In this document: positions 1-64,000 of the stretch, in pieces
Layout: each line of letters starts with the position of its first letter
Position numbering within the stretch: the stretch's first letter is position 1
NCBI GenBank assembly: GCA_013823625.1
Contig: PNMM01000001.1
Coordinates: 806,001-870,000 of the forward strand
DNA length: 64,000 nucleotides
Reading direction: 5' to 3'
From: Microbacterium sp.
Lineage (GTDB): Bacteria > Actinomycetota > Actinomycetes > Actinomycetales > Microbacteriaceae
Notes under the pieces: model-generated
Seen by the model: only the letters and a program-made list of their open reading frames with translations
Databases searched by the model: none
Told to the model about the DNA's origin: nothing
Made by a program: the position numbers and the translations under genes

Positions 1-63
1 GACGCGCTAGCTTGAGGTGCTAGTGCCCGAAAGGGCGTGGGGGTTCAAGTCCCCCCTCGCGCA
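1..63 (+). tRNA. tRNA-Leu (GAG), 5' end cut by window edge
   Basis: This is the 3' part of a class II tRNA. The anticodon stem CTAGC/GCTAG encloses the loop TTGAGGT, which gives anticodon GAG (leucine). A variable arm TGCCCGAAAGGGCG follows. The T arm is GGGGG-TTCAAGT-CCCCC at 39-55, then the acceptor strand CTCGCGC (56-62) and discriminator A63. CCA is not encoded. The acceptor 5' strand and most of the D arm lie before base 1. Confidence 0.93.
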
Positions 64-130
64 CGGATCACATGATCGTGATCAAGTGTGTGACGAAGAA
101 CTGGTTGAGACAGTGCGGCACAAGTGCCGT

Positions 131-163
131 GAACGGCCCCGAGGCGAAAGCCCGGGGCCGTTC
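131..163 (+). terminator. Hairpin terminator downstream of tRNA-Leu
   Basis: An inverted repeat GAACGGCCCC (131-140) / GGGGCCGTTC (154-163) closes around a GAGGCGAAAGCCC loop and is followed by the short T-rich tail GTCGTTT. It lies about 70 nt after the tRNA and before the next gene, as expected of an intrinsic terminator in a high-G+C actinomycete. The weak T tract is usual in this group. Confidence 0.7.
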
Positions 164-257
164 GTCGTTTCGGTCGCCTTGCGGCTCGTCTTCAGCCAGT
201 ACTTAGCAGACACCGACATCCTGGAGGGATGGACGACTGTCACCATACGAGCCGTTG

Positions 258-1538
258 ATGGGCGAGATTGCCCTGATCATCGGGCTCATCGCCCTGTTCA
301 TCGCCATCGGCGGCGTCTTCGCCGCCGCCGAGATCGCGCTCGTGTCACTGCGCGAATCGCAACTGGCGGCGCTCGAGAAGCGCAGTGCGCGGGGTGCACG
401 CGTGGCCGCGCTCGCCCGAGACCCCAACACATTTCTGGCGGCGGTGCAGATTGGCGTGACCCTCTCGGGTTTCCTCTCGGCGGCGTACGGAGCGACGGCT
501 CTTGCGCCCTATCTCACTCCCACGCTCGTTGACGCTGGGATCGCCGAGCCAGTGGCGGCCGCCATCGCGATCGTGACGATGACGCTCATCGTGGCGTACG
601 CCTCGCTCGTGTTCGGCGAACTGGCCCCCAAGCGCCTTGCGTTGCAGCGTGCCGAGTCGTTCGCCCTCGTGGTGACGCCCGTTCTCGCGGGCTTCGCGGT
701 TGCGGTCAAGCCGCTCGTGTGGCTTCTCGCTGCCTCAAGCAACCTCATCGTTCGCCTCTTTGGCGGTGACCCCCACCAGCGGGCCGAACAAATGAGCGAT
801 GACGAGTTGCGCGAGCTCGTCGACGCCCACGATGGGCTCGGAGATGAAGAGCGCGAGATCGTCGGCGACGTGCTGCATGCTGCTGACCGCACCCTCGCTG
901 AAGTCATGCGCCACCGCGCCGACATGGTCGCTATTCGTGGTGACCTCAGCCTTGACGAAGCGCGGCAGTGGGCTCGAGAGCAGCCGTACTCGCGGTACCC
1001 CGTGCTCCACAGCGGCGTCGACGAGATCACGACTTTTGTGCACGTGCGCGACCTTGCCTGGGCACCCGAGGGTACCGACCTTGCGAGCATCGAACGACCC
1101 CTGGCCGGCCTTCCGGCAACCGCCCGCATTCTGCCGACCCTCACGCTCATGCGTCGCGAGGGTGACCACATCGCTCTTGTCGTCGACGAGTACGGCGGCG
1201 TTGACGGCATCGTCACGCTCGAAGACATCGTCGAAGAACTCATCGGTGAGGTCTACGACGAGTACGACGACGACGCGCACGATGACCACAACGCCACCGG
1301 TTCTGCTCAATTGGTGGCCGGCTCGCTCACGATCGAAGAGTTTGCCGACCGCACAGGCTTCGTCGTCGACGATGGACCATTCGAGACCATTGCTGGCTAT
1401 GTCATTGATCGACTAGGGCGCATGCCTCTCGACGGCGACACCGTCGAGACAGCAGATGCCCGGCTGACCGTTCGCGGCGTCGAACGCCGCCGCATCGCAC
1501 AGATCGAGGTCGAGCGGCTGGCTACATCGCCGTCGTAG
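258..1538 (+). CDS. CNNM/CorC (HlyC) family membrane protein with CBS pair
   Basis: Likely a cation-efflux or magnesium-homeostasis membrane protein. The N-terminal CNNM/DUF21 domain (about residues 1-180) has three or four hydrophobic segments and the family motifs around 'GVTLSGF' and 'FGELAPKR'. A CBS-domain pair follows (about 200-325, including 'RYPVLH' and 'VVDEYGGVDGIVTLEDI'), then a C-terminal CorC/HlyC transporter-associated domain (about 340-420). ATG 258 is chosen over the adjacent TTG 255. Neither has a clear ribosome site, but a nine-codon ORF at 229-258 ends in TGATG over this ATG, so coupling is possible. At 426 residues it has the usual family length. The transported ion cannot be read from sequence. 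The 3' end overlaps the convergent DUF2834 gene by 17 bp. Confidence 0.88.
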   Translation: MGEIALIIGLIALFIAIGGVFAAAEIALVSLRESQLAALEKRSARGARVAALARDPNTFLAAVQIGVTLSGFLSAAYGATALAPYLTPTLVDAGIAEPVAAAIAIVTMTLIVAYASLVFGELAPKRLALQRAESFALVVTPVLAGFAVAVKPLVWLLAASSNLIVRLFGGDPHQRAEQMSDDELRELVDAHDGLGDEEREIVGDVLHAADRTLAEVMRHRADMVAIRGDLSLDEARQWAREQPYSRYPVLHSGVDEITTFVHVRDLAWAPEGTDLASIERPLAGLPATARILPTLTLMRREGDHIALVVDEYGGVDGIVTLEDIVEELIGEVYDEYDDDAHDDHNATGSAQLVAGSLTIEEFADRTGFVVDDGPFETIAGYVIDRLGRMPLDGDTVETADARLTVRGVERRRIAQIEVERLATSPS

Positions 1539-1881
1539 TGGGGTGCTGTTCGCTCGCGAGCTGCTGCAGGCGCCGCGCGCGGTTCGCGAGAAACAGCGGA
1601 AACGTGAACGCGATGGCCGTGAGCCCGGCAAACACAATGTAGGCCCACAGGTGCTTCATGCCGAGCCGCCGACCCTCGATAACAATGAACACGCTCGCCG
1701 CGACTGCCATGATGAGCAGGTCCATCGTGAGCGAGCCGACGGCCGGGCCACTGCCGAACCAGTCGCCGAAGAAATCGCGTTGCTCGATGATGGCGATGAT
1801 GTTGTAAGTCCACGTGCCGATGAGTCCGGCGATCGCGAGAACGAGGAACACGATGGCGGGGGCGTTCCAGTGACGAGTCAT
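1522..1881 (-). CDS. DUF2834 domain membrane protein
   Basis: A 119-residue integral membrane protein with three hydrophobic helices: one near the N terminus, one in the middle, and one near residues 85-105. Between the first two is the acidic 'FFGDWFGSG' stretch, and after the second comes 'VIEGRRLG', both characteristic of the DUF2834 family. Function is unknown. The start at 1881 begins 'MTRHWN' directly before the first helix; a longer reading would add an Arg/Pro-rich shadow sequence from the divergent folC-like gene. It is head-to-head with that gene (9 bp between starts) and convergent with the CorC-like gene. Confidence 0.8.
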   Translation of the reverse strand: MTRHWNAPAIVFLVLAIAGLIGTWTYNIIAIIEQRDFFGDWFGSGPAVGSLTMDLLIMAVAASVFIVIEGRRLGMKHLWAYIVFAGLTAIAFTFPLFLANRARRLQQLASEQHPTTTAM

Positions 1882-1890
1882 GAGGCCATT

Positions 1891-3150
1891 GTGCCCCCGG
1901 TGGCTGGCTTGGGCTCTATCGAACTTGACGCGCTCGAATCCCGTACGGCGTTTCGGGAGTGGAGCTCGCGGTTGCCCGGGCAGCGAGCCGACCCGCGTCG
2001 GTTCGGGATGCTCGCCGAGGCGCTCGGGGTCGACCTCGAGCATCCCGCCCCCGCGCTGGGGGTTGTCGGCTCAAAGGGTAAGGGCACGACTGTCGCCTAT
2101 GCCTCGGCATTGCTGGCTGAGACCGGGCTGCGGGTCGGCACCGTCTTTAGCCCGGGGCTCGTGAGCAATCGCGATCGGATCCGCGTGAACGGCGCGGTGC
2201 TGCCGATCGACGAGTACTCGGCGCTGCTGGAGCGCGTCGACGCCGCGCTGCGCACGCTGCCCGCGCCCGACGCGGGCTACATCGGACCGAGCGGGTTCTT
2301 TCTCGCGGCGGGGCTCGCCCACTTCGCCGCCGTTGGCTGCGATGCGCTCGTGCTCGAGGCGGGAATCGGAGGGCGTCGTGATGACCTCAGCCACGTCGCG
2401 CTCACGGGCCTTGCCATGGCGCAGACCTTTCTCGAACACACCGACCTACTGGGCGACACCATCGCGGCGATCGCTGCCGATAAGTCGGGGGCCGCACGGC
2501 CCGGAACCCGGTGGGTGGGCTATCTGGCACAGAGCGACGAGGCAGAGGCGGTCATCCGTCGCCACGCCGACGCGATCGGGGCCGAGCGGCTGCGCGTCGA
2601 CCCAGCGGCGCGAGCGCCCTATGCGGGCGTCGTCGCCGAAGGGCTCGGCGGTATGAACGCGGCGCACGGCATGATCGCCGCGCGGCGCCTGCTCGCTGAG
2701 CTCGGTCGGCCGGATGTCACGCCCGAGCAGGTGCGTGCCGCAGCCGGCAAGGTGCACTACCCCGGGCGCCTCTCGCGCCACACGCTCGACGAGACGACTG
2801 TCTTTGTCGATTCCGCTGTCAGTCGTGACGGCTTCGAGAACGCCCTCGCGCACGTCGAGCGGGTCACGGGCGCCTCCCCCGCCCTGACGCTCGTGTCGGT
2901 GCCGCGCGAGAAAGACCTCGCGGGGTTTCGTGCCATCGCGGCGGGGCTGAGCGGGCGGGTCGTGTTCGTGGCGCTCGAGCGCGTGCACTTGCACTATCCC
3001 GAACGCGACGAGTGGCCCGGCGAATGGGCGGTGGCCGCTGAGTTGCCCGCGCTGTTGCGGAGCGCGCCCACGGTGCTCGCCATCGGCACCGCGAGTTTTT
3101 CGGCCGAAGTGCTGCGGCACTGCGGCGTCGACACCGACCGCGTCTTCTAG
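1891..3150 (+). CDS. Mur ligase family protein, FolC-like (folylpolyglutamate synthase-like)
   Basis: Resembles FolC, the ATP-dependent ligase that adds glutamate to dihydropteroate or folates. The ATP loop reads 'GSKGKGTT' where FolC usually has 'GTNGKGST'. It is followed by 'FSPGLVSNRDRIRVNG', 'LEAGIGGRRDD', 'LGDTIAAIAADKSG' and the C-terminal Mur-ligase domain with 'YPGRLS'. GTG 1891 is chosen because GAGG lies 5 nt upstream (1882-1885). At 419 residues it is typical for FolC. The altered P-loop and the absence of folate neighbours leave open that it ligates another substrate. A HAD phosphatase-like gene follows after 9 nt and is probably cotranscribed. Confidence 0.8.
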   Translation: MPPVAGLGSIELDALESRTAFREWSSRLPGQRADPRRFGMLAEALGVDLEHPAPALGVVGSKGKGTTVAYASALLAETGLRVGTVFSPGLVSNRDRIRVNGAVLPIDEYSALLERVDAALRTLPAPDAGYIGPSGFFLAAGLAHFAAVGCDALVLEAGIGGRRDDLSHVALTGLAMAQTFLEHTDLLGDTIAAIAADKSGAARPGTRWVGYLAQSDEAEAVIRRHADAIGAERLRVDPAARAPYAGVVAEGLGGMNAAHGMIAARRLLAELGRPDVTPEQVRAAAGKVHYPGRLSRHTLDETTVFVDSAVSRDGFENALAHVERVTGASPALTLVSVPREKDLAGFRAIAAGLSGRVVFVALERVHLHYPERDEWPGEWAVAAELPALLRSAPTVLAIGTASFSAEVLRHCGVDTDRVF

Positions 3151-3159
3151 AGGAGCATC

Positions 3160-3984
3160 ATGACCACCCCTGCCCCGTTTGGCCTGCTGCTCGACGTTGA
3201 CGGCCCCATCGCGAGCCCGATTGAACGTCGCATCGCGATCGACTCCATCGTGAGCGACCTGCTCACGATGGCCGCGGCGGGCATCCCGATCGCGTTCATC
3301 ACCGGACGCAGCGATGACTTCATGCGCGAGCACGTCGTCGCGCCCCTCGTGGCCGGGGGGCTGGATGCTCACAGTCACGTCTTCGGCGTCTTCGAGAAGG
3401 GCGGCGCGTGGGCGCCCGTGACCCCGCAGGGGCTCGGTGAGCTCGAGATCGACGCGCAGGTCGCCGTGCCGGAGGCCCTGCGCGTCGCCGTCGAGTCACT
3501 CGCGCGCGAGCACTACGCCGACACGATGTTCGTCGACGAGGGCAAGCACGTCATGATCTCGCTCGAGCAGCACATTGACGTGCCCTCCCCTGTGTTCGCC
3601 GAGGCTCAGCGGCGCTGTGTCGATGAGATCGCGCGCATCATGACCGAACTCTCCGTCGGCCCCGCGTTTCGCATCGATCCAACAATCATCTCGATCGACG
3701 TTGAAGCGGTGCTGCTCGACAAAGACCTCGGAGCCCACCGAGCTCTCGACTGGTTTGCGGCACGCGGTGTCTCGGCCGAGCGTTGGTGGTCGATGGGCGA
3801 CTCGCGCTCGGACTACTTGATGGCCGACGCGGTGCATGCGCGGGGCATCCCCGTGGCGCACGTCGATGTGCGGCCTGGCGACGGCATGCTCGAGCGCCCG
3901 TACGACGTCGTGGTCGAGGGTGACCTGATTCACGATGCCGCGGGTGCGGCGTTCTTGCGCCGCCGGGTTGCCGAGCTCGCCTGA
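3160..3984 (+). CDS. HAD superfamily hydrolase (sucrose/trehalose-phosphatase-like)
   Basis: A 274-residue haloacid-dehalogenase-type phosphohydrolase. Motif I is 'LLDVDGP' (residues 8-16), with the nucleophile and acid/base aspartates; motif II is 'FITGRS' (about 45-50); motif III/IV is 'MGDSRSDYLMAD' (about 210-221), giving the Mg-binding aspartates. The spacing and large cap fit the type IIB (Cof/SPP/trehalose-phosphatase-like) group. A strong ribosome site AGAGGAG precedes the ATG. Substrate is not determinable; a small phosphorylated metabolite is the best guess. It probably shares an operon with the FolC-like gene upstream. Confidence 0.82.
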   Translation: MTTPAPFGLLLDVDGPIASPIERRIAIDSIVSDLLTMAAAGIPIAFITGRSDDFMREHVVAPLVAGGLDAHSHVFGVFEKGGAWAPVTPQGLGELEIDAQVAVPEALRVAVESLAREHYADTMFVDEGKHVMISLEQHIDVPSPVFAEAQRRCVDEIARIMTELSVGPAFRIDPTIISIDVEAVLLDKDLGAHRALDWFAARGVSAERWWSMGDSRSDYLMADAVHARGIPVAHVDVRPGDGMLERPYDVVVEGDLIHDAAGAAFLRRRVAELA

Positions 3985-4021
3985 GAGTATTCGCGACACG
4001 CCGAGTGAATGTCGGTGCAGG

Positions 4022-4050
4022 TTGCCATATTCGAACGTATGTTCGATCAT
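4022..4050 (+). promoter_or_regulatory. Predicted SOS promoter of imuA'-imuB
   Basis: -35 TTGCCA (4022-4027), 17-bp spacer, -10 GATCAT (4045-4050). The LexA palindrome fills the spacer. Seven bases after the -10 comes ATG 4057, so transcription would start on or next to the start codon, giving a leaderless mRNA. The -10 is a weak match, as is common for inducible actinobacterial promoters. Confidence 0.55.
4031..4046. promoter_or_regulatory. LexA binding site (SOS box)
   Basis: TCGAACGTATGTTCGA is a perfect match to the actinobacterial/Gram-positive SOS box pattern TCGAAC-N4-GTTCGA, with perfect symmetry of the half-sites. It lies 10 bp before imuA', a gene known to be LexA-controlled in mycobacteria. 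No second copy of this pattern was seen upstream of dnaE2 or dinB in the window. Confidence 0.92.
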
Positions 4051-4056
4051 GGAGAG

Positions 4057-4788
4057 ATGCCCGCCCTCGCGCTCTCTTCTCTTGATGACCCTGCCGTCGT
4101 CGACTCTCGCAGCGCGCGCATCGAGGCGGTTGACACCGTTCAGGCGCTCCAGGCCCGCATTGACGCCCTTCAGCGCACGCGGCTCGACTCGCGGCTCATG
4201 CCAACGCACGAAGCACTTGCTGACCTGTTGCCCGACGGCGGGCTGCGCGAGGGTGCGACCTACGCGCTGAGCCCCTCGAGCGCCCTCGTCATGGCGCTGC
4301 TCGCCGGCCCCTCGCAGGCGGGGTCGTGGTGCGGCGTTGTCGGCATGCCCGAGTTCGGCGTCGAGGCCGCCGAGGCCATGGGCATCGATCTCGATCGGCT
4401 CGTGCTGGTTCCGCACCCCGGCGATGCGTGGCTCACGGTCACGGCTGCGATTGCGGATGCGCTCGGCATCGTCGTCGTGCGGCCCGGGCGAGCGGCGAGC
4501 GATGGCGCCATCTCCAAACTTGCCGGGCGGTTGCGCGAACGCGGCTCGACCCTGCTCGTACTCGGGCCCTGGCCCCAGGCCGAAGCCATGATCAGCCTGA
4601 CCGAGAGCCACTGGTCGGGCCTCGGCGACGGCCACGGCTACTTGAGCGAGCGCGAGGTGACGATCACCGTGAGCTCGAAGCGCGGCGGGCGGCCCCGCAG
4701 CGGGCGTGTGATGATGCCCGATGCCGAGTTGGGCATCCGTCGTCTCGATCGCGATGCTGCCGTCACTGCTCTGAGGCGGGTCGGCTGA
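4057..4788 (+). CDS. imuA': ImuA'-like mutasome accessory protein (degenerate RecA fold)
   Basis: In mycobacteria ImuA' works with ImuB and DnaE2 in error-prone translesion synthesis after DNA damage. This 243-residue protein has a RecA-like layout: an N-terminal coiled segment, then 'GGLREGATYAL' where RecA has the entry to its Walker A loop. The GK(T/S) signature is absent ('SPSSALVM'), so ATP binding is doubtful. Identity rests on this fold pattern, the SOS box and the downstream imuB and dnaE2. ATG 4057 is chosen over longer in-frame starts (GTG/ATG from 4009) because those would place the SOS box inside the gene. The stop overlaps the imuB start by 1 nt (TGATG). Confidence 0.83.
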   Translation: MPALALSSLDDPAVVDSRSARIEAVDTVQALQARIDALQRTRLDSRLMPTHEALADLLPDGGLREGATYALSPSSALVMALLAGPSQAGSWCGVVGMPEFGVEAAEAMGIDLDRLVLVPHPGDAWLTVTAAIADALGIVVVRPGRAASDGAISKLAGRLRERGSTLLVLGPWPQAEAMISLTESHWSGLGDGHGYLSEREVTITVSSKRGGRPRSGRVMMPDAELGIRRLDRDAAVTALRRVG

Positions 4789-6353
4789 TGCAGCGCACGC
4801 TCGTGCTGTGGGTGCCCGATTGGCCCGTCATCGCGGCCGTGCGCGAGGGGCTCGTGGCGCAGAGCGCGCCCATCGCCGTTATGGCGGCGAACCGCGTGAT
4901 GGCGTGCTCCCCCACGGCTCGCGCCGAAGGCGTGCGGGCGGGTCAGCGGCGGCGCGAAGCACAGTCGCTGTGTACCTCGCTCGTTGTCGTGCCCTTTGAC
5001 GACGGCCGCGACCACCGGCTGTTTGCGCCGATCATCGACATCGTCGAAGGGCTCGTCGCGGGTGTGCAGGTCGTGCGGCCCGGGCTACTGGCGCTCGCGG
5101 CGCGCGGGCCCGCGCGGTACTACGGCGGCGAGAAAGCCGCCGCGCTCGCGTTGCGCGGTGCCGTTCGGGCAGACGACGTGGTCGACACGCGCATCGGCAT
5201 TGCCGACGGGCCGTTTGCGGCCGAACTTGCGGCGCGCACGGTGGCCGCCGAGCAGTCGGTGCAGATTGTGCCGAGCGGAGCATCCGGCCCCTTTCTCGCC
5301 CCGTTCTCGGTGACGACGCTCGGCGACCCCGACCTCGCGACGCTGCTCGGGCGGCTCGGCGTGCGCACGCTCGGCGACTTTGCCGCGCTACCCGCCGAGG
5401 CCGTGCGCGACCGCTTCGGCGCGGCCGGGGCCCACCGGCACGCGCTCGCGGGGGCTGCTGATGCCACTCCGCTCGTGCCGCGCACTCCCCCACCCGACCT
5501 GGAACGCGTTCTGGAGCTTGAGCCACCGCTCGACCGGGTCGACCAGCTCGCCTTCGCCGTACGGCAACTCGCTGACGAGCTCGTCGAGGCCCTCACGAGT
5601 CGGCTGCTCGTGGCGACGGCCATTCGCATCGGGTTTCGCGACGAGCACGGCACCGAGACCGAGCGCGCCTGGCTACACCCGCGGTCGTTTCGCGCGAGCG
5701 AGATCGTCGACCGCGTGCGCTGGCAGCTCAGCGGCGAGACGCGCACGGCGGGCACCCGTGCCGATGCCGATCGCGGGCCGGGGCTGCGTTCGGCCATCAC
5801 GCGCGTGCGCATCGTGCCCGAGAGTGTGGACGACCTCGCGCACCACGAGCCCGGGCTGTGGGGCGGCCCTCCCGATGAGCGCGTGCACCACGCCCTCTCG
5901 CGCGTGCAAAGCTTGCTCGGCCACGACGCCGTGCTCACCGCCCAACGCGCGGGCGGCCGCACGCTCGCCGAGCGCACGATGCTCGTGCCCTGGGGTGACC
6001 GTGCCGTCATCACGCGGCCCGTCGAACGACCCTGGCCCGGAGCCTTGCCACAACCCGCGCCCGCGACCGTATTCCCGTCGCGGCATGCGGTGACGGTCGT
6101 CGATGCGCAGGGTGCCGCCGTCGGCATCGATGACCGGATGCGGCTCTCCGCGGCCCCCGCGGGGTTTGCTCCCGCCGCGGGCGGGACAACTCGGCCCGTG
6201 ACCTCGTGGGCGGGGCCGTGGCCGCTCGATGAGCAGTGGTGGAGCATTCGTCGGCGGCGACTGCATCGGCTGCAAGTGGTCGACGCGGCGGGTGTGGCGT
6301 GGTTGCTCGTACTCGAGGGTGCGTCGTGGTGGGCCGAGGCGCGCTATGACTGA
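4788..6353 (+). CDS. imuB: ImuB, catalytically inactive Y-family polymerase-like protein
   Basis: ImuB is a mutasome hub that binds the sliding clamp and recruits DnaE2. The 521-residue protein has the Y-family palm/finger region (about 1-240), a helix-hairpin region near 'LGRLGVRTLGDFAALP' and a little-finger-like region. The acidic residues are lost: where DinB has 'LDMDAFF' this has 'WVPDWPV', and where DinB has 'SIDEAF' this has 'GLLALA'. This loss is typical of ImuB. 'HEPGLWG' (353-359) lies where mycobacterial ImuB carries its clamp-binding motif (QLPLWG). The start overlaps the imuA' stop, so the two are translationally coupled. The gene ends 19 bp before the convergent yoeB. Confidence 0.9.
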   Translation: MQRTLVLWVPDWPVIAAVREGLVAQSAPIAVMAANRVMACSPTARAEGVRAGQRRREAQSLCTSLVVVPFDDGRDHRLFAPIIDIVEGLVAGVQVVRPGLLALAARGPARYYGGEKAAALALRGAVRADDVVDTRIGIADGPFAAELAARTVAAEQSVQIVPSGASGPFLAPFSVTTLGDPDLATLLGRLGVRTLGDFAALPAEAVRDRFGAAGAHRHALAGAADATPLVPRTPPPDLERVLELEPPLDRVDQLAFAVRQLADELVEALTSRLLVATAIRIGFRDEHGTETERAWLHPRSFRASEIVDRVRWQLSGETRTAGTRADADRGPGLRSAITRVRIVPESVDDLAHHEPGLWGGPPDERVHHALSRVQSLLGHDAVLTAQRAGGRTLAERTMLVPWGDRAVITRPVERPWPGALPQPAPATVFPSRHAVTVVDAQGAAVGIDDRMRLSAAPAGFAPAAGGTTRPVTSWAGPWPLDEQWWSIRRRRLHRLQVVDAAGVAWLLVLEGASWWAEARYD

Positions 6354-6372
6354 GTGCGGTCGGCGTGCTGGC

Positions 6373-6648
6373 TCAGGGTGCGTAGTGATAGCGGCACTGC
6401 GCGATGCGAATTTCGTCGCCCACGAGCTTGTAGGCGAGCCGATGCTCATCGGTGATGCGGCGCGACCAGTAGCCCTGAAAGCCGTGCTTGAGTGCCTCGG
6501 GCTTGCCCAGCCCGGCCTGGGGAGAAGACTCAGCGCCGTTGCGGGCGATGTCTTTCACCAGCGCGTTGATGCGCTGCACGATCTTGCGGTCGTTCGCCTG
6601 CCAGTAGAGGTAGTCCTCCCATGCCGCGCGTGACCAGACGAGCGTCAC
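6373..6648 (-). CDS. yoeB: YoeB/Txe family toxin (ribosome-dependent mRNA interferase)
   Basis: A 91-residue RelE-superfamily toxin that cleaves mRNA at the ribosomal A site when freed from its antitoxin. The YoeB hallmarks are present: 'GKPEALKH' (catalytic Glu51), 'WSRRIT' and 'EHRLAY' (Arg64, Arg70), and the C-terminal 'CRYHY' (His88, Tyr89). All catalytic positions are intact, so the toxin looks functional. The start overlaps the yefM stop by 4 nt (ATGA), the usual toxin-antitoxin coupling. It is antisense to, and sits between, imuB and dnaE2. Confidence 0.94.
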   Translation of the reverse strand: MTLVWSRAAWEDYLYWQANDRKIVQRINALVKDIARNGAESSPQAGLGKPEALKHGFQGYWSRRITDEHRLAYKLVGDEIRIAQCRYHYAP

Positions 6649-6896
6649 TCGCTCAGCTCGTGGGGCTCACCTCGGCCCGCCTCGAGCTCGTCAATCGCGC
6701 CGAGCAGGCGGCGGGCGTTCTCGGGGCTGCGCAGCAGGTAGGCGGTCTCTTTCAACGACTCGTAGTCGTCGAGGGCCACCATGACCACGGGGTCTTTTCC
6801 GGCGCGCGTGATGACGATCTCTTCGCGGTCGTCGAGCACCGCGTCGAGAGCAGCGGCGTAGTTCGCGCGCGATTCCGAGTAGCTCATGGTCTTCAT
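6645..6896 (-). CDS. yefM: YefM/Phd family antitoxin
   Basis: An 83-residue antitoxin with the Phd/YefM N-terminal DNA-binding domain ('MKTMSYSESRANYAAALD', then 'EEIVITRAG' and 'VVMVALDDYESL') and an acidic C-terminal tail that would wrap YoeB. The start at 6896 has a strong ribosome site (GGAGGT, 5 nt away). A longer reading would run over the operator and is rejected. It represses its own promoter together with YoeB in characterised homologues; a matching operator lies 11 bp upstream. Confidence 0.93.
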   Translation of the reverse strand: MKTMSYSESRANYAAALDAVLDDREEIVITRAGKDPVVMVALDDYESLKETAYLLRSPENARRLLGAIDELEAGRGEPHELSE

Positions 6897-6906
6897 TGTG
6901 ACCTCC

Positions 6907-6922
6907 GTACAGAAAATTGTAC
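6907..6922. promoter_or_regulatory. Putative YefM-YoeB operator overlapping the -10
   Basis: GTACA (6907-6911), 6-nt centre, TGTAC (6918-6922): a perfect inverted repeat in an A+T-rich patch. The GTAC cores are 12 bp apart centre to centre, the spacing described for the TGTACA cores of the E. coli yefM operator. Read on the minus strand it contains TACAAT (6916-6921), a good -10 for yefM, so occupancy would block transcription. It also lies 49 bp before the divergent dnaE2 start. Confidence 0.72.
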
Positions 6923-6970
6923 GCGAGTTCTCCCCAGGGCGTGCGAGCAACTCACGCGAGGGCGGCGCTG

Positions 6971-9900
6971 ATGGCCGGCTGGCACAACCCGCCGATTCCG
7001 TGGAGCGAGTTCGAGCGCAGCCTGCGCGAGGGCAAACGGCCGGGGTCGAGCCCGCCGCTCGGCGGTGATGCGGGCGACTCTCCGGCGTGGACGCAGAAGC
7101 GTGCGCCCTATCGCGCCGCCGGAATCGCACAGCCCGATCCCGCGACGGTCGTGCCCTACGCCGAGCTGCACGCGCACTCCAGCTTCAGCTTTCTCGACGG
7201 CGCCTCGAGCCCCGAAGAGCTGCTCGAAGAGGCCGCGCGGCTGGGGCTCGTTGGCCTCGCGATGACCGACCACGACGGTTTCTACGGCGTCGTGCGCATG
7301 GCCGAAGCGGCCGAGCCCTATGGCATCACCACGGTGTTCGGCGCCGAACTTTCGCTCGACCTCACGGGCCCGCAGCAGGGCGTGCCCGACCCCGAGGGCA
7401 CGCACCTGCTCGTGCTCGCGCGCGGGCAGGCCGGCTACCACCGGCTCGCCGCGGCCATTACCGGCGCGCAACTCGCGGGCGCCGAGAAGGGCCGCCCGGT
7501 CTACGACCTTGACGTGCTCGCCGAGCACGCGGGCCGCGGCGGCGACGCGACGAGCGGCGACCACTGGATGATCCTCACGGGGTGCCGCAAGGGCGCCGTG
7601 CGGTCGGCGCTCGAGGGGCGCGACACCAGGCGGGCGAGCAACGATGGTGCGGCCTCGGATGGCGTCGCTCGCGCGCGGCCGACGCGCGCCCACATCGCCG
7701 CGGCGGGCGCCGAGCTCGACGCGCTCGTCGACCGGTTTGGAGCATCCAATGTCACCGTCGAGCTCTTCGATCACGGCCGCCCGCTCGACACCGTGCACAA
7801 CGATGTGCTCGCGGCTCTTGCCGCCGAGCGCGGGCTTCCGATCGTCGCGACGGGCGCCGTGCACTACGCGGCTCCGGCGCGGTACCCGCTCGCCACCGCG
7901 TTCGCCGCCCTGCGCGGGCGCCGCAGTCTCGACGACATGCAGGGTTGGCTGCCGGCCGCCGGAACGTCGCACTTGCGTAGCGGCGCCGAGATGCAGCGGT
8001 TGTTCGCGCGCTACCCCGGGGCCGTGGCGCACAGCGTTGAGCTCGCGACCGAGCTCGGCTTCTCACTGAGGCAGGCCAAACCGAACCTGCCGAAGCAGGA
8101 GGTTCCAGAAGGCCACACGCCCATGAGCTGGCTGCGCGAACTGGTGTGGGCGGCTGTGCCGCGCAAGTACCCCGAGGCGAGTGACGCCGACCGTGCCCGC
8201 ATCGCGCGCGAGCTCGACGTCATCGAGATGAAGGACTTTCCCGGCTACTTCCTGATCGTGCACGACATCGTGCAGTACGCCCGCGGGCGCGGCATTCTCT
8301 GTCAGGGCCGCGGCTCGGCCGCGAACTCGGCCGTGTGCTACTTGCTCGACATCACGGCGGTCGACTCGATCGGCTACAAGCTGCCCTTCGAGCGCTTTCT
8401 TTCCTCCCTCCGCGACGAAGAGCCCGACATCGACGTCGACTTCGACTCTGATCGGCGCGAAGAGGTCATTCAGTACGTGTTCGAGAAGTACGGCCGCCGC
8501 AACGCCGCGCAGGTCGCCAACGTGATCTCGTACCGGCCCAAGAACGCCGTGCGCGACATGGCGCGGGCGCTCGGCTACTCCACGGGTCAGCAAGACGCGT
8601 GGAGCAAGCAGGTCGAGCGCTGGGGCGCCGTGCTCTCGAGCGACGACCACGACATTCCCGAGCCCGTCGTCGACCTCGCCCAGCAAGTGCTGACCTACCC
8701 TCGGCACCTCGGCATCCACTCGGGCGGAATGGTGCTCACCGACCGGCCCGTCGGCGAGATCGTTCCGATCGAGCACGCGCGCATGGAAAACCGCACGGTG
8801 CTGCAGTGGGACAAAGACGACTGCGCGTGGATGGGCCTCGTCAAGTTCGACCTGCTCGGTCTTGGCATGCTCGCCGCGCTGCAGTACTCGTTCGACCTCA
8901 TCGACGAGCATCTCGGCGAACGGTGGGAACTCGCGACGCTGCCAAAAGAAGAACAAGCGACCTACGACATGCTGTGCCGCGCCGACTCGATCGGCGTCTT
9001 TCAGGTCGAGAGTCGCGCGCAAATGGGGCTGCTGCCGCGCCTGCAGCCGCGCAAGTTCTACGACCTCGTCGTGCAGATCGCGCTCGTGCGACCCGGGCCG
9101 ATTCAGGGCGGCGCGGTGCACCCCTTTGTGCGCCGCAAGCTCGGTCACGAGCCGATCACCTACGACCACCCCAAGCTCGTCGAACCGCTCGAACGCACGC
9201 TCGGCATCCCGATCTTTCAAGAGCAACTCATGCAGGTCGCGATGGCGGTCGGCGGCTGCACGGGAGACGACGCTGACTTGCTGCGCCGCGCGATGGGCAG
9301 CAAGCGCGGCCTCGAGCGCATCGAGTCACTGCGCGAGACCCTTTATGCCGGCATGGCGGGCAACGGCATCACGGGCCAACTCGCCGACGAGATCTACGGC
9401 CGCATTCAGGCCTTCGCCAACTTCGGCTTCGCCGAAAGCCACTCCATCAGCTTCGCGCTACTCGTCTACGCGAGTTCATACATCAAGCTGCACTACCCCG
9501 GCATCTTCCTCGCCTCGCTGCTGCGCGCCCAGCCGATGGGCTTCTACTCGCCGTCGACGCTCACGGGCGACGCCGAACGGCACGGAGTCGAGGTGCGCAC
9601 CCCGTGCATCCTTCGGTCGGGTGTCGAGGCGGGGCTCGAGCGCATCGATCTCGTCGTTGCGTCAGCGTACGAGCCCGTGGCGACGGATGCCCGACGCGCG
9701 TCGCCCACGGGGCTCGAGCAGTGCATCCACCGCCAGCAGCTGCCCGTTCCCGAGTTCGAGCCTGCGTCGACGAATGGCGACCTCGCCGACTGCGCGCTGC
9801 ACCGCCGCGACGGTGAGCTCGCGGTGCGGTTGGGGCTTGCCGAGGTCACGGGGATCGGTCGGCCGACGGCCCAGCGCATCGTCGCCGAGCGTGAGCGGGG

Positions 9901-10522
9901 TGGCCCCTACCGCGACCTCACCGAGCTCGTCTACCGCACCGGGCTCACGGCCGCCCAGGTTGAGGCGCTCGCGACCGCCGGCGCTTTCGACGTGCTCGGC
10001 ATGTCGCGGCGCGAGGCGCTGTGGGCGGCGGGTGCCGCGGCGCAGGCTCGGCCCGAGTATCTGCCCGGAGTGGTGACGGCCGTGCAACCGCCGCTGTTCA
10101 CCGACCTCGACGCGCACGAACTCATGGTTGCCAACCTCGTGTCGACGGGTATCGCGCCCGGTGACCACCCCGTGCGTTTCGTGCGCGGGCTGTTGCGCGA
10201 GCGCGGCGTGCTGAGTGCGCGCGAGCTGCGCAGCGCCGAGCCGGGGCGCCGCGTCGAGGTGGCGGGTGTCGTCACCCACCGCCAGCGACCCGCGACCGCG
10301 AGTGGCATCACGTTTTTGAACCTCGAAGACGAGACAGGCCTCGTTAATGTGATCTGCTCGGTGGGGCTGTGGGGCCGCTACCGTCGCACGGTGCGCGAGA
10401 GTCGCGCGCTCATCATCCGCGGCACGCTCGAGCGCTCACCCGAGGGTGTCGTCAACATCGTCGCCGACCGGGTCGAGTCGTTGCCCTTGCGCGTCACCAT
10501 GCCGAGCCGCGACTTTCGGTAG
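6971..10522 (+). CDS. dnaE2: DnaE2, error-prone DNA polymerase III alpha subunit
   Basis: A C-family polymerase that extends past lesions with ImuA' and ImuB. The 1183-residue protein has an N-terminal PHP domain ('ELHAHSSFSFLDGAS', then 'TDHDGFYG'), the palm with 'GRGSAANSAVCY' and 'PDIDVDFD' (485-492, the catalytic aspartates), the fingers, a helix-hairpin-helix region and a C-terminal OB fold ('VEVAGVVTHRQRP', 'FLNLEDETG'). These features, the length and the imuB context distinguish DnaE2 from replicative DnaE1. ATG 6971 is chosen; the upstream TTG 6917 would fall in the YefM operator. No SOS box was seen directly upstream, so induction may depend on read-through from imuB or on another promoter. 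Confidence 0.93.
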   Translation: MAGWHNPPIPWSEFERSLREGKRPGSSPPLGGDAGDSPAWTQKRAPYRAAGIAQPDPATVVPYAELHAHSSFSFLDGASSPEELLEEAARLGLVGLAMTDHDGFYGVVRMAEAAEPYGITTVFGAELSLDLTGPQQGVPDPEGTHLLVLARGQAGYHRLAAAITGAQLAGAEKGRPVYDLDVLAEHAGRGGDATSGDHWMILTGCRKGAVRSALEGRDTRRASNDGAASDGVARARPTRAHIAAAGAELDALVDRFGASNVTVELFDHGRPLDTVHNDVLAALAAERGLPIVATGAVHYAAPARYPLATAFAALRGRRSLDDMQGWLPAAGTSHLRSGAEMQRLFARYPGAVAHSVELATELGFSLRQAKPNLPKQEVPEGHTPMSWLRELVWAAVPRKYPEASDADRARIARELDVIEMKDFPGYFLIVHDIVQYARGRGILCQGRGSAANSAVCYLLDITAVDSIGYKLPFERFLSSLRDEEPDIDVDFDSDRREEVIQYVFEKYGRRNAAQVANVISYRPKNAVRDMARALGYSTGQQDAWSKQVERWGAVLSSDDHDIPEPVVDLAQQVLTYPRHLGIHSGGMVLTDRPVGEIVPIEHARMENRTVLQWDKDDCAWMGLVKFDLLGLGMLAALQYSFDLIDEHLGERWELATLPKEEQATYDMLCRADSIGVFQVESRAQMGLLPRLQPRKFYDLVVQIALVRPGPIQGGAVHPFVRRKLGHEPITYDHPKLVEPLERTLGIPIFQEQLMQVAMAVGGCTGDDADLLRRAMGSKRGLERIESLRETLYAGMAGNGITGQLADEIYGRIQAFANFGFAESHSISFALLVYASSYIKLHYPGIFLASLLRAQPMGFYSPSTLTGDAERHGVEVRTPCILRSGVEAGLERIDLVVASAYEPVATDARRASPTGLEQCIHRQQLPVPEFEPASTNGDLADCALHRRDGELAVRLGLAEVTGIGRPTAQRIVAERERGGPYRDLTELVYRTGLTAAQVEALATAGAFDVLGMSRREALWAAGAAAQARPEYLPGVVTAVQPPLFTDLDAHELMVANLVSTGIAPGDHPVRFVRGLLRERGVLSARELRSAEPGRRVEVAGVVTHRQRPATASGITFLNLEDETGLVNVICSVGLWGRYRRTVRESRALIIRGTLERSPEGVVNIVADRVESLPLRVTMPSRDFR

Positions 10523-10547
10523 CACGCGGCGGCAGACCATGCCTCAG

Positions 10548-10874
10548 TCACGGGAAAGTGAAGAGCAACGATGCACCCACAAGCGCGCTGATCAGGGAGG
10601 TCCCGAACAGCGCGATCCTTACCGAACCCCATGGTCTGTGTCCCTTCAGCATTCGAGACGACAGGTACAGAAGGGCTGACGCGAACAGAACCGGCACTCC
10701 AAGCGTTGTTGCGAAAGCAGATGCCAACCAACCCACCAGATCGGATGGCGGGAAGCGCACGAGGAGTATGCACAGGCCGATGGCCGAGAGAACGACCGGC
10801 AGAATCACGAGTGTTCGTGACGCTTCAGGTCGGCTCCGCTCGGGAGCGGCATCGAGCGGCCTCACGGTCTGCAT
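10548..10874 (-). CDS. Hypothetical small membrane protein
   Basis: A 108-residue protein not assigned to a family. A charged N terminus of about 20 residues is followed by three hydrophobic helices: about 22-40, 48-68 and 84-106. The reading frame fills the gap between dnaE2 and the acetyltransferase gene and is preserved without stops. It is convergent with dnaE2 (25 bp between the ends). Confidence 0.6.
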   Translation of the reverse strand: MQTVRPLDAAPERSRPEASRTLVILPVVLSAIGLCILLVRFPPSDLVGWLASAFATTLGVPVLFASALLYLSSRMLKGHRPWGSVRIALFGTSLISALVGASLLFTFP

Positions 10875-10928
10875 GAGCAGAGAGTAACATGACGGTTCGT
10901 CGACTCATCGAGACCGTACGATCGACTC

Positions 10929-11453
10929 GTGACCTACCTCACCGCGGCCTTTCCCGAGGGGCTCACCGGCCGCCCACTGCGTGAAAGCGACCATCTGCCG
11001 GTGCTCGCCGCGGTCGGAGAGTGGTGGGGCACCCCACAGGCCCCCGAGCTCGGTCTGCTGTTGCCGCGACTGTTCTTTCAGCACTTCACGGTGCTCAGCG
11101 AGGTGGTCGAGGCGGTCGACGTCACCGGCGAGCAGCGCCTCGCCGCGTTCCTCATCGCCTTTCAGTCGGCGACTCATCCCGAGCGGGTCTACATCCACTT
11201 TGTGGGCGTTGACCCGCAATGGCGAAGCCAGGGCGTTGCTTCGTCTCTGTACGAGCGCCTATTCGCGACTGCCCGTGAGCTGGGGTGCTCGCGCGTCGAT
11301 GCCATCACGAGCCCGGCCAATCGTGGTTCGCAAGCGTTCCATGCGGCAATGGGTTTCGTAGCCAGCGGAGACTCGGTGGTCGAGGGCGTGAGTGCCTATG
11401 CCGACTATGACGGCCCCGGACACGCGCGTATTGCGCTCACTCGCTCTCTGTAG
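10929..11453 (+). CDS. GNAT family N-acetyltransferase
   Basis: A 174-residue acetyl-CoA-dependent acetyltransferase. The core acetyl-CoA motif A is 'VGVDPQWRSQGVASSLYERLF' in outline, ending near residue 118 (Gln/Arg-x-x-Gly-x-Ala pattern), followed by motif B 'NRGSQAFHAAMGF'. The substrate is unknown. The GTG start has no strong ribosome site. Its 3' end overlaps the convergent CPBP protease gene by 17 bp. Confidence 0.85.
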   Translation: MTYLTAAFPEGLTGRPLRESDHLPVLAAVGEWWGTPQAPELGLLLPRLFFQHFTVLSEVVEAVDVTGEQRLAAFLIAFQSATHPERVYIHFVGVDPQWRSQGVASSLYERLFATARELGCSRVDAITSPANRGSQAFHAAMGFVASGDSVVEGVSAYADYDGPGHARIALTRSL

Positions 11454-12399
11454 CTTCCAGGTTCGCTGAAGCCTGCCGTCGCGGCGGCGCCGGCGCACTC
11501 GCGATCACACCCCGCCGCGGCGCCCAGCGCAGCACAATGAGCGTGATGATCGTGATGACGACCATGGGTACAAGAGCGAAGGGGCCGGCCGCGCCGACAT
11601 CGCGATTGAGTGACTCTTCGAGCGAACTCAGCACGACGGCCGGAATCAAGAGCAAGACGTTGTTGAGGGTGTGAATCAGCACGGCGATCTCGAGCCCACC
11701 CGTCGCCCGAACAATGAGCGACATCGCCACGGCGAAGACCAGGTAGTAGGCGATGAGCCACGGGTCCGCGGCGAAGTGCACGAGAGCGAACACGATCGAC
11801 GATGCGATCGTGCCAATCGCGAACGAGACCCCCGTGCGACTCGACCACGAGCCCACGGTGCGGGCGATGAACCCGCGAAAGCCATACTCCTCGCCAGCCG
11901 CCTGAAACGGGGTCGTGAGCACGATCATGATGAGCAGAGCGACAGTGGTGCCGCTCGGCGGTTCCCCGATGAGTGATGCCACCGCGAGCACGAGTCCTGC
12001 ACCGGTGTACAGCAGAAAGATCGGCGCGATGAACAGTGCCGACCGGCGGATGAGCGGCCAGCGCCACGTGCCGGTGACGGAGTGCATCCATCGCGGACGC
12101 ACGCCAAAGAACGCCCACTGGATGAGCATCGAGAGTGGGATGAGTGCTGCGAGCAGCAGGTTGTTCGCGAGAAAAAGCGTGGGGGTGATCGAGAGCTCAC
12201 CCGACGCAACCTCGGCTGCTGATGTGATGCCGAGCATGAGGTCAAGCTCGACGGCCGCGAACGACAGCAGCACGCTCATGATGACCGTGCTGACGGCAAA
12301 CGTGACGAGAGCCAGGGCCGCGATCCACCACGGTCGGCGGGGCTCGCTCAGCGCCTCGTGATACAGCCGTTGGCGCACTGGCGGCGGATAGTCGATCAC
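11437..12399 (-). CDS. CPBP family intramembrane glutamic endopeptidase
   Basis: A membrane protein of 320 residues with about eight hydrophobic helices. The CPBP (CAAX-protease/bacteriocin-processing) motifs are all present: 'EEYGFRG' (motif 1, EExxxR), 'HFAADP' (motif 2) and 'HTLNN' (motif 3). GTG 12399 is preferred: AGAGGAG lies 7 nt upstream, and its GTGA overlaps the stop of the upstream PLP-enzyme gene by 4 nt, indicating coupling. It is the last gene of the dinB operon. The substrate is unknown; in this setting it need not concern bacteriocins. Confidence 0.87.
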   Translation of the reverse strand: MIDYPPPVRQRLYHEALSEPRRPWWIAALALVTFAVSTVIMSVLLSFAAVELDLMLGITSAAEVASGELSITPTLFLANNLLLAALIPLSMLIQWAFFGVRPRWMHSVTGTWRWPLIRRSALFIAPIFLLYTGAGLVLAVASLIGEPPSGTTVALLIMIVLTTPFQAAGEEYGFRGFIARTVGSWSSRTGVSFAIGTIASSIVFALVHFAADPWLIAYYLVFAVAMSLIVRATGGLEIAVLIHTLNNVLLLIPAVVLSSLEESLNRDVGAAGPFALVPMVVITIITLIVLRWAPRRGVIASAPAPPRRQASANLEATESE

Positions 12400-13493
12400 G
12401 TGTTGGCTCCTCTCGCGGCAACCGCCCACGCGGCGACCTCAACTCCCTCACGCTCGACGATGAGGTCGTCGACGAGGTTCACGGCATTGCAGACGTGGTT
12501 GGGCACGACGCGCAGCACGGTGCCGAGCGGCGGCACGATAGCGTCCGCCGAGAACGTGATGGTGGCGTGGTGCTCTGAGAGTGCGGTGATGCGGGCATCC
12601 GGATGGTCGAGCAACCGGCCGTAGCCACTCGCGTAGGCGGCACGATCGGCGCCCAGAATCTTGCTGCCGGCATCCACGATCGCCACGTTCTCGCGCCGAC
12701 TCACAACCGTGGCGCGGGCCGTCAGGGCAATCGTTGCGGGCTCGATCGTTCCGAGCTCCCACTGCTGCGCGTCACCGAAGAGGTACACCCCGGGCCGTAA
12801 CTCGGTGAGCACGCCGCCGTCGGCCGCGCGGGCACTCGGGGTTGACCCGCCGCTCACGACCGGGCACGGGATGCCCGCCGCAACGAGCGCGTCACGCGCC
12901 GTGGCGAGGGCCGCGGCTTCGTCGCCCGCCGCGGGTGTTGCCGCGCCCGAGCCGTACGAGTGCCCCGGAAACGTGAAGACGCCGTCGACGAGCAACCCGG
13001 CCTCGAGCGCAGTAGCCGCGACCTCGGCAGCACGCTCGGGTGAGATGCCGCTGCGGTGGTGGCCGCTATCGACCTCGACCGCGATGGCGAGGGGCGGCGC
13101 GGAGTCGGAACCCGCGTGCACAGCAGCGGCGAGCATCCGTACCCCGTCAACCGAGTCGGCGCCGACGCGAAGCCGCACACGGCCGGCAAGACCTCGCAGT
13201 CGAGCCGCGCGAAGACCGACGGCCCACAAGGGGTAGGCGATGAAGATGTCGTCGACTCCCGCGTCGGCAAACACCTCGGCCTCGCCGACCGTGGCCACCG
13301 TGAGGCCGACGGCGCCGTGCGCGAGCTGGCGCGCTGCAATCTCGGGAGTCTTGTGGGTCTTCGCGTGGGGGCGCAGCGCCACACCAAGCGTGGCGGCGTG
13401 AGACGCCATCGCAGCAAGGTTCGACTCGAGCTGGTGCTCGTCGACGACGAGATAGGGGGTGTCGCGCACTCCCCCATCATCGCGCGTCGTCAC
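12396..13493 (-). CDS. PLP-dependent D-threonine aldolase / D-serine dehydratase-like enzyme
   Basis: A 365-residue fold-type III PLP enzyme. The alanine-racemase-like barrel comes first, with 'LRPHAKTHKTPEIA' (about 41-54) carrying the Schiff-base lysine. 'EVDSGHHRSG' and 'FPGHSYG' are in the middle. The C-terminal domain has 'PNHVCNAVNL', whose His and Cys form the metal site in D-serine dehydratase and D-threonine aldolase. It should act on a D-hydroxy amino acid. It overlaps both neighbours by 4 nt in the dinB-helicase-PLP-CPBP operon. A role tied to DNA repair is not evident. Confidence 0.83.
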   Translation of the reverse strand: MTTRDDGGVRDTPYLVVDEHQLESNLAAMASHAATLGVALRPHAKTHKTPEIAARQLAHGAVGLTVATVGEAEVFADAGVDDIFIAYPLWAVGLRAARLRGLAGRVRLRVGADSVDGVRMLAAAVHAGSDSAPPLAIAVEVDSGHHRSGISPERAAEVAATALEAGLLVDGVFTFPGHSYGSGAATPAAGDEAAALATARDALVAAGIPCPVVSGGSTPSARAADGGVLTELRPGVYLFGDAQQWELGTIEPATIALTARATVVSRRENVAIVDAGSKILGADRAAYASGYGRLLDHPDARITALSEHHATITFSADAIVPPLGTVLRVVPNHVCNAVNLVDDLIVEREGVEVAAWAVAARGANT

Positions 13494-15271
13494 GCTCCGC
13501 CGTTCGCCATCTGCTTGCGCAGAAGCTCGATGCGCAATTGCAGCTGCGCGACGGTCGCCTGGCCGACGGCGGGCCCGCCGCAGAGGCGACGCAACTCGGC
13601 GTGAATGTGGCCGTGCGGTTGACCCGTGAGCTTCGCGCGCAGACCGACAAGGCTGTTCAGCAGGGTGCGCTGCTCTTTGAGCGAGCGGTACATGGGCTGC
13701 ACCGCCGGTGCGGCACCGGCGGGCCGTTCCGCGGCGCGACGCTGTTGGCGCTGGTGGCGCGCCTTGAGCACGTCGCGCACTTGGTCAGGTTCGAGAATGC
13801 CGGGGAGGCCGAGGAAGTCGAGCTCTTCGAGGCTGCCGACGGGCGACAGCGCGCCAAACTCATCGCCGTCGAAGAGCACCTTCTCGAAGATCGCGCTCGA
13901 CTCCAGAGCGAGATAGGTGTACTCGGCGAGCTCACTTTCGCTGGCCTTTTCCTCACGCTCGGCCTCGCTGAGCAGTGCGTCGTCGAGCAACTCGTCGCTC
14001 GCGCGATCGAGAGCGTGGTCACGTTCGCGCTCGAGTTCGCTCGCGAGGCGCTGAATCGCGGGCACGCTCGGAATGAAGATCGACGCCGTCTCGCCGCGAC
14101 GCCGCGCGCGCACGAAACGGCCGATCGCCTGGGCGAAGAACAGTGGGGTGGATGCACTCGTCGCGTAGACCCCCACCGCGAGCCGCGGCACGTCGACGCC
14201 CTCTGAGACCATGCGCACGGCGACGAGCCAGCGCGACTCCGACTCGGCAAAGGTGGCGATGCGGTCGGATGCGCCCGCTTCGTCGCTGAGCACGACGGTC
14301 GGCTCTTCGCCGGTGATGGAGGCGAGCAAGCCGGCGTACGCGCGCGCCGTGGCTTGGTCGGTCGCGATGACGAGGCCCCCCGCATCCGGAACCTGATGGC
14401 GCACTTCGGTGAGACGGGTGTCGGCCGCGCGCAACACGCCGCTCATCCACTCGCCGCCCGGGTCAAGAGCGGTGCGCCAGGCCTGTGCCGTGATGTCGGC
14501 GGTGTCAGCTTGGCCGAGCACGGCCTCCATTTCGTCGCCCGACGTCGTGCGCCAGCGCATGCGCCCCGCGTATGACAAGAACAACACCGGGCGCACGACG
14601 CCGTCGGTCAGGGCGCGGCCGTAGCCGTATTGGTAGTCGGTGTGCGAGATGCGAATGCCCTCGGTATCGGGCACGTAGGTCACGAACGGAATCGGCGCCG
14701 TGTCACTGCGAAACGGCGTGCCCGTGAGAGACAACCGGCGCGTCGCCCCTTCGTAGGCCTCGCGTATCGCTTCGCCCCAACTGAGCGCGTCGCCACCGTG
14801 GTGCACTTCGTCGAGAATGACGAGCGTCGAGGCCTGCTCGACGAGCACGCGGTGCACGAATGGCTGCGCGGCAACTTGTGCGTACGTCACGGCAACACCG
14901 TGGAACGCGCGACCTACCATGCGCCCCGCATTGCGAAAGGCGGGGTCGAGACGGATGCCCACGCGATGCGCCGCGTCGGCCCACTGCCTCTTCAAGTGCT
15001 CGGTGGGTGCCACGACGATGACGCGTTCGACTGTGCGACGCGCGAGCAGCTCAGCGGCGAGCCTCAGCGCGAATGTCGTCTTGCCAGCGCCCGGCGTCGC
15101 GGCCGCAAGAAAGTCACGCGGCTCGGTCTCGAAGTAACGGTCAAGCGCTTCGGCTTGCCAGGCGCGCAAACGATCGGCTGTGCCGCGGGCAGCGCGCTCG
15201 GGGTACGAGGGTGAGAGGTTCTCCGCGGCAAAGGTGCCCACGTGCGGGGCGCGGCGGTAGGTCGGACTCAC
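13490..15271 (-). CDS. SF2 DEAD/DEAH-box helicase (RadD/type-III-res-like)
   Basis: A 593-residue SF2 helicase. Walker A is 'ATPGAGKTT' (about 58-66), Walker B is 'LDEVHH' (about 151-156), motif III is 'LTGTPFRSD' and motif VI is 'QAIGRFVRARR' (about 375-385). These sit in two RecA-like domains, with a charged C-terminal tail of about 170 residues. No nuclease domain is visible. It is separated from dinB by only 12 nt and overlaps the next gene by 4 nt, so it is almost surely cotranscribed with the polymerase. DNA-repair unwinding is a reasonable inference. Confidence 0.87.
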   Translation of the reverse strand: MSPTYRRAPHVGTFAAENLSPSYPERAARGTADRLRAWQAEALDRYFETEPRDFLAAATPGAGKTTFALRLAAELLARRTVERVIVVAPTEHLKRQWADAAHRVGIRLDPAFRNAGRMVGRAFHGVAVTYAQVAAQPFVHRVLVEQASTLVILDEVHHGGDALSWGEAIREAYEGATRRLSLTGTPFRSDTAPIPFVTYVPDTEGIRISHTDYQYGYGRALTDGVVRPVLFLSYAGRMRWRTTSGDEMEAVLGQADTADITAQAWRTALDPGGEWMSGVLRAADTRLTEVRHQVPDAGGLVIATDQATARAYAGLLASITGEEPTVVLSDEAGASDRIATFAESESRWLVAVRMVSEGVDVPRLAVGVYATSASTPLFFAQAIGRFVRARRRGETASIFIPSVPAIQRLASELERERDHALDRASDELLDDALLSEAEREEKASESELAEYTYLALESSAIFEKVLFDGDEFGALSPVGSLEELDFLGLPGILEPDQVRDVLKARHQRQQRRAAERPAGAAPAVQPMYRSLKEQRTLLNSLVGLRAKLTGQPHGHIHAELRRLCGGPAVGQATVAQLQLRIELLRKQMANGGA

Positions 15272-15283
15272 GAGACCTCGATG

Positions 15284-16546
15284 CTAGTCGAGTCGACCGA
15301 CGCCGCCCTCCGGAACACTCCCTCGTCGCGGAGGAGCGCCCTTCATCAGCGACGCCCGCTGCACGGTGCCTGTGCCAAAGCGCTCGGCGAGTGCATCGAT
15401 GGCACCTTCCGCTTCTCGCCACGGCTCATCGTCGTCCCAGAGCCCGTGAGCAACCGTGCCCGTCGGCAGCAGGGCGGATGCCCGCACTCCGATGAGCCGC
15501 AGCCCACGCCCCACCACCGGTGACGCCGCATAGAGTGCCCGCGCTTCGGTCGCAATGCGCTGCGCCACATCCGTTGGTTCGGGCAGAGTCTGTGATCGAG
15601 TGATGGTCTCGAAGTCGCCGAAGCGCAGCTTTATCGAGAGCGTGCGCGCGACCCATCCCCCGGCGCGCAGCCGCTCGGCGACGCGCTCGGCGAGGCGGAG
15701 CAGCTCGCGGTCGATCACCGCCGGCTCGGCAACGTCGCGCTCGAAGGTGACCTCATGGCCGATGGTCTTCTCCGCACGCTCGGGTGAGACAGACCGCGGG
15801 TCGCGACCGTGGGCGAGCGCGTGCAGGTGCCCCGCCGCGGCCGGGCCGAGTGCGCGGGTGAGGGCGTCGAGCGGAGCATCCGCCACATCGCCGATGGTGC
15901 GGAGTCCTAGTCGCTCGAGGCGCTGTGCCGACGCCGCGCCGACTCCCCACAGGGCGGTGATGGGTTGCGGGTACAAGAACGCGAGCGTCTCGGCGGCGGG
16001 AACGATGAGCAGCCCGTCGGGTTTCGCGCGGCCCGAGGCGAGCTTGGCGACGAACTTCGTCGCTGCAGCGCCGACCGAGGCCACGAGTCCGGTCTCGGCG
16101 TGGATACGCTCCCGCAATGCCGTGCCGATCGCAAACGGCGGCCCAAACAGCGCCGTAGCGCCCGTGACATCGAGAAAGGCCTCATCGATGCTCAAGGGCT
16201 CAACGAGCGGCGTGACGTCGCCGAGGATCTGCATGACCGCGCGAGAGGCGGCTTGGTAGCGGTCGTAGTGCGGCTCGAGCACGATCGCGTGGGGGCAGCG
16301 CCGCAGAGCAATGGCCATGGGCATGGCCGAGTTGACGCCGTAGCGGCGGGCCTCGTACGTCGCCGCCGTCACCACCGAGCGGGCGCCACGGTGGCCGACG
16401 ATCACGGGCTTGCCGCGCAGCTCAGGCCGGTCGAGCAGCTCGACCGAGGCAAAGAAGGCATCCATGTCGAGGTGCAGGATGCGCGCGCTCAGGTCATCGG
16501 TCGGGGCCTCAGTGACCTGCCGACCGCTGCCGTCTTGCTTGCTCAT
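15284..16546 (-). CDS. dinB: DNA polymerase IV (DinB)
   Basis: A Y-family translesion polymerase of 420 residues. The catalytic acids are intact: 'HLDMDAFFASVE' near residues 25-36 and 'SIDEAFLD' near 120. The thumb has the helix-hairpin-helix 'LWGVGAASAQRLERLGLRTIGD', followed by the little finger with 'KTIGHEVTFE'. Unlike the nearby ImuB, it should be an active polymerase. It leads an operon with a helicase, a PLP enzyme and a CPBP protease. I saw no SOS box in the 88 bp upstream and no clear C-terminal clamp-binding motif. Confidence 0.94.
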   Translation of the reverse strand: MSKQDGSGRQVTEAPTDDLSARILHLDMDAFFASVELLDRPELRGKPVIVGHRGARSVVTAATYEARRYGVNSAMPMAIALRRCPHAIVLEPHYDRYQAASRAVMQILGDVTPLVEPLSIDEAFLDVTGATALFGPPFAIGTALRERIHAETGLVASVGAAATKFVAKLASGRAKPDGLLIVPAAETLAFLYPQPITALWGVGAASAQRLERLGLRTIGDVADAPLDALTRALGPAAAGHLHALAHGRDPRSVSPERAEKTIGHEVTFERDVAEPAVIDRELLRLAERVAERLRAGGWVARTLSIKLRFGDFETITRSQTLPEPTDVAQRIATEARALYAASPVVGRGLRLIGVRASALLPTGTVAHGLWDDDEPWREAEGAIDALAERFGTGTVQRASLMKGAPPRRGSVPEGGVGRLD

Positions 16547-16634
16547 GCCGCGCGCCCCACGCGATCATCCTGGCATCGTGCTCTGACGGTGCGGGACGAT
16601 CGCGAGGGGCGCGCGGGCTAGAGAAGGTCGAGTG

Positions 16635-16892
16635 TTACTTCTTGCGGGTGATGAGACGCCACAGCAGGATCACGATGAGCGAGCCGCCGATGGCGAGCAG
16701 CCACGTTCCGATGCTGAAGAACTCGTCGATCGAGCCGAGGCCCAAGAGGCTGCCGATCCAGCCACCGAGCAGGGCGCCAACGACGCCCAGAATCAGCGTC
16801 GAGAACCAGCCGCCGCCCTGCTTGCCGGGCAAGATTGCCTTCGCAATTGCGCCGGCAATGAGGCCGAGGAGGAGGAATCCGAAAAAGCCCAC
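16635..16892 (-). CDS. GlsB/YeaQ/YmgE family stress-response membrane protein
   Basis: An 85-residue transglycosylase-associated-type membrane protein. Three glycine-rich helices are visible (about 2-19, 30-50 and 60-80), with the family motif 'GLIAGAIAKAILPGKQGGG' at the end of the first. The members are linked with envelope stress, but the biochemical role is unknown. The start is GTG 16892, with AAAGGAG 7 nt upstream; a longer frame to 16964 lacks support. Confidence 0.88.
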   Translation of the reverse strand: MGFFGFLLLGLIAGAIAKAILPGKQGGGWFSTLILGVVGALLGGWIGSLLGLGSIDEFFSIGTWLLAIGGSLIVILLWRLITRKK

Positions 16893-17063
16893 GTGCTTCT
16901 CCTTTCGATGTGGCGGTGTTCGCGACGTTGCGACACCGCGTGTCGAGCGCTTCTGGCGGAGCACTCACTCGGCAGTCAAGCAGAGGGGCCGCTCGCGGGG
17001 GAAGATTCTTTTCGACACGCGGGCACCGTGCCGTCTGACGCGAGCATCTGGCACTCTGGAGTC

Positions 17064-17825
17064 ATGCCTCAGCTACACCCGTGGTCACGCTATGTCGCAA
17101 TTGGTGATTCCTTTACCGAGGGCATCGGCGACCCCGAGCCGCAAAACCCGGGCGGGCACCGGGGGTGGGCAGACCGTGCAGCCGAGGTACTCGCCGAGCG
17201 CACCGATGACTTCGCCTACGCCAACCTCGCCATTCGCGGACGCCTGTTGCAGCAAATTGCCGATGAGCAAGTGGATGCTGCGCTCGCGTTGCGCCCCGAC
17301 CTCATCTCGATCTCGGGCGGAGGTAACGACATCATCCGCCCCGGCACTGACCCCGACAAGGTTGCTGAGCTCTTCGACGACACGATCGGCCGACTGCGGT
17401 CAAATGGAGCCACGGTCGTGATGTTCAACGGCCCCGACATCGGCATGACGCCGGTGTTGCGCCGCATGCGCGGCAAAGTTGCGATCTACAACGAAAACCT
17501 TCGGTACGTCGCGGCGAAGCACGACGCGATCGTCGCCGACATGTGGTCGCTGCGGCAGTTGCAAGATCCCCAGATGTGGGCGCCCGACCGCTTGCACTTC
17601 TCGCCGCTCGGGCACCACACGATCGCGATCGCCGTGCTCGACGCACTCGGTATCGACCACGATCTCGAGCCACAGCATCCCGAACCACTGTCGGCGGGCT
17701 CGTGGCGCTCGGCGCGGGTCGACGACATCGGGTGGGCACGCGAATACCTCGTGCCGTGGGTCGTGCGGCGCATCCGTCACCAATCGTCGGGAGACACGGT
17801 GCGCCCGAAGCGGCCGACGCTGTAG
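17064..17825 (+). CDS. SGNH/GDSL family hydrolase
   Basis: A 253-residue esterase/lipase-type hydrolase of the SGNH fold. Block I is 'AIGDSFTEG' (about 11-19, nucleophile Ser), block II has 'LAIRGR', block III is 'SGGGNDI' (the GxND motif), and block V is 'DRLHFSPLGH' with the Asp-His pair. No signal peptide or lipobox is present, so the enzyme is probably cytoplasmic. ATG 17064 has GGAG close upstream. Substrate unknown. Confidence 0.88.
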   Translation: MPQLHPWSRYVAIGDSFTEGIGDPEPQNPGGHRGWADRAAEVLAERTDDFAYANLAIRGRLLQQIADEQVDAALALRPDLISISGGGNDIIRPGTDPDKVAELFDDTIGRLRSNGATVVMFNGPDIGMTPVLRRMRGKVAIYNENLRYVAAKHDAIVADMWSLRQLQDPQMWAPDRLHFSPLGHHTIAIAVLDALGIDHDLEPQHPEPLSAGSWRSARVDDIGWAREYLVPWVVRRIRHQSSGDTVRPKRPTL

Positions 17826-17873
17826 GCGAGTGCTTCGACGACGATCGCGGTCGCGGGGCGCCCTCAGCGCGCG

Positions 17874-18896
17874 TCAGGCCGAATCGCGCCAGATAATCTC
17901 GGTCGCGAGAAGCGCGCCGTTCGACTCGAGCGAGCCCGTGCGCACTTGCTCAAGCACGAGTTCGGCAGCGCGAGCACCCAACTGACCGGCGGGCTGACGC
18001 ACGGTCGAGAGCGCCGGTCGAGCACGAACGGCCCACGTGCTGTCGTCGAAACCCACCACGCCGACGTCGCCGGGAACGGTTCGCCCGGCGGTGCGGAGAG
18101 TCTCGAGGGCGCCGGCGGCGATCGCGTCAGACGCGGCAAACACTCCATCGATGTCGGGATCGATGGCGAGCAACTCGGCCATGCCCGCGACGCCTGCCGC
18201 GTAGGTGTAGAACCGCTGCCGAGCAACGAGAGTGTCATCGAAATCGCTGCCCATCGCTTCACGGAATCCCGCGAGGCGGTCACGGCCTGAATCGCGGTCG
18301 AGACCCGCAGCGATCATCCCGATGCGGCGCCTGCCCGTGCCGCGCAAGCGTTCGGTGATCTGACGCGCGGCACCGCGGTTGTCGATTCCGACCCACGGAA
18401 GCTGCGGCTGGTTGTCGGGGCGACCGACCATGACAGCGGGCAGACGAAGGTCGGCGATCGCCTGCGAGATGGGGTCGTCTTCGCGCGCCGACACGATGAT
18501 GGCGCCGTCGACGAAGCCACCCCCGAGGTAGCCCGTGACGCGTTGCGAGTCGCGCTCGGTGTCGATGATCAGCGAGACGAGTTGGTAGTCGGCCGCCGAG
18601 AGAGCCGCATTGGCGCCGAGCAGAATGGCGCCGATGTTGGGGTCATCGATAAAGACCGAGTCGGGTTCGTGCACGATTAGCGCGATTGCGCCCGACGACT
18701 GTTTGGCAAGGTTTCGGGCCGCGGTATTGCGCACGTAGCCGACTTTCGCAATCGCCGATTCGATGGCCTCTCGCGCTGCGGCAGAAACGTAGGGCTCGCC
18801 GTTCAGAACGCGCGAGACGGTGCCTCGAGAGACGCCCGCTTCGGCGGCGACGTCAAAGATCGTCGCGCGCTTGTGGCGGCTTACAGAATCAGACAC
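17874..18896 (-). CDS. LacI family transcriptional regulator of the galactoside operon
   Basis: A 340-residue repressor. The N-terminal helix-turn-helix ('TIFDVAAEAGVSRGTVSRVLNG', about 10-30) precedes the hinge and a periplasmic-binding-protein-like sugar-sensing domain (about 65-335, with 'GFDDS' and 'VFAASDAIAAG'). It is divergent from a galactosidase/ABC-transporter operon, and two matching operators lie in the gap. Loss of binding upon sugar sensing would derepress the operon. GTG 18896 is taken as start; further upstream the sequence enters the promoter region. Confidence 0.9.
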   Translation of the reverse strand: MSDSVSRHKRATIFDVAAEAGVSRGTVSRVLNGEPYVSAAAREAIESAIAKVGYVRNTAARNLAKQSSGAIALIVHEPDSVFIDDPNIGAILLGANAALSAADYQLVSLIIDTERDSQRVTGYLGGGFVDGAIIVSAREDDPISQAIADLRLPAVMVGRPDNQPQLPWVGIDNRGAARQITERLRGTGRRRIGMIAAGLDRDSGRDRLAGFREAMGSDFDDTLVARQRFYTYAAGVAGMAELLAIDPDIDGVFAASDAIAAGALETLRTAGRTVPGDVGVVGFDDSTWAVRARPALSTVRQPAGQLGARAAELVLEQVRTGSLESNGALLATEIIWRDSA

Positions 18897-18953
18897 GCGC
18901 TCAGTGTAGCCACGCGGCGACGAGACGCCCGCGACCCAGATTCGCTCGGGGTG

Positions 18954-18983
18954 TTGACACATCGTCGTCGCCGTGCGTATTCT
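18954..18983 (+). promoter_or_regulatory. Predicted promoter of the galactoside operon
   Basis: -35 TTGACA (18954-18959, consensus) and -10 TATTCT (18978-18983) are separated by 18 bp. The -10 runs into the first LacI operator, and the predicted start of transcription (near 18990) lies inside that operator, as expected for repression by a LacI protein. Confidence 0.72.
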
Positions 18984-18997
18984 GTGAACGCTCACAG
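18982..18997. promoter_or_regulatory. LacI-type operator O1
   Basis: CTGTGAACGCTCACAG fits CTGTG-NN-CG-NN-CACAG, the usual LacI/GalR palindrome with a central CG. It overlaps the -10 element and start point of the galactoside operon promoter. Confidence 0.82.
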
Positions 18998-19027
18998 AAA
19001 ATCCACCGCCGCTCAGGTCTTCCCGAT

Positions 19028-19043
19028 CTGTGCACGTTCACAG
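19028..19043. promoter_or_regulatory. LacI-type operator O2
   Basis: CTGTGCACGTTCACAG fits the same CTGTG-NN-CG-NN-CACAG pattern as O1, 46 bp downstream (centre to centre), in the 5' leader of the beta-galactosidase mRNA. Two operators suggest cooperative binding or a roadblock. Confidence 0.78.
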
Positions 19044-19096
19044 GGTGGATGGCTCGAGCGACAACGACGTTGATCTCGCCCTCGGAAGGACGGACT

Positions 19097-21136
19097 GTGA
19101 CCACTCCCCTGACCCTCACCCCCGAGCAGCCGCTCGTTCCGGGTTGGGCCACGGGCACGATCACCCTCGGCTGCGACTACAACCCCGAGCAGTGGGATGA
19201 GTCGGTCTGGCACGACGACATCGCCCTGATGCGCGAACTCGGCGTCGACCTCGTCGCCATCAACATCTTTGGCTGGGCTCAGCTTCAGCCCCAGCCCGGT
19301 CCCTTCGACTTCAGCCGCCTCGACCGCATTCTGTCGATGCTGCACGAGGCCGGAATTCGCGTAAACCTGGGCACGGGAACCTCGTCGCCGCCGCCGTGGC
19401 TGGCGCGCGTGCATCCTGAGACGCTCCCCCAGTTCGCCAACGGCACGCTCGCGTGGCCGGGCGGTCGTCAGGCCTGGTGCCCGAGCTCTGTCGTCTTTCG
19501 GCAGAAGGCCATCGAGCTCGTCACAGCGATGGCCGAACGCTACGGCAACCACCCCGCAGTTGCGGTCTGGCACGTCTCGAACGAACTCGGCTGCCACAAC
19601 GCCCTCTGTTACTGCGACGCGTCAGCACGAGCCTTCCGTACGTGGCTGCGGGCACGCTACGGCACGCTCGACGCGCTCAACTCGGCGTGGGGCACGGCCT
19701 TCTGGAGCCAGCGCTACGGAACCTGGGATGACGTTCTGCCGCCCCGCGCGACGCGGTCGGCCGGTAACCCCGCGCAATTGCTCGACTTCAAGCGATTCTC
19801 GTCCGACGAGTTGCTCGACTACTACCGCGCCGAAGCGGCCGTGTTGCGTGAGCACTCGAGTGTTCCTGTGACGACCAACCTCATGGTCACCGCGCACATC
19901 CAGACCCTCGACTACTTCTCGTGGGCTCCCGAGCTCGACTTCATCGCCAACGACCACTACCTCGATCACCGGCTCGCCGACCCGCTCGCCGAATTGGCCT
20001 TTAGCGCCGACCTCACGCGCGGACTCGCGGCTGGCCAACCGTGGATGGTCATGGAGACGTCGACGAGTGCCGTCAGCTGGCAGCCGGTCAATCACGCAAA
20101 GCGTGAGGGAGAACTGCTGCGCACGGTGCTCGGCCACGTTGCCCGCGGCGCCGACTCCATCTGCTTCTTCCAGTGGCGCGCCTCGCGCAGCGGAGCCGAG
20201 AAGTTCCACTCGGCCTTGCTCCCCCACAGCGGCACTGCGGGTCAGGGCTGGGCACAGAGCGTCGAACTCTCGAGTGTGCTCGACCGCCTCAACCCTGTCG
20301 TTGGTTCACGGGTTCACGCCCGCGCCGCTCTCGTGTTCTCGTGGGAAGCCTGGTGGGCCGCCGAGGGCGACTCGCACCCCAGCAGCCTCTTGCGCTACCT
20401 GCCCGAGGCCCACCGTTACCACCGTGCTCTGCGGGCCCTGGGCATCACGGTCGACATGGTCGCACCGGGCACCGATCTCACGTCGTATGACCTCGTCGTT
20501 GTGCCCACGCTCTACACGGTGACAGATGCCGCATCAGTGGCCATCGCCGATGCTGCCGCGGCCGGCGCAACTGTTCTCATCACCCCGTTCACGGGCATCG
20601 TCGATGAGCGCGACACCGTGATTGCCGGAGGCTACCCCGGAGCCTTCCGTGAACTGCTGGGGCTCACGATCGACGAGTTCCGCCCGCTCGCCGCCGAGGC
20701 GACTGTCTCGCTCTCGAGTGGTGCTCACGGGAGCATCTGGACCGATGCCGTGCGCGTGACCGACGCCGAGATCGTCGCGAGCTACAGTGATGGCCCCGCC
20801 GCGGCATCCCCCGCCATTACGCGTCGCCCTGTGGGTTCTGGAACTGCCTGGTACGTCAGCACCGTGCTCGACGATGACAGTTTGTTGCGGCTCGCGCGCG
20901 ACCTCGCGGCCGACGCGGGCGTGCCGATCGTTGAGGTCGGCTATGACGTTGACGTCGTGACTCGGCAAACCGACACACACCACATCACGTTCATCATCAA
21001 CCACCGTTCCGAGCCCATCGCGGTACCGTACGCGGGACTCGACCTGGTCTCAGGCGAGACGGTTACTGACGCCACGCCGCTGCCAGCGGGTGCCGTGCGC
21101 GTTGTCATTTCAGAGAGGAGCGATCGTGGCGCGTGA
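19097..21136 (+). CDS. Beta-galactosidase, glycoside hydrolase family 42
   Basis: A 679-residue GH42 enzyme that hydrolyses terminal beta-galactosides. The TIM barrel has the acid/base in 'WHVSNELG' (Glu163) and the nucleophile in 'MVMETSTSAVSW' (Glu320). Cysteines 128, 166, 171 and 173 match the zinc cluster of GH42 enzymes. A middle trimerisation domain and a small C-terminal beta domain follow. No signal peptide, so it acts on imported oligosaccharide. GTG 19097 follows GGAAGGA at modest distance. It is the first gene of the operon and overlaps the first permease gene by 11 nt. Confidence 0.94.
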   Translation: MTTPLTLTPEQPLVPGWATGTITLGCDYNPEQWDESVWHDDIALMRELGVDLVAINIFGWAQLQPQPGPFDFSRLDRILSMLHEAGIRVNLGTGTSSPPPWLARVHPETLPQFANGTLAWPGGRQAWCPSSVVFRQKAIELVTAMAERYGNHPAVAVWHVSNELGCHNALCYCDASARAFRTWLRARYGTLDALNSAWGTAFWSQRYGTWDDVLPPRATRSAGNPAQLLDFKRFSSDELLDYYRAEAAVLREHSSVPVTTNLMVTAHIQTLDYFSWAPELDFIANDHYLDHRLADPLAELAFSADLTRGLAAGQPWMVMETSTSAVSWQPVNHAKREGELLRTVLGHVARGADSICFFQWRASRSGAEKFHSALLPHSGTAGQGWAQSVELSSVLDRLNPVVGSRVHARAALVFSWEAWWAAEGDSHPSSLLRYLPEAHRYHRALRALGITVDMVAPGTDLTSYDLVVVPTLYTVTDAASVAIADAAAAGATVLITPFTGIVDERDTVIAGGYPGAFRELLGLTIDEFRPLAAEATVSLSSGAHGSIWTDAVRVTDAEIVASYSDGPAAASPAITRRPVGSGTAWYVSTVLDDDSLLRLARDLAADAGVPIVEVGYDVDVVTRQTDTHHITFIINHRSEPIAVPYAGLDLVSGETVTDATPLPAGAVRVVISERSDRGA

Positions 21137-22022
21137 CACTGTAGTCAAGGCCTCGAAGGGGGTTCGGCATCGAGGTGCCCTAGCCGTCTTCTTGTTGCCC
21201 TTTAGCGTGCTGTTCGTTTTGTTCTACCTGGTTCCCGTTCTGTACGCCATGTACCAGTCGTTTCTCACCGTTGAGCGCGAGGGTACATTCGGGCCGGCTG
21301 TGCAGGTCTTCGGCGGTCTGACGCAATACATTGCGGTGTTCCAGAACGGTCCGTTCTGGGAATCGATCGGTCGAGTATTGCTCTTCGGAGTCGTGCAGGT
21401 GCCCGTCATGCTCGGCGTCGCGCTTCTGCTCGCTCTGCTGCTCGACTCGCCGCTGATTCGCGGGTCGAAGTTCTTCCGGCTCGCGTTCTTTGCGCCGTAC
21501 GCGGTGCCGAGCGTCATCGCGGCGATCATGTGGGGCTTCCTCTACTCGCCGAACCTGTCACCGTTCACGGCGATCACGTCCAACGTTGATCTCTTGTCGG
21601 CCGATGCCGTTCTGTGGTCAATCGCCAACGTCGTGACGTGGGTCTACGTGGGCTACAACATGCTCATCATCTACTCGGCGTTGTTGTCGATTCCGCAAGA
21701 GATATACGAAGCTGCCCGCATTGACGGAGCCGGTCAGCTGCGCATCGCATGGTCGATCAAGATTCCGCTCGTCGTGCCGGCACTTGTGCTGACGGGCATC
21801 TTCTCGATCATCGGAACGCTGCAGTTGCTCACCGAGCCGCAGGTCTTCCAGAGCTTCTCGAACGCCGTGACGAGCACGTTCACGCCGAACCTGACGATCT
21901 ACTCGACGGCCTCGGTGCCGAACATTAGTCTCGCCGCCGCGATGTCGGTCGTGCTGGCGCTGACCACGTTCGCTCTTTCATTCACCGTGCTCAAGATCAC
22001 GCAGCGGAGGACCGCAGAATGA
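21126..22022 (+). CDS. Sugar ABC transporter permease (MalF-like)
   Basis: A 298-residue inner-membrane permease of the carbohydrate uptake type 1 (CUT1) family with six predicted helices. The ATPase-contacting EAA loop is 'YEAARIDGAGQLRIAWSIKIPLV' in outline, near residues 197-219. GTG 21126 is favoured: AGAGGAG lies 5 nt upstream, within the end of the beta-galactosidase gene. It pairs with the next permease, overlapping it by 4 nt (ATGA). Confidence 0.92.
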   Translation: MARDTVVKASKGVRHRGALAVFLLPFSVLFVLFYLVPVLYAMYQSFLTVEREGTFGPAVQVFGGLTQYIAVFQNGPFWESIGRVLLFGVVQVPVMLGVALLLALLLDSPLIRGSKFFRLAFFAPYAVPSVIAAIMWGFLYSPNLSPFTAITSNVDLLSADAVLWSIANVVTWVYVGYNMLIIYSALLSIPQEIYEAARIDGAGQLRIAWSIKIPLVVPALVLTGIFSIIGTLQLLTEPQVFQSFSNAVTSTFTPNLTIYSTASVPNISLAAAMSVVLALTTFALSFTVLKITQRRTAE

Positions 22023-22927
22023 CCGTCTCAACCGAAACCCGCGCTTTGCGCACGCAGGGCATGAAGAAGCCCGCTCGCGACGGTGGTATTCGCGAGAGTG
22101 CCGTGTCACGTGTCGTGGCCATGGCGGTCATGATCGTGGCGACGCTCTACTTCTTGACGCCGCTGTGGTGGCTCTTGGTCGCTTCGAGCAAGACGCGCGA
22201 GGACTTCACATCGACCAACCCGCTGTGGTTCGCCGACTTCGCCTTGTTCGACAACATCGCTGCCCTCATCGAGTATCGCGATGGCGTCTTCATCCGCTGG
22301 CTTGCCAATAGCGCGCTCTACGCCGGCCTCGGAGCGTTCTTGGCCACCCTCATCGCGGCAATGGCTGGCTACGCGATCGCCAAGTACAGCTTCTTTGGCC
22401 GCGAGACTCTCTTCAACCTGATCCTCGGCGGTGTGCTCGTGCCGGCAACGGCCCTGGCCTTGCCGTTGTTCTTGCTCTTCAGCCAGACGGGCATGACCAA
22501 CACGCTCTGGGCTGTTCTGCTGCCGAGTCTCGTCAGCCCGTTCGGTGTCTATCTCTCGCGTATCTTCGCCGCGGCGAGCGTGCCGAACGAGATCATCGAG
22601 GCCGCGCGTATCGATGGTGCGGGAGAAGTGCGCACGTTCTTCACGGTCGCCACGCGCCTCATGGCCCCGGCGCTCGTCACGATCTTCCTCTTCCAGTTCG
22701 TGGGCATTTGGAACAACTTCTTCCTGCCGCTCATCATGCTGCGCGACGAAGAGCTGTTCCCCGTGACCCTCGGCCTGTACGTCTGGAACACCCAGGTGAG
22801 CCAGATTCCTGACATCCGCGCGCTCGTCGTCATTGGCTCGCTGTTGTCGATCATCCCCCTCATCGTCACCTTCCTCGCACTGCAGCGGTTCTGGCAGTCG
22901 GGGTTGGCGAACGGCGGTCTCAAATGA
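22019..22927 (+). CDS. Carbohydrate ABC transporter permease (MalG-like)
   Basis: The second CUT1 permease, 302 residues with six helices and the EAA loop 'IIEAARIDGAGEVRTFFTVA' (about 192-211). The start overlaps the stop of the first permease gene by 4 nt, so the two subunits are translationally coupled. Together with the binding protein downstream it would import an alpha- or beta-galactoside. No ATP-binding subunit is encoded nearby. Confidence 0.92.
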   Translation: MTVSTETRALRTQGMKKPARDGGIRESAVSRVVAMAVMIVATLYFLTPLWWLLVASSKTREDFTSTNPLWFADFALFDNIAALIEYRDGVFIRWLANSALYAGLGAFLATLIAAMAGYAIAKYSFFGRETLFNLILGGVLVPATALALPLFLLFSQTGMTNTLWAVLLPSLVSPFGVYLSRIFAAASVPNEIIEAARIDGAGEVRTFFTVATRLMAPALVTIFLFQFVGIWNNFFLPLIMLRDEELFPVTLGLYVWNTQVSQIPDIRALVVIGSLLSIIPLIVTFLALQRFWQSGLANGGLK

Positions 22928-23001
22928 GTTCTCGCCGACAGACCCTCAACCGCGACGCGGTCGAGTGGACCAGCACCACCACCAATCGAAAGGAACACAG
23001 C

Positions 23002-24330
23002 ATGGCGATCTCTCGAGTCGCACGTGTGGGGGCCATTGCGGCCATCTCCGCACTTGCGCTGACGGCCTGCTCGACCGGCGGCACGGATGCCCCCGGCGCG
23101 AGCGGCGACTGCGCCCCCTCCGACGGACCCGTCACCCTCACCTTCACCAGCTGGCTCCCCGGCGTTGAAGAGGCCGTGGCGATCTGGAACGAGGAGAACC
23201 CCGACATTCAGGTCGAGGTTCAAACGGGCCCCAACGGCAACGGCGGTACCTACCAGAACTTCTTCAACCAGCTCGCGGCCGGCAACGCGCCCGACCTCGG
23301 TCAGATCGAGTTCGACGCCATGCCGAACTTCCGCGTGCAGGACGGCCTCGAGAACATCGCGGCCTGTGAAGGAATCCTCGAGGCGGAGGACCAGTTCGTC
23401 GGGTGGACCTGGAGCCAGGTGACCTTCGGCGAGGAGAACGCGGTCTACGCGATCCCGCAAGACACCGGCCCCATGGCCATGTTCTACCGTGCCGACCTCT
23501 TCGAGGCTGCGGGCATCCCGGTTCCCACCACGTGGGAAGAGTACGAGGCTGCCGCCGTGCAGATTCGTGAGCAGGGTGGCTACATCAACAACTTCTCGCA
23601 GAGCGACATCAACGCGTTCGCGGGTCTTGTGTGGCAGGCCGGCGGCGAGTGGTTCTCGAACGACGCCGATGGCTGGACGGTTGACATGACCGGTGCTGAG
23701 ACGACTCAGGTCGCCGAGTACTGGCAGGGTCTCATCGACAACGACCTCGTCGCTGTCTACCCGCCGTGGACCGACGAGTGGAACGCCGCCTACAACTCGA
23801 GCGAGCTGTGGACGTGGGTTTCGGCTGTCTGGGGTGCCAACACCATCGCGAGCGGTGCGCCTGACACCGCCGGCAACTGGGCTGTCGCCCCGATGCCGCA
23901 GTGGGAAGCCGGCGCGAGCGCCGCGGGCAACTGGGGTGGCTCGACCACCGCTGTGCTCAAGGGTTCGGACCACCCGTACGAGGCTGCGCAGTTCGCTCTG
24001 TGGCTCAACACGGACGCCGACGCTCTCACGGCGATGAACCGCACCGCCAACATCTACCCCGCGACGATCGCCGGAGCCCAGCTTCCGGTCTTCGGTGAGG
24101 GCGTGGAGTTCTACGGCGGACAGAAGATCTACGAGGTCTTCGCCGAGGCCGGCAACAACGTCGACCCCAACTTCACGTGGGGCCCGACCATGACGCAGGT
24201 CTACAACGATGTCGCTGATGGCTTCTCCGGTGCCGTTTCGGGCAACGGTACGCTCTTGGATGCACTGACCGCTGGTCAGGACGCCACGATCGCAGCCCTC
24301 AAGGCGGCCTCGATTCCCGTCAAGGAGTAG
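23002..24330 (+). CDS. Extracellular sugar-binding lipoprotein of ABC transporter
   Basis: A 442-residue solute-binding protein (family 1). The signal peptide ends in a lipobox 'LTAC' with Cys23 as the lipid anchor, so it sits on the outer face of the membrane. Aromatic clusters such as 'SWLPGVEEA' and 'WTWSQV' are typical of oligosaccharide-binding sites. AAAGGA lies 7 nt before ATG 23002, whereas the longer frame to 22924 starts inside the permease. Its last codons contain the ribosome site of the following alpha-galactosidase. Confidence 0.93.
   Translation: MAISRVARVGAIAAISALALTACSTGGTDAPGASGDCAPSDGPVTLTFTSWLPGVEEAVAIWNEENPDIQVEVQTGPNGNGGTYQNFFNQLAAGNAPDLGQIEFDAMPNFRVQDGLENIAACEGILEAEDQFVGWTWSQVTFGEENAVYAIPQDTGPMAMFYRADLFEAAGIPVPTTWEEYEAAAVQIREQGGYINNFSQSDINAFAGLVWQAGGEWFSNDADGWTVDMTGAETTQVAEYWQGLIDNDLVAVYPPWTDEWNAAYNSSELWTWVSAVWGANTIASGAPDTAGNWAVAPMPQWEAGASAAGNWGGSTTAVLKGSDHPYEAAQFALWLNTDADALTAMNRTANIYPATIAGAQLPVFGEGVEFYGGQKIYEVFAEAGNNVDPNFTWGPTMTQVYNDVADGFSGAVSGNGTLLDALTAGQDATIAALKAASIPVKE
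24322..24327 (+). promoter_or_regulatory. Ribosome binding site that sets the alpha-galactosidase start
   Basis: AAGGAG, within the last codons of the binding-protein gene, stands 5 nt before the in-frame ATC at 24333. The first conventional in-frame start, GTG 24372, is 44 nt away and has no ribosome site of its own. This position therefore argues for initiation at ATC. Confidence 0.7.
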
Positions 24331-24332
24331 GT

Positions 24333-26456
24333 ATCTCGCTTCTCCACCTCCGTGCCGCGGGTGTCAGCTTCGTGCTCGACGCCCGCGGCACGGCCGTGCC
24401 ACGGCTCATTCACTGGGGCCACGACCTTGGTGACGTTGAGCCGACAATGCTCGCGAACGTCGCCACAGGGCGCCCGGCGATTGCGCCGAGCTCTCCCGAC
24501 GTTCCACTTGTCCCGTCGATCCTCGCCGGGCCTGCCGAAGGCTGGAGCGGGTTCCCCGCGCTCGTGGCGCATCGCCGCGGCGCCGGGCCCGCTCGATTGC
24601 CCATGCGCATCCAGCTCGTCGGCGTCACCCAGCACGACGAGGCTTCCCTCTCTGTCGAGCTTCTCGCGCACGACGACCACGGCCCCCTGCTCACGGTGGG
24701 ATGGCACGCGCGGCTTTCTGCCGACGGCGTCATCGTGATTGCTCTGGATGCTCGCGCCGAGGCCCCCGAAGGCGTCGACCTGCATCGCCTCGCCGCAACC
24801 CTGCCGGTTCCCGCCCGTGCGAGCGAGCTGCTCGACTTCACCGGGCTGTGGGCCGCCGAGCGGAGGCCGCAGCGCGGTGCCGTGCGTGACGGCCTGCACC
24901 TCCGCGACCAGCGTCGCGGCCGTCCCGGCCACGACGCCCCCTACCTCACGGTGCTTGGCACCCCCGGTTTCGGCTTCCGCTCGGGCGAAGTATGGGCGCT
25001 CCACCACGCGTGGAGCGGCAACAGCACGACGGGCGTCGAGTCGATGCCCACGGGCCACCGCCGGCTTCTTGCCTCCGAGCTGCTCGCTCCTGCCGAGATC
25101 GTGCTCGCGCAGGGCGAGACCTACACGGCTCCCGAAACGGTGCTCGCCTGGTCGAACGCCGGGCTCGATGGCCTCAGCGACCGCCTGCACCCCTTCGTGC
25201 GCGCCCTGACTCCCCCGACGCACCGCCCCGTTGTGCTCAACACGTGGGAGGCCGTCTACTTCGACCACGCTCTCGAGTCGCTCATGCCGCTCGTCGACGC
25301 GGCGGCCGAGCTCGGCATCGAGCGGTTCGTGCTCGATGACGGCTGGTTCACGGGTCGCACCGACGACCGACGCGCGCTCGGCGACTGGACGGTTGACCCC
25401 GAGCGCTGGCCATCCGGGCTTCACCCCCTTGCCGACGCGGTTCTCGAGCGCGGTATGGAGTTTGGGCTGTGGGTTGAGCCCGAGATGGTGAGCCCTGATT
25501 CGCGGCTCGCGCGTGAGCATCCCGAATGGATGCTCGCCGACGCCGCCGACGACACCCAGCATCCCCCCACCTGGCGCTTCCAGCACACGCTCGACATCAC
25601 GATCGACGAGGCGCGAGCGCACCTGCTCGAGGCCCTGAGTGCGCTGCTCGCCGAGTACCCCATCGCCTTTCTCAAGTGGGATCACAACCGCGACCAGCAC
25701 GCTGGCACAGCGGCTGCCCACACGCGCGCCGTGTATGCGCTCATTGATGACCTGCGCGCGCGTTTTCCGAACGTCGCTATTGAGAGCTGCGCATCGGGCG
25801 GGGCGCGCGTCGACCTGGGGATGGCCGCGCGGGTTCATCGCTTCTGGACGAGCGACACCAACGACGCCCTCGATCGGCAGCGCATCCAGCGCTACAGCGG
25901 TCTGCTCATGCCGCCTGAGTTGCTCGGCGGCCACGTCGGCGCGCCGCGCGCGCACATCACGGGACGCACGCACGATTTGTCGTTCCGCCTCGCAACGGCG
26001 CTGTTTGGCAGCGCCGGCATCGAGTGGAACGTCACGACCGCCGACTCCGCCCAGCTCGACGCGCTGCGCGAGTGGGTCGCGACCGTCAAGCTCGTGCGCC
26101 CGCTGCTCACGACGGGCCGCACGGTGCGAACCGACGAAGCAACCGACGACCGGTACGTGCATGGGCTCGTGTCGCCCGATGGCTCCGAGGCCCTCATCGC
26201 GCTCGTGACGCTCGCGACGGCCGCAGTCGCTGTGCCGCCTCCCCTGCGCTTTCCGGGCCTCGACCCCGAGCGGGCGTATCGCGTTGAGCCGCTCACGGTC
26301 GGCGCGCCGCCACATGCGGTTCAGGATGCTCCCCCCGCCTGGCTCGCCGACGGAGGCATCACAATCACGGGTCGGCTGCTCGCCGACCTCGGGCTGCCCG
26401 TTCCGCTGCTCGCGACCGAGCAGGCGCTGCTACTGCGTGCGGTCGCAGTCGACTAA
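24333..26456 (+). CDS. Alpha-galactosidase, glycoside hydrolase family 36
   Basis: Hydrolyses terminal alpha-galactosides such as melibiose or raffinose-type sugars. From the ATC start it has 707 residues. An N-terminal beta-sandwich (about 1-280) is followed by a TIM barrel with 'LDDGWF', the nucleophile in 'FLKWDHNRD' (Asp450), 'SCASGGARVD' and the acid/base in 'WTSDTND' (Asp508). The start is placed at ATC 24333 because AAGGAG is 5 nt upstream and the residues before GTG 24372 (reading LLHLRAAGVSF) form the expected first strand. With GTG 24372 the protein would be 694 residues. It is the last gene of the operon; its stop overlaps the convergent methyltransferase stop by 4 bp. Confidence 0.92.
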   Translation: MSLLHLRAAGVSFVLDARGTAVPRLIHWGHDLGDVEPTMLANVATGRPAIAPSSPDVPLVPSILAGPAEGWSGFPALVAHRRGAGPARLPMRIQLVGVTQHDEASLSVELLAHDDHGPLLTVGWHARLSADGVIVIALDARAEAPEGVDLHRLAATLPVPARASELLDFTGLWAAERRPQRGAVRDGLHLRDQRRGRPGHDAPYLTVLGTPGFGFRSGEVWALHHAWSGNSTTGVESMPTGHRRLLASELLAPAEIVLAQGETYTAPETVLAWSNAGLDGLSDRLHPFVRALTPPTHRPVVLNTWEAVYFDHALESLMPLVDAAAELGIERFVLDDGWFTGRTDDRRALGDWTVDPERWPSGLHPLADAVLERGMEFGLWVEPEMVSPDSRLAREHPEWMLADAADDTQHPPTWRFQHTLDITIDEARAHLLEALSALLAEYPIAFLKWDHNRDQHAGTAAAHTRAVYALIDDLRARFPNVAIESCASGGARVDLGMAARVHRFWTSDTNDALDRQRIQRYSGLLMPPELLGGHVGAPRAHITGRTHDLSFRLATALFGSAGIEWNVTTADSAQLDALREWVATVKLVRPLLTTGRTVRTDEATDDRYVHGLVSPDGSEALIALVTLATAAVAVPPPLRFPGLDPERAYRVEPLTVGAPPHAVQDAPPAWLADGGITITGRLLADLGLPVPLLATEQALLLRAVAVD

Positions 26457-27253
26457 ACCTGCAATGCGTACAGCGCCACGGCGCTGGCCGCGGCAACATT
26501 GAGCGAGTCAACGCCGTGCGCCATGGGAATCGTCACGACGACGTCGGCGGCCTCTAGCGCCGCGCGGCTCAGGCCGTCGCCCTCGGTACCGACGACGATC
26601 GCCACGCGCTCGGGAGCAGTCTCGGCGAAGTCGCGCAGGGCAACAGCTTTATCGGCAAGGGCGAGGGCCGCGATCGTGAAGCCTGCGGCGTGCAACTGCG
26701 GTACGGCGTCGCTCCACTCGGGCAACCGCGTCCACGGCACCTGCAGAACCGTTCCCATCGAGACGCGCACACTGCGGCGATAGAGCGGGTCGGCGCAGCG
26801 CGGGGTGATGAGCACGGCATCGGCGCCCAGGCCCGCCACCGAGCGGAAGATCGCTCCGACGTTGGTGTGATCGACGACGTCTTCGACGATGACGACGCGG
26901 CGAGCATCCCGTAGCACGTCGGCAACCGAGGGCAGCACGGGCCGGTGCATGCTCGCGAGGGCTCCGCGGTGAAGGTGGTAACCCGTGAGCTCTTCGAGCA
27001 ACCCCGCCTCGCCGACGTACACGGGCACGTCGTGGTCGCCGAGCAAGGCGTGCAGGTCGGGCAACCACTTCTCGCTCGTGAGCACCGACCGCGGCACGTG
27101 CCCCGCACGCAGCGCTCGGCCGATGACCGTGATCGACTCGGCGATGTAGAGGCCGCCCTGCGGCTCGGTCGCGACGCGCAAGGCGACATCGGTGAGCCGC
27201 GCGTAGTCGGCGAGGGCGGGTTCGTCGAGCGTCGTGATGTGCTCGATGCGCAT
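26453..27253 (-). CDS. TrmH/SpoU family RNA 2'-O-methyltransferase
   Basis: A 266-residue SPOUT-class methyltransferase. The N-terminal substrate-binding domain (about 1-100) precedes the knotted SAM-binding domain with motif 1 'VDHTNVGAIFRS', motif 2 'VGTEGDGLS' and motif 3 'IPMAHGVDSLNVAAASAVALY'. It should modify a ribose in rRNA or tRNA; the target is not evident. The start at 27253 begins 'MRIEHITTL'; the longer frame to 27478 would overlap the divergent sirtuin gene. Confidence 0.9.
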   Translation of the reverse strand: MRIEHITTLDEPALADYARLTDVALRVATEPQGGLYIAESITVIGRALRAGHVPRSVLTSEKWLPDLHALLGDHDVPVYVGEAGLLEELTGYHLHRGALASMHRPVLPSVADVLRDARRVVIVEDVVDHTNVGAIFRSVAGLGADAVLITPRCADPLYRRSVRVSMGTVLQVPWTRLPEWSDAVPQLHAAGFTIAALALADKAVALRDFAETAPERVAIVVGTEGDGLSRAALEAADVVVTIPMAHGVDSLNVAAASAVALYALQV

Positions 27254-27359
27254 GGATGCCCGCCTTTCGCTCGCAACGCGTCGGTCGCCCTGCCAGCCTC
27301 CGGAAACATACTCGAAATCAGAGCGTTCTAGTCTGCGAGGAAGGAACACCGGAGGCCCC

Positions 27360-28211
27360 ATGTCGATCGCCGCATCGCTCGTCGAGCTTGATGCGGCTGC
27401 GCGTGCCTCCGTCGAGCAGGCGATTGAGCTGCTGCGTGGCCGTCGCATCGCGGTGCTGACGGGGGCAGGCGTGAGCACCGACTCCGGAATCCCCGATTAC
27501 CGCGGTGTCGGCGCTCCCGTTCGTACCCCCATGACCTACAGCCAGTTTCTTGCTGACGAGCCTTACCGCAAGCGGTATTGGGCCGGCAGCCACCTCGGCT
27601 GGGAGCGCTTCGCGGCCGCGGGCCCCAACGCGGGTCACCGCACGCTCGCCGACCTTGAGCACGGCGGCGTCGTAACAGGTGTCGTGACGCAGAACGTCGA
27701 TGGCTTGCACGTGCGCGCGGGCAGCCGCCGCGTCGTCGACTTGCACGGCAGCATGGACCGCGTCACGTGCCTGCACTGTGGGCAGACGTTCGACCGTGGG
27801 GCGATCGCCGAGCGCATTGCGCGACTCAACCCCTGGCTGACCGACGCCGACGCCACGATGAACCCCGATGGCGATGCCGAAGTTGCCGACGTCTCGCGCT
27901 TCGAGGTTCCCGAGTGCTCGGTGTGCGGCGGCACCCTCAAGCCGGACATCGTGTTCTTTGGCGAATTTGTTCCGCCGGTTAAGTTTGAAGAGGCGCGCGG
28001 CATCGTGGCGCGATCAGATGCTCTGCTCGTGCTCGGTTCGTCCCTCGTCGTCAACTCGGGCATCCGCCTCGTCGGGCTCGCGGCCAAGAAGCGCATCCCC
28101 ACGATCATCGTCAACCGCGGTGAGACGAAGGCCGATGCCCGTGCCGCGCTCAAGATTGACGCGGGCACGACGGAGACACTGGCTGCGTTCAGCGAGGCCT
28201 TACTCGCCTAA
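27360..28211 (+). CDS. Sir2 family NAD-dependent protein deacetylase
   Basis: A 283-residue sirtuin that removes acyl groups from lysines using NAD+. The Rossmann motif 'GAGVSTDSGIPDYRG' (about 36-50), 'TQNVDGLH' (about 105-112), catalytic 'HGS' and two zinc pairs (CLHC and CSVC) are all present. An insertion between the zinc pairs ('NPWLTDADATMNPDGD') matches the class II bacterial sirtuins. GGAGG lies 4 nt before ATG 27360. Confidence 0.93.
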   Translation: MSIAASLVELDAAARASVEQAIELLRGRRIAVLTGAGVSTDSGIPDYRGVGAPVRTPMTYSQFLADEPYRKRYWAGSHLGWERFAAAGPNAGHRTLADLEHGGVVTGVVTQNVDGLHVRAGSRRVVDLHGSMDRVTCLHCGQTFDRGAIAERIARLNPWLTDADATMNPDGDAEVADVSRFEVPECSVCGGTLKPDIVFFGEFVPPVKFEEARGIVARSDALLVLGSSLVVNSGIRLVGLAAKKRIPTIIVNRGETKADARAALKIDAGTTETLAAFSEALLA

Positions 28212-28241
28212 CGACGCCACTCGTGTGGAATGATCACGAGC

Positions 28242-28706
28242 ATGACTCGACGAATGGCCATTCTTCCGGCGCTACTCATTGCCACGTTCGTGATTGCCGG
28301 ATGCAGTGCGCCCGAAGCTGAACCGACTTCTTCTCCCACGGGTGACCCTGAGTCCAGCGCGATGGCTCCGCTTATGGACGTTCCTTCCAGCGACGCGAAC
28401 TGGGAGTGCGGACACGTGAGCGCGCTCCTTGGCATCCAGACCCGATCGGAGTGGGAGCTCGAGAACGGCGTGATCGACCAGGCCACCTTCGACGCGCGCG
28501 CTGCGGGGCTGGTTGATGCCTGGACGCAGCTTCCCCAGGGTCAGTCCGATGTTTCCCCTGCCTTGCGGGAGGCCAGTGCCGCCGCGCCGGACGGCATTGG
28601 TCGCGACAATGTCGCATTCGCACGCGCGATCGACATGCTGGGCTCGGCGTGCGATGCGGCAGGGTCGGTCGTCATCGTCGGCGCCCTCCCCGAGATGGGC
28701 GGCTGA
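28242..28706 (+). CDS. Putative lipoprotein of unknown function
   Basis: A small secreted protein of 154 residues. The signal peptide is hydrophobic and ends in a lipobox 'VIAGC', followed by a Ser/Thr/Pro/Glu-rich linker. The mature part has two further cysteines ('WECGHV' and 'GSACDA') that could form a disulfide. No known domain was recognised. ATG 28242 gives a standard signal peptide; ATG 28230 would add four residues. Confidence 0.7.
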   Translation: MTRRMAILPALLIATFVIAGCSAPEAEPTSSPTGDPESSAMAPLMDVPSSDANWECGHVSALLGIQTRSEWELENGVIDQATFDARAAGLVDAWTQLPQGQSDVSPALREASAAAPDGIGRDNVAFARAIDMLGSACDAAGSVVIVGALPEMGG

Positions 28707-28762
28707 GCAACGCGACCCTCGACCCCGCCTAGGCTGATGAGGTTCGACGAAAGGGAATCCTC

Positions 28763-29398
28763 ATGACGGTCTTCGCACTCGTGCGCCACGGCGAAACCGA
28801 TTGGAACCGCGAGCGGCGCATCCAGGGATCTACCGACATTCCTCTCAACGACACGGGGCGTGAGCAGGCTCGCGCCACGGGTGCCCTGCTTGCCAGCCGG
28901 CGCTGGACGGCGCTCGTTGCCTCTCCTCTCTCACGAGCATCCGAGACCGCGCGCTTGATCGGGGCCGAAGTTGGCCTGGGTGAGCCCGAACTCGAGCCGC
29001 GAATCGCCGAGCGTGACTACGGCCAGGCCGAAGGCCTCACGGGCCCCGAAATCGACGCGATGTTTCCCGACGGCGCCGATGTTCCCGGCCGTGAACCCCG
29101 CGAGGCGGTCGCCGAGCGCGCGGTCGCTGCCCTGCACGACCTCGCGGCCCGACACCCGGGAGAAGCCGTCATCGTCGTCGCGCACGGCGGCGTCATCCGC
29201 AGCGTGCTTGAGACGGTCGCGCCGGGTCGGCACCGCGAGCAGATCACGAATGGCTCGGTGCACTCGTTCCGTCACGCCGACGGAGCCCTCGAGCTCGTCG
29301 CCTTCGACGACCCCATCGACGAGCAGTCGATCTTTCCGATGGCTGTCGACTTCGAGCAGCAGAACCGTCTCGCTGAGCGCGAGCGCGAGGGCCGCTGA
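28763..29398 (+). CDS. Histidine phosphatase family protein (phosphoglycerate mutase-like)
   Basis: A 211-residue acid-type phosphatase. The catalytic 'VRHGET' with phospho-accepting His lies at residues 7-12, 'SPLSRASETA' in the middle, and the second catalytic His in 'VAHGGVIRS' (about 139-147). Substrate uncertain: alternatives include alpha-ribazole phosphate, small phospho-sugars and phosphoglycerate. The stop overlaps the ybaK-like start by 1 nt (TGATG), so these two are coupled. Confidence 0.88.
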   Translation: MTVFALVRHGETDWNRERRIQGSTDIPLNDTGREQARATGALLASRRWTALVASPLSRASETARLIGAEVGLGEPELEPRIAERDYGQAEGLTGPEIDAMFPDGADVPGREPREAVAERAVAALHDLAARHPGEAVIVVAHGGVIRSVLETVAPGRHREQITNGSVHSFRHADGALELVAFDDPIDEQSIFPMAVDFEQQNRLAEREREGR

Positions 29399-29871
29399 TG
29401 GCGAGCGGCCCCGAGCGCTTTTTCGCCGCCACGTCGCACCTGCCGATCATTCCGCAACGGATGCCCGACTCGACCCACACGGCCGCCGAAGCCGCCGCGG
29501 CCGTCGGCTGCGAGGTCGGCGCGATCGTCAAGTCGCTCGTGTTCGTTGCCGTGAGTGACTCTGAACGTGAGCCGATTCTCGCGCTCGTGTGCGGGGACAA
29601 CCGCGCCGACCTCGATGCTCTCGCCGAGGTGCTCGGCGCCCGCATCGAGAAGGCGGACGCCGCCACCGTCAAGTTCGCAACGGGCTACTCGATTGGCGGG
29701 GTACCGCCGCTCGGGCATCCGGCGCCCGTGCGCACCGTCATTGACCGCGACCTACTGCGCTTCGACACCGTGTGGTCGGCGGCGGGCAGCGCCTACGACG
29801 TCTTTGCGGCGACCCCGCAGCAGCTCGTCGAGTGGACAGGCGGCGAGCTCGCCGACATCGGCACTCGCTAG
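29398..29871 (+). CDS. YbaK/EbsC family aminoacyl-tRNA deacylase
   Basis: A 157-residue protein homologous to the editing domain of ProRS. Members clear misacylated tRNA (Cys-tRNAPro or Ala-tRNAPro). Visible motifs are 'IVKSLVFV' (the conserved Lys), 'VCGDNRADLDAL', 'GYSIGGVPPLGH' and 'FDTVWSAAGS'. The reading frame is coupled to the upstream phosphatase. It ends in CTAG, which also contains the stop of the convergent glycosyltransferase gene. Confidence 0.9.
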   Translation: MASGPERFFAATSHLPIIPQRMPDSTHTAAEAAAAVGCEVGAIVKSLVFVAVSDSEREPILALVCGDNRADLDALAEVLGARIEKADAATVKFATGYSIGGVPPLGHPAPVRTVIDRDLLRFDTVWSAAGSAYDVFAATPQQLVEWTGGELADIGTR

Positions 29872-30962
29872 CGCCGCGAGCGACCGAGCTTTGCCTGCTC
29901 GCGCAGCAACTCGAGCAGCACCGCGGCCGAGCGACTCCAGTCGAAGCGTGCGGCTTCGGCGGGTGCTGCGGCCGAGCGGCGCTCCCACTCCCCCGTGGCC
30001 AACAGTTCAGTGATGCGCGCGGCAAAGGCCTCAGCATCCCCCGCCGCCGCATAGAGCGCCGTATCGCCGCCGATTTCGCGGAAGATTGGGATGTCGCTCA
30101 CGACGACGGGTGTGCCGCGCCCCATCGCTTCGACGAGCGGGATTCCGAAACCTTCGTCGCGCGATGCCGTGACGAGCGCGGTGGCGCTGTCGAGCAGGAC
30201 GGCGTACTCGTCGTCACTGACGCCATCGTGCACGACGAGCGCGCCGGCGGGTGCTGCCGCCTCGAAGCGCTCGCGATCGGCCGGCCGGATGCGGCTCAGC
30301 AGGTGCAACCGCGCGCCCGGGAGGTGGTGCAAGGCGGCGACGAGCGTGTCGACGCCCTTGTACGGCATGAATGAGCCCATATAGACGAGCTCGATACCCT
30401 GGGGTCGCGTGCGGGGCGCAACGGTCGCCGGACGGTCCGTGGCGTTGGGTACAACCGTGATGGAGCGCTTCGTGAGCCGGTGCTGGCGCATGAGCGCGCG
30501 CGTGGTGTCGCTCACGGTCACGACGGCGTCGGCGCGATTGAGCAGCATTCGCTGCGGCCACCACGCGAGGTGGTAGAGCCGCCAACCGAGGCGCACGGGC
30601 CAGGGCAGGTCGCGCGGTGGCGTCGGATGCGCGTAGTAGATCAGGTCGTGCAACGTCAGCACGAGCGGGTAGCGCCGCCCCAACGCGCCCATGGTCTGCA
30701 TGGGGCTAAAGACAACGTCGGGCGACACACGGTTCACCTGGAGCGCCACAAAGGGCTCACGCGGGCTTGTGGGGCCGCTCACGCGGTGCCAGGGCAGACC
30801 TTCGGGCACCATGGCGAGCTGACGCTCGTCGCTGATGAGAAGCTCGAGCGACTCGTTGCCGACGAGTTGCTCGCGCAGGGCATCCACGAGTCCGGCCGTG
30901 AAGCGGCTGATGCCATCGTGGCGCGGAAACCGCACGTAGCGACAGTCGACGACGATCTTCAC
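29868..30962 (-). CDS. GT4-type glycosyltransferase
   Basis: A 364-residue GT-B glycosyltransferase. The N-terminal domain ends with 'LTLHDLIYY', and the C-terminal nucleotide-sugar domain has 'VYMGSFMPYKGVD' and the E-x7-E motif 'SRDEGFGIPLVEAMGRGTPVV'. The acceptor is unknown; such enzymes commonly act on lipids or surface polysaccharide. There is no signal peptide. A probable operon partner, the alpha/beta hydrolase gene, ends 3 bp upstream. Confidence 0.88.
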   Translation of the reverse strand: MKIVVDCRYVRFPRHDGISRFTAGLVDALREQLVGNESLELLISDERQLAMVPEGLPWHRVSGPTSPREPFVALQVNRVSPDVVFSPMQTMGALGRRYPLVLTLHDLIYYAHPTPPRDLPWPVRLGWRLYHLAWWPQRMLLNRADAVVTVSDTTRALMRQHRLTKRSITVVPNATDRPATVAPRTRPQGIELVYMGSFMPYKGVDTLVAALHHLPGARLHLLSRIRPADRERFEAAAPAGALVVHDGVSDDEYAVLLDSATALVTASRDEGFGIPLVEAMGRGTPVVVSDIPIFREIGGDTALYAAAGDAEAFAARITELLATGEWERRSAAAPAEAARFDWSRSAAVLLELLREQAKLGRSRR

Positions 30963-30965
30963 GCG

Positions 30966-31850
30966 CTACGCCAAGAACTCGCGAATGGCCGCGGCTGCCT
31001 CGACGGGCTTTTCGTAGTGCACGAGGTGGCCGACACCCTCGATGACCTCGAGGCGGGCATCCGGAAACAGTGTGACCAAGTGGCGCTGAGCCTCGAGCGG
31101 AGTGATGTCATCGTGGTCGGCAACGATCAACAGCGTGCTCGGGGTGATGCGGGCCGCGCACTCCGAGACGTCGTGCGAGACGGATGCTCGAAACGCCTCG
31201 AGCAAGCTGTCACGGTTGGCGAACGCCGAGAAGTAACGGTCGTGCTCTTCGTGAATCCAGCGGCGCAGCTCTTTGTCGTCGGTCTTGGCCATCGTGACGC
31301 TCATGATGCGCGTGACGAGCCGACTGCGCAGGGCAGCGAACCCGAGCTTCTCGGGCAGGGCTGCACCGACCCGATAGAAGCCCACGGCGAGTCGCGTGAG
31401 CACGCCCCGCGGCCCCGCGAGGGCGTTTTGGCCGATGGGGTTGACGAGCACGACCTTCGGTGTCGGCACACCACTCGCGACGGCGGCTGACACGACGATC
31501 GACCCGAACGAGTGGCCCAGCAGCACGGCGGTGCCGCGCACTCCGGCGGCGCCGAGAAAGGCATCGAGCCACGCGACATAGCCATCGATGTCGTGCGGGC
31601 GGTCAGCGAGCGGCTCGCTCGCGCCAAAACCCGGCAGGTCAGGGGCGAGAAAACGGATGCCCGGCAACTGCGCCACGACCGGCCCGAGCCCATGGTGGTC
31701 GCCGCGAAAGCCGTGCACGAGCACGACGGTGCGGTCGGCGTCGGCCGGCCCGTACTCAACGAAGTGGGCCGCCACCCCGAGCACCTCGATCGTGCGATCG
31801 CGGGCGGGAATGAGCGCGAGGGCGTCGGCGTAAGGAGAGGCGGTAGGCAT
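30966..31850 (-). CDS. Alpha/beta hydrolase fold protein
   Basis: A 294-residue hydrolase. The oxyanion motif is 'LVHGFRGDHHG' (about 43-53), the nucleophile elbow 'LGHSFGS' (about 113-119), the acid in 'VADHDDITP' and the catalytic His in 'GVGHLVHYE' near the C terminus. The triad is complete. The start at 31850 has AAGG close upstream; the extension to 32081 would overlap the divergent exonuclease gene. The substrate is unknown. Confidence 0.87.
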   Translation of the reverse strand: MPTASPYADALALIPARDRTIEVLGVAAHFVEYGPADADRTVVLVHGFRGDHHGLGPVVAQLPGIRFLAPDLPGFGASEPLADRPHDIDGYVAWLDAFLGAAGVRGTAVLLGHSFGSIVVSAAVASGVPTPKVVLVNPIGQNALAGPRGVLTRLAVGFYRVGAALPEKLGFAALRSRLVTRIMSVTMAKTDDKELRRWIHEEHDRYFSAFANRDSLLEAFRASVSHDVSECAARITPSTLLIVADHDDITPLEAQRHLVTLFPDARLEVIEGVGHLVHYEKPVEAAAAIREFLA

Positions 31851-31902
31851 CGCCTTCAGTCTAGGCAGGTGGCCGTCGGCGCACAGGCCTAGGCTGATCG
31901 GC

Positions 31903-32598
31903 GTGACCCTCTTGCAGCGCGACGTGGCCGTCTTTGACCTCGAAACGACAGGGGTGGATGTTCGCACCGCCCGCATCGTCACCGCGTGTATCGCCGTGCT
32001 CGACGCGACGGGCGCTCTCGCGTCGCGTCGTGACTGGCTGGCTGATCCGGGCGTCGAGATCCCGGAGGGCGCCGCAGCCATTCACGGCATCACGACGGAG
32101 CGCGCGCGAGCCGAGGGCCGCCCGGCCGCTGAGGTCGTGGCCGAGATCGTCGCCGAGTTGCGCGCACAGCTGAGCGCGGGGCTCCCCCTCGTGGTCTACA
32201 ACGCTCCCTACGACTTATCGCTGCTGCGGTTCGAAGCCGAGCGGCACGCGGTCGCGCCTCTCGTCGACCCGGCTCCTGTTGTCGACCCTCTCGTGATCGA
32301 CAAGGCCGTCGACCGCTACCGCAAGGGCAAGCGCACGCTCGAGGCTGCTGCCGCCCACTACGGCGTTTCTCTCGAGGGCGCGCACGACGCGGGAGTTGAC
32401 GCGATCGCGGCCGGCCACGTTGCCCGCGCCATTGTCGACGCGCACGCCTCGAAACTGCCCGCCACGCTCGACGAGCTGCACGCTTCTCAGGTCACCTGGC
32501 ACGAGCAGCAAGCCTCGAGCTTCGAGGACTACATGCGCACGCAGCGCGACCAACACTTCGCGGCCGACCGCGGCTGGCCCGTGCGCGCGGACTCCTAG
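31903..32598 (+). CDS. DnaQ-like 3'-5' exonuclease (DEDDh)
   Basis: A 231-residue exonuclease of the DEDDh class. ExoI has 'FDLETTG' (Asp12, Glu14), ExoII 'YNAPYDLSLL' and ExoIII 'GAHDAGVDA', giving all four acids and the histidine. It may proofread DNA or trim RNA. It lacks a visible clamp-binding motif. The GTG start is at 31903. It is a lone gene, divergent from the alpha/beta hydrolase. Confidence 0.9.
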   Translation: MTLLQRDVAVFDLETTGVDVRTARIVTACIAVLDATGALASRRDWLADPGVEIPEGAAAIHGITTERARAEGRPAAEVVAEIVAELRAQLSAGLPLVVYNAPYDLSLLRFEAERHAVAPLVDPAPVVDPLVIDKAVDRYRKGKRTLEAAAAHYGVSLEGAHDAGVDAIAAGHVARAIVDAHASKLPATLDELHASQVTWHEQQASSFEDYMRTQRDQHFAADRGWPVRADS

Positions 32599-32618
32599 GG
32601 CCGTCCATGCGAACCGGG

Positions 32619-32930
32619 TCAGCTCGACAAACCCCCGGTCACAATGAACATGAACGACAGCAGGAGCGGGCTCAAAAAGAAAACGAGCGTGGCGGCAAGG
32701 TTCACGGAGGCGATGATCATGGCCGCGAGTGACACTCCCCATCCGGCCAGCTCTGGGTTGGCTCGCAGCACGGCTCGACTCCTCAGCGACAGCCACACTC
32801 CCACTGCTGCGAGAACCGCGCCAATTGCTGGTGCGATCATGGTGGCGATTCCGCTTGCCACCGCAACCGTGATGGCCGCCAGAACGATGCCCGGGTAGGT
32901 GCGGGCAGGAGAAGTACGCTGCGTGGTCAC
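32619..32930 (-). CDS. Hypothetical membrane protein (DUF4190-like size)
   Basis: A 103-residue protein with three hydrophobic helices (about 14-30, 32-48 and 65-98, the last possibly two). There is a short hydrophilic N terminus rich in Thr, Arg and Pro. Family uncertain. GTG 32930 is used. A strong terminator stands upstream (32994-33026), so it should have its own promoter. Confidence 0.6.
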   Translation of the reverse strand: MTTQRTSPARTYPGIVLAAITVAVASGIATMIAPAIGAVLAAVGVWLSLRSRAVLRANPELAGWGVSLAAMIIASVNLAATLVFFLSPLLLSFMFIVTGGLSS

Positions 32931-32993
32931 TCTCGAACACTAAAGCCTGTTGCGAGACCAGTGTGCTGTGCATCCTCACTGAGCACGAAACGA

Positions 32994-33026
32994 CGAAGGG
33001 CCCCGCCATCTTGGCGGGGCCCTTCG
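32994..33026 (-). terminator. Intrinsic terminator of rpmE2
   Basis: A perfect 15-bp stem CGAAGGGCCCCGCCA / TGGCGGGGCCCTTCG with a three-base loop, 16 bp after the L31 stop. Read on the minus strand it is followed by TCGTTTCG, a short T-rich tail. Confidence 0.88.
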
Positions 33027-33041
33027 CAGTGCAGTAGGTGA

Positions 33042-33290
33042 CTACTGACCGAAGTTCTTGAAGCGCTGGTTGAACTTCTCGACGCGACCGGCCGAGTCGA
33101 GGATGCGCTGCTTGCCCGTGTAGAACGGGTGCGAAGCCGACGAGATTTCCACGTCGATGACGGGGTAAGTGACGCCGTCAAGGTCGATGGTCTTGTCGCT
33201 CGTCACGGTTGAACGCGTGAGGAACGTCTCGCCCGAGGCCAGGTCGCGGAACACGACGGCGGCGTACTCGGGGTGGATGTCAGTCTTCAT
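33042..33290 (-). CDS. rpmE2: 50S ribosomal protein L31 type B
   Basis: An 82-residue L31 paralogue. It starts 'MKTDIHPEY' and has '[12 protein letters not shown]' and 'VEKFNQRF', diagnostic of the type B form. It has no cysteine, so it does not bind zinc. In other bacteria this form replaces the zinc-binding L31 when zinc is scarce. I saw no Zur-type palindrome in the 106 bp upstream. The gene stands alone with its own terminator. Confidence 0.96.
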
Positions 33291-33396
33291 GAGCGGATTC
33301 CTTGGAAGTGTGTGGTGAGCGCAAGCGATTCGGTGCGCAGCGATAGGCACGAGGCCCAACGGTCAAGAATAGCAGAGGCGCAGAGGTACGAGAGCG

Positions 33397-34179
33397 TCAG
33401 GCTGCCCGCGCCGCAAAGCGCGCGCCGTCACGGGTGACGACGAGTCCGAGCCCGAAGGTGGCCGTGAGGTTCTCGCTCGTGATGACGTCGGCCAATGCCC
33501 CGGCCGCGGCGATTTCTCCGTCGCGCAACAGCATGGCGTGCGTGAAGCCCGGCGGAATCTCTTCGACGTGGTGGGTCACCATGACCATCGCGGGCGAGCT
33601 CGGCTCGCTCGCGTAGGCGCCGAGCAACTGCAACAGCTCTTCGCGCGCGCCGAGGTCGAGGCTTGCCGCGGGTTCGTCCAGAAGCAGCAACTCGGGGTCG
33701 GTCATAATCGCCCGCGCGATTTGCACGCGCTTCTGCTCGCCGTCGCTCAGGGTGCCGAAGAGGCGGTCTTCGAACCCGTCGAGGTGCCACTCGCGCAGTA
33801 CGCGCTGGGCGCGGCGAACATCCACCTCGTCATAGTTTTCGTTCCACCGGCCGGTGACCGAGTACGAGGCCGTCATGACGACATCGAGCGTGCGTTCGTT
33901 GCCCGGGATGCGCCGCGCGAGTGCCGTCGAGGCAAAACCAATGCGCGGCCGCAACTCGAAGACGTCGGTCGCGCCGAGCTGTTCGTCGAGCACCGTGGCC
34001 CGCCCCGAACTCGGGTGCATGAACGACGCGGCGACCTGCAACATCGTGGTCTTGCCCGCGCCGTTGGGGCCGAGAACGACCCAGCGCTCGTCAGAATTCA
34101 CCTGCCACGTGACGTGGCTCAAGATGGCGTTGCCGTCACGCGTGAGAGAGACATCGTCGAACTGAAGAACGCTAGCCAT
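33397..34179 (-). CDS. ABC transporter ATP-binding protein, stand-alone (YlmA/ModF-like)
   Basis: A 260-residue ABC ATPase. Walker A 'LGPNGAGKTT' (about 36-45), a signature reading 'LSDGEQKRV' in place of LSGGQ, Walker B 'LLLLDEPAASLD' and the switch 'VTHH' are present. No membrane subunit is encoded next to it. The altered signature recurs in the YlmA/ModF-like cytoplasmic ATPases, so its task may not be transport. The next gene, glgA, starts 12 bp away on the same strand but is transcribed first. Confidence 0.86.
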   Translation of the reverse strand: MASVLQFDDVSLTRDGNAILSHVTWQVNSDERWVVLGPNGAGKTTMLQVAASFMHPSSGRATVLDEQLGATDVFELRPRIGFASTALARRIPGNERTLDVVMTASYSVTGRWNENYDEVDVRRAQRVLREWHLDGFEDRLFGTLSDGEQKRVQIARAIMTDPELLLLDEPAASLDLGAREELLQLLGAYASEPSSPAMVMVTHHVEEIPPGFTHAMLLRDGEIAAAGALADVITSENLTATFGLGLVVTRDGARFAARAA

Positions 34180-34191
34180 GATGCCTCCAGC

Positions 34192-35373
34192 CTAGAGCAG
34201 GCTGCGATACAGCTCGGTCGTGCGCTGCGCGATGCGGTCCCACGAAAACATCTGTTCGGCGCGCTCTCGACCAGCCGCGCCCATGGCGTACGCGAGGTTC
34301 TCGTCGCTCACGACCTCGGTGAGCGTGGCCGCAAGATCGGCAATGAATCGCTCGGGATCGAGAGGAGTGCCCGAGCCGTCGTGAACCTGGTCGATCGGCA
34401 CAAGCCGGCCCGTGACGCCATCGTCGACGACCTCGGGAATTCCACCGGTGTTGGTGCCGACAACCGCGACACCGCACGCCATGGCCTCGAGATTCACGAT
34501 GCCCAGCGGCTCATACACACTCGGGCACACGAACGTCGTGGCCGACGACAAGACGGCCGACAGCTCGATGGGCGACAGCATCCGCTCGATCCACACGACG
34601 CCCGTGCGTTCTGTCTGCAGGGCAGCGACGCCGTGCTGCACCTCTCGCAGAATCTCGGGGGTGTCAGGCGCACCCGCGCACAGGATCAGCTGCACGTCGG
34701 CCGGAAGCCGTCGGGCCGCCTCCAAGAGGTAGGGCAAGCCCTTCTGCCGCGTGATGCGGCCCACAAACACGACGGAGGGGCGGTCGGGGTCGATGCCGAG
34801 CGCGCGCACGGCATCGTGATCGATCGTGCGTTGCCACCGCTCGAGGTCGATGCCGTTGTGGATGACGCTCACTCGTGACTCGTCGATGTCGGGGTAGCAG
34901 CGCAGGATGTCGCGACGCATGCCGTCGCTCACGGCGATGACAGCATCCGCTGACTCGAAAGCGTTCTTCTCGATCCACCGTGAGATGCGGTAGCCGCCGC
35001 CGAGCTGCTCGGCCTTCCACGGGCGCAACGGTTCGAGGCTGTGGGCCGTCACGACGTGCGGGATGCCGTGCAGCAGTTGCGCCAAGTGGCCAGCAGCATT
35101 GGCATACCAGGTGTGCGAATGCACGATGTCGGCACCGTCGACATCGTCGGCAATCGCCAGGTCAACGCCGAGGGTGGCGAGGGCAGGATTCGCCGAGCTG
35201 AGTGCGCCCGGAACGAGGTAGGCGTGCGTGTCGGCCTCATTGCGCGGGGCGCCAAAGCACCGCACGCGAACGTCGTGATCGTCGCGCAAAGCACGCACGA
35301 GTTCGGCGACGTGCACCCCCGCTCCCCCGTAGACCTCGGGCGGATACTCACGGCTAATCACATCGACGCGCAT
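34192..35373 (-). CDS. glgA: Glycogen synthase, actinobacterial GT4 type (GlgA/GlgM)
   Basis: A 393-residue GT-B enzyme. In mycobacteria the homologue makes maltose-1-phosphate from ADP-glucose for the GlgE glycogen route. The N-terminal 'SREYPPEVYGGAGVHV' (about 7-22), 'VTAHSLEPLRPWK' and the C-terminal 'FVGRITRQKGL' and 'SVYEPLGIVNLEAMACG' are all characteristic. It is divergent from glgC (63 bp between starts), and the pair makes ADP-glucose and uses it. Confidence 0.92.
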   Translation of the reverse strand: MRVDVISREYPPEVYGGAGVHVAELVRALRDDHDVRVRCFGAPRNEADTHAYLVPGALSSANPALATLGVDLAIADDVDGADIVHSHTWYANAAGHLAQLLHGIPHVVTAHSLEPLRPWKAEQLGGGYRISRWIEKNAFESADAVIAVSDGMRRDILRCYPDIDESRVSVIHNGIDLERWQRTIDHDAVRALGIDPDRPSVVFVGRITRQKGLPYLLEAARRLPADVQLILCAGAPDTPEILREVQHGVAALQTERTGVVWIERMLSPIELSAVLSSATTFVCPSVYEPLGIVNLEAMACGVAVVGTNTGGIPEVVDDGVTGRLVPIDQVHDGSGTPLDPERFIADLAATLTEVVSDENLAYAMGAAGRERAEQMFSWDRIAQRTTELYRSLL

Positions 35374-35436
35374 GTCGATGACGCTAGTACAGGCGAGCCT
35401 CTATGACGTCACCCGTTGCTCGCCTAAGGTGGGGCC

Positions 35437-36672
35437 ATGTCGACTCCCAAGATCTTCGGAATCGTGCTCGCCGGTGGTGAAGGAAAGCGGCTTATGCCCC
35501 TCACCGTCGACCGCGCCAAGCCTGCTGTGCCCTTCGCGGGCGGCTATCGACTGATCGACTTCGCGTTGTCGAACCTCATCAACTCGGGGCTTCGCCAACT
35601 CGTCGTGTTGACGCAGTACAAGAGCCACTCGCTCGACCGCCACGTCTCTCAGACCTGGCGGCTCAGTGGCATGCTCAACGCCTACGTGGCCTCGGTGCCC
35701 GCGCAGCAGAGACTCGGCAAGCGCTGGTTCTCGGGTTCGGCCGACGCGATTCTGCAGAGTCTCAACCTCATCCGCGACGAGAAGCCCGACATCGTGGTCG
35801 TCGTCGGCGCTGACCACGTCTACCGCATGGACTTTCGCCAGATGATCGAGGCGCACATCGCCAACGGTGCGGGCGTCACGGTCGCGGGCATCCGTCAGCC
35901 CATCTCGCTCGCCGACCAATTCGGCGTCATTGAGACCGACCCGACTAACCCGCAGCGCATCGCGGCCTTTCACGAGAAGCCAAAGAACGCCGTGGGGCTC
36001 GCCGACTCGCCCCTCGAAGTGCTCGCCTCGATGGGCAACTACGTCTTCGACGCCGACGTGCTCGTCGACGCCGTCACGCGCGATGGTGACGACGCCGACA
36101 GTTCGCATGACATGGGCGGTGACATCGTTCCGGCCTTCGTGCGCGATGGCCGTGCCTTCGTCTACGACCTCAACAACAACGAGGTTCCGGGGTCGACCGA
36201 ACGCGATCGCTTCTACTGGCGCGACGTGGGCACGATCGAGTCGTTCTTCGACGCCCACCAAGACCTCATCTCGGCCCTGCCCGTGTTCAACCTCTACAAC
36301 AGCGACTGGCCAATCTACTCGCAGCAGCTCAACTCGCCTCCCGCGAAGTTCGTGCGCGACGCCGCCGGCAACACCGGCAACGTCGTTGACTCGATCGTGT
36401 CGCTCGGCGCCGTCATCTCAGGCTCCCTTATCGAGCGCAGTGTGCTCGGGCCATGGGTCACGATCGAGTCAGCAGAGGTGACCGACACCGTGGTGTTCGA
36501 GCGCGTGAAGATCGGCGCGGGTGCCGTCGTGCGCCGGGCTATCCTCGACAAAGAGGTAGTCGTGGCGCCGGGCGCCCAGGTGGGAGTCGACCACGACGCC
36601 GACCGCGCTCGCGGCCTCACGGTCACCGAGACGGGAATCGTGGTCGCCGGCAAGGGCGTCCGCATCGAGTAG
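35437..36672 (+). CDS. glgC: Glucose-1-phosphate adenylyltransferase
   Basis: Makes ADP-glucose from ATP and glucose-1-phosphate, the committed step of glycogen synthesis. The 411-residue protein has the nucleotidyltransferase signature '[14 protein letters not shown]' (about 9-22), '[16 protein letters not shown]', 'SGSADAI' and a C-terminal left-handed beta helix. It is divergent from glgA. Confidence 0.96.
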
Positions 36673-36715
36673 AGCGGCTTCTGTCGCCCCGAGCCGCGCA
36701 GGAGCATCCACGATC

Positions 36716-37351
36716 ATGGCGTCATTTCTGGTGGTGCTCGATGTTGACTCAACCCTGATCGAGCAAGAGGCCATCGAGCTTCTCGCTGATGAGGCGGGCG
36801 TGGGCGCTGAGGTCGCCGCGATCACCGCGCGTGCGATGGCCGGCGAGCTCGACTTTGCCGCATCACTCGCCGAGCGAGTCTCGTTGCTTGCGGGCCTCGA
36901 CACCGCGGCGGTCGACAGGGTTGCCCCGCGCATCACGCTCACGCAGGGCGCACGTGAACTCGTCGCGGGTGCGCATGCGGCGGGCGGATGCGTTGCCGTG
37001 GTTTCCGGCGGATTCCACGAGCTGCTCGACCCGATCGCGCTCGAGCTCGGCCTCGACGCGCACCGCGCCAACCGACTCACCGCGGCCGACGGTCGCTTCA
37101 CGGGTACGACAGCTGGACCCGTGATTGATGCGCCGGCAAAGGCCGACGCGCTCCTCGAATGGGCAGCACACTTCGACGTGCCTGTGCACCGCACGGTTGC
37201 CGTGGGCGATGGCGCGAACGACCTCGCGATGATGGCGACCGCCGGGTTGTCGATTGCCTTCGACGCGAAGCCCGTGGTGCGCGCCGCAGCGCACGTGAGC
37301 TTGCCCGATCGCGACCTCTCGGCCGTGCTCTCGGTATTGGGGCTGCGCTAG
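36716..37351 (+). CDS. serB: Phosphoserine phosphatase
   Basis: Final step of serine synthesis. The 211-residue HAD enzyme has 'DVDSTL' (motif I, about 9-14), 'SGGFHE' (motif II) and 'VGDGANDLAMM' (motif III/IV, about 162-172). It lacks the N-terminal ACT-like domain of longer SerB proteins. The gene follows glgC after 43 bp and is followed closely by the convergent fabG. Confidence 0.93.
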   Translation: MASFLVVLDVDSTLIEQEAIELLADEAGVGAEVAAITARAMAGELDFAASLAERVSLLAGLDTAAVDRVAPRITLTQGARELVAGAHAAGGCVAVVSGGFHELLDPIALELGLDAHRANRLTAADGRFTGTTAGPVIDAPAKADALLEWAAHFDVPVHRTVAVGDGANDLAMMATAGLSIAFDAKPVVRAAAHVSLPDRDLSAVLSVLGLR

Positions 37352-37354
37352 GGC

Positions 37355-38065
37355 TTAGTGGCCCATGCCCAGGCCGCCGTCGACCGGAATCACGGCGCCG
37401 CTGATGTAGGCCGCGTCGTCGCTCGCGAGCCACGTCACGACGCGCGCAACCTCGAGCGGCGTCGCGAAGCGACCCGCCGGAATGGCCTCTTGGTATGCCT
37501 TCTGCTGGTCTTCGGGCAGAGCAGCCGTCATGTCGGTCTCGATGAATCCCGGGGCGACGACGTTGGCCGTGATGCCCCGGCCGCCGAGCTCGCGCGTCAG
37601 CGAGCGCGCCATGCCGACAAGTGCCGATTTCGAGGCGCTGTAGTTGACCTGACCGGCGGAGCCGTAGAGCCCCACGACGCTCGAGATCAAGATGATGCGG
37701 CCGAACCGTGCCTTGAGCATCCCCTTCGATGCGCGCTTGACGGTGCGGAAGGCGCCCGTGAGGTTGGTGTCGATGACGTCGGTGAAGTCGTCTTCTGACA
37801 TGCGCAGCAGCAGAGTGTCGCGCGTGATGCCGGCGTTCGCCACCACCACCTCGATCGGACCGAGTTCGGCCTCGACGGTCGAGAACGCGGCGTCGAGCGA
37901 CGCGGAATCGGTGACGTCGGCGATGACGGTCAGTGAGCCCTCGGGGCCTGAACCAGAACGGGCCGTGACGGCCACGCGGTGGCCCTGAGCCACGAACTCT
38001 TGGGCGATCGAAAAGCCGATGCCGCGATTGCCGCCGGTGACAAGAACAGTGCGCTGGGTGGTCAT
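37355..38065 (-). CDS. fabG: 3-oxoacyl-ACP reductase (FabG/MabA-like SDR)
   Basis: A 236-residue short-chain dehydrogenase that reduces 3-oxoacyl-ACP with NADPH. 'VTGGNRGIGF' (about 9-18) is the cofactor loop, 'NAG' follows, and the catalytic Ser-Tyr-Lys appears as 'ISSVVG' and 'YSASK'. 'VAPGFIETDM' is also typical. ATG 38065 has GGAG just upstream. The close MabA-type sequence is usual in actinobacteria. Convergent with serB, 3 bp apart. Confidence 0.93.
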   Translation of the reverse strand: MTTQRTVLVTGGNRGIGFSIAQEFVAQGHRVAVTARSGSGPEGSLTVIADVTDSASLDAAFSTVEAELGPIEVVVANAGITRDTLLLRMSEDDFTDVIDTNLTGAFRTVKRASKGMLKARFGRIILISSVVGLYGSAGQVNYSASKSALVGMARSLTRELGGRGITANVVAPGFIETDMTAALPEDQQKAYQEAIPAGRFATPLEVARVVTWLASDDAAYISGAVIPVDGGLGMGH

Positions 38066-38108
38066 GGCTCCCCAGCATATGCGCAACGTCGCGGGCTACC
38101 ATCGCCGT

Positions 38109-38402
38109 GTGTCGAAGCCCACCCCCAGTGCCATTACGAGCCTGCCGACGTCGCCCGACGACGAGCGCCGCGAGCGCATGGTGCGCTACGCGGTTGCCAT
38201 GGGAATTCGCATGGTGTGCATCGGAGCGTGCTTCGTGACGCCGGGATGGTGGATGCTCATTCCCGCGTTCGGCGCCATCGCGCTTCCGTACTTCGCGGTC
38301 ATCGCCGCGAACACCGTTCGCTCCTCGCCGCGCGCCGCGGTCGAGCGCCCCGGGGCCATCCTGCCCATCAACAACCGCCCGTCGTCGAGCGAGCCCGCGT
38401 GA
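38109..38402 (+). CDS. DUF3099 family membrane protein
   Basis: A 97-residue actinobacterial protein. A hydrophilic N terminus ('TSLPTSPDDERRERMVRY') is followed by two hydrophobic helices (about 26-43 and 46-66) and a Pro/Ser-rich tail. Function unknown. GTG 38109 is the likely start. Its stop overlaps the next start by 4 nt (GTGA). Confidence 0.82.
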   Translation: MSKPTPSAITSLPTSPDDERRERMVRYAVAMGIRMVCIGACFVTPGWWMLIPAFGAIALPYFAVIAANTVRSSPRAAVERPGAILPINNRPSSSEPA

Positions 38403-38641
38403 TCGATCTGCCGGGTTCGATTTCGAGCGTGCGGTGCTCGCGCGCCGGATGCCGCGCCGAGGCCACGTGGGCCGTCAACTGGCGCAACCCCCGCATCCAC
38501 ACTCCCGACCGTGTCAAGGTGTGGCTCGCGTGCGATGAGCACCGCGACTTTCTGTACGACTACGTCGACGCGCGAGGGTTTCCGGTCACGATTACACCCG
38601 CGGGTGTTGTCGTCGACCGGGTTCCCGAACCGGGAGAATAG
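38399..38641 (+). CDS. Small Cys-containing actinobacterial protein, function unknown
   Basis: An 80-residue protein with 'VRCSRAGCRAEATWAVNWRNPRIH' in its first half and 'WLACDEHRDFLYDY' in the second. The Cys-x4-Cys pair and Cys-x2-His pair suggest a small zinc-ribbon-like fold. I do not recognise a function; similar proteins sometimes carry an unsupported 'acetone carboxylase' label. It is coupled to DUF3099 by a 4-nt overlap and followed by SURF1 after 6 nt. Confidence 0.68.
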   Translation: MIDLPGSISSVRCSRAGCRAEATWAVNWRNPRIHTPDRVKVWLACDEHRDFLYDYVDARGFPVTITPAGVVVDRVPEPGE

Positions 38642-38647
38642 TTAGTT

Positions 38648-39487
38648 GTGAGCATTCTCTCGCTGGCCCTCACGCGCCGCTGGCTGGGGTGGCTCGCCTT
38701 CACGACCGTCTTCGCAATTGCGTGCGTCGCCCTCGCGCAGTGGCAGTGGGCGCGCCGTGTCGAGACCGTGGCCGAGATTCGCGTTGTCGCCCAGAACTGG
38801 GATGCCGCGCCCGTCGCTCTGCGCGAGGTTCTGCCGGGCGACACCCCGCTGGACCCCGATGCGGAATGGACCCCCGTTGCGCTCGAGGGCGAGTACCTCC
38901 TCGATCAGCAGCTGCTCGTTCGTAACCGGCCACTCACCGGCCGCCCCGGCTTCGAAGTGCTCACTCCCCTGCTGCTTGACTCGGGCGAGATCTTCATCGT
39001 CAATCGCGGCTGGCTACCGACCGGTGAAGCTCAAGACTCGCCCGACGTCGTGCCGTCGCCTCCCACCGGCACGGTTGAGGTCATTGCCCGCCTCAAGCCC
39101 GGTGAACCGACGATCGCGGGCCGTGGTGCCCCTGAGGGCCAAATCGCGACCATCAACCTTCCCGAACTCGTCGAACGCATTGAGGGCGGGGAGGTTGTCG
39201 CCGGGGCATATGGCCTGCTCGATTCCGAGTCTCCCGCTGCGGCCGAACGGCCCACCGCTGCGCTACGCCCCGCGCCCGACGAAGGCCCGCACTTGAGCTA
39301 CACGTTCCAGTGGTACTTGTTCGCCCTGCTCGGGTTCATTGGCTTCGGGTGGGCGTTGCGGCACGAGCACCGGGCGATGCGCGCCGAAGAGACTGGCGTT
39401 CCGATTGAACCCCGCAAGCCGCGCCGGCCCACCGACGCCGACATCGAAGACGAGATTCTCGACGCGGGTTCGCCACGCGGTAGCTAG
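38648..39487 (+). CDS. SURF1 family cytochrome oxidase assembly protein
   Basis: A 279-residue membrane protein with two terminal helices (about 11-29 and 219-236) and a large outer domain. 'LAQWQWARR' near the first helix, 'VALEGEYLLDQQLLVRNRP' and 'YTFQWYLFALLGFIGFGWALRHE' are SURF1 hallmarks. It probably helps haem insertion in the aa3-type oxidase, matching ctaA and ctaB about 8 kb away. A charged cytoplasmic tail follows. Its stop overlaps the convergent ABC-F stop in CTAG. Confidence 0.9.
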   Translation: MSILSLALTRRWLGWLAFTTVFAIACVALAQWQWARRVETVAEIRVVAQNWDAAPVALREVLPGDTPLDPDAEWTPVALEGEYLLDQQLLVRNRPLTGRPGFEVLTPLLLDSGEIFIVNRGWLPTGEAQDSPDVVPSPPTGTVEVIARLKPGEPTIAGRGAPEGQIATINLPELVERIEGGEVVAGAYGLLDSESPAAAERPTAALRPAPDEGPHLSYTFQWYLFALLGFIGFGWALRHEHRAMRAEETGVPIEPRKPRRPTDADIEDEILDAGSPRGS

Positions 39488-41082
39488 GCGAGCGAGATGA
39501 GCTCGGCGTAGTCCGCCGTCCAGAGGTCTTCGACCCCGTCGGGCATGATGAGCACGCGCTCGGGATTGAGAGCCGAAACAGCGCCCTCATCGTGGCTCAC
39601 GAGCACCACGGCACCCGAGTAGCTCGCGAGAGCACCCAGAATCTCTTCCCGGCTCGCCGGGTCAAGGTTGTTCGTCGGCTCGTCGAGCAGCAGCAGGTTC
39701 GCCTTCGAAACCACGAGCGTCGCGAGCGAGAGCCGCGTCTTCTCCCCACCCGAGAGCACTCCGGCGGGCTTGAGTACGTCATCACCCACGAAGAGGAATG
39801 ATCCCAAGACGCTGCGCGCCTCACGCTCGGTGATCGACTCGCTCGCGCTCATCATGTTTTCAAGCACGCTGCGCTTGACGTCGAGGGTCTCGTGCTCTTG
39901 CGCGTAGTAGCCCACACGCAGGCCGTGACCGGGTTCGATGGCGCCCGTGTCGGGAGCATCCACCCCAGCCAAAATGCGCAGCAGCGTGGTCTTGCCGGCA
40001 CCGTTGAGGCCCAGGATGACCACCTTCGACCCGCGGTCGACCGCAAGATCGACCGCCGTGAAGATCTCGAGCGAGCCGTAGCTCTTCGAGAGATTGTGCG
40101 CCTGAAGCGGGGTCTTGCCCACGGGAGCCGGTTCGGGAAATCGCAGCTTGGCGACACGGTCGACAGCACGCACCTCGTCGAGGCCAGCCAGCATCTTCTC
40201 GGCGCGAGCCACCATCTGGTGCGAAGCTGCTGCCTTCGACGCCTTGGCGCCAAACTTCGCTGCCTGCAGCTGCAGTGAGGTGGCCTTCTTCTCGACGTTC
40301 GCGCGCTCTTTCTTGCGGCGCTCTTCGTCGGCTTCGCGCTGGCGCAGGTAGTTCTTCCAGCCCATGTTGTAAACGTCGATGACCGTGCGATTGGCGTCGA
40401 GGTAGAAGACGCGGTTGACGGTCTCTTCGACGAGGTGCACATCGTGGCTGATGACGATGAAGCCGCCCTGATAGGCCTTCAGGAAGTCGCGCAGCCAGAC
40501 GACCGAGTCGGCATCGAGGTGGTTGGTCGGTTCGTCAAGAATCATCGTCTCGGCATCGCTGAACAGGATGCGGGCGAGTTCAATGCGGCGGCGCTGACCT
40601 CCCGACAGCGTGCTGAGCGGCTGGCTGAGGATGCGATCGGGAAGACTCAGGTTGCTCGCAATCGCCGCCGCTTCTGCTTCTGCCGCGTAACCGCCGAGCG
40701 CGTGGAACCGGTCGGTGAGTCGCCCGTACTGGCCCATCGCCTTCTCGGCCACGGCGGGGTTGCTGCTCCCCATATCGATCGACGCGAGTTCCATGTCGAT
40801 GACGATCTGGCCGAGCCCGCGGGCGTCAAGAATGCGTGTGCGCGCGAGCTGCTCCGGGTCGCCAGCGCGGGGGTCTTGCGGAAGGTAGCCGATTTCGCCC
40901 GTGCGCGTGATCGTGCCACCCGTGGGCTGGCCCTCACCCGCAAGGGCGCGCGTCATCGTCGTCTTGCCGGCGCCGTTGCGACCCACGAGCCCGACTTTGT
41001 CGCCCTTATCGACGCGAAACGACACGTTTTCCATCAGCAAGCGCGCCCCGACGCGAATCTCGAGGTCTTGCACAGCGAGCAC
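39484..41082 (-). CDS. ABC-F family ATP-binding protein (ribosome-associated)
   Basis: A 532-residue protein with two ABC domains and no membrane segment. Walker A 'GRNGAGKTT' and 'GLNGAGKTT', signatures 'LSGGQRRR' and 'LSGGEKTR', Walker B 'LDEPTNHLD' and 'LDEPTNNLD'. A charged linker of about 80 residues ('EERRKKERANVEKKA') joins the halves. ABC-F proteins act on stalled ribosomes (EttA-like) or give antibiotic resistance; which applies here is unclear. The start is GTG 41082. Confidence 0.93.
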   Translation of the reverse strand: MLAVQDLEIRVGARLLMENVSFRVDKGDKVGLVGRNGAGKTTMTRALAGEGQPTGGTITRTGEIGYLPQDPRAGDPEQLARTRILDARGLGQIVIDMELASIDMGSSNPAVAEKAMGQYGRLTDRFHALGGYAAEAEAAAIASNLSLPDRILSQPLSTLSGGQRRRIELARILFSDAETMILDEPTNHLDADSVVWLRDFLKAYQGGFIVISHDVHLVEETVNRVFYLDANRTVIDVYNMGWKNYLRQREADEERRKKERANVEKKATSLQLQAAKFGAKASKAAASHQMVARAEKMLAGLDEVRAVDRVAKLRFPEPAPVGKTPLQAHNLSKSYGSLEIFTAVDLAVDRGSKVVILGLNGAGKTTLLRILAGVDAPDTGAIEPGHGLRVGYYAQEHETLDVKRSVLENMMSASESITEREARSVLGSFLFVGDDVLKPAGVLSGGEKTRLSLATLVVSKANLLLLDEPTNNLDPASREEILGALASYSGAVVLVSHDEGAVSALNPERVLIMPDGVEDLWTADYAELISLA

Positions 41083-41188
41083 AGCGAACGTCCGTTTCTT
41101 TAGTGGGTTTCGACCACCACGCCGACGGGGTGCCAGCCCGATAGTCTAACCCTGTCCCCCGCACCCGACTTCTCGTAAGGAAGCCCCC

Positions 41189-41809
41189 GTGTCGATCGCC
41201 GCCACTCCGCTCGTCCGCCCCACGCTCATTGACCGCGTCGTGACCCGCACCTGGGTGAGCGACATCGCCCTGGTTGTTGCCGGCACCGCTCTTGTTGCCG
41301 TTCTCGCACAGGTGGCGATTCCGCTGTGGCCAGTTCCGGTGACGGGCCAGACCCTCGCCGTGCTCTTGGTCGGCGCTGGTCTTGGCGCCGCACGCGGAGC
41401 CGCGTCGCTCACGCTGTATGCACTTCTGGGCGCCGTGGGCTTGCCGATCTACAGCGAAGCGTCGTCGGGCTGGTCAGTGCTTCTCGGCCCCACCGGTGGG
41501 TACATCATCGGGTTCATCGCCTCCGCTGCCATCGTGGGATGGGCAGCCGAGCGCTCGTGGGACCGTGGCTGGTACAAGCCCATCATCACCTTCATCGGCG
41601 GCTCGCTCGTGGTCTTCGCTTTCGGCCTGCCGTGGCTCGCCGTGTCGCTCGGCCAACTCGGACTCCCCAACGACCTGCAGTCCGTACTCATTGCAGGCTT
41701 CTACCCGTTCATCATCGGCGGGCTCATCAAGGCTGCGATCGCTGCTGCCCTGCTTCCCGCCCTCTGGGCCGCTGCCGAGCGCTCACAGCGCTCACAGCGC
41801 TCCGAGTAA
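41189..41809 (+). CDS. bioY: BioY family biotin transporter (ECF S component)
   Basis: A 206-residue membrane protein with six predicted helices. 'IPLWPVPVTGQTLAVLL' (about 47-63), 'GAGLGAARGA' and 'LLGPTGGYIIGFI' are BioY motifs. It takes up biotin, alone or with an ECF energising module, which is not encoded here. GTG 41189 has AAGGA upstream. The C terminus contains a small tandem repeat (RSQRSQRS) caused by a 9-nt DNA repeat. Confidence 0.93.
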   Translation: MSIAATPLVRPTLIDRVVTRTWVSDIALVVAGTALVAVLAQVAIPLWPVPVTGQTLAVLLVGAGLGAARGAASLTLYALLGAVGLPIYSEASSGWSVLLGPTGGYIIGFIASAAIVGWAAERSWDRGWYKPIITFIGGSLVVFAFGLPWLAVSLGQLGLPNDLQSVLIAGFYPFIIGGLIKAAIAAALLPALWAAAERSQRSQRSE

Positions 41810-41817
41810 CGCCGTAA

Positions 41818-41859
41818 CGCCGAAGGGCCCCTGCCATATCTGGCGGGGGCCCTTCGGCG
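41818..41859. terminator. Terminator downstream of bioY
   Basis: A stem of 19 bp with one mismatch, CGCCGAAGGGCCCC-TGCCA / TGGCG-GGGGCCCTTCGGCG, with a TATC loop, 8 bp after the bioY stop. It can act in both directions between bioY and the convergent sufT-like gene. It resembles the rpmE2 terminator in sequence. Confidence 0.82.
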
Positions 41860-41875
41860 TGGAGCGGGGTGCGCA

Positions 41876-41956
41876 CGGGCTCTCAGATGCTGAATCCGAG
41901 GCGCGTGTCGGCGGAGCGTTGGGCACTGAGAGCCCACCGGGCTCTCAGATGCTGAA
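41876..41956. repeat. 19-bp direct repeat at the end of the suf operon
   Basis: CGGGCTCTCAGATGCTGAA occurs at 41876-41894 and again at 41938-41956, offset by 62 bp. The second copy contains the stop codon of the sufT-like gene; the first lies beyond it and on the minus strand still spells a similar tail (LGFSI and stop) in another frame. This looks like a short tail duplication. Confidence 0.8.
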
Positions 41957-41967
41957 GCCCAACGCTC
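41914..41967 (-). terminator. Nested hairpin over the end of the sufT-like gene
   Basis: An outer stem GAGCGTTGGGC (41914-41924) / GCCCAACGCTC (41957-41967) surrounds a perfect inner stem CTGAGAGCCC (41926-41935) / GGGCTCTCAG (41939-41948) with a three-base loop. The TGA stop (41945-41947) lies in the inner stem. No T tract follows, so it may protect or terminate the suf transcript. Confidence 0.6.
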
Positions 41968-42274
41968 TCATCATGTCGCGACCGTCGTCGGTGATGCGCT
42001 CGGGGCCCCACGGCGGCATCCACACCCAGTTGATGCGGAACTGCTCCACGATGCCGTCGAGCGAGTTCGCGATCGATTCCTCGATCACGTCGGTGAGCGG
42101 GCATCCCGCTGACGTCAACGTCATCGAGATGATGAGCGCGTCGCTCTCTTCATCCCATGCGAGGTCGTAGACCAGTCCGAGGTCAACAATGTTGACGCCC
42201 AACTCAGGGTCAACAACGTCTTTCAGGCCCTCTTCGACCTTGTCAAAGAGCTGAGGTTCGAGTGCGGTGGGCAT
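41945..42274 (-). CDS. MIP18/DUF59 family Fe-S assembly protein (SufT-like)
   Basis: A 109-residue protein of the DUF59/MIP18 family, which helps mature Fe-S proteins. 'VVDPELGVNIVDLGLVYD' (about 20-37) and 'TSAGCPLTDVI' (about 54-64, with the conserved Cys) are diagnostic. It is the last gene of the suf operon, 4 bp after sufC. The C terminus lies in a nested hairpin. Confidence 0.9.
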   Translation of the reverse strand: MPTALEPQLFDKVEEGLKDVVDPELGVNIVDLGLVYDLAWDEESDALIISMTLTSAGCPLTDVIEESIANSLDGIVEQFRINWVWMPPWGPERITDDGRDMMRALGFSI

Positions 42275-42278
42275 GCGG

Positions 42279-43043
<765 letters not shown>

Positions 43044-43057
43044 GTGTCGAATAGTCC

Positions 43058-43399
43058 TTACGAAATAGATGCCGAGCCGGCGATGTTCTGCGAGACGTCG
43101 ACGAGAACGTCGTCACCATCGACCGTCGCGGCGTAGACGGGAACCGGCTCATAGGCCGGGAAGTTGCGGGGCTTCCCCGTGTCGAGAGCAAACTTTGACC
43201 CGTGGGCCCAACACTCGATGGCGTCGTCCTCGACGAAACCCTCGCTCAACGAGATTTCACCGTGTGTACACGTGTCGCCGAGAGCGTGAACGGCCCCGGC
43301 CGAATCCATGACGACCGCCACGGGCACGCCATCGACAACAACCTTCTTGGCGGATGCCGGGCTGAGTTCACTCAGCGAACAGACGCGGGTCGCGGTCAT
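43058..43399 (-). CDS. Rieske [2Fe-2S] ferredoxin-type protein of the suf operon
   Basis: A 113-residue Rieske protein. The cluster ligands are Cys44-x-His46 and Cys63-x2-His66, spaced 16 residues apart, in the order seen in bacterial NirD/dioxygenase-type ferredoxins. It has no signal or membrane segment. It is 1 nt after sufD, so almost surely cotranscribed; it may deliver electrons or act as a cluster acceptor. The longer frame to 43654 overlaps sufD and is rejected. Confidence 0.92.
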   Translation of the reverse strand: MTATRVCSLSELSPASAKKVVVDGVPVAVVMDSAGAVHALGDTCTHGEISLSEGFVEDDAIECWAHGSKFALDTGKPRNFPAYEPVPVYAATVDGDDVLVDVSQNIAGSASIS

Positions 43400-43400
43400 C

Positions 43401-44585
43401 TCACACCACCGCCACAGCGTCGAGCTCGGCTTCGACCGCGGCGACGAGCCGCGCCTCGAGCTCGGGCGCACCGATCTTCTGAACGACATCGAGCAAGAAG
43501 CCCAAGACGACCAGTCGCCGCGCTTCTGCCTCGTCGATGCCGCGTGACCGCAAGTAGAAGAGCTGCTCGTCATCGAATCGACCCGTGGCGCTCGCGTGAC
43601 CCGCACCGGCGATGTCGCCCGTTTCGATCTCGAGGTTGGGGATCGAGTCGGCACGAGTGCCGTCGCTCAACACGAGGTTGCGGTTCTGCTCGTACGAGTC
43701 GGTACCCGTCGCGTCGCGCCCAATGAGCACGTCGCCCACCCAAACGGTGCGCGCTCCCTTGCCGTTCAGTGCGCCCTTGTAGTTGACGCGGCTGATGGTG
43801 TGCGGCGCGATGTGGTGCACGTAGACACGCTGCTCAAGGTGCTGGCCAGCATCCGCGAAATAAAGTCCGAGGAGTTGTCCGTCGGCGCCGGCTCCCGCGA
43901 GGTGAACAGAGGGGTTCACGCGAACGATCGCGCCGCCCAGCGAGACCACGACGTGCTTGAGTCGTGCGTCTTTGTCGACCCGCGCGAAGTGGCTCGAGAG
44001 GTGAACCGACTCGTCGTCCCACTCTTGCAGGGTCACGACGGTGAGGTCACTGCCCGCCTCGGCGACGATCTCGACGTTCTCGGTCAGTCGCGCGCTGCCG
44101 CGGTGATCGATGACCACGAGACCGCGCGCGTTGGGAGCAGCGGTGATGACGGTGTGGGCGGCTCGCGGCGAACGGTCGGTACCCGTGCGCGCGATCGTCA
44201 CAGCGACGGGTTCTTCGCTCGTGAGCGTCACGGCAAGAGCCTTCTCGGCGCTCGACCAGGCGTTTGCGGCCGCGCGCTCTTCGGCGAGACCTGCTGTGCC
44301 GACGCGCGCGTCGTCGAGAGTGATCCACTCGGTGGTGACGCCAGCAGCTGCTGAGACCTCGGCGGGGAAGGCAGAGCCGTCGAGCTCGCCGTCAATGAGA
44401 TCGCGAATCTTGTCGACCGGCGTGAGCTTCCACTCGAGCTCGCGACCGGTTACGGCCGGGAAGTCGTCGTGCGACGCTGACGCAAACCGCTCGTTGCGCG
44501 TCTGCACGGGCACGGGCGAGCCCGGGCCGTGCGCGTGCTGTTGCGTTTCGATCGTCGGTGCGTGCGGTGCGGGGGCGGAACTCAT
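43401..44585 (-). CDS. sufD: Fe-S cluster assembly protein SufD
   Basis: A 394-residue scaffold subunit. It pairs with SufB and SufC to build Fe-S clusters. The C-terminal half carries the SufB/SufD beta-helix and the 'FDDEQLFYLRSRGIDEAEARRLVVLGFL' region shared with SufB. The N terminus is a low-complexity, His/Pro-rich stretch. Its stop is followed by the next gene after 1 nt; sufB ends directly upstream with no gap. Confidence 0.95.
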   Translation of the reverse strand: MSSAPAPHAPTIETQQHAHGPGSPVPVQTRNERFASASHDDFPAVTGRELEWKLTPVDKIRDLIDGELDGSAFPAEVSAAAGVTTEWITLDDARVGTAGLAEERAAANAWSSAEKALAVTLTSEEPVAVTIARTGTDRSPRAAHTVITAAPNARGLVVIDHRGSARLTENVEIVAEAGSDLTVVTLQEWDDESVHLSSHFARVDKDARLKHVVVSLGGAIVRVNPSVHLAGAGADGQLLGLYFADAGQHLEQRVYVHHIAPHTISRVNYKGALNGKGARTVWVGDVLIGRDATGTDSYEQNRNLVLSDGTRADSIPNLEIETGDIAGAGHASATGRFDDEQLFYLRSRGIDEAEARRLVVLGFLLDVVQKIGAPELEARLVAAVEAELDAVAVV

Positions 44586-46004
44586 CTAGCCGACGCTGCC
44601 TTCCATGCTCATCTCGATGAGCTTGTTCAGCTCAAGTGCGTACTCCATGGGCAGTTCGCGCGCGATGGGTTCGATGAACCCGCGCACGATCATGGCCATG
44701 GCTTCGTCTTCGGGCAGACCGCGCGACTGCAAGTAGAACAGCTGCTCTTCGCTCACACGCGAGACCGTGGCCTCGTGACCCAGTTGCACGTCGTCGACGC
44801 GAATGTCGATCGCCGGGTAGGTGTCTGAGCGCGAGATCGTGTCAACGAGCAACGCGTCGCAGCGCACGGTGTTGGCCGAGTGGTGCGCGTTCGCGTCTAC
44901 CCGCACTTCACCGCGGTAGCCAGCGCGGCCACCGCCGCGCGCGATCGACTTCGAGACGATCGACGACGTCGTGTAGGGCGCCATGTGGATCATCTTGGCG
45001 CCAGCATCCTGGTGCTGACCGGGGCCCGCGAAGGCGACCGAGAGCGTCTCGCCCTTGGCGTGCTCGCCCATGAGGAAGATCGAGGGGTACTTCATCGTCA
45101 CCTTCGAGCCGATGTTGCCGTCGATCCACTCCATCGTCGCGCCCTCGTGCGCGACGGCACGCTTCGTGACGAGGTTGTAGACGTTGCTCGACCAGTTCTG
45201 AATCGTCGTGTAGCGAACGCGGGCGTTCTTCTTCACGATGATTTCGACGACGGCAGAGTGCAGCGAGTCGCTCTTGTAAATCGGCGCCGTGCAGCCCTCG
45301 ATGTAGTGCACGTACGAGCCCTCGTCGGCGATGATGAGCGTGCGCTCGAACTGGCCCATGTTTTCGGTGTTGATGCGGAAGTAGGCCTGCAGCGGAATCT
45401 CGACGTGCACGCCCGGAGGCACGTACACAAACGAGCCGCCCGACCACACGGCCGTGTTGAGCGCCGCGAACTTGTTGTCGCCGGCCGGAATCACGGTGCC
45501 GAAGTACTCGGTGAAGAACTCGGGATGCTCACGCAACGCCGTGTCGGTGTCCATGAAGATGACGCCCTGGGCCTCAAGGTCTTCACGAATCTGGTGATAG
45601 ACGACCTCCGACTCGTACTGCGCGGCCACGCCTGCGACGAGGCGCTGACGTTCGGCCTCGGGGATACCGAGCTTCTCGTAGGTGTTCTTGATCTCTTCCG
45701 GCAGCTCTTCCCACGTCGTGGCCTGCTTCTCGGTCGAGCGAACGAAGTACTTGATGTTGTCAAAGTCGATGCCCGACAGATCGGCACCCCAGAGCGGCAT
45801 GGGCTTCTGGCCGAAGAGCTTGAGGCCCTTGAGGCGCAGGTCGAGCATCCACTGCGGTTCGTCTTTCAAAGCAGAGATGTTGCGCACGACGCTGTCGTCG
45901 ATGCCGCGTCGAGCGGTCGAGCCGGCAGCGTCAGAGTCGCTCCAGCCAAACTCGTATTGCCCGAGACCCTCGAGCTCGGGGCGGTCGATGAGCACGTCAG
46001 ACAT
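44586..46004 (-). CDS. sufB: Fe-S cluster assembly protein SufB
   Basis: A 472-residue scaffold component, first gene of the operon. '[19 protein letters not shown]' and '[20 protein letters not shown]' (with the conserved Cys) are SufB hallmarks, as is the C-terminal '[13 protein letters not shown]'. AGAGGA lies 6 nt before the start at 46004. No intein is present. Neither the SufR-type regulator nor SufS/SufU is encoded beside it. Confidence 0.97.
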
Positions 46005-46239
46005 GCGGTTCCTCTTCTCTCTTCCGATCCCAACCACAGTTGGTTCGGTGACATTCCGTGGACATCGCGCGGGTACGGCCTCTTCGGCAGACGCTCAACG
46101 AGCGTGCATACACTGAGGCCAGACGAGATGTCGTGCGCGGGGCCGCCGAGCAACCCCATAAAGCGTGGCCCGCGATCGACACTGACGATGAGCTTGTTCG
46201 ATTCTATCGTGCGAAGCCTGAAAGAGGAGGAAGCAGACC

Positions 46240-47184
46240 GTGAATCGGCTGTGGCAGTGGCTGCCCATCTCAACCGCTGATCGACGCGTTCGCGTGCTCG
46301 CGTGGGCATCACTCGTGAGCCAGACGCTCATCGTCGGCACGGGAGGCGCCGTGCGACTCACGGGCTCGGGCCTCGGGTGCCCGACCTGGCCGCGGTGCAC
46401 CGAAGACTCGTTCGTTGCGACCCCCGAGATGGGCATCCACGGCGTTATCGAGTTCGGCAACCGCCTGCTGACGTTTGTGCTCGTGATCATCGCGATTCTC
46501 GCGTTCGTATCGATCCTTCGCCTCCGTCGCGAGCGTCCGGAGCTTTTTCGGCTCACGGTCGCCCTCGGGGTCGGCATCATCATCCAGGCGCTCATCGGTG
46601 GCATCACCGTGCTGACGGGCCTCAACTCGTGGATCGTCGGAGTGCACTACATCGTGTCGGCAGTTCTCGTCGCGCTCGCGGCCGTCTACGTCTACCGCGT
46701 CTATCGCGGGCGCGCCGCGAGTGAGCTTGCGGTGCCGATCGGGGTGCGTATTCTCGCGATCGCGACGGCGGTCGGAGTCTGGGTGACCGTGCTGATTGGC
46801 ATCGTCGTGACCGGGTCGGGGCCGCACGCCGGAGACGCAAGCACGCCGCGCAACGGTCTCGACAGCGAGTTGCTGCAGCACTTCCACTCGTGGCCCGCGT
46901 ACGTGACGTTCGGCCTGACCCTCCTGCTCATCGTCGCAGCGTGGCGTTCCGGCCGGGCGCCACTGCTCCGCTGGTCATTGGCGCTACTCGCAGTCGAGGG
47001 CGTTCAGATCGCCGTCGGACTCGCTCAGGCCCGCCTCGGTCTTCCAGTCATCCTCGTGGGTGTGCACATGGTGCTCGCTTGTGTGCTTATCGCCGTCATG
47101 ACGGCGGTTGTGTTGACCACGCGAAAGAGCGTCGACGAGACAGCTCGCGCATCAGACGCAGAACGCGAGACCGTCGCCAGCTAG
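46240..47184 (+). CDS. ctaA: Haem A synthase (COX15/CtaA)
   Basis: Oxidises haem O to haem A for the aa3-type oxidase. The 314-residue protein has eight helices, '[18 protein letters not shown]' near the first (with the two outer cysteines), '[12 protein letters not shown]' and 'HYIVS', 'LLQHFHSW' and 'GVHMVLA' supplying haem-ligand histidines. GTG 46240 has AGAGGAGG 9 nt upstream. It is divergent from sufB and convergent with ctaB. Confidence 0.94.
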
Positions 47185-48101
47185 AACGGCAGTAGCGGGT
47201 CGATTCCTACAGCGACGAAGAGCAACGTCAAGTAGGTGATGCTCGCGTGGAACACGCGCATGGGCTTCGCCTCGAGACCGCGAACGGCACGACCGTACAG
47301 GCGGTGGCTCTCGACGATGAACCATCCCCCCGAGATAAGGGCGACGGCGGTGTAGAGCGCCCCCATCGGTGCGATGGGGATAAGCAAGAGCGACGCGGCG
47401 ACAGTCGCCCACGCGTACAGCACGACTTGCACGCCGACCGTGGCCCGATCGCGCAACACCGCCAGCATGGGCACGTGGGCAACGGCGTAGTCCTCGCGGT
47501 ACTTCATCGACAGCGGCCAATAGTGCGGCGGGGTCCACAAGAAGACGACGAGAAACAGAATGAACGGCGGCCATGCGAGCGAGCCGGTCACCGCAGACCA
47601 GCCAATGAGCACCGGAAAGCAGCCGGCGATTCCGCCCCAGATGATGTTCTGCTCTGTGCGTCGCTTCAAGACGAGCGTGTAGATGACGACGTAGAAAAGA
47701 ATCGCGGCGAGCGAGAGTGAGGCGGCCAGCCAGTTCGTGGTGAGGCCCAGCCACACGATCGACACAATGCCGATGGTGTACGCGAAGATGAGGGCCGCCC
47801 GGTCAGAGATCTCGCCCGTCACGAGCGGACGATTCTGGGTGCGGTTCATGACGCGGTCGATATCGCGGTCGATGTACATGTTGAAGGCACCGGCCGAACC
47901 TGCCGACAGGGCACCACCGATGAGCGTTGCGAGCACGAGCCAGATGCTGGGCAGGCCGTTGGCCGCGAGAATCATGACGGGCGCTGTCGTCACCAGGAGC
48001 AATTCGATGACGCGCGGTTTGGTCAGAGCCACATAGGCAGAAATGGTGCGGCGGATGCTCCGCGGTCGCGTCGTGACGGCGTGATCGAGGGCGGTATCCA
48101 T
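47181..48101 (-). CDS. ctaB: Protohaem IX farnesyltransferase (haem O synthase)
   Basis: Adds farnesyl to haem b to give haem O. The 306-residue UbiA-family enzyme has about nine helices and the '[19 protein letters not shown]' motif (about 85-103), the Mg-prenyl-diphosphate site. AAGGAG is 4 nt before the ATG at 48101. Its 3' end overlaps ctaA in a shared CTAG. It is divergent from tkt across 190 bp. Confidence 0.95.
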
Positions 48102-48291
48102 AGCTCCTTCATTCCTGGCACAGAATTGCGAGCAGTCTACGGGAGCCACCTTGAGAGCTGACCCGGTGCGAACCGCACGTGGCATATGACCCTCTCTATA
48201 CTGGCCAGGGTCGTCGATGCCCTGCACGCTTCCGATCGTGCAGGTGCACATACGGCCCGCATCCGTCTGAAGAAAGGGCAGTACCGACGCC

Positions 48292-50382
48292 ATGACCGAT
48301 CTGACCTGGGACGACCTCGACCGCCACGCCGTCGACACCGCACGGCTTCTCGCCGCCGACGCCGTTGAGAAGGTCGGCAACGGCCACCCCGGCACGGCTA
48401 TGTCACTGGCACCCGTTGCCTACCTGCTGCACCAGAAGGTCATGCAGCACGACCCCTCTGACCCGCACTGGCTCGGCCGCGACCGCTTCATTCTGTCGGC
48501 AGGCCACAGCTCGCTCACGCAGTACGTGCAGTTGTACCTCGGCGGCTACGGCCTCGAGCTCGATGACCTCAAGGCTCTGCGTACGTGGGGGTCGAAGACT
48601 CCTGGCCACCCCGAGTTCGGCCACACCGATGGTGTCGAGATCACCACGGGTCCGCTCGGACAAGGCCTCGCTTCGGCGGTGGGCTTTGCCTACGCCGCTC
48701 GTTTCGAGCGCGGGTTGCTCGACCCTGCAACGCCGGCGGGCGAGAGCGTTTTCGATCACCACATCTACGTCATTGCCGGCGATGGCGACTTGCAAGAGGG
48801 CGTCACGAGCGAGGCCGGCTCGCTAGCTGGCCACCAGCAGCTCGGCAACCTCATCGCGATCTACGACTCGAACCAGATTTCGATCGAAGACGACACCAAC
48901 ATTGCGTTCACCGAAGACGTCGCTGCGCGCTACGAGGCGTACGGCTGGCAGGTTCAGACGGTCGACTGGAAGAAGACCGGCGAATACGTCGAAGACCTGC
49001 ACGCGCTCCACGCCGCTCTTGAGGCCGCGAAGGCCGAGACGGGCAAGCCCAGCCTGATCATCCTCAAGACGATCATTGGTTGGCCTGCACCCACGAAGCA
49101 GAACACGGGCAAGATTCACGGCTCGGCCCTCGGCGCCGACGAGCTCGCAGCCACGAAGACGGTCATGGGCTTCGACCCCGCCGAGCACTTCGCCGTGAGC
49201 GACGACGTCATCACCCACACGCGCGGCGCTGTCGAGCGCGGTCGTGAACGCCACGCTGCGTGGAACACGCGCTTCGACGCGTGGGCCGCGGCGAACCCCG
49301 AGAACGCCGCGCTGCTCGCGCGCATGCAGGCCGGTGAACTGCCCGCCGAGCTCGACGCAGCCCTTCCTGTCTTCGAAGGCGGCACGAGCGTCTCGACGCG
49401 CGCCGCCTCGGGCAAGGTCATCAACGCGATCGCGGGCGTGCTGCCGGAGTTCTGGGGCGGTTCGGCCGACCTCGCCGAGTCGAACCTCACGACCATCGCG
49501 GGTGGCGGCTCGTTCGCACCGACCGAACACTCGACGCACGAGTGGAAGGCGAACCCCTACGGTCGCGTTCTGCACTTTGGCATTCGCGAGCACGCCATGG
49601 GCGCGATCCTGAACGGCATCGCCTTGCACGGCCGCACGCGTGTCTTCGGTGGCACGTTCCTGATCTTCAGCGACTACATGCGCCCGGCCGTGCGCCTCGC
49701 GGCCCTCATGAACGTCGCTGTCACGTACGTCTGGACTCACGACTCGGTCGCGCTCGGCGAAGACGGCCCAACCCACCAGCCCATTGAGCAGCTCGCCTCG
49801 CTGCGCGCGATTCCCGGGCTGGCAATCGTGCGACCGGCTGATGCCAACGAGACCGCCCACGCGTGGAAAGCCGTGCTCGAGCGCCGCTCCCCCGCCGGCA
49901 TCGCGCTGACCCGTCAGAACATCCCCGTCTTCACGCGCGGCTCGGGTGTTGCCTCGGGCGATGAACTCGCCGCTGCACACCACGTCTCGAAGGGCGCCTA
50001 CGTACTCGCCGAGGCCGCCAACGGTTCGCCCGACGTCATTCTCATCGCGACGGGCTCTGAGGTTGCGGTGGCGATGGATGCTCGCGCGCAGCTCGCTGAG
50101 CAGGGCATCCACGCCCGCGTCGTCTCGGCCCCCTGCCTCGAGTGGTTCGACGAGCAAAGCGCGGAGTACCGCGAGTCGGTGCTGCCGGCCAGCATCACCG
50201 CGCGCGTCTCGGTCGAAGCGGGCCTCGCCCTCAGCTGGCACAAGTACGTCGGCGACCGCGGGCGCACGGTGTCGATCGAGCACTTCGGGGCCTCGGCCGA
50301 CTACCAGACGTTGTTCCGCGAGTTCGGTATCACGCCCGAGGCTGTTGCAGCAGCGGCGCGTGAGAGCATCGCCGCCCACTAG
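48292..50382 (+). CDS. tkt: Transketolase
   Basis: TPP enzyme of the non-oxidative pentose phosphate route. The 696-residue protein has '[11 protein letters not shown]' (about 32-42), the TPP motif 'AGDGDLQEG...N', '[18 protein letters not shown]' and '[16 protein letters not shown]'. It heads the tkt-tal-pgi-zwf-opcA-pgl operon. The -10-like TATACT at 48197-48202 is a possible promoter. Confidence 0.97.
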
Positions 50383-50436
50383 CTCGGTCGCCTGCGACCG
50401 CCCCGTTGATCACCACCTCTCACGATTGAAGGCACC

Positions 50437-51546
50437 ATGACTTCCACCCCGACCGCACAGCTCAGCGACCTCGGCGTCAGCATCTGGCTCGACGACCTCT
50501 CGCGTGACCGCATCACCTCCGGCGGTCTCGCCGCGCTCATTACTGACCGCAACGTCGTGGGCGTCACGACCAACCCGACGATCTTCGCCGCCGCCCTCGC
50601 GACGGGCACCACGTACGACGCGCAGATTCGCGAGCTCGCCGCGGCGGGTACCGACGTGACGCAGGCGGTGTTCGAGATCACGACCGATGACGTCGCGGCA
50701 GCGAGCGACATCTTCGCGACGGTCTCGGCGTCGACGAACGGCCGTGACGGTCGCGTCTCGATTGAGGTCGAGCCGGGACTCGCTCACGACGCCGCAGGAA
50801 CGATCGCTCAGGCGCAGCAGCTCTGGAAGAAGGTCGGGCGACCGAACGCCATGATCAAGATTCCGGCAACGGTCGAGGGCCTCGCCGCGATCACCGAGAC
50901 GATCGCGGCGGGTATCAGCGTCAACGTCACGCTCATCTTCAGCCTCGAGCGTCACCGCGCCGTCATCGACGCCTACCTCGCCGGTCTCGAGAAGGCGCAC
51001 GCTGCCGGCATCGATCTTTCGACCATCCACTCGGTTGCCTCGTTCTTCGTGTCGCGCGTCGACACCGAGATCGACAAGCGACTGGTCGAGATTGGCACGC
51101 ACGAGGCCCTCGCTCTCAAGAGCAAGGCCGGCATCGCGAACGCGCGCCTCGCCTACGAGGTGTTTGAGCAGGCCTTCGCCACTGACCGCGCCGCAGCGCT
51201 GTTGGCCGCCGGTGCCAACGTGCAGCGTCCGCTCTGGGCGTCGACGGGCGTGAAAGACCCGAGCCTGCCCGACACCCTCTATGTGACCGAGCTGGCCGTG
51301 GCCCACACCGTCAACACGATGCCCGAAAAGACCCTGCAGGCCACCTTTGACCACGGCGTAATCACTGGTGATCTCGTGTCGGGCAGCTACGACGGCGCAC
51401 GAGCGGTGCTGGCCTCGCTCGACGAACTCGGAATCTCGTACGACGAGGTGACGGCGCTGCTCGAGAAGGAAGGCGTCGAGAAGTTCATCGTGAGCTGGAA
51501 CGAACTGCTCGACACCGTCAGCGCCGCACTCGAGGCTGCGCGATGA
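50437..51546 (+). CDS. tal: Transaldolase
   Basis: A 369-residue class I aldolase-type enzyme. 'GVTTNPTIF' (about 43-51) and the Schiff-base lysine in 'MIKIPAT' are diagnostic. It matches the longer TalB-like actinobacterial type. It follows tkt after 54 bp and overlaps pgi by 4 nt (ATGA). Confidence 0.97.
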
Positions 51547-53138
51547 CCGTCACGGTCGCTGCCCGCGGCGACGCGCAGCTCGCCATCGAGCGGCACGTTC
51601 CGGCGCTCGTCGAGCAGCTCGTGGCGAGCCGCATCACGGCTGGCGACAGCACGCTGTGGGGCCCCGCCGCTGAGGCTGAGGCGAGCATCCGTCTCGGCTG
51701 GACCCAGGCCGTCGCTGTCTCACGTCCTCTCGTCGCCGAGATCGTCGCGCTGCGCGAGCAACTTCTCGAGCGCGGCATCTCGCGCATCGTGCTGTGTGGC
51801 ATGGGCGGCTCGTCGCTCGCGCCCGAGGTCATCACGCAAACCGCGGGCGTTCCGCTGGTCGTTCTCGACTCGACTGACCCCTCGCAGGTGTCAGCCGCTC
51901 TCGGAGAGCACCTCGGCCACACGGCCGTCGTGGTTTCGTCGAAGTCGGGTTCAACGGTCGAGACCGACAGCCAGAAGCGCAGCTTCGAGGCCGCGTTCCG
52001 TGCCGCGGGAATCGACCCGGCCGAGCGAATCATCATCGTCACCGATCCGGGCTCGCCCCTTGAGCAGGCCTCGACGGCTGACGGCTACCGAATCTTCACC
52101 GCCGACCCCACGGTGGGCGGCCGATACTCGGCTCTGACCGCGTTTGGGCTCGTTCCTTCCGGTCTTGCGGGCGTTGACCTGGATGCCCTCCTCGACGAAG
52201 CCGAGGCGGCAAGCCTGCCCCTCGCGGTCGACAGTGCTTCGAACCCGGGCCTGCAGTTGGGTGCCGCGATCGCCGGCACCTCGCCCCCGCGCGACAAGCT
52301 CGTGATCGTCGCTGATGGCACCCACATCGTGGGCCTCGGTGACTGGATTGAGCAGCTCATCGCCGAATCAACCGGCAAAGACGGCGTGGGCATCTTGCCG
52401 GTCGTCGTGGGTGTCGACGCGCCTGAGCTCACGAGCGGCGCGCCCGACATTCAGGTCGTTCGACTCGTCGCCGATGCCCGCGCCACGCGCGAGGTCGCTG
52501 ACGGCGAGATCGAATTGTCGGGCACTCTCGGTGCTCAGCTGCTCACCTGGCAGTACGCCACGGCTGTCGCCGGGGTGCTGCTCGGCATTAATCCCTTCGA
52601 TCAGCCCGATGTCGAGTCGGCCAAGGTCGCCGCGCGCGGACTCCTTGACGCACGCCCCGAGCCGGTTGGCGCGGCGTTCGTTGACGGTGGAGTCGAGGTC
52701 GTCGGGCCTTCTGACGTGCTCGGCACAGCATCCACGGTCGCCGACGCCGTACGCGCTCTTGAGGCAACCCTGTCACCCACGGGCTACCTGTCGGTGCAGG
52801 CCTACCTCAACCGCCTCGCGCACCCAGAGCTTGAGGTGCTGCGGCATCTCATCGCTGCGCGCACGCAGCGCCCGGTAACCTTTGGGTGGGGCCCTCGTTT
52901 CTTGCATTCCACGGGTCAGTACCACAAGGGTGGTCCTGCGATTGGCGCCTTCCTGCAGATCACGGGCTCGCTCGGTGACGACCTGGTGATTCCCGATCGC
53001 CCGTTCAGCTACGCGCAGCTCATCGCCGCCCAAGCGGCCGGTGACGCTGTTGTGCTGGCCGAGCACGGCGCGCCGGTGGTGACCCTGCGGGTGAACGACT
53101 CCGACGGCATCGCGGCCATCATCGCGGCGCTCTCCTGA
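51543..53138 (+). CDS. pgi: Glucose-6-phosphate isomerase (divergent actinobacterial type)
   Basis: Links glycolysis with the pentose route. The 531-residue protein has the SIS-domain features '[11 protein letters not shown]' (about 88-98) and '[10 protein letters not shown]' (about 131-140), and a C-terminal '[11 protein letters not shown]'. It is diverged from E. coli Pgi, as in other actinobacterial tkt-zwf operons. Start overlaps tal by 4 nt. Confidence 0.92.
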
Positions 53139-53164
53139 CCCGCTCCGCCACCACGAGGAGAACC

Positions 53165-54706
53165 ATGGCCCCGGCCGCCATCGATCGCGACAACAATCCC
53201 CTGCGTTCCCCCGACGATCGTCGGCTCAACCGCATTGCGGGCCCCAGTGGGCTCATCATTTTCGGCGTGACGGGCGACCTCTCGCGCAAGAAGCTCATGC
53301 CCGCGGTCTACGACCTCGCCAACCGCGGTCTGCTTCCGCCCGGCTTTGCCCTCATTGGCTTCGCTCGGCGCGACTGGGCGACGCAAGACTTCGAGCAGGT
53401 CGTGCACGATGCCGTGAAGCAGTATGCGCGCACGCCGTTCAACGAAGAGGTCTGGCGACAACTCGCTGCGGGCATCCGTTTCGTCTCCGGAGACTTTGAC
53501 GACGACGGAGCATTCGATCGACTGACGTCGACCCTCGCCGAGCTTGATCGTGAGCGGGGAACGATGGGAAACCACGCGTTCTATCTCTCGATTCCGCCGA
53601 AGTCGTTCCCCCTCGTGACCGAGCAGTTGCGGCGCAGCGGACTCGCCGAGGCCAAGCCCGGCGAGTGGCGTCGCGTGGTCATCGAGAAGCCATTCGGAAG
53701 TGACCTCGAGACGGCACGCGAACTCAACGATGTTGTCGAGTCGGTTTTTCCGCCTGACTCGGTGTTTCGCATCGATCACTATCTGGGCAAAGAGACCGTT
53801 CAGAACATCCTCGCGCTGCGTTTCGCCAACATGCTGTATGAGCCGATCTGGAACGCAAACTACGTCGACCACATCCAGATCACGATGGCAGAAGACATCG
53901 GGGTCGGCGGTCGTGCGGGGTACTACGACGGCATCGGCGCTGCCCGCGACGTCATTCAGAACCACTTGTTGCAGTTGCTCGCCCTCACCGCGATGGAAGA
54001 ACCCGTATCGTTCGACGCGGCCGACCTGCGGGCCGAGAAAGAGAAAGTGCTGTCGGCGGTTCGCCTGCCGAAAGACCTGGCAACCGGCACGGCGCGCGGG
54101 CAATACGCGAGTGGCTGGCAGGGCGGTGAGTGGGTCACGGGCTTCCTCGAAGAAGAGGGCATGAACCCGCAGTCGGTGACTGAGACCTACGCGGCGATGC
54201 GGCTCGACATCAACACCCGTCGCTGGGCGGGAGTGCCCTTCTACTTGCGTGCCGGAAAGCGGCTCGGCCGCCGCGTCACCGAGATCGCCGTGGTCTTCAA
54301 GAGAGCACCGCAGTACTTGTTCGCCGAAGCCCAGACCTCGGCGCTCGGGCAGAACGCCCTCGTGATTCGCGTGCAACCCGATGAAGGCGTCACGATTCGG
54401 TTCGGCTCCAAGGTCCCTGGCGCGGGAATGCAGGTTCGCGACGTCACGATGGACTTCGGCTATGGCCACGCCTTCACCGAAGCAAGCCCCGAGGCCTACG
54501 AACGCCTTATTCTCGACGTTCTTCTCGGCGACCCGCCGCTCTTTCCGCGGCACGAAGAGGTCGAGCTGAGCTGGAAGATTCTTGACCCGATTGAGCAGTT
54601 CTGGGCGACGCAAGGCCGCCCTGAACAGTACGCGCCGGGAACGTGGGGCCCTCAGTCGGCCGACGACTTGCTCGCTCGCGACGGACGCGTCTGGAGGCGC
54701 CCATGA
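53165..54706 (+). CDS. zwf: Glucose-6-phosphate dehydrogenase
   Basis: A 513-residue enzyme that yields NADPH and 6-phosphogluconolactone. 'FGVTGDLSRKKLMPA' (about 34-48) is the nucleotide loop and 'RIDHYLGKE' (about 201-209) the active site, with the usual 'EKPFG' before it. GAGGAGA precedes ATG 53165. It overlaps opcA by 4 nt. Confidence 0.97.
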   Translation: MAPAAIDRDNNPLRSPDDRRLNRIAGPSGLIIFGVTGDLSRKKLMPAVYDLANRGLLPPGFALIGFARRDWATQDFEQVVHDAVKQYARTPFNEEVWRQLAAGIRFVSGDFDDDGAFDRLTSTLAELDRERGTMGNHAFYLSIPPKSFPLVTEQLRRSGLAEAKPGEWRRVVIEKPFGSDLETARELNDVVESVFPPDSVFRIDHYLGKETVQNILALRFANMLYEPIWNANYVDHIQITMAEDIGVGGRAGYYDGIGAARDVIQNHLLQLLALTAMEEPVSFDAADLRAEKEKVLSAVRLPKDLATGTARGQYASGWQGGEWVTGFLEEEGMNPQSVTETYAAMRLDINTRRWAGVPFYLRAGKRLGRRVTEIAVVFKRAPQYLFAEAQTSALGQNALVIRVQPDEGVTIRFGSKVPGAGMQVRDVTMDFGYGHAFTEASPEAYERLILDVLLGDPPLFPRHEEVELSWKILDPIEQFWATQGRPEQYAPGTWGPQSADDLLARDGRVWRRP

Positions 54707-55629
54707 TCATCGATCTGCCCGACACGACTGCGAGCAAGGTCTCGAAGACTCTCGTTCGGATTCGCGACGAAGCTGGCGCTGTAGCACTGGGCCGCGTGTT
54801 GACCCTCATCATCTCGAGCGAGATTGGTGATGAAGAAGACGTCATCGCGGCCGCCAATGAGGCGTCGCGCGAGCACCCCATGCGCATCATCGTCGTCTCA
54901 ACTGACACCGCCGCGCCGGCAGCTCGCCTCGACGCTGAAATCCGCGTCGGCGGCGACGCGGGTGCCAGCGAGGTCATCGTGCTTCGAGCTCACGGCGAGA
55001 CCGCGACTGACCTGCGGGGGCTCGTCACGGGCCTCCTCCTGCCCGACGCTCCCGTCGTGTCATGGTGGCCCGGTGAATGCCCTGATGCTGTGTGCGATAC
55101 GCCTCTCGGGGCACTGGCCCAGCGCCGCATCACCGACTCCGCAGCCTCCGCTGACCCGCAAGCGGCGCTCGCGCGCATAGCTGCCGGCTACCAGCCCGGC
55201 GACACCGACTTCGCGTGGACGAGATTGACCCTGTGGCGCGCACAGCTCGCCGCAGCGCTCGATCAGCCCCCGTACGAGGCGATCACGAGCGTGCGCGTCT
55301 CCGGGGCTCCCGACAGCCCCTCGACGGCGTTGCTGGCGGCCTGGCTCGGGCTACGGCTTCAGGTCGACGTCGAAGTTGATGTTGCTGGCGAGAACCCGTC
55401 GACGGGCATCCACCGCGTGGTGCTCAACCGCGCGAGTGGCGAGATCAGCCTCGAGCGCACGCAACCGGCCGTCGCGACGCTGCACCAGCCCGGCCAGCCC
55501 ACGCACGAACTCTCGTTGCCGCGCCGCGGCCTGCGCGAGTGCTTGGCGGAAGAACTGCGTAGGCTCGACCCTGACGACGAGTTCGGTGCCGTGCTCGAGA
55601 GTGGTTTCGGCGGCTCCACCGCTGCGTGA
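54703..55629 (+). CDS. opcA: Glucose-6-phosphate dehydrogenase assembly protein OpcA
   Basis: A 308-residue actinobacterial protein that activates or assembles Zwf, as OpcA does in cyanobacteria and actinobacteria. 'PDAPVVSWWPGECPD' and 'DFAWTRLTLWR' are the conserved cores. The ATG at 54703 overlaps the zwf stop (ATGA), so both subunits are coupled. The alternative start at 54643 lies inside zwf and is rejected. Confidence 0.95.
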   Translation: MIIDLPDTTASKVSKTLVRIRDEAGAVALGRVLTLIISSEIGDEEDVIAAANEASREHPMRIIVVSTDTAAPAARLDAEIRVGGDAGASEVIVLRAHGETATDLRGLVTGLLLPDAPVVSWWPGECPDAVCDTPLGALAQRRITDSAASADPQAALARIAAGYQPGDTDFAWTRLTLWRAQLAAALDQPPYEAITSVRVSGAPDSPSTALLAAWLGLRLQVDVEVDVAGENPSTGIHRVVLNRASGEISLERTQPAVATLHQPGQPTHELSLPRRGLRECLAEELRRLDPDDEFGAVLESGFGGSTAA

Positions 55630-55665
55630 GCTCGGCGCCCCCGCTCTCAAGAAAGGCTCCACCCC

Positions 55666-56475
55666 GTGACCACCGAACGCCGCGTTCTTGTGCACTCCAA
55701 CCGCGAAGCCCTTGCGGGCTCGGTTGCCGCGCGATTTCTCACCAAGATGATCGACCTGCTCGATGACCAGGCCGAGGCCCATGTCGTACTGACGGGCGGC
55801 AGCGTGGGCATTGAGGTTCTCGCGGCGATTGCCGCGCATCCCGGTCGCGATCAGATCGACTGGAGCCGCGTTCACTTGTGGTGGGGCGACGAGCGGTGGG
55901 TGCCGAAGGGCCACGCTGATCGCAACGAGCAGCAGGCGCGAGAGGCGCTCATCGATCGCATCGACATTCCTGCGTCGAACGTGCACGCGTTTCCGGCGTC
56001 TGACGAAGGGCTCGATCTCGAGGCCGCCGCTGTTCGGTACAACGATGAGTTGCTCGCGGCGGGCGAAGGCGCCTACCCCGTATTCGCAATCACTTTTCTC
56101 GGCGTGGGCCCCGACGGGCACATCGCCTCTCTCTTTCCTGAGCGTGAGGGCCCTCGGGTCGGTCACGCCGGTGTGATCGCGGTGCACGACTCGCCCAAGC
56201 CGCCGCCGCAGCGCCTTACCCTCACACTGCCGCTCATCAACACCTCAGAGCGCATTTGGCTCGTGCTGGCGGGTGCCGACAAGGCAGCAGCGCTCGGGCT
56301 CGCCCTCGCGGGAGCGTCGGTGGCCGACGTTCCGGTCGGGGGCGTACTCGGAACCAAGCGCACGGTCTTCTTCATCGACCACGATGCGTCGTCAGAGGTG
56401 CCCGAAGCGCTCATCGCCCCGACCAGTTACTGGACCGGGGCGATGGATCAAGCCAATTGGATGGCGGCCGAGTAG
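55666..56475 (+). CDS. pgl: 6-phosphogluconolactonase
   Basis: A 269-residue DevB-type lactonase. 'LTGGSVGIEVL' (about 45-55), 'HLWWGDERWVP' (about 71-81) and 'GVGPDGHIASLFP' (about 145-157) are diagnostic. GTG 55666 has AAAGG upstream. It ends in tandem TAGTAG stops, 3 bp before the convergent rbpA stop. Confidence 0.95.
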   Translation: MTTERRVLVHSNREALAGSVAARFLTKMIDLLDDQAEAHVVLTGGSVGIEVLAAIAAHPGRDQIDWSRVHLWWGDERWVPKGHADRNEQQAREALIDRIDIPASNVHAFPASDEGLDLEAAAVRYNDELLAAGEGAYPVFAITFLGVGPDGHIASLFPEREGPRVGHAGVIAVHDSPKPPPQRLTLTLPLINTSERIWLVLAGADKAAALGLALAGASVADVPVGGVLGTKRTVFFIDHDASSEVPEALIAPTSYWTGAMDQANWMAAE

Positions 56476-56478
56476 TAG

Positions 56479-56835
56479 CTAGGCCGTGCCGCGGCGCTGA
56501 CGCAGCTTGACGAGTGCCTCGTCGAGAATCTGCGCGGCCTCTTCGTCGGTGCGTCGTTCTTTCACGTATGCCAAGTGCGTCTTGTAGGGCTCGTTCTTGG
56601 CAACCTGAGGAGGGTTGTTCTTGTCGCGGCCAGCGGGGAGTCCCGTTGACGGCGAGTCGATCATGTCGGGAATCTCGTCGTCGGGAAGGTTGGCGGCGAA
56701 GTGCCGAACCGTCTCGTTTCCAAGGGCGTCCCAGTAAGAGATCGAGATGCGCTCGGCGTGAATGCCGCGATCTTGTTCCCCCATCGGGCCCGAACCGACG
56801 CGCGAACCGCGAATGGCGCTGCCACCTGACACCAT
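56479..56835 (-). CDS. rbpA: RNA polymerase-binding protein RbpA
   Basis: A 118-residue actinobacterial transcription activator that binds the principal sigma factor and RNA polymerase. It has the 'GSAIRGSRVG' N-terminal tail, the core 'ISYWDALGNETVRHFA' and the C-terminal 'TDEEAAQILDEALVKLRQRR' helix, which contacts sigma. No cysteines, so no zinc. It is the last gene of the strand block, 10 bp after secG. Confidence 0.95.
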   Translation of the reverse strand: MVSGGSAIRGSRVGSGPMGEQDRGIHAERISISYWDALGNETVRHFAANLPDDEIPDMIDSPSTGLPAGRDKNNPPQVAKNEPYKTHLAYVKERRTDEEAAQILDEALVKLRQRRGTA

Positions 56836-56845
56836 GCTGTGCTCC

Positions 56846-57094
56846 TTAGGCCGCGTCGAAGCGCGTGATGAGACCGAGCACGACGATCGAGCTCACCCAC
56901 ACGAGGGCAAGAATGATGGTGATGCGGTTGAGGTTGCGCTCAGCGACACCCGAGGCGCCGAGGTTTGACGTCACACCGCCACCGAACATGTCTGACAGCC
57001 CGCCGCCGCGACCGCGGTGCAGCAGGATCATGAGGGTGAGCAGAAGGCTCGTGATCCCCAGGATGACCTGGAGCACGACCTGAAGAATTTCCAC
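56846..57094 (-). CDS. secG: Preprotein translocase subunit SecG
   Basis: An 82-residue membrane protein with two helices (about 1-25 and 54-74) and the linking 'GRGGGLSDMFGG' stretch typical of SecG. It is part of SecYEG. The GTG at 57094 is the likely start; the frame to 57250 would overlap tpiA. The tpiA-secG neighbourhood is usual for actinobacteria. Confidence 0.93.
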   Translation of the reverse strand: MEILQVVLQVILGITSLLLTLMILLHRGRGGGLSDMFGGGVTSNLGASGVAERNLNRITIILALVWVSSIVVLGLITRFDAA

Positions 57095-57158
57095 GAATTG
57101 GACCTCTCGCACGATTCGAACAGTCTCCAACCCTACCGGACGGCGGGCGGAGGAAGGA

Positions 57159-57950
57159 TCAGGCGGTTCCGACGTGCTTAGGGAACCGCGCGATGCTCGA
57201 AAACTCGTCGACGTCGAGGCTCGCGCCTCCGACGAGGGCGCCGTCAACATCCTTGTGCTTCATGAAGCCGGCAATGTTCGCCGCCTTCACGGAACCGCCA
57301 TACAGGATGCGCGTGCGCTCTGCAGCGTCGTCGCCGAGTGCTGTCGCGATCGCAGCGCGCAGCGCTGCGCACACCTGCTGAGCCTGCTCGGGCGTTGCCG
57401 CCTGGCCGGAGCCGATCGCCCACACGGGCTCGTACGCGATCACGATGTCAGCGTCTGCCGCAAGGCCGTTGAGCACAACCTGCAACTGAGCCACCGGCAC
57501 GGCAGACGGCCCATGCTTCTCAAGGTCGTCGGCCGTCTCGCCCACGCAGACAACAGGAACCAGACCGTGCCGCAAGGCTGCAACCGTCTTGGCCGCCACC
57601 ACCTCATCGGTCTCAGCGTGGTACTGGCGGCGCTCGCTGTGCCCGATGATCACGTACCGGCAATCGAGTGCCGCGAGAAACGCGCCCGAGATCTCACCGG
57701 TGTACGCGCCACTGTCGTGCACCGAGAGGTCTTGCCCGCCGTAGCGAAGCTCGAGCTTGTCGGCGCTCACGAGGGTCTGCACACTGCGCAGGTCGGTGTA
57801 CGGCGGAAAGACAGCAACCTCGACCTGACCGTAGTCGTGCTTGGCGTCGCGCAGGCTCCACGCGAGCTTTTGCACGAACGCGATCGACTGCAAGTGGTCG
57901 AGGTTCATCTTCCAGTTACCCGCAATGAGCGGGGTACGCGTTACTGCCAT
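57159..57950 (-). CDS. tpiA: Triosephosphate isomerase
   Basis: A 263-residue TIM-barrel enzyme. 'AGNWKMN' (Asn12, Lys14), 'IIGHSERR' (electrophilic His) and '[12 protein letters not shown]' (catalytic Glu) are all intact. Its start overlaps the pgk stop by 10 nt, so the two are coupled. Confidence 0.97.
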
Positions 57951-59155
57951 CCGAGCACCTCCAGGCCGGGGAGCTTCTTGCCTTCAAGAAACTCGAGGCT
58001 GGCCCCGCCTCCCGTAGAGACGTGGCCAAAGTCGTCATCACTAAATCCGAGCGCTCGCACCGCGGCGGCAGAGTCTCCCCCGCCCACGACGCCCAAGCCA
58101 GGCACGCGCGTCAGAGCCTCGGCAACAGCGCGCGTTCCCGCGGCAAACGCAGGGAATTCGAACACGCCCATCGGTCCGTTCCAGAACACCGTGGTCGACG
58201 ATGCCACGAGGTCGGCAAATGCAGCCGCCGTATCGGGGCCGATGTCGAGTCCGATTCCGGATGCTCCAGCAGGGCCGTCTTCAATCGCCGACGCTGCCTG
58301 CACGGTGTGCGGAGCATCCGCGGCGAAGCGCTCGGCAACGACCACGTCTGTCGGCAACACGATCTGCACGCCGCGCTTCTCCGCCTCAGCGAGGTACCCG
58401 CGCACGGTGTCGAGCTGGTCGACCTCGAGCAGGCTTGCGCCCACCTTGTGCCCTTGAGCAGCGAGGAAGGTGAACAACATGCCACCACCGATGAGCAACC
58501 GGTCGACTCGCGGCAAAAGATGCGCGATTACGCCAAGCTTGTCGCTCACCTTCGAACCGCCGAGAACGACCGTGTACGGCCGTTCAGGGCGCTCGGTGAG
58601 GCGGTCGAGCACGTCGGTCTCGGCTGAAATCAACGAGCCCGCGGCGCTCGGCAGTGTCTGCGCAAGCTCGTAGACGCTCGCTTGCTTGCGGTGCACGACG
58701 CCGAAGCCGTCAGAGACCATTGCGTCTCCGAGCAGAGCGAGCGAGTCGGCAAACACCTGGCGCTCAGAGGCGTCTTTCGATGTCTCACCAGGGTTGAATC
58801 GCAGGTTCTCGAGAACCGCGATCTCCCCGTCGGCAAGACCAGCAACGGCATCCGCAGCAGAAGCACCTACGGTGTCGGTCGCGAACGCCACCGGCGCCCC
58901 CAAGAGCTCACTCAACCGCTGCGCGACGGGGTGCAGGCTATAGCGGGCGTCAGGGGCTCCCTCGGGGCGGCCAAGGTGCGAAACCACGACAACCTTCGCG
59001 CCGCGGTGCAAGAGGGCGTTGAGGGTCGGCAGCGAGGCACGGATGCGCCCGTCGTCGGTCACGACGCCATCAGCGAGCGGCACGTTGAGGTCGCACCGCA
59101 CGATGACGCGCCGACCGCTCAGGTCGCCGAGAGATTCGATCGTACGCAGAGCCAC
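57941..59155 (-). CDS. pgk: Phosphoglycerate kinase
   Basis: A 404-residue two-domain kinase. 'VRCDLNVPL' (about 19-27), 'SHLGRPEG', '[10 protein letters not shown]' and '[13 protein letters not shown]' are conserved. The product is 3-phosphoglycerate with ATP yield. It lies between gap (26 bp upstream) and tpiA (overlap). Confidence 0.97.
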
Positions 59156-59182
59156 GAAAACTCGTCCTGTCGTTGCTCCCGC

Positions 59183-60307
<1,125 letters not shown>

Positions 60308-60934
60308 TTACGACAGTAGCAGGAGCCCGTCGGTGTGCGAGCGCGCCGCCGCGAAGCGGTCAGCGACGTTCTTCCAGTTGACGATGTTCCAGAATGCCTT
60401 CACGTAGTCGGCCTTGACGTTTACATAGTCGAGGTAGAACGCGTGCTCCCACATGTCGAGCTGCAGCAGAGGAACGGTCGCCTGAGCCGTGTTGCCCTGC
60501 TGATCGAAGAGCTGCTGGATGATGAGGCGACGACCGATCGGGTCCCACGACAGCACACCCCACCCAGAACCCTGGATGCCCATGGATGCCGCCGTGAAGT
60601 GCGCGACGAACTGATCGAACGAGCCAAAGAACTCGTCGATCGCTGCTGCCAGTTCGCCCTCGGGCTTGTCTCCCCCGTCGGGCGAGAGGTTGGTCCAGAA
60701 GATCGAGTGGTTGATGTGGCCGCCCAGGTGGAACGCCAGGTCTTTCTCGAGACGGTTGATGTTGGCGAACGTTCCGGTCGCTCGCGCCTCAGCCATCGCC
60801 TCGAGAGCGCCGTTGGCGCCGGCGACGTAGGCCGCGTGGTGCTTCGAGTGGTGAAGCTCCATGATGCGAGCGCTGATGTGCGGCTCGAGCGCGGCGTAGT
60901 CGTAGCCGAGTTCGGGAAGCGTGTAGACAGACAT
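60308..60934 (-). CDS. sodA: Superoxide dismutase (Mn/Fe family)
   Basis: A 208-residue cytoplasmic enzyme that dismutates superoxide. The metal ligands are His28 and the histidine of '[12 protein letters not shown]', plus the Asp and His of 'LDMWEHAFY'. '[10 protein letters not shown]' carries the Gln position typical of Mn enzymes, so manganese is the more likely metal. AGGAGGAGA stands 9-12 nt before the start. It is flanked by a terminator on the gap side. Confidence 0.95.
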
Positions 60935-61077
60935 GAGAGTGGTCTCTCCTCCTGGTAGGGCGTCCGGGCGGCGGGCTGCCGACGACCGTGCTGACGGTGG
61001 GTCAGTCTATCGAGGGCAACCGGCGAGGAGACCAGGATGTTCCCGCTCGGTCACCCAGATCGCCGGCCACGGCAGCC

Positions 61078-62067
61078 TCAGTCGAGGTCGAGATCAGGGG
61101 GCAAGTTGGCGTCGGTTCCCGGTACACCGAGCTGCTCAGCGCGCTTGTCAGCCATCGCGAGCAATCGACGAATGCGCCCCGCAACAGCGTCTTTCGTCAT
61201 GGGCGGGTCGGCGTGATGCCCGAGCTCGTCGAGACTCGAGTCACGGAAGTCGAGACGCAACTGACCGGCATAGCGAAGGTGCTCGGGCACGTCATCGGCC
61301 AGAATCTCGAGGGCTCGCTCGACCCGCGAGCACGCGGCGACGGCTGCCTGCGCCGAGCGACGCAGGTTGGCGTCGTCAAAGTTCACGAGCCGATTGGCCG
61401 TTGCGCGCACCTCACGCCGAGCTCGGAGCGCTTCCCAGTCCCCCACGGTCGCTTCGGCGCCCATGAGACGCAGCATCTGACTGATCTTCTCGCCGTCGCG
61501 GATGACCACCCGGTGCACACCGCGCACCTCGCGCGCCTTCGCGGCAATGCCCAGTCGTCCGGCCGCCCCCACGAGAGCCATCGCCGATTCGTTTCCCGGG
61601 CAGGTGATCTCGAGAGCCGCTGATCGCCCGGGGTCAGTCAACGAGCCATGCGCCAAAAACGCGCCGCGCCAAACGGCGGCAAGCTCGTCACGTGATCCCG
61701 TCGTGAGCCGGTTCGGCAAGCCGCGCACGGGCCGGCGGCGCGCATCGAGCAGGCCCGTCTGGCGAGCGAGAGTCTCGCCACCCTCGAGAACGCGCACGAC
61801 GTAGGCCGGAGTCTTGCGCATTCCGCCGGGCGAGAGCATCGCGGCATCGCTGCGCATCCCGTAAAGCTCGACCAGGTCTTTGCGCACGCGCCGTGCGATC
61901 TCGGGGGTATCGAGTTCAACCTCGACGGCAACGCGCCCCGAGATCAGATGCAGACCTCCCGCAAATCGCAAGACCGTGGCCAGTTCGGCCGCGCGCACGG
62001 TGGTTTTCGTGACTGCCAATTGCGAGAGCTCATGCTTCACATCAGCGGTCAAGGCCACAGCGGGCAC
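61078..62067 (-). CDS. whiA: DNA-binding protein WhiA
   Basis: A 329-residue transcription regulator conserved in Gram-positives, governing division or sporulation genes in Streptomyces. The N-terminal LAGLIDADG-like domain (about 1-200, with '[12 protein letters not shown]') precedes the helix-turn-helix (about 225-300, '[26 protein letters not shown]'). GTG 62067 has AGAGGA 1-2 nt away and another GTG lies three codons in, so the start is uncertain by three codons. Confidence 0.94.
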
Positions 62068-62110
62068 ATCCTCTCGAGTAGATCAGGTCGCAGGGGTACG
62101 ACATTCGACC

Positions 62111-62983
62111 TTACTCGCGTCCGAGGTCGCGATGCTTCACCGTGACGTTCACATGTTGCAGTTGGCGCATGCGCTCGGCCAATTGCTCTACAAGCGCCAC
62201 TGAGCGGTGTTTGCCGCCGGTGCAGCCGATCGCGATTGTGGCGTGCCGTTTGTTTTCGCGCGCGTAGCCGGCAAGCACGGGCTCGAGCATCGCGCCGAAC
62301 GCGTCAAGAAACTCCTGTGCTCCTTCTTGAGCGAGAACGTAGTCGCTGACGGGTGCATCGAGGCCGTTGCTCGCCCGCAACTCGGGCTGCCAGAACGGGT
62401 TGGGCAAGAAGCGGGCGTCGGCAACGATGTCAGCGTCTGACGGGGTGCCGTACTTGAAGCCAAAACTCTGCAGTGTGACCTTGACGCCACCGCTGTCGTA
62501 GGCCGAGAACACCTCGGTCACGGTCGTCGCCAACTGATGAATGTTGAACTCGGTCGTGTCGATGATGATGTCGGCGAGCTCGCGCACTTCGAGCATGCGC
62601 TCGCGCTCGCGAGCGATGCCGTCGAGCAGAGTGCCGTCTTCTTGCAAGGGATGCGGGCGCCGAACTTGCTCGAAGCGGCGCACGAGCACCGCATCCGTCG
62701 CCTCCAAAAACACCACTCGAACCGTCTCGCGCGCACGCAACTCGATGATGATCGCGGCGAGGTCGGCAAACAGCTTGCCCCCGCGCACGTCAACTACGGC
62801 AGCGATACGCGGCAACGCGCTTCCGGGATGAACCGCAAGGTCGACGAGCGGTCGCAACATCTGTGGGGGCAGGTTGTCGACCACGTACCAACCAAGGTCT
62901 TCGAGCGCGTTCGCGACGGTCGAGCGTCCGGCGCCAGACATGCCGGTGACGATCAGTACGTCGTGCGGAACCGTGTCGGGCAT
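62111..62983 (-). CDS. rapZ: RapZ/YvcJ family nucleotide-binding protein
   Basis: A 290-residue P-loop protein, the RNase adapter/UDP-GlcNAc sensor family. The Walker A is 'GMSGAGRST' (about 14-22) with Arg in place of Lys, as in other actinobacterial members. 'VVDNLPP', 'VVDVRGG' and the C-terminal 'GCTGGKHRSV' are conserved. It is between uvrC and whiA. No yvcK gene separates it from whiA, which differs from the usual order. Confidence 0.93.
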   Translation of the reverse strand: MPDTVPHDVLIVTGMSGAGRSTVANALEDLGWYVVDNLPPQMLRPLVDLAVHPGSALPRIAAVVDVRGGKLFADLAAIIIELRARETVRVVFLEATDAVLVRRFEQVRRPHPLQEDGTLLDGIARERERMLEVRELADIIIDTTEFNIHQLATTVTEVFSAYDSGGVKVTLQSFGFKYGTPSDADIVADARFLPNPFWQPELRASNGLDAPVSDYVLAQEGAQEFLDAFGAMLEPVLAGYARENKRHATIAIGCTGGKHRSVALVEQLAERMRQLQHVNVTVKHRDLGRE

Positions 62984-63017
62984 GCGTCCTCACGAATCAA
63001 GAGTCGGGGGTTCCAGA

Positions 63018-64000
63018 CTAACTGTCAGAGCGGAGTGCGCGGTGGACGAGCTGCGCAATGGCGGGGCCCACTCCATCGACCGCGGTGAGCTCGTCGACGG
63101 TCGCCGCACGCAACTGAGCTACCGAACCAAAGTGCTTGAGCAGGTCACTCGTGCGCGCCGGACCGAGCCCAGGGATGCTCGAGAGGCGACTACGAATGTC
63201 TCGCGACCGCGTGGTGCGCTGATACCTCAGCGCGAAGCGGTGAGCTTCGTCTCGAAGCCGCTGCAACAAGAAAAGCGCGTCAGACGATCGAGGAAGGATG
63301 ACCGGAAAATCGCTGTCCGGAAGCCACACCTCTTCGAGCCGCTTGGCGATGCCGCACACCGCTATGTCGCTCAAGCCCTCGTCGCGGAGGGCTCGCGCCG
63401 CTGCGGCGACCTGAGGCTGACCACCATCGATGACCAGGAGCCCTGGTCGATAGTGGAATGACTTGCGCGTCGCCGGTGCCTCACCGAGTGGTGTCGCGCT
63501 TACGCTCTGTTCGTCATGCAGATAAGCCAATCGGCGGCGCAGCACCTGGTAGACGGCATCGGTGTCATCGCGAGCATCGGCGATGGCGAACTTTCGGTAC
63601 TGATCTTTGCGCGGCAGGCCATCTTCGAAGACGACCATTGACGCCACCGGATTCGTTCCCCCGAAGTGAGACACGTCGAAGCATTCGAGTCGCAAGGGCG
63701 CTTCGGAAAGGCCGAGTGCCTCTTGAATGTCGGCCAAGGCTTGGGAGCGTGCCGCGAAGTCTCCGCTGCGACGCGTCTTGTACTGCACGAGAGCGCCCAG
63801 CGCATTCGTAGCCACCGTCTCAGCCAACGCGGCTTTCTCGCCCCGCTGGGCCATTTTCACGACCACGGCTCCGCGTTCGCCCGCTTCGCGTCGCGCTTCG
63901 CTGAGCACCGTCTGGAGGGCGCCGACGTCATCGGGCACCGCGGGCACGATGACCTCGCGCGCGGGCGCCGTGGTGCCGTCGTAGGCGTTCTGCAACACGG
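63018..64000 (-). CDS. uvrC: UvrC excinuclease ABC subunit C, C-terminal part (continues past the window)
   Basis: The C-terminal 326 or so residues of UvrC, the nuclease that incises on both sides of bulky lesions. The RNase H-like 5'-incision domain with '[13 protein letters not shown]' and 'VIDGGQPQ' (catalytic aspartates) and the tandem helix-hairpin-helix at the end ('[19 protein letters not shown]') are present. The GIY-YIG domain and start are beyond base 64000. It is upstream of rapZ by 34 bp, the usual actinobacterial order. Confidence 0.97.

Follow-up and report, generated by a model that had tools for sequence, protein, structure and literature searches.

A YefM-YoeB toxin-antitoxin (TA) pair is located on the opposite strand between imuB and dnaE2 of an SOS mutasome locus in the 64-kb stretch of DNA analyzed here (the window). 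Judged from sequence comparisons, the pair looks like an old guest that is selectively maintained. Our preferred reading, held with moderate confidence, is that a mobile, autoregulated addiction module is tolerated in the spacer of the SOS operon, and that the locus works as a noncontiguous operon. As originally predicted, imuA', imuB and dnaE2 point rightward, yefM-yoeB occupies the opposite strand of the imuB-dnaE2 interval, and all genes were located where expected (Table 1). A chance arrangement can be rejected, because a MAG of the same genus (G013) carries these genes in the same position.

Table 1. Features of the imuA'-imuB-dnaE2 locus and of the inserted pair.
Feature	Position	Strand	Evidence and remarks
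LexA (SOS) box upstream of imuA'	4031..4046	+	TCGAACGTATGTTCGA; sole perfect match in the 64-kb window
imuA'	4057..4788	+	NF058630, 186 bits (cut-off 65); start codon uncertain, ATG 4049 or 4057
imuB	4788..6353	+	PF00817, 47.6 bits (cut-off 23.2)
yoeB toxin gene	6373..6648	-	PF06769, 115 bits (cut-off 27); TIGR02116, 97.1 bits (cut-off 51.8)
yefM antitoxin gene	6645..6896	-	PF02604, 82 bits (cut-off 29.8)
43-nt block 5' of yefM	6897..6939	-	Contains RBS and -10-like TACAAT (6916-6921), both assigned by eye, and the predicted operator
Predicted YefM operator	6906..6923	.	CGTACAATTTTCTGTACG on the - strand; two GTAC cores 12 bp apart; spacing compared across loci
Spacer remnant adjoining dnaE2, 31 nt	6940..6970	+	Equal length in G013, sequence diverged
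dnaE2	6971..10522	+	NF004225, 1408 bits (cut-off 939); no separate LexA box found ahead of it

The products of imuA', imuB and dnaE2 all match their families and a LexA box is located ahead of them, as in a mutasome locus. The ImuB C-terminus is 93-98% identical across the seven closest genus members. DnaE2 likely starts at the ATG at 6971, which gives the GWHNPP start common to relatives. On the + strand, a 116-aa open reading frame ending in a TGA/ATG overlap with dnaE2 is open in both carriers of the pair. We make no claim that it is a gene, as relatives' frames ending there vary in length and antisense frames in high-GC DNA are frequently open.

The toxin and antitoxin exceed the cut-offs of PF06769, TIGR02116 and PF02604, which places them among type II YefM-YoeB pairs; the match to the narrower YefM equivalog NF008499 is 91.8 bits, below its cut-off of 121. 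The two genes overlap by 4 nt. The residues that we take to be catalytic, E46, R65, H83 and Y84 in E. coli YoeB numbering, align with E51, R70, H88 and Y89 in the window YoeB. These alignments bear out the prediction of an intact pair with all YoeB catalytic residues. Directly ahead of the catalytic GKPE motif the window YoeB contains a 5-residue insert, which is found in one of 89 aligned YoeBs. The structural model has a mean pLDDT of 87.6 and only 61 for residues 41-50, which span the insert; the latter value is too low to judge from the model whether the insert impairs activity. The window YoeB is 88-89% identical to that of G013; the next best match in a scan of genome contigs is 72% identical, and relatives on Rhodococcus plasmids are 70% identical. 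The YefM proteins of the two carriers are identical.

The gap between yefM and dnaE2 contains a predicted YefM operator, 47 bp before dnaE2; like the YoeB insert, it was not part of the original prediction. In YefM-YoeB modules the operator lies over the yefM promoter and has two cores at a distance of 12 bp (PMC7730913), and the candidate site at 6906-6923 has this arrangement. In 78 of 89 loci, yefM is preceded by GTAC cores with this spacing, compared with 1 of 88 control sites 300 nt further upstream and none of 89 shuffles. The window cores, CGTACA and TGTACG, each differ by one base from TGTACA, and for this reason no exact TGTACA is found near yefM. The 43-nt block containing the site aligns with that of G013 at 42 of 43 positions.

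The pair is rare at this position. Within the genus, imuB is directly followed by dnaE2 in 21 of 23 readable junctions, and yefM-yoeB is present only in the window's genome (G000) and G013. Across the family, YoeB is found at 2 of the 120 junctions read. The closest relatives of both carriers by dnaE2 have an empty junction. No dnaE2-linked YoeB besides that on the known G013 contig is found among 80 loci from the genome contigs (up to 5 kb on each side). Among the matches listed, compared by eye, no other genome has YoeB less than 30 kb from dnaE2, the nearest being about 31 kb away (G078). At the level of sequence, yefM-yoeB is an insertion into the imuB-dnaE2 spacer. Elsewhere in the family this spacer holds three other kinds of antisense insert; it has accepted such inserts more than once.

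Both copies are inserted at the same site and in the same orientation, and on the right-hand side the insertion stops 31 nt short of dnaE2 in both. The rpoB species marker is missing in G013 and G019, so the recA region was used for the species tree; its base composition was flagged as odd for G000 and G019. The fewest changes on the trees are two, corresponding to two gains, and the alternative is one gain with two or three losses (losses counted by hand). Based on site identity and synonymous divergence, not on tree parsimony, we infer that a single insertion probably occurred in the ancestor of two related species. Between G000 and G013, dS is 0.33 for yefM, 0.48 for yoeB, 0.37 for dnaE2 (first 793 codons) and 0.61 for imuB (last 200 codons), and dN/dS is 0, 0.086, 0.081 and 0.065, respectively. 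Since the copies parted, yefM has accumulated 16 synonymous and 0 amino-acid changes, with a probability of about 1e-10 under neutrality in a simple binomial calculation. Uninterrupted relatives, together with an unchanged transcript, had been named as a sign of recent neutral insertion. Such relatives exist, but the shared site and orientation, the synonymous divergence within the range of the flanks and the 16 to 0 ratio in YefM indicate an insertion that is not recent and not neutral.

These observations suggest the following mechanism. A YefM-YoeB module of the actinobacterial, partly plasmid-borne kind entered, in antisense orientation, the short gap before dnaE2 in the imuA'-imuB-dnaE2 operon, which LexA controls. 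Purifying selection has afterwards kept the pair in two lineages, and other lineages would have lost it or exchanged it for an empty allele. At rest, YefM, alone or with YoeB, would repress its own promoter via the operator. Upon DNA damage LexA would leave its box, and transcription from imuA' probably continues antisense over yoeB-yefM into dnaE2. Read-through and TA transcription may interfere mutually. For the TA itself, self-maintenance would be the most likely function, with any effect on damage physiology a side effect.

A LexA box with at most one mismatch is found near imuA' in 102 of the 113 loci with a recognized imuA'. The region 6353-6971, before dnaE2 or yefM, contains no LexA-like site with up to two mismatches. 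Two sites with two mismatches inside dnaE2 (7344 and 9189) were not accepted as real. From the spacing and the single LexA box we infer that imuA'-imuB-dnaE2 is one operon; an opposite-strand gene lies within it, and the gene order without the pair is that of the 21 uninterrupted genus junctions. A consensus scan of 6200-7050 found no promoter- or terminator-like sites; it misses actinobacterial promoters, even that of yefM, and is uninformative for dnaE2, which could have an unseen promoter. The lack of a terminator-like site is only permissive for a spanning transcript. With neither a LexA box nor a promoter nor a terminator found in the imuB-dnaE2 interval, damage-induced dnaE2 expression probably requires antisense read-through. 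The predicted geometry, an antisense pair with yefM transcription directed away from dnaE2, is correct. The further proposal that SOS read-through would oppose TA transcription presupposes antisense read-through, which is plausible given the LexA box before imuA' and no terminator-like site between. Rho termination would be expected on such a transcript, with its roughly 600 nt of largely untranslated antisense sequence, and would weaken read-through.

Alternatively, dnaE2 could have been severed from SOS control and be expressed from its own weak promoter in 6897-6970, tuned by YefM-YoeB binding at 6906-6923. We assign this a low probability. The position of the operator close to dnaE2 favors it. 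In two other genera with long inserts parting imuB and dnaE2, dnaE2 carries a LexA box at -22/-23, suggesting that separation can matter and that read-through is not the sole solution for such loci; a LexA box adjoins the separated dnaE2 in some lineages and not in others. However, the 31 nt adjoining dnaE2 have diverged between the two carriers, and no promoter-like site was found, a weak test here.

The original prediction also linked mutagenesis to growth arrest through a possible change in antitoxin supply upon damage. Such coupling is possible, but an adaptive form of it is unlikely. In this form, SOS read-through would cut yefM-yoeB RNA, the unstable antitoxin would drop first, and freed YoeB would slow growth during mutasome action. 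The antisense geometry, the position of the sole perfect LexA box at imuA' and purifying selection on both TA genes are consistent with it. A phage also provides a precedent for a defence gene coupled in antisense to an operon (PMC11087260), SOS-regulated TAs are known, with HigAB a growth regulator after damage (PMC9578287), and mRNA cleavage was suggested to possibly help E. coli under DNA damage (PMC2814082). On the other hand, the nearest relatives read lack the pair, yefM has no LexA-like site, and antisense repression is expected to reduce toxin along with antitoxin. According to the available text of PMC7167474, deleting E. coli yafNO, which is directly linked to an SOS promoter, leaves SOS induction, adaptive mutation and fluoroquinolone survival unaffected. 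The same text describes TA pairs within E. coli operons (dinB-yafNOP, relA-mazEFG) without a functional link to their neighbors, which lowers the prior for coupling (PMC7167474).

It is very doubtful that operator-bound YefM-YoeB acts as a road-block before dnaE2, with the yefM promoter firing against the polymerase and YefM proteolysis gating SOS read-through; if true, it would be a growth-state gate on an error-prone polymerase, separate from LexA. A recent neutral insertion in present decay, which would suit the patchy distribution and the unique YoeB insert, is highly improbable in view of the unchanged YefM, TA dS values like those of neighboring genes and the retained YoeB key positions.

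Closely related species without the pair offer a natural test of whether a TA in a damage-induced operon alters damage physiology. The titles and abstract openings of the literature searched contain no TA inside imuB-dnaE2, which is not a claim of absence from print; the available portions of PMC9578287 and PMC8072749 do not mention one.

The locus resembles dinB-yafN-yafO-yafP of E. coli, where two cistrons of an operon for an SOS polymerase are separated by a type II TA whose toxin is homologous to RelE, strains without the TA have an uninterrupted operon, and the TA has its own autoregulated promoter (PMC2814082, PMC7167474). However, that TA is co-directional and induced by the dinB promoter, whereas the window pair, antisense in imuA'-imuB-dnaE2, would be opposed. 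Being on the opposite strand and having no LexA-like site, it is not an SOS-induced TA of the dinB-yafNO type. The menE-menC-MW1733-ytkD-MW1731 noncontiguous operon of S. aureus also has an opposite-strand gene interspersed; there, measurements showed a transcript crossing the antisense gene, whereas in the window such a transcript is predicted (PMC7154746). In the staphylococcal prophage tha/ith system, a defence RNase and its inhibitor share one noncontiguous operon on opposite strands, and its architecture switches states (PMC11087260). The inhibitor alone is antisense in tha/ith, while both toxin and antitoxin are antisense in the window. Compared with autoregulated yefM-yoeB and axe-txe modules, the window pair has CGTACA/TGTACG cores in place of perfect TGTACA and a toxin with a 5-aa insert, but, as in those modules, paired palindromic cores lie over the promoter at a distance of 12 bp (PMC7730913).

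The gene positions originally predicted for imuA'-imuB, yoeB-yefM and dnaE2 were borne out, and all of these genes match their families. The most likely start of dnaE2 is the ATG at 6971, since relatives have the same N-terminus. A gap of 74 nt separates the yefM start (6896) from this ATG, and 19 nt separate the stops of imuB and yoeB. The YoeB is the only YoeB match in its genome and retains the key residues. An insert of five residues immediately precedes its catalytic GKPE motif; of 89 aligned YoeBs, only the one in this genome has it. The structure model is confident, apart from the insert-bearing loop and the last residue. An ORF antisense to the pair ends in a TGA that overlaps the dnaE2 ATG, and has the same open length in G013, a metagenome-assembled genome in the genus. 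The ORF might permit translational coupling, or it may be a chance occurrence.

dnaE2 is matched in 24 of the 26 genus genomes. One of these matches (G017) is missing the start of the gene, so that 23 junctions could be read. The pair lies between imuB and dnaE2 only in the window's genome (G000) and in G013 (contig LNFD01000353). The original prediction took uninterrupted, TA-free junctions in relatives, together with an unchanged transcript, as a sign of recent neutral insertion. Such junctions were found in the remaining 21/23, all with short spacers (13-87 nt in the 19 fetched at length), but recent transfer between the carriers is unlikely. In the nearest relative by dnaE2 (G019, 98% identical protein), no trace of the pair was found in the 27-nt spacer. 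G019 also has a second dnaE2-like match on a short contig (C20, L035), only 70% identical to the window's, which may be an assembly contaminant or a second copy.

Some YoeB occurs in 9/26 genus genomes. The other eight copies, including a second one in G013, are 47-52% identical to the window's, and none is at the imuB-dnaE2 junction. The best outside relatives in a scan of other genomes' contigs are 72% identical (Prauserella, then Actinocrispum, Arthrobacter and others), and those on large Rhodococcus plasmids 70%. The cassette is a member of a widespread actinobacterial kind.

Between G000 and G013, dS is 0.33 for yefM and 0.48 for yoeB, compared with 0.37 for dnaE2 (first 793 codons) and 0.61 for imuB (last 200 codons); with genes this short, the values scatter widely. 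Even so, the pair is not clearly younger than the genes on either side, which makes recent transfer between the two species unlikely. YefM shows 16 synonymous and no amino-acid changes, and yoeB dN/dS is 0.086; purifying selection on the pair is strong. In trees, G000 groups with G019, and G013 with G008 (dnaE2, imuB) or with G014, then G008 (recA region). By parsimony alone, these topologies would imply two gains. The G014 imuB-dnaE2 junction was looked for and not found. Both carriers have the right-hand edge of the insert 31 nt from dnaE2, and the 43-nt block preceding it differs between them at one position. This is best accounted for by a single insertion that was later lost in some lineages. 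G013 YoeB lacks the 5-residue insert.

Features of the window, and genes at other imuB-dnaE2 junctions (G, genome; L, locus)
Feature	Location	Strand	Remark
LexA box, perfect	4031-4046		sole perfect match within window
yefM-yoeB	6373-6896	-	
YoeB with 5-residue insert	6376-6648		
116-codon ORF	6621-6971	+	antisense to yefM-yoeB
Putative YefM operator	6906-6923		upstream of yefM; two GTAC cores exactly 12 bp apart
Helicase-like (ResIII/DEAD) and DinB-type Y-family polymerase genes	13490-16546	-	3-6 kb past dnaE2, opposite strand
GNAT acetyltransferase	G244 (L141), G196 (L149), G142 (L153)	antisense	one genus
Uracil-DNA glycosylase (UDG) superfamily	G182 (L175), G121 (L181), G041 (L213), G275 (L228), G093 (L205)	antisense	
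DUF2087	G154 (L197)	antisense	
Transporter-like	G156	co-directional	
Dehydrogenase-like	G182	co-directional	additional gene
Glycosyltransferase-like	G093	antisense	additional gene

Cores 12 bp apart are described as the rule for yefM-yoeB and axe-txe (PMC7730913). This spacing was found upstream of yefM at 78/89 loci, compared with 1/88 control stretches 300 nt farther upstream and 0/89 shuffles. Ninety loci were taken and one (L095) had no usable yefM; the 89 include the window's own and count the G013 locus twice (L010, L036). At 102/113 loci with a recognised imuA', a LexA box with no more than one mismatch is found close to this gene. LexA-like sites with at most two mismatches number 11 in the window (5.1 expected), with none in 6353-6971. 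A promoter and terminator scan of 6200-7050 found none, and carries little weight in this GC-rich group.

We read 120 imuB-dnaE2 junctions (21 genus, 99 other), leaving out one more at a contig end. Ninety-nine are at most 100 nt, 7 are 101-250 nt and 14 are longer, the TA carriers being two of these. No clear gene was found in the G113 (283 nt) and G042 (266 nt) junctions. Inserts were identified by Pfam for one GNAT, two UDG and one DUF2087 protein, and by eye for the remainder. In 7/120 junctions, all from two genera (g17, g69), a separate LexA box precedes dnaE2 at -22/-23: 6/12 junctions above 500 nt versus 1/108 others (Fisher p 1.7e-6, kinship ignored). At the UDG junctions the box lies at about -23, where dnaE2 perhaps shares it with divergent genes. 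None was found in the TA, GNAT and DUF2087 carriers. The GNAT carriers raise the same question as the TA pair, an antisense insert beside a dnaE2 without a LexA box. For the window's dnaE2, three options are therefore left: read-through, a promoter that escaped the scan, or that SOS control has been lost.

The evidence best supports an autoregulated guest module, most likely serving its own maintenance, that turned the SOS operon noncontiguous. Damage-induced TAs that control growth, such as HigAB of Caulobacter (PMC9578287), count against it. The functional coupling originally proposed between the TA and the SOS operon is a hypothesis of low probability. In E. coli, dinB-yafNOP has a TA pair lodged between the genes of an operon for an SOS polymerase, and its damage induction is reported to stem from the dinB promoter (PMC2814082). 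According to PMC7167474, the operon is undisturbed in strains without this TA, and its deletion left SOS induction, adaptive mutation and fluoroquinolone survival unaffected. Noncontiguous operons are described as containing antisense genes, with mutual interference (PMC7154746, PMC11087260). The window locus joins these two known features, a TA pair within an SOS polymerase operon and antisense genes inside an operon.
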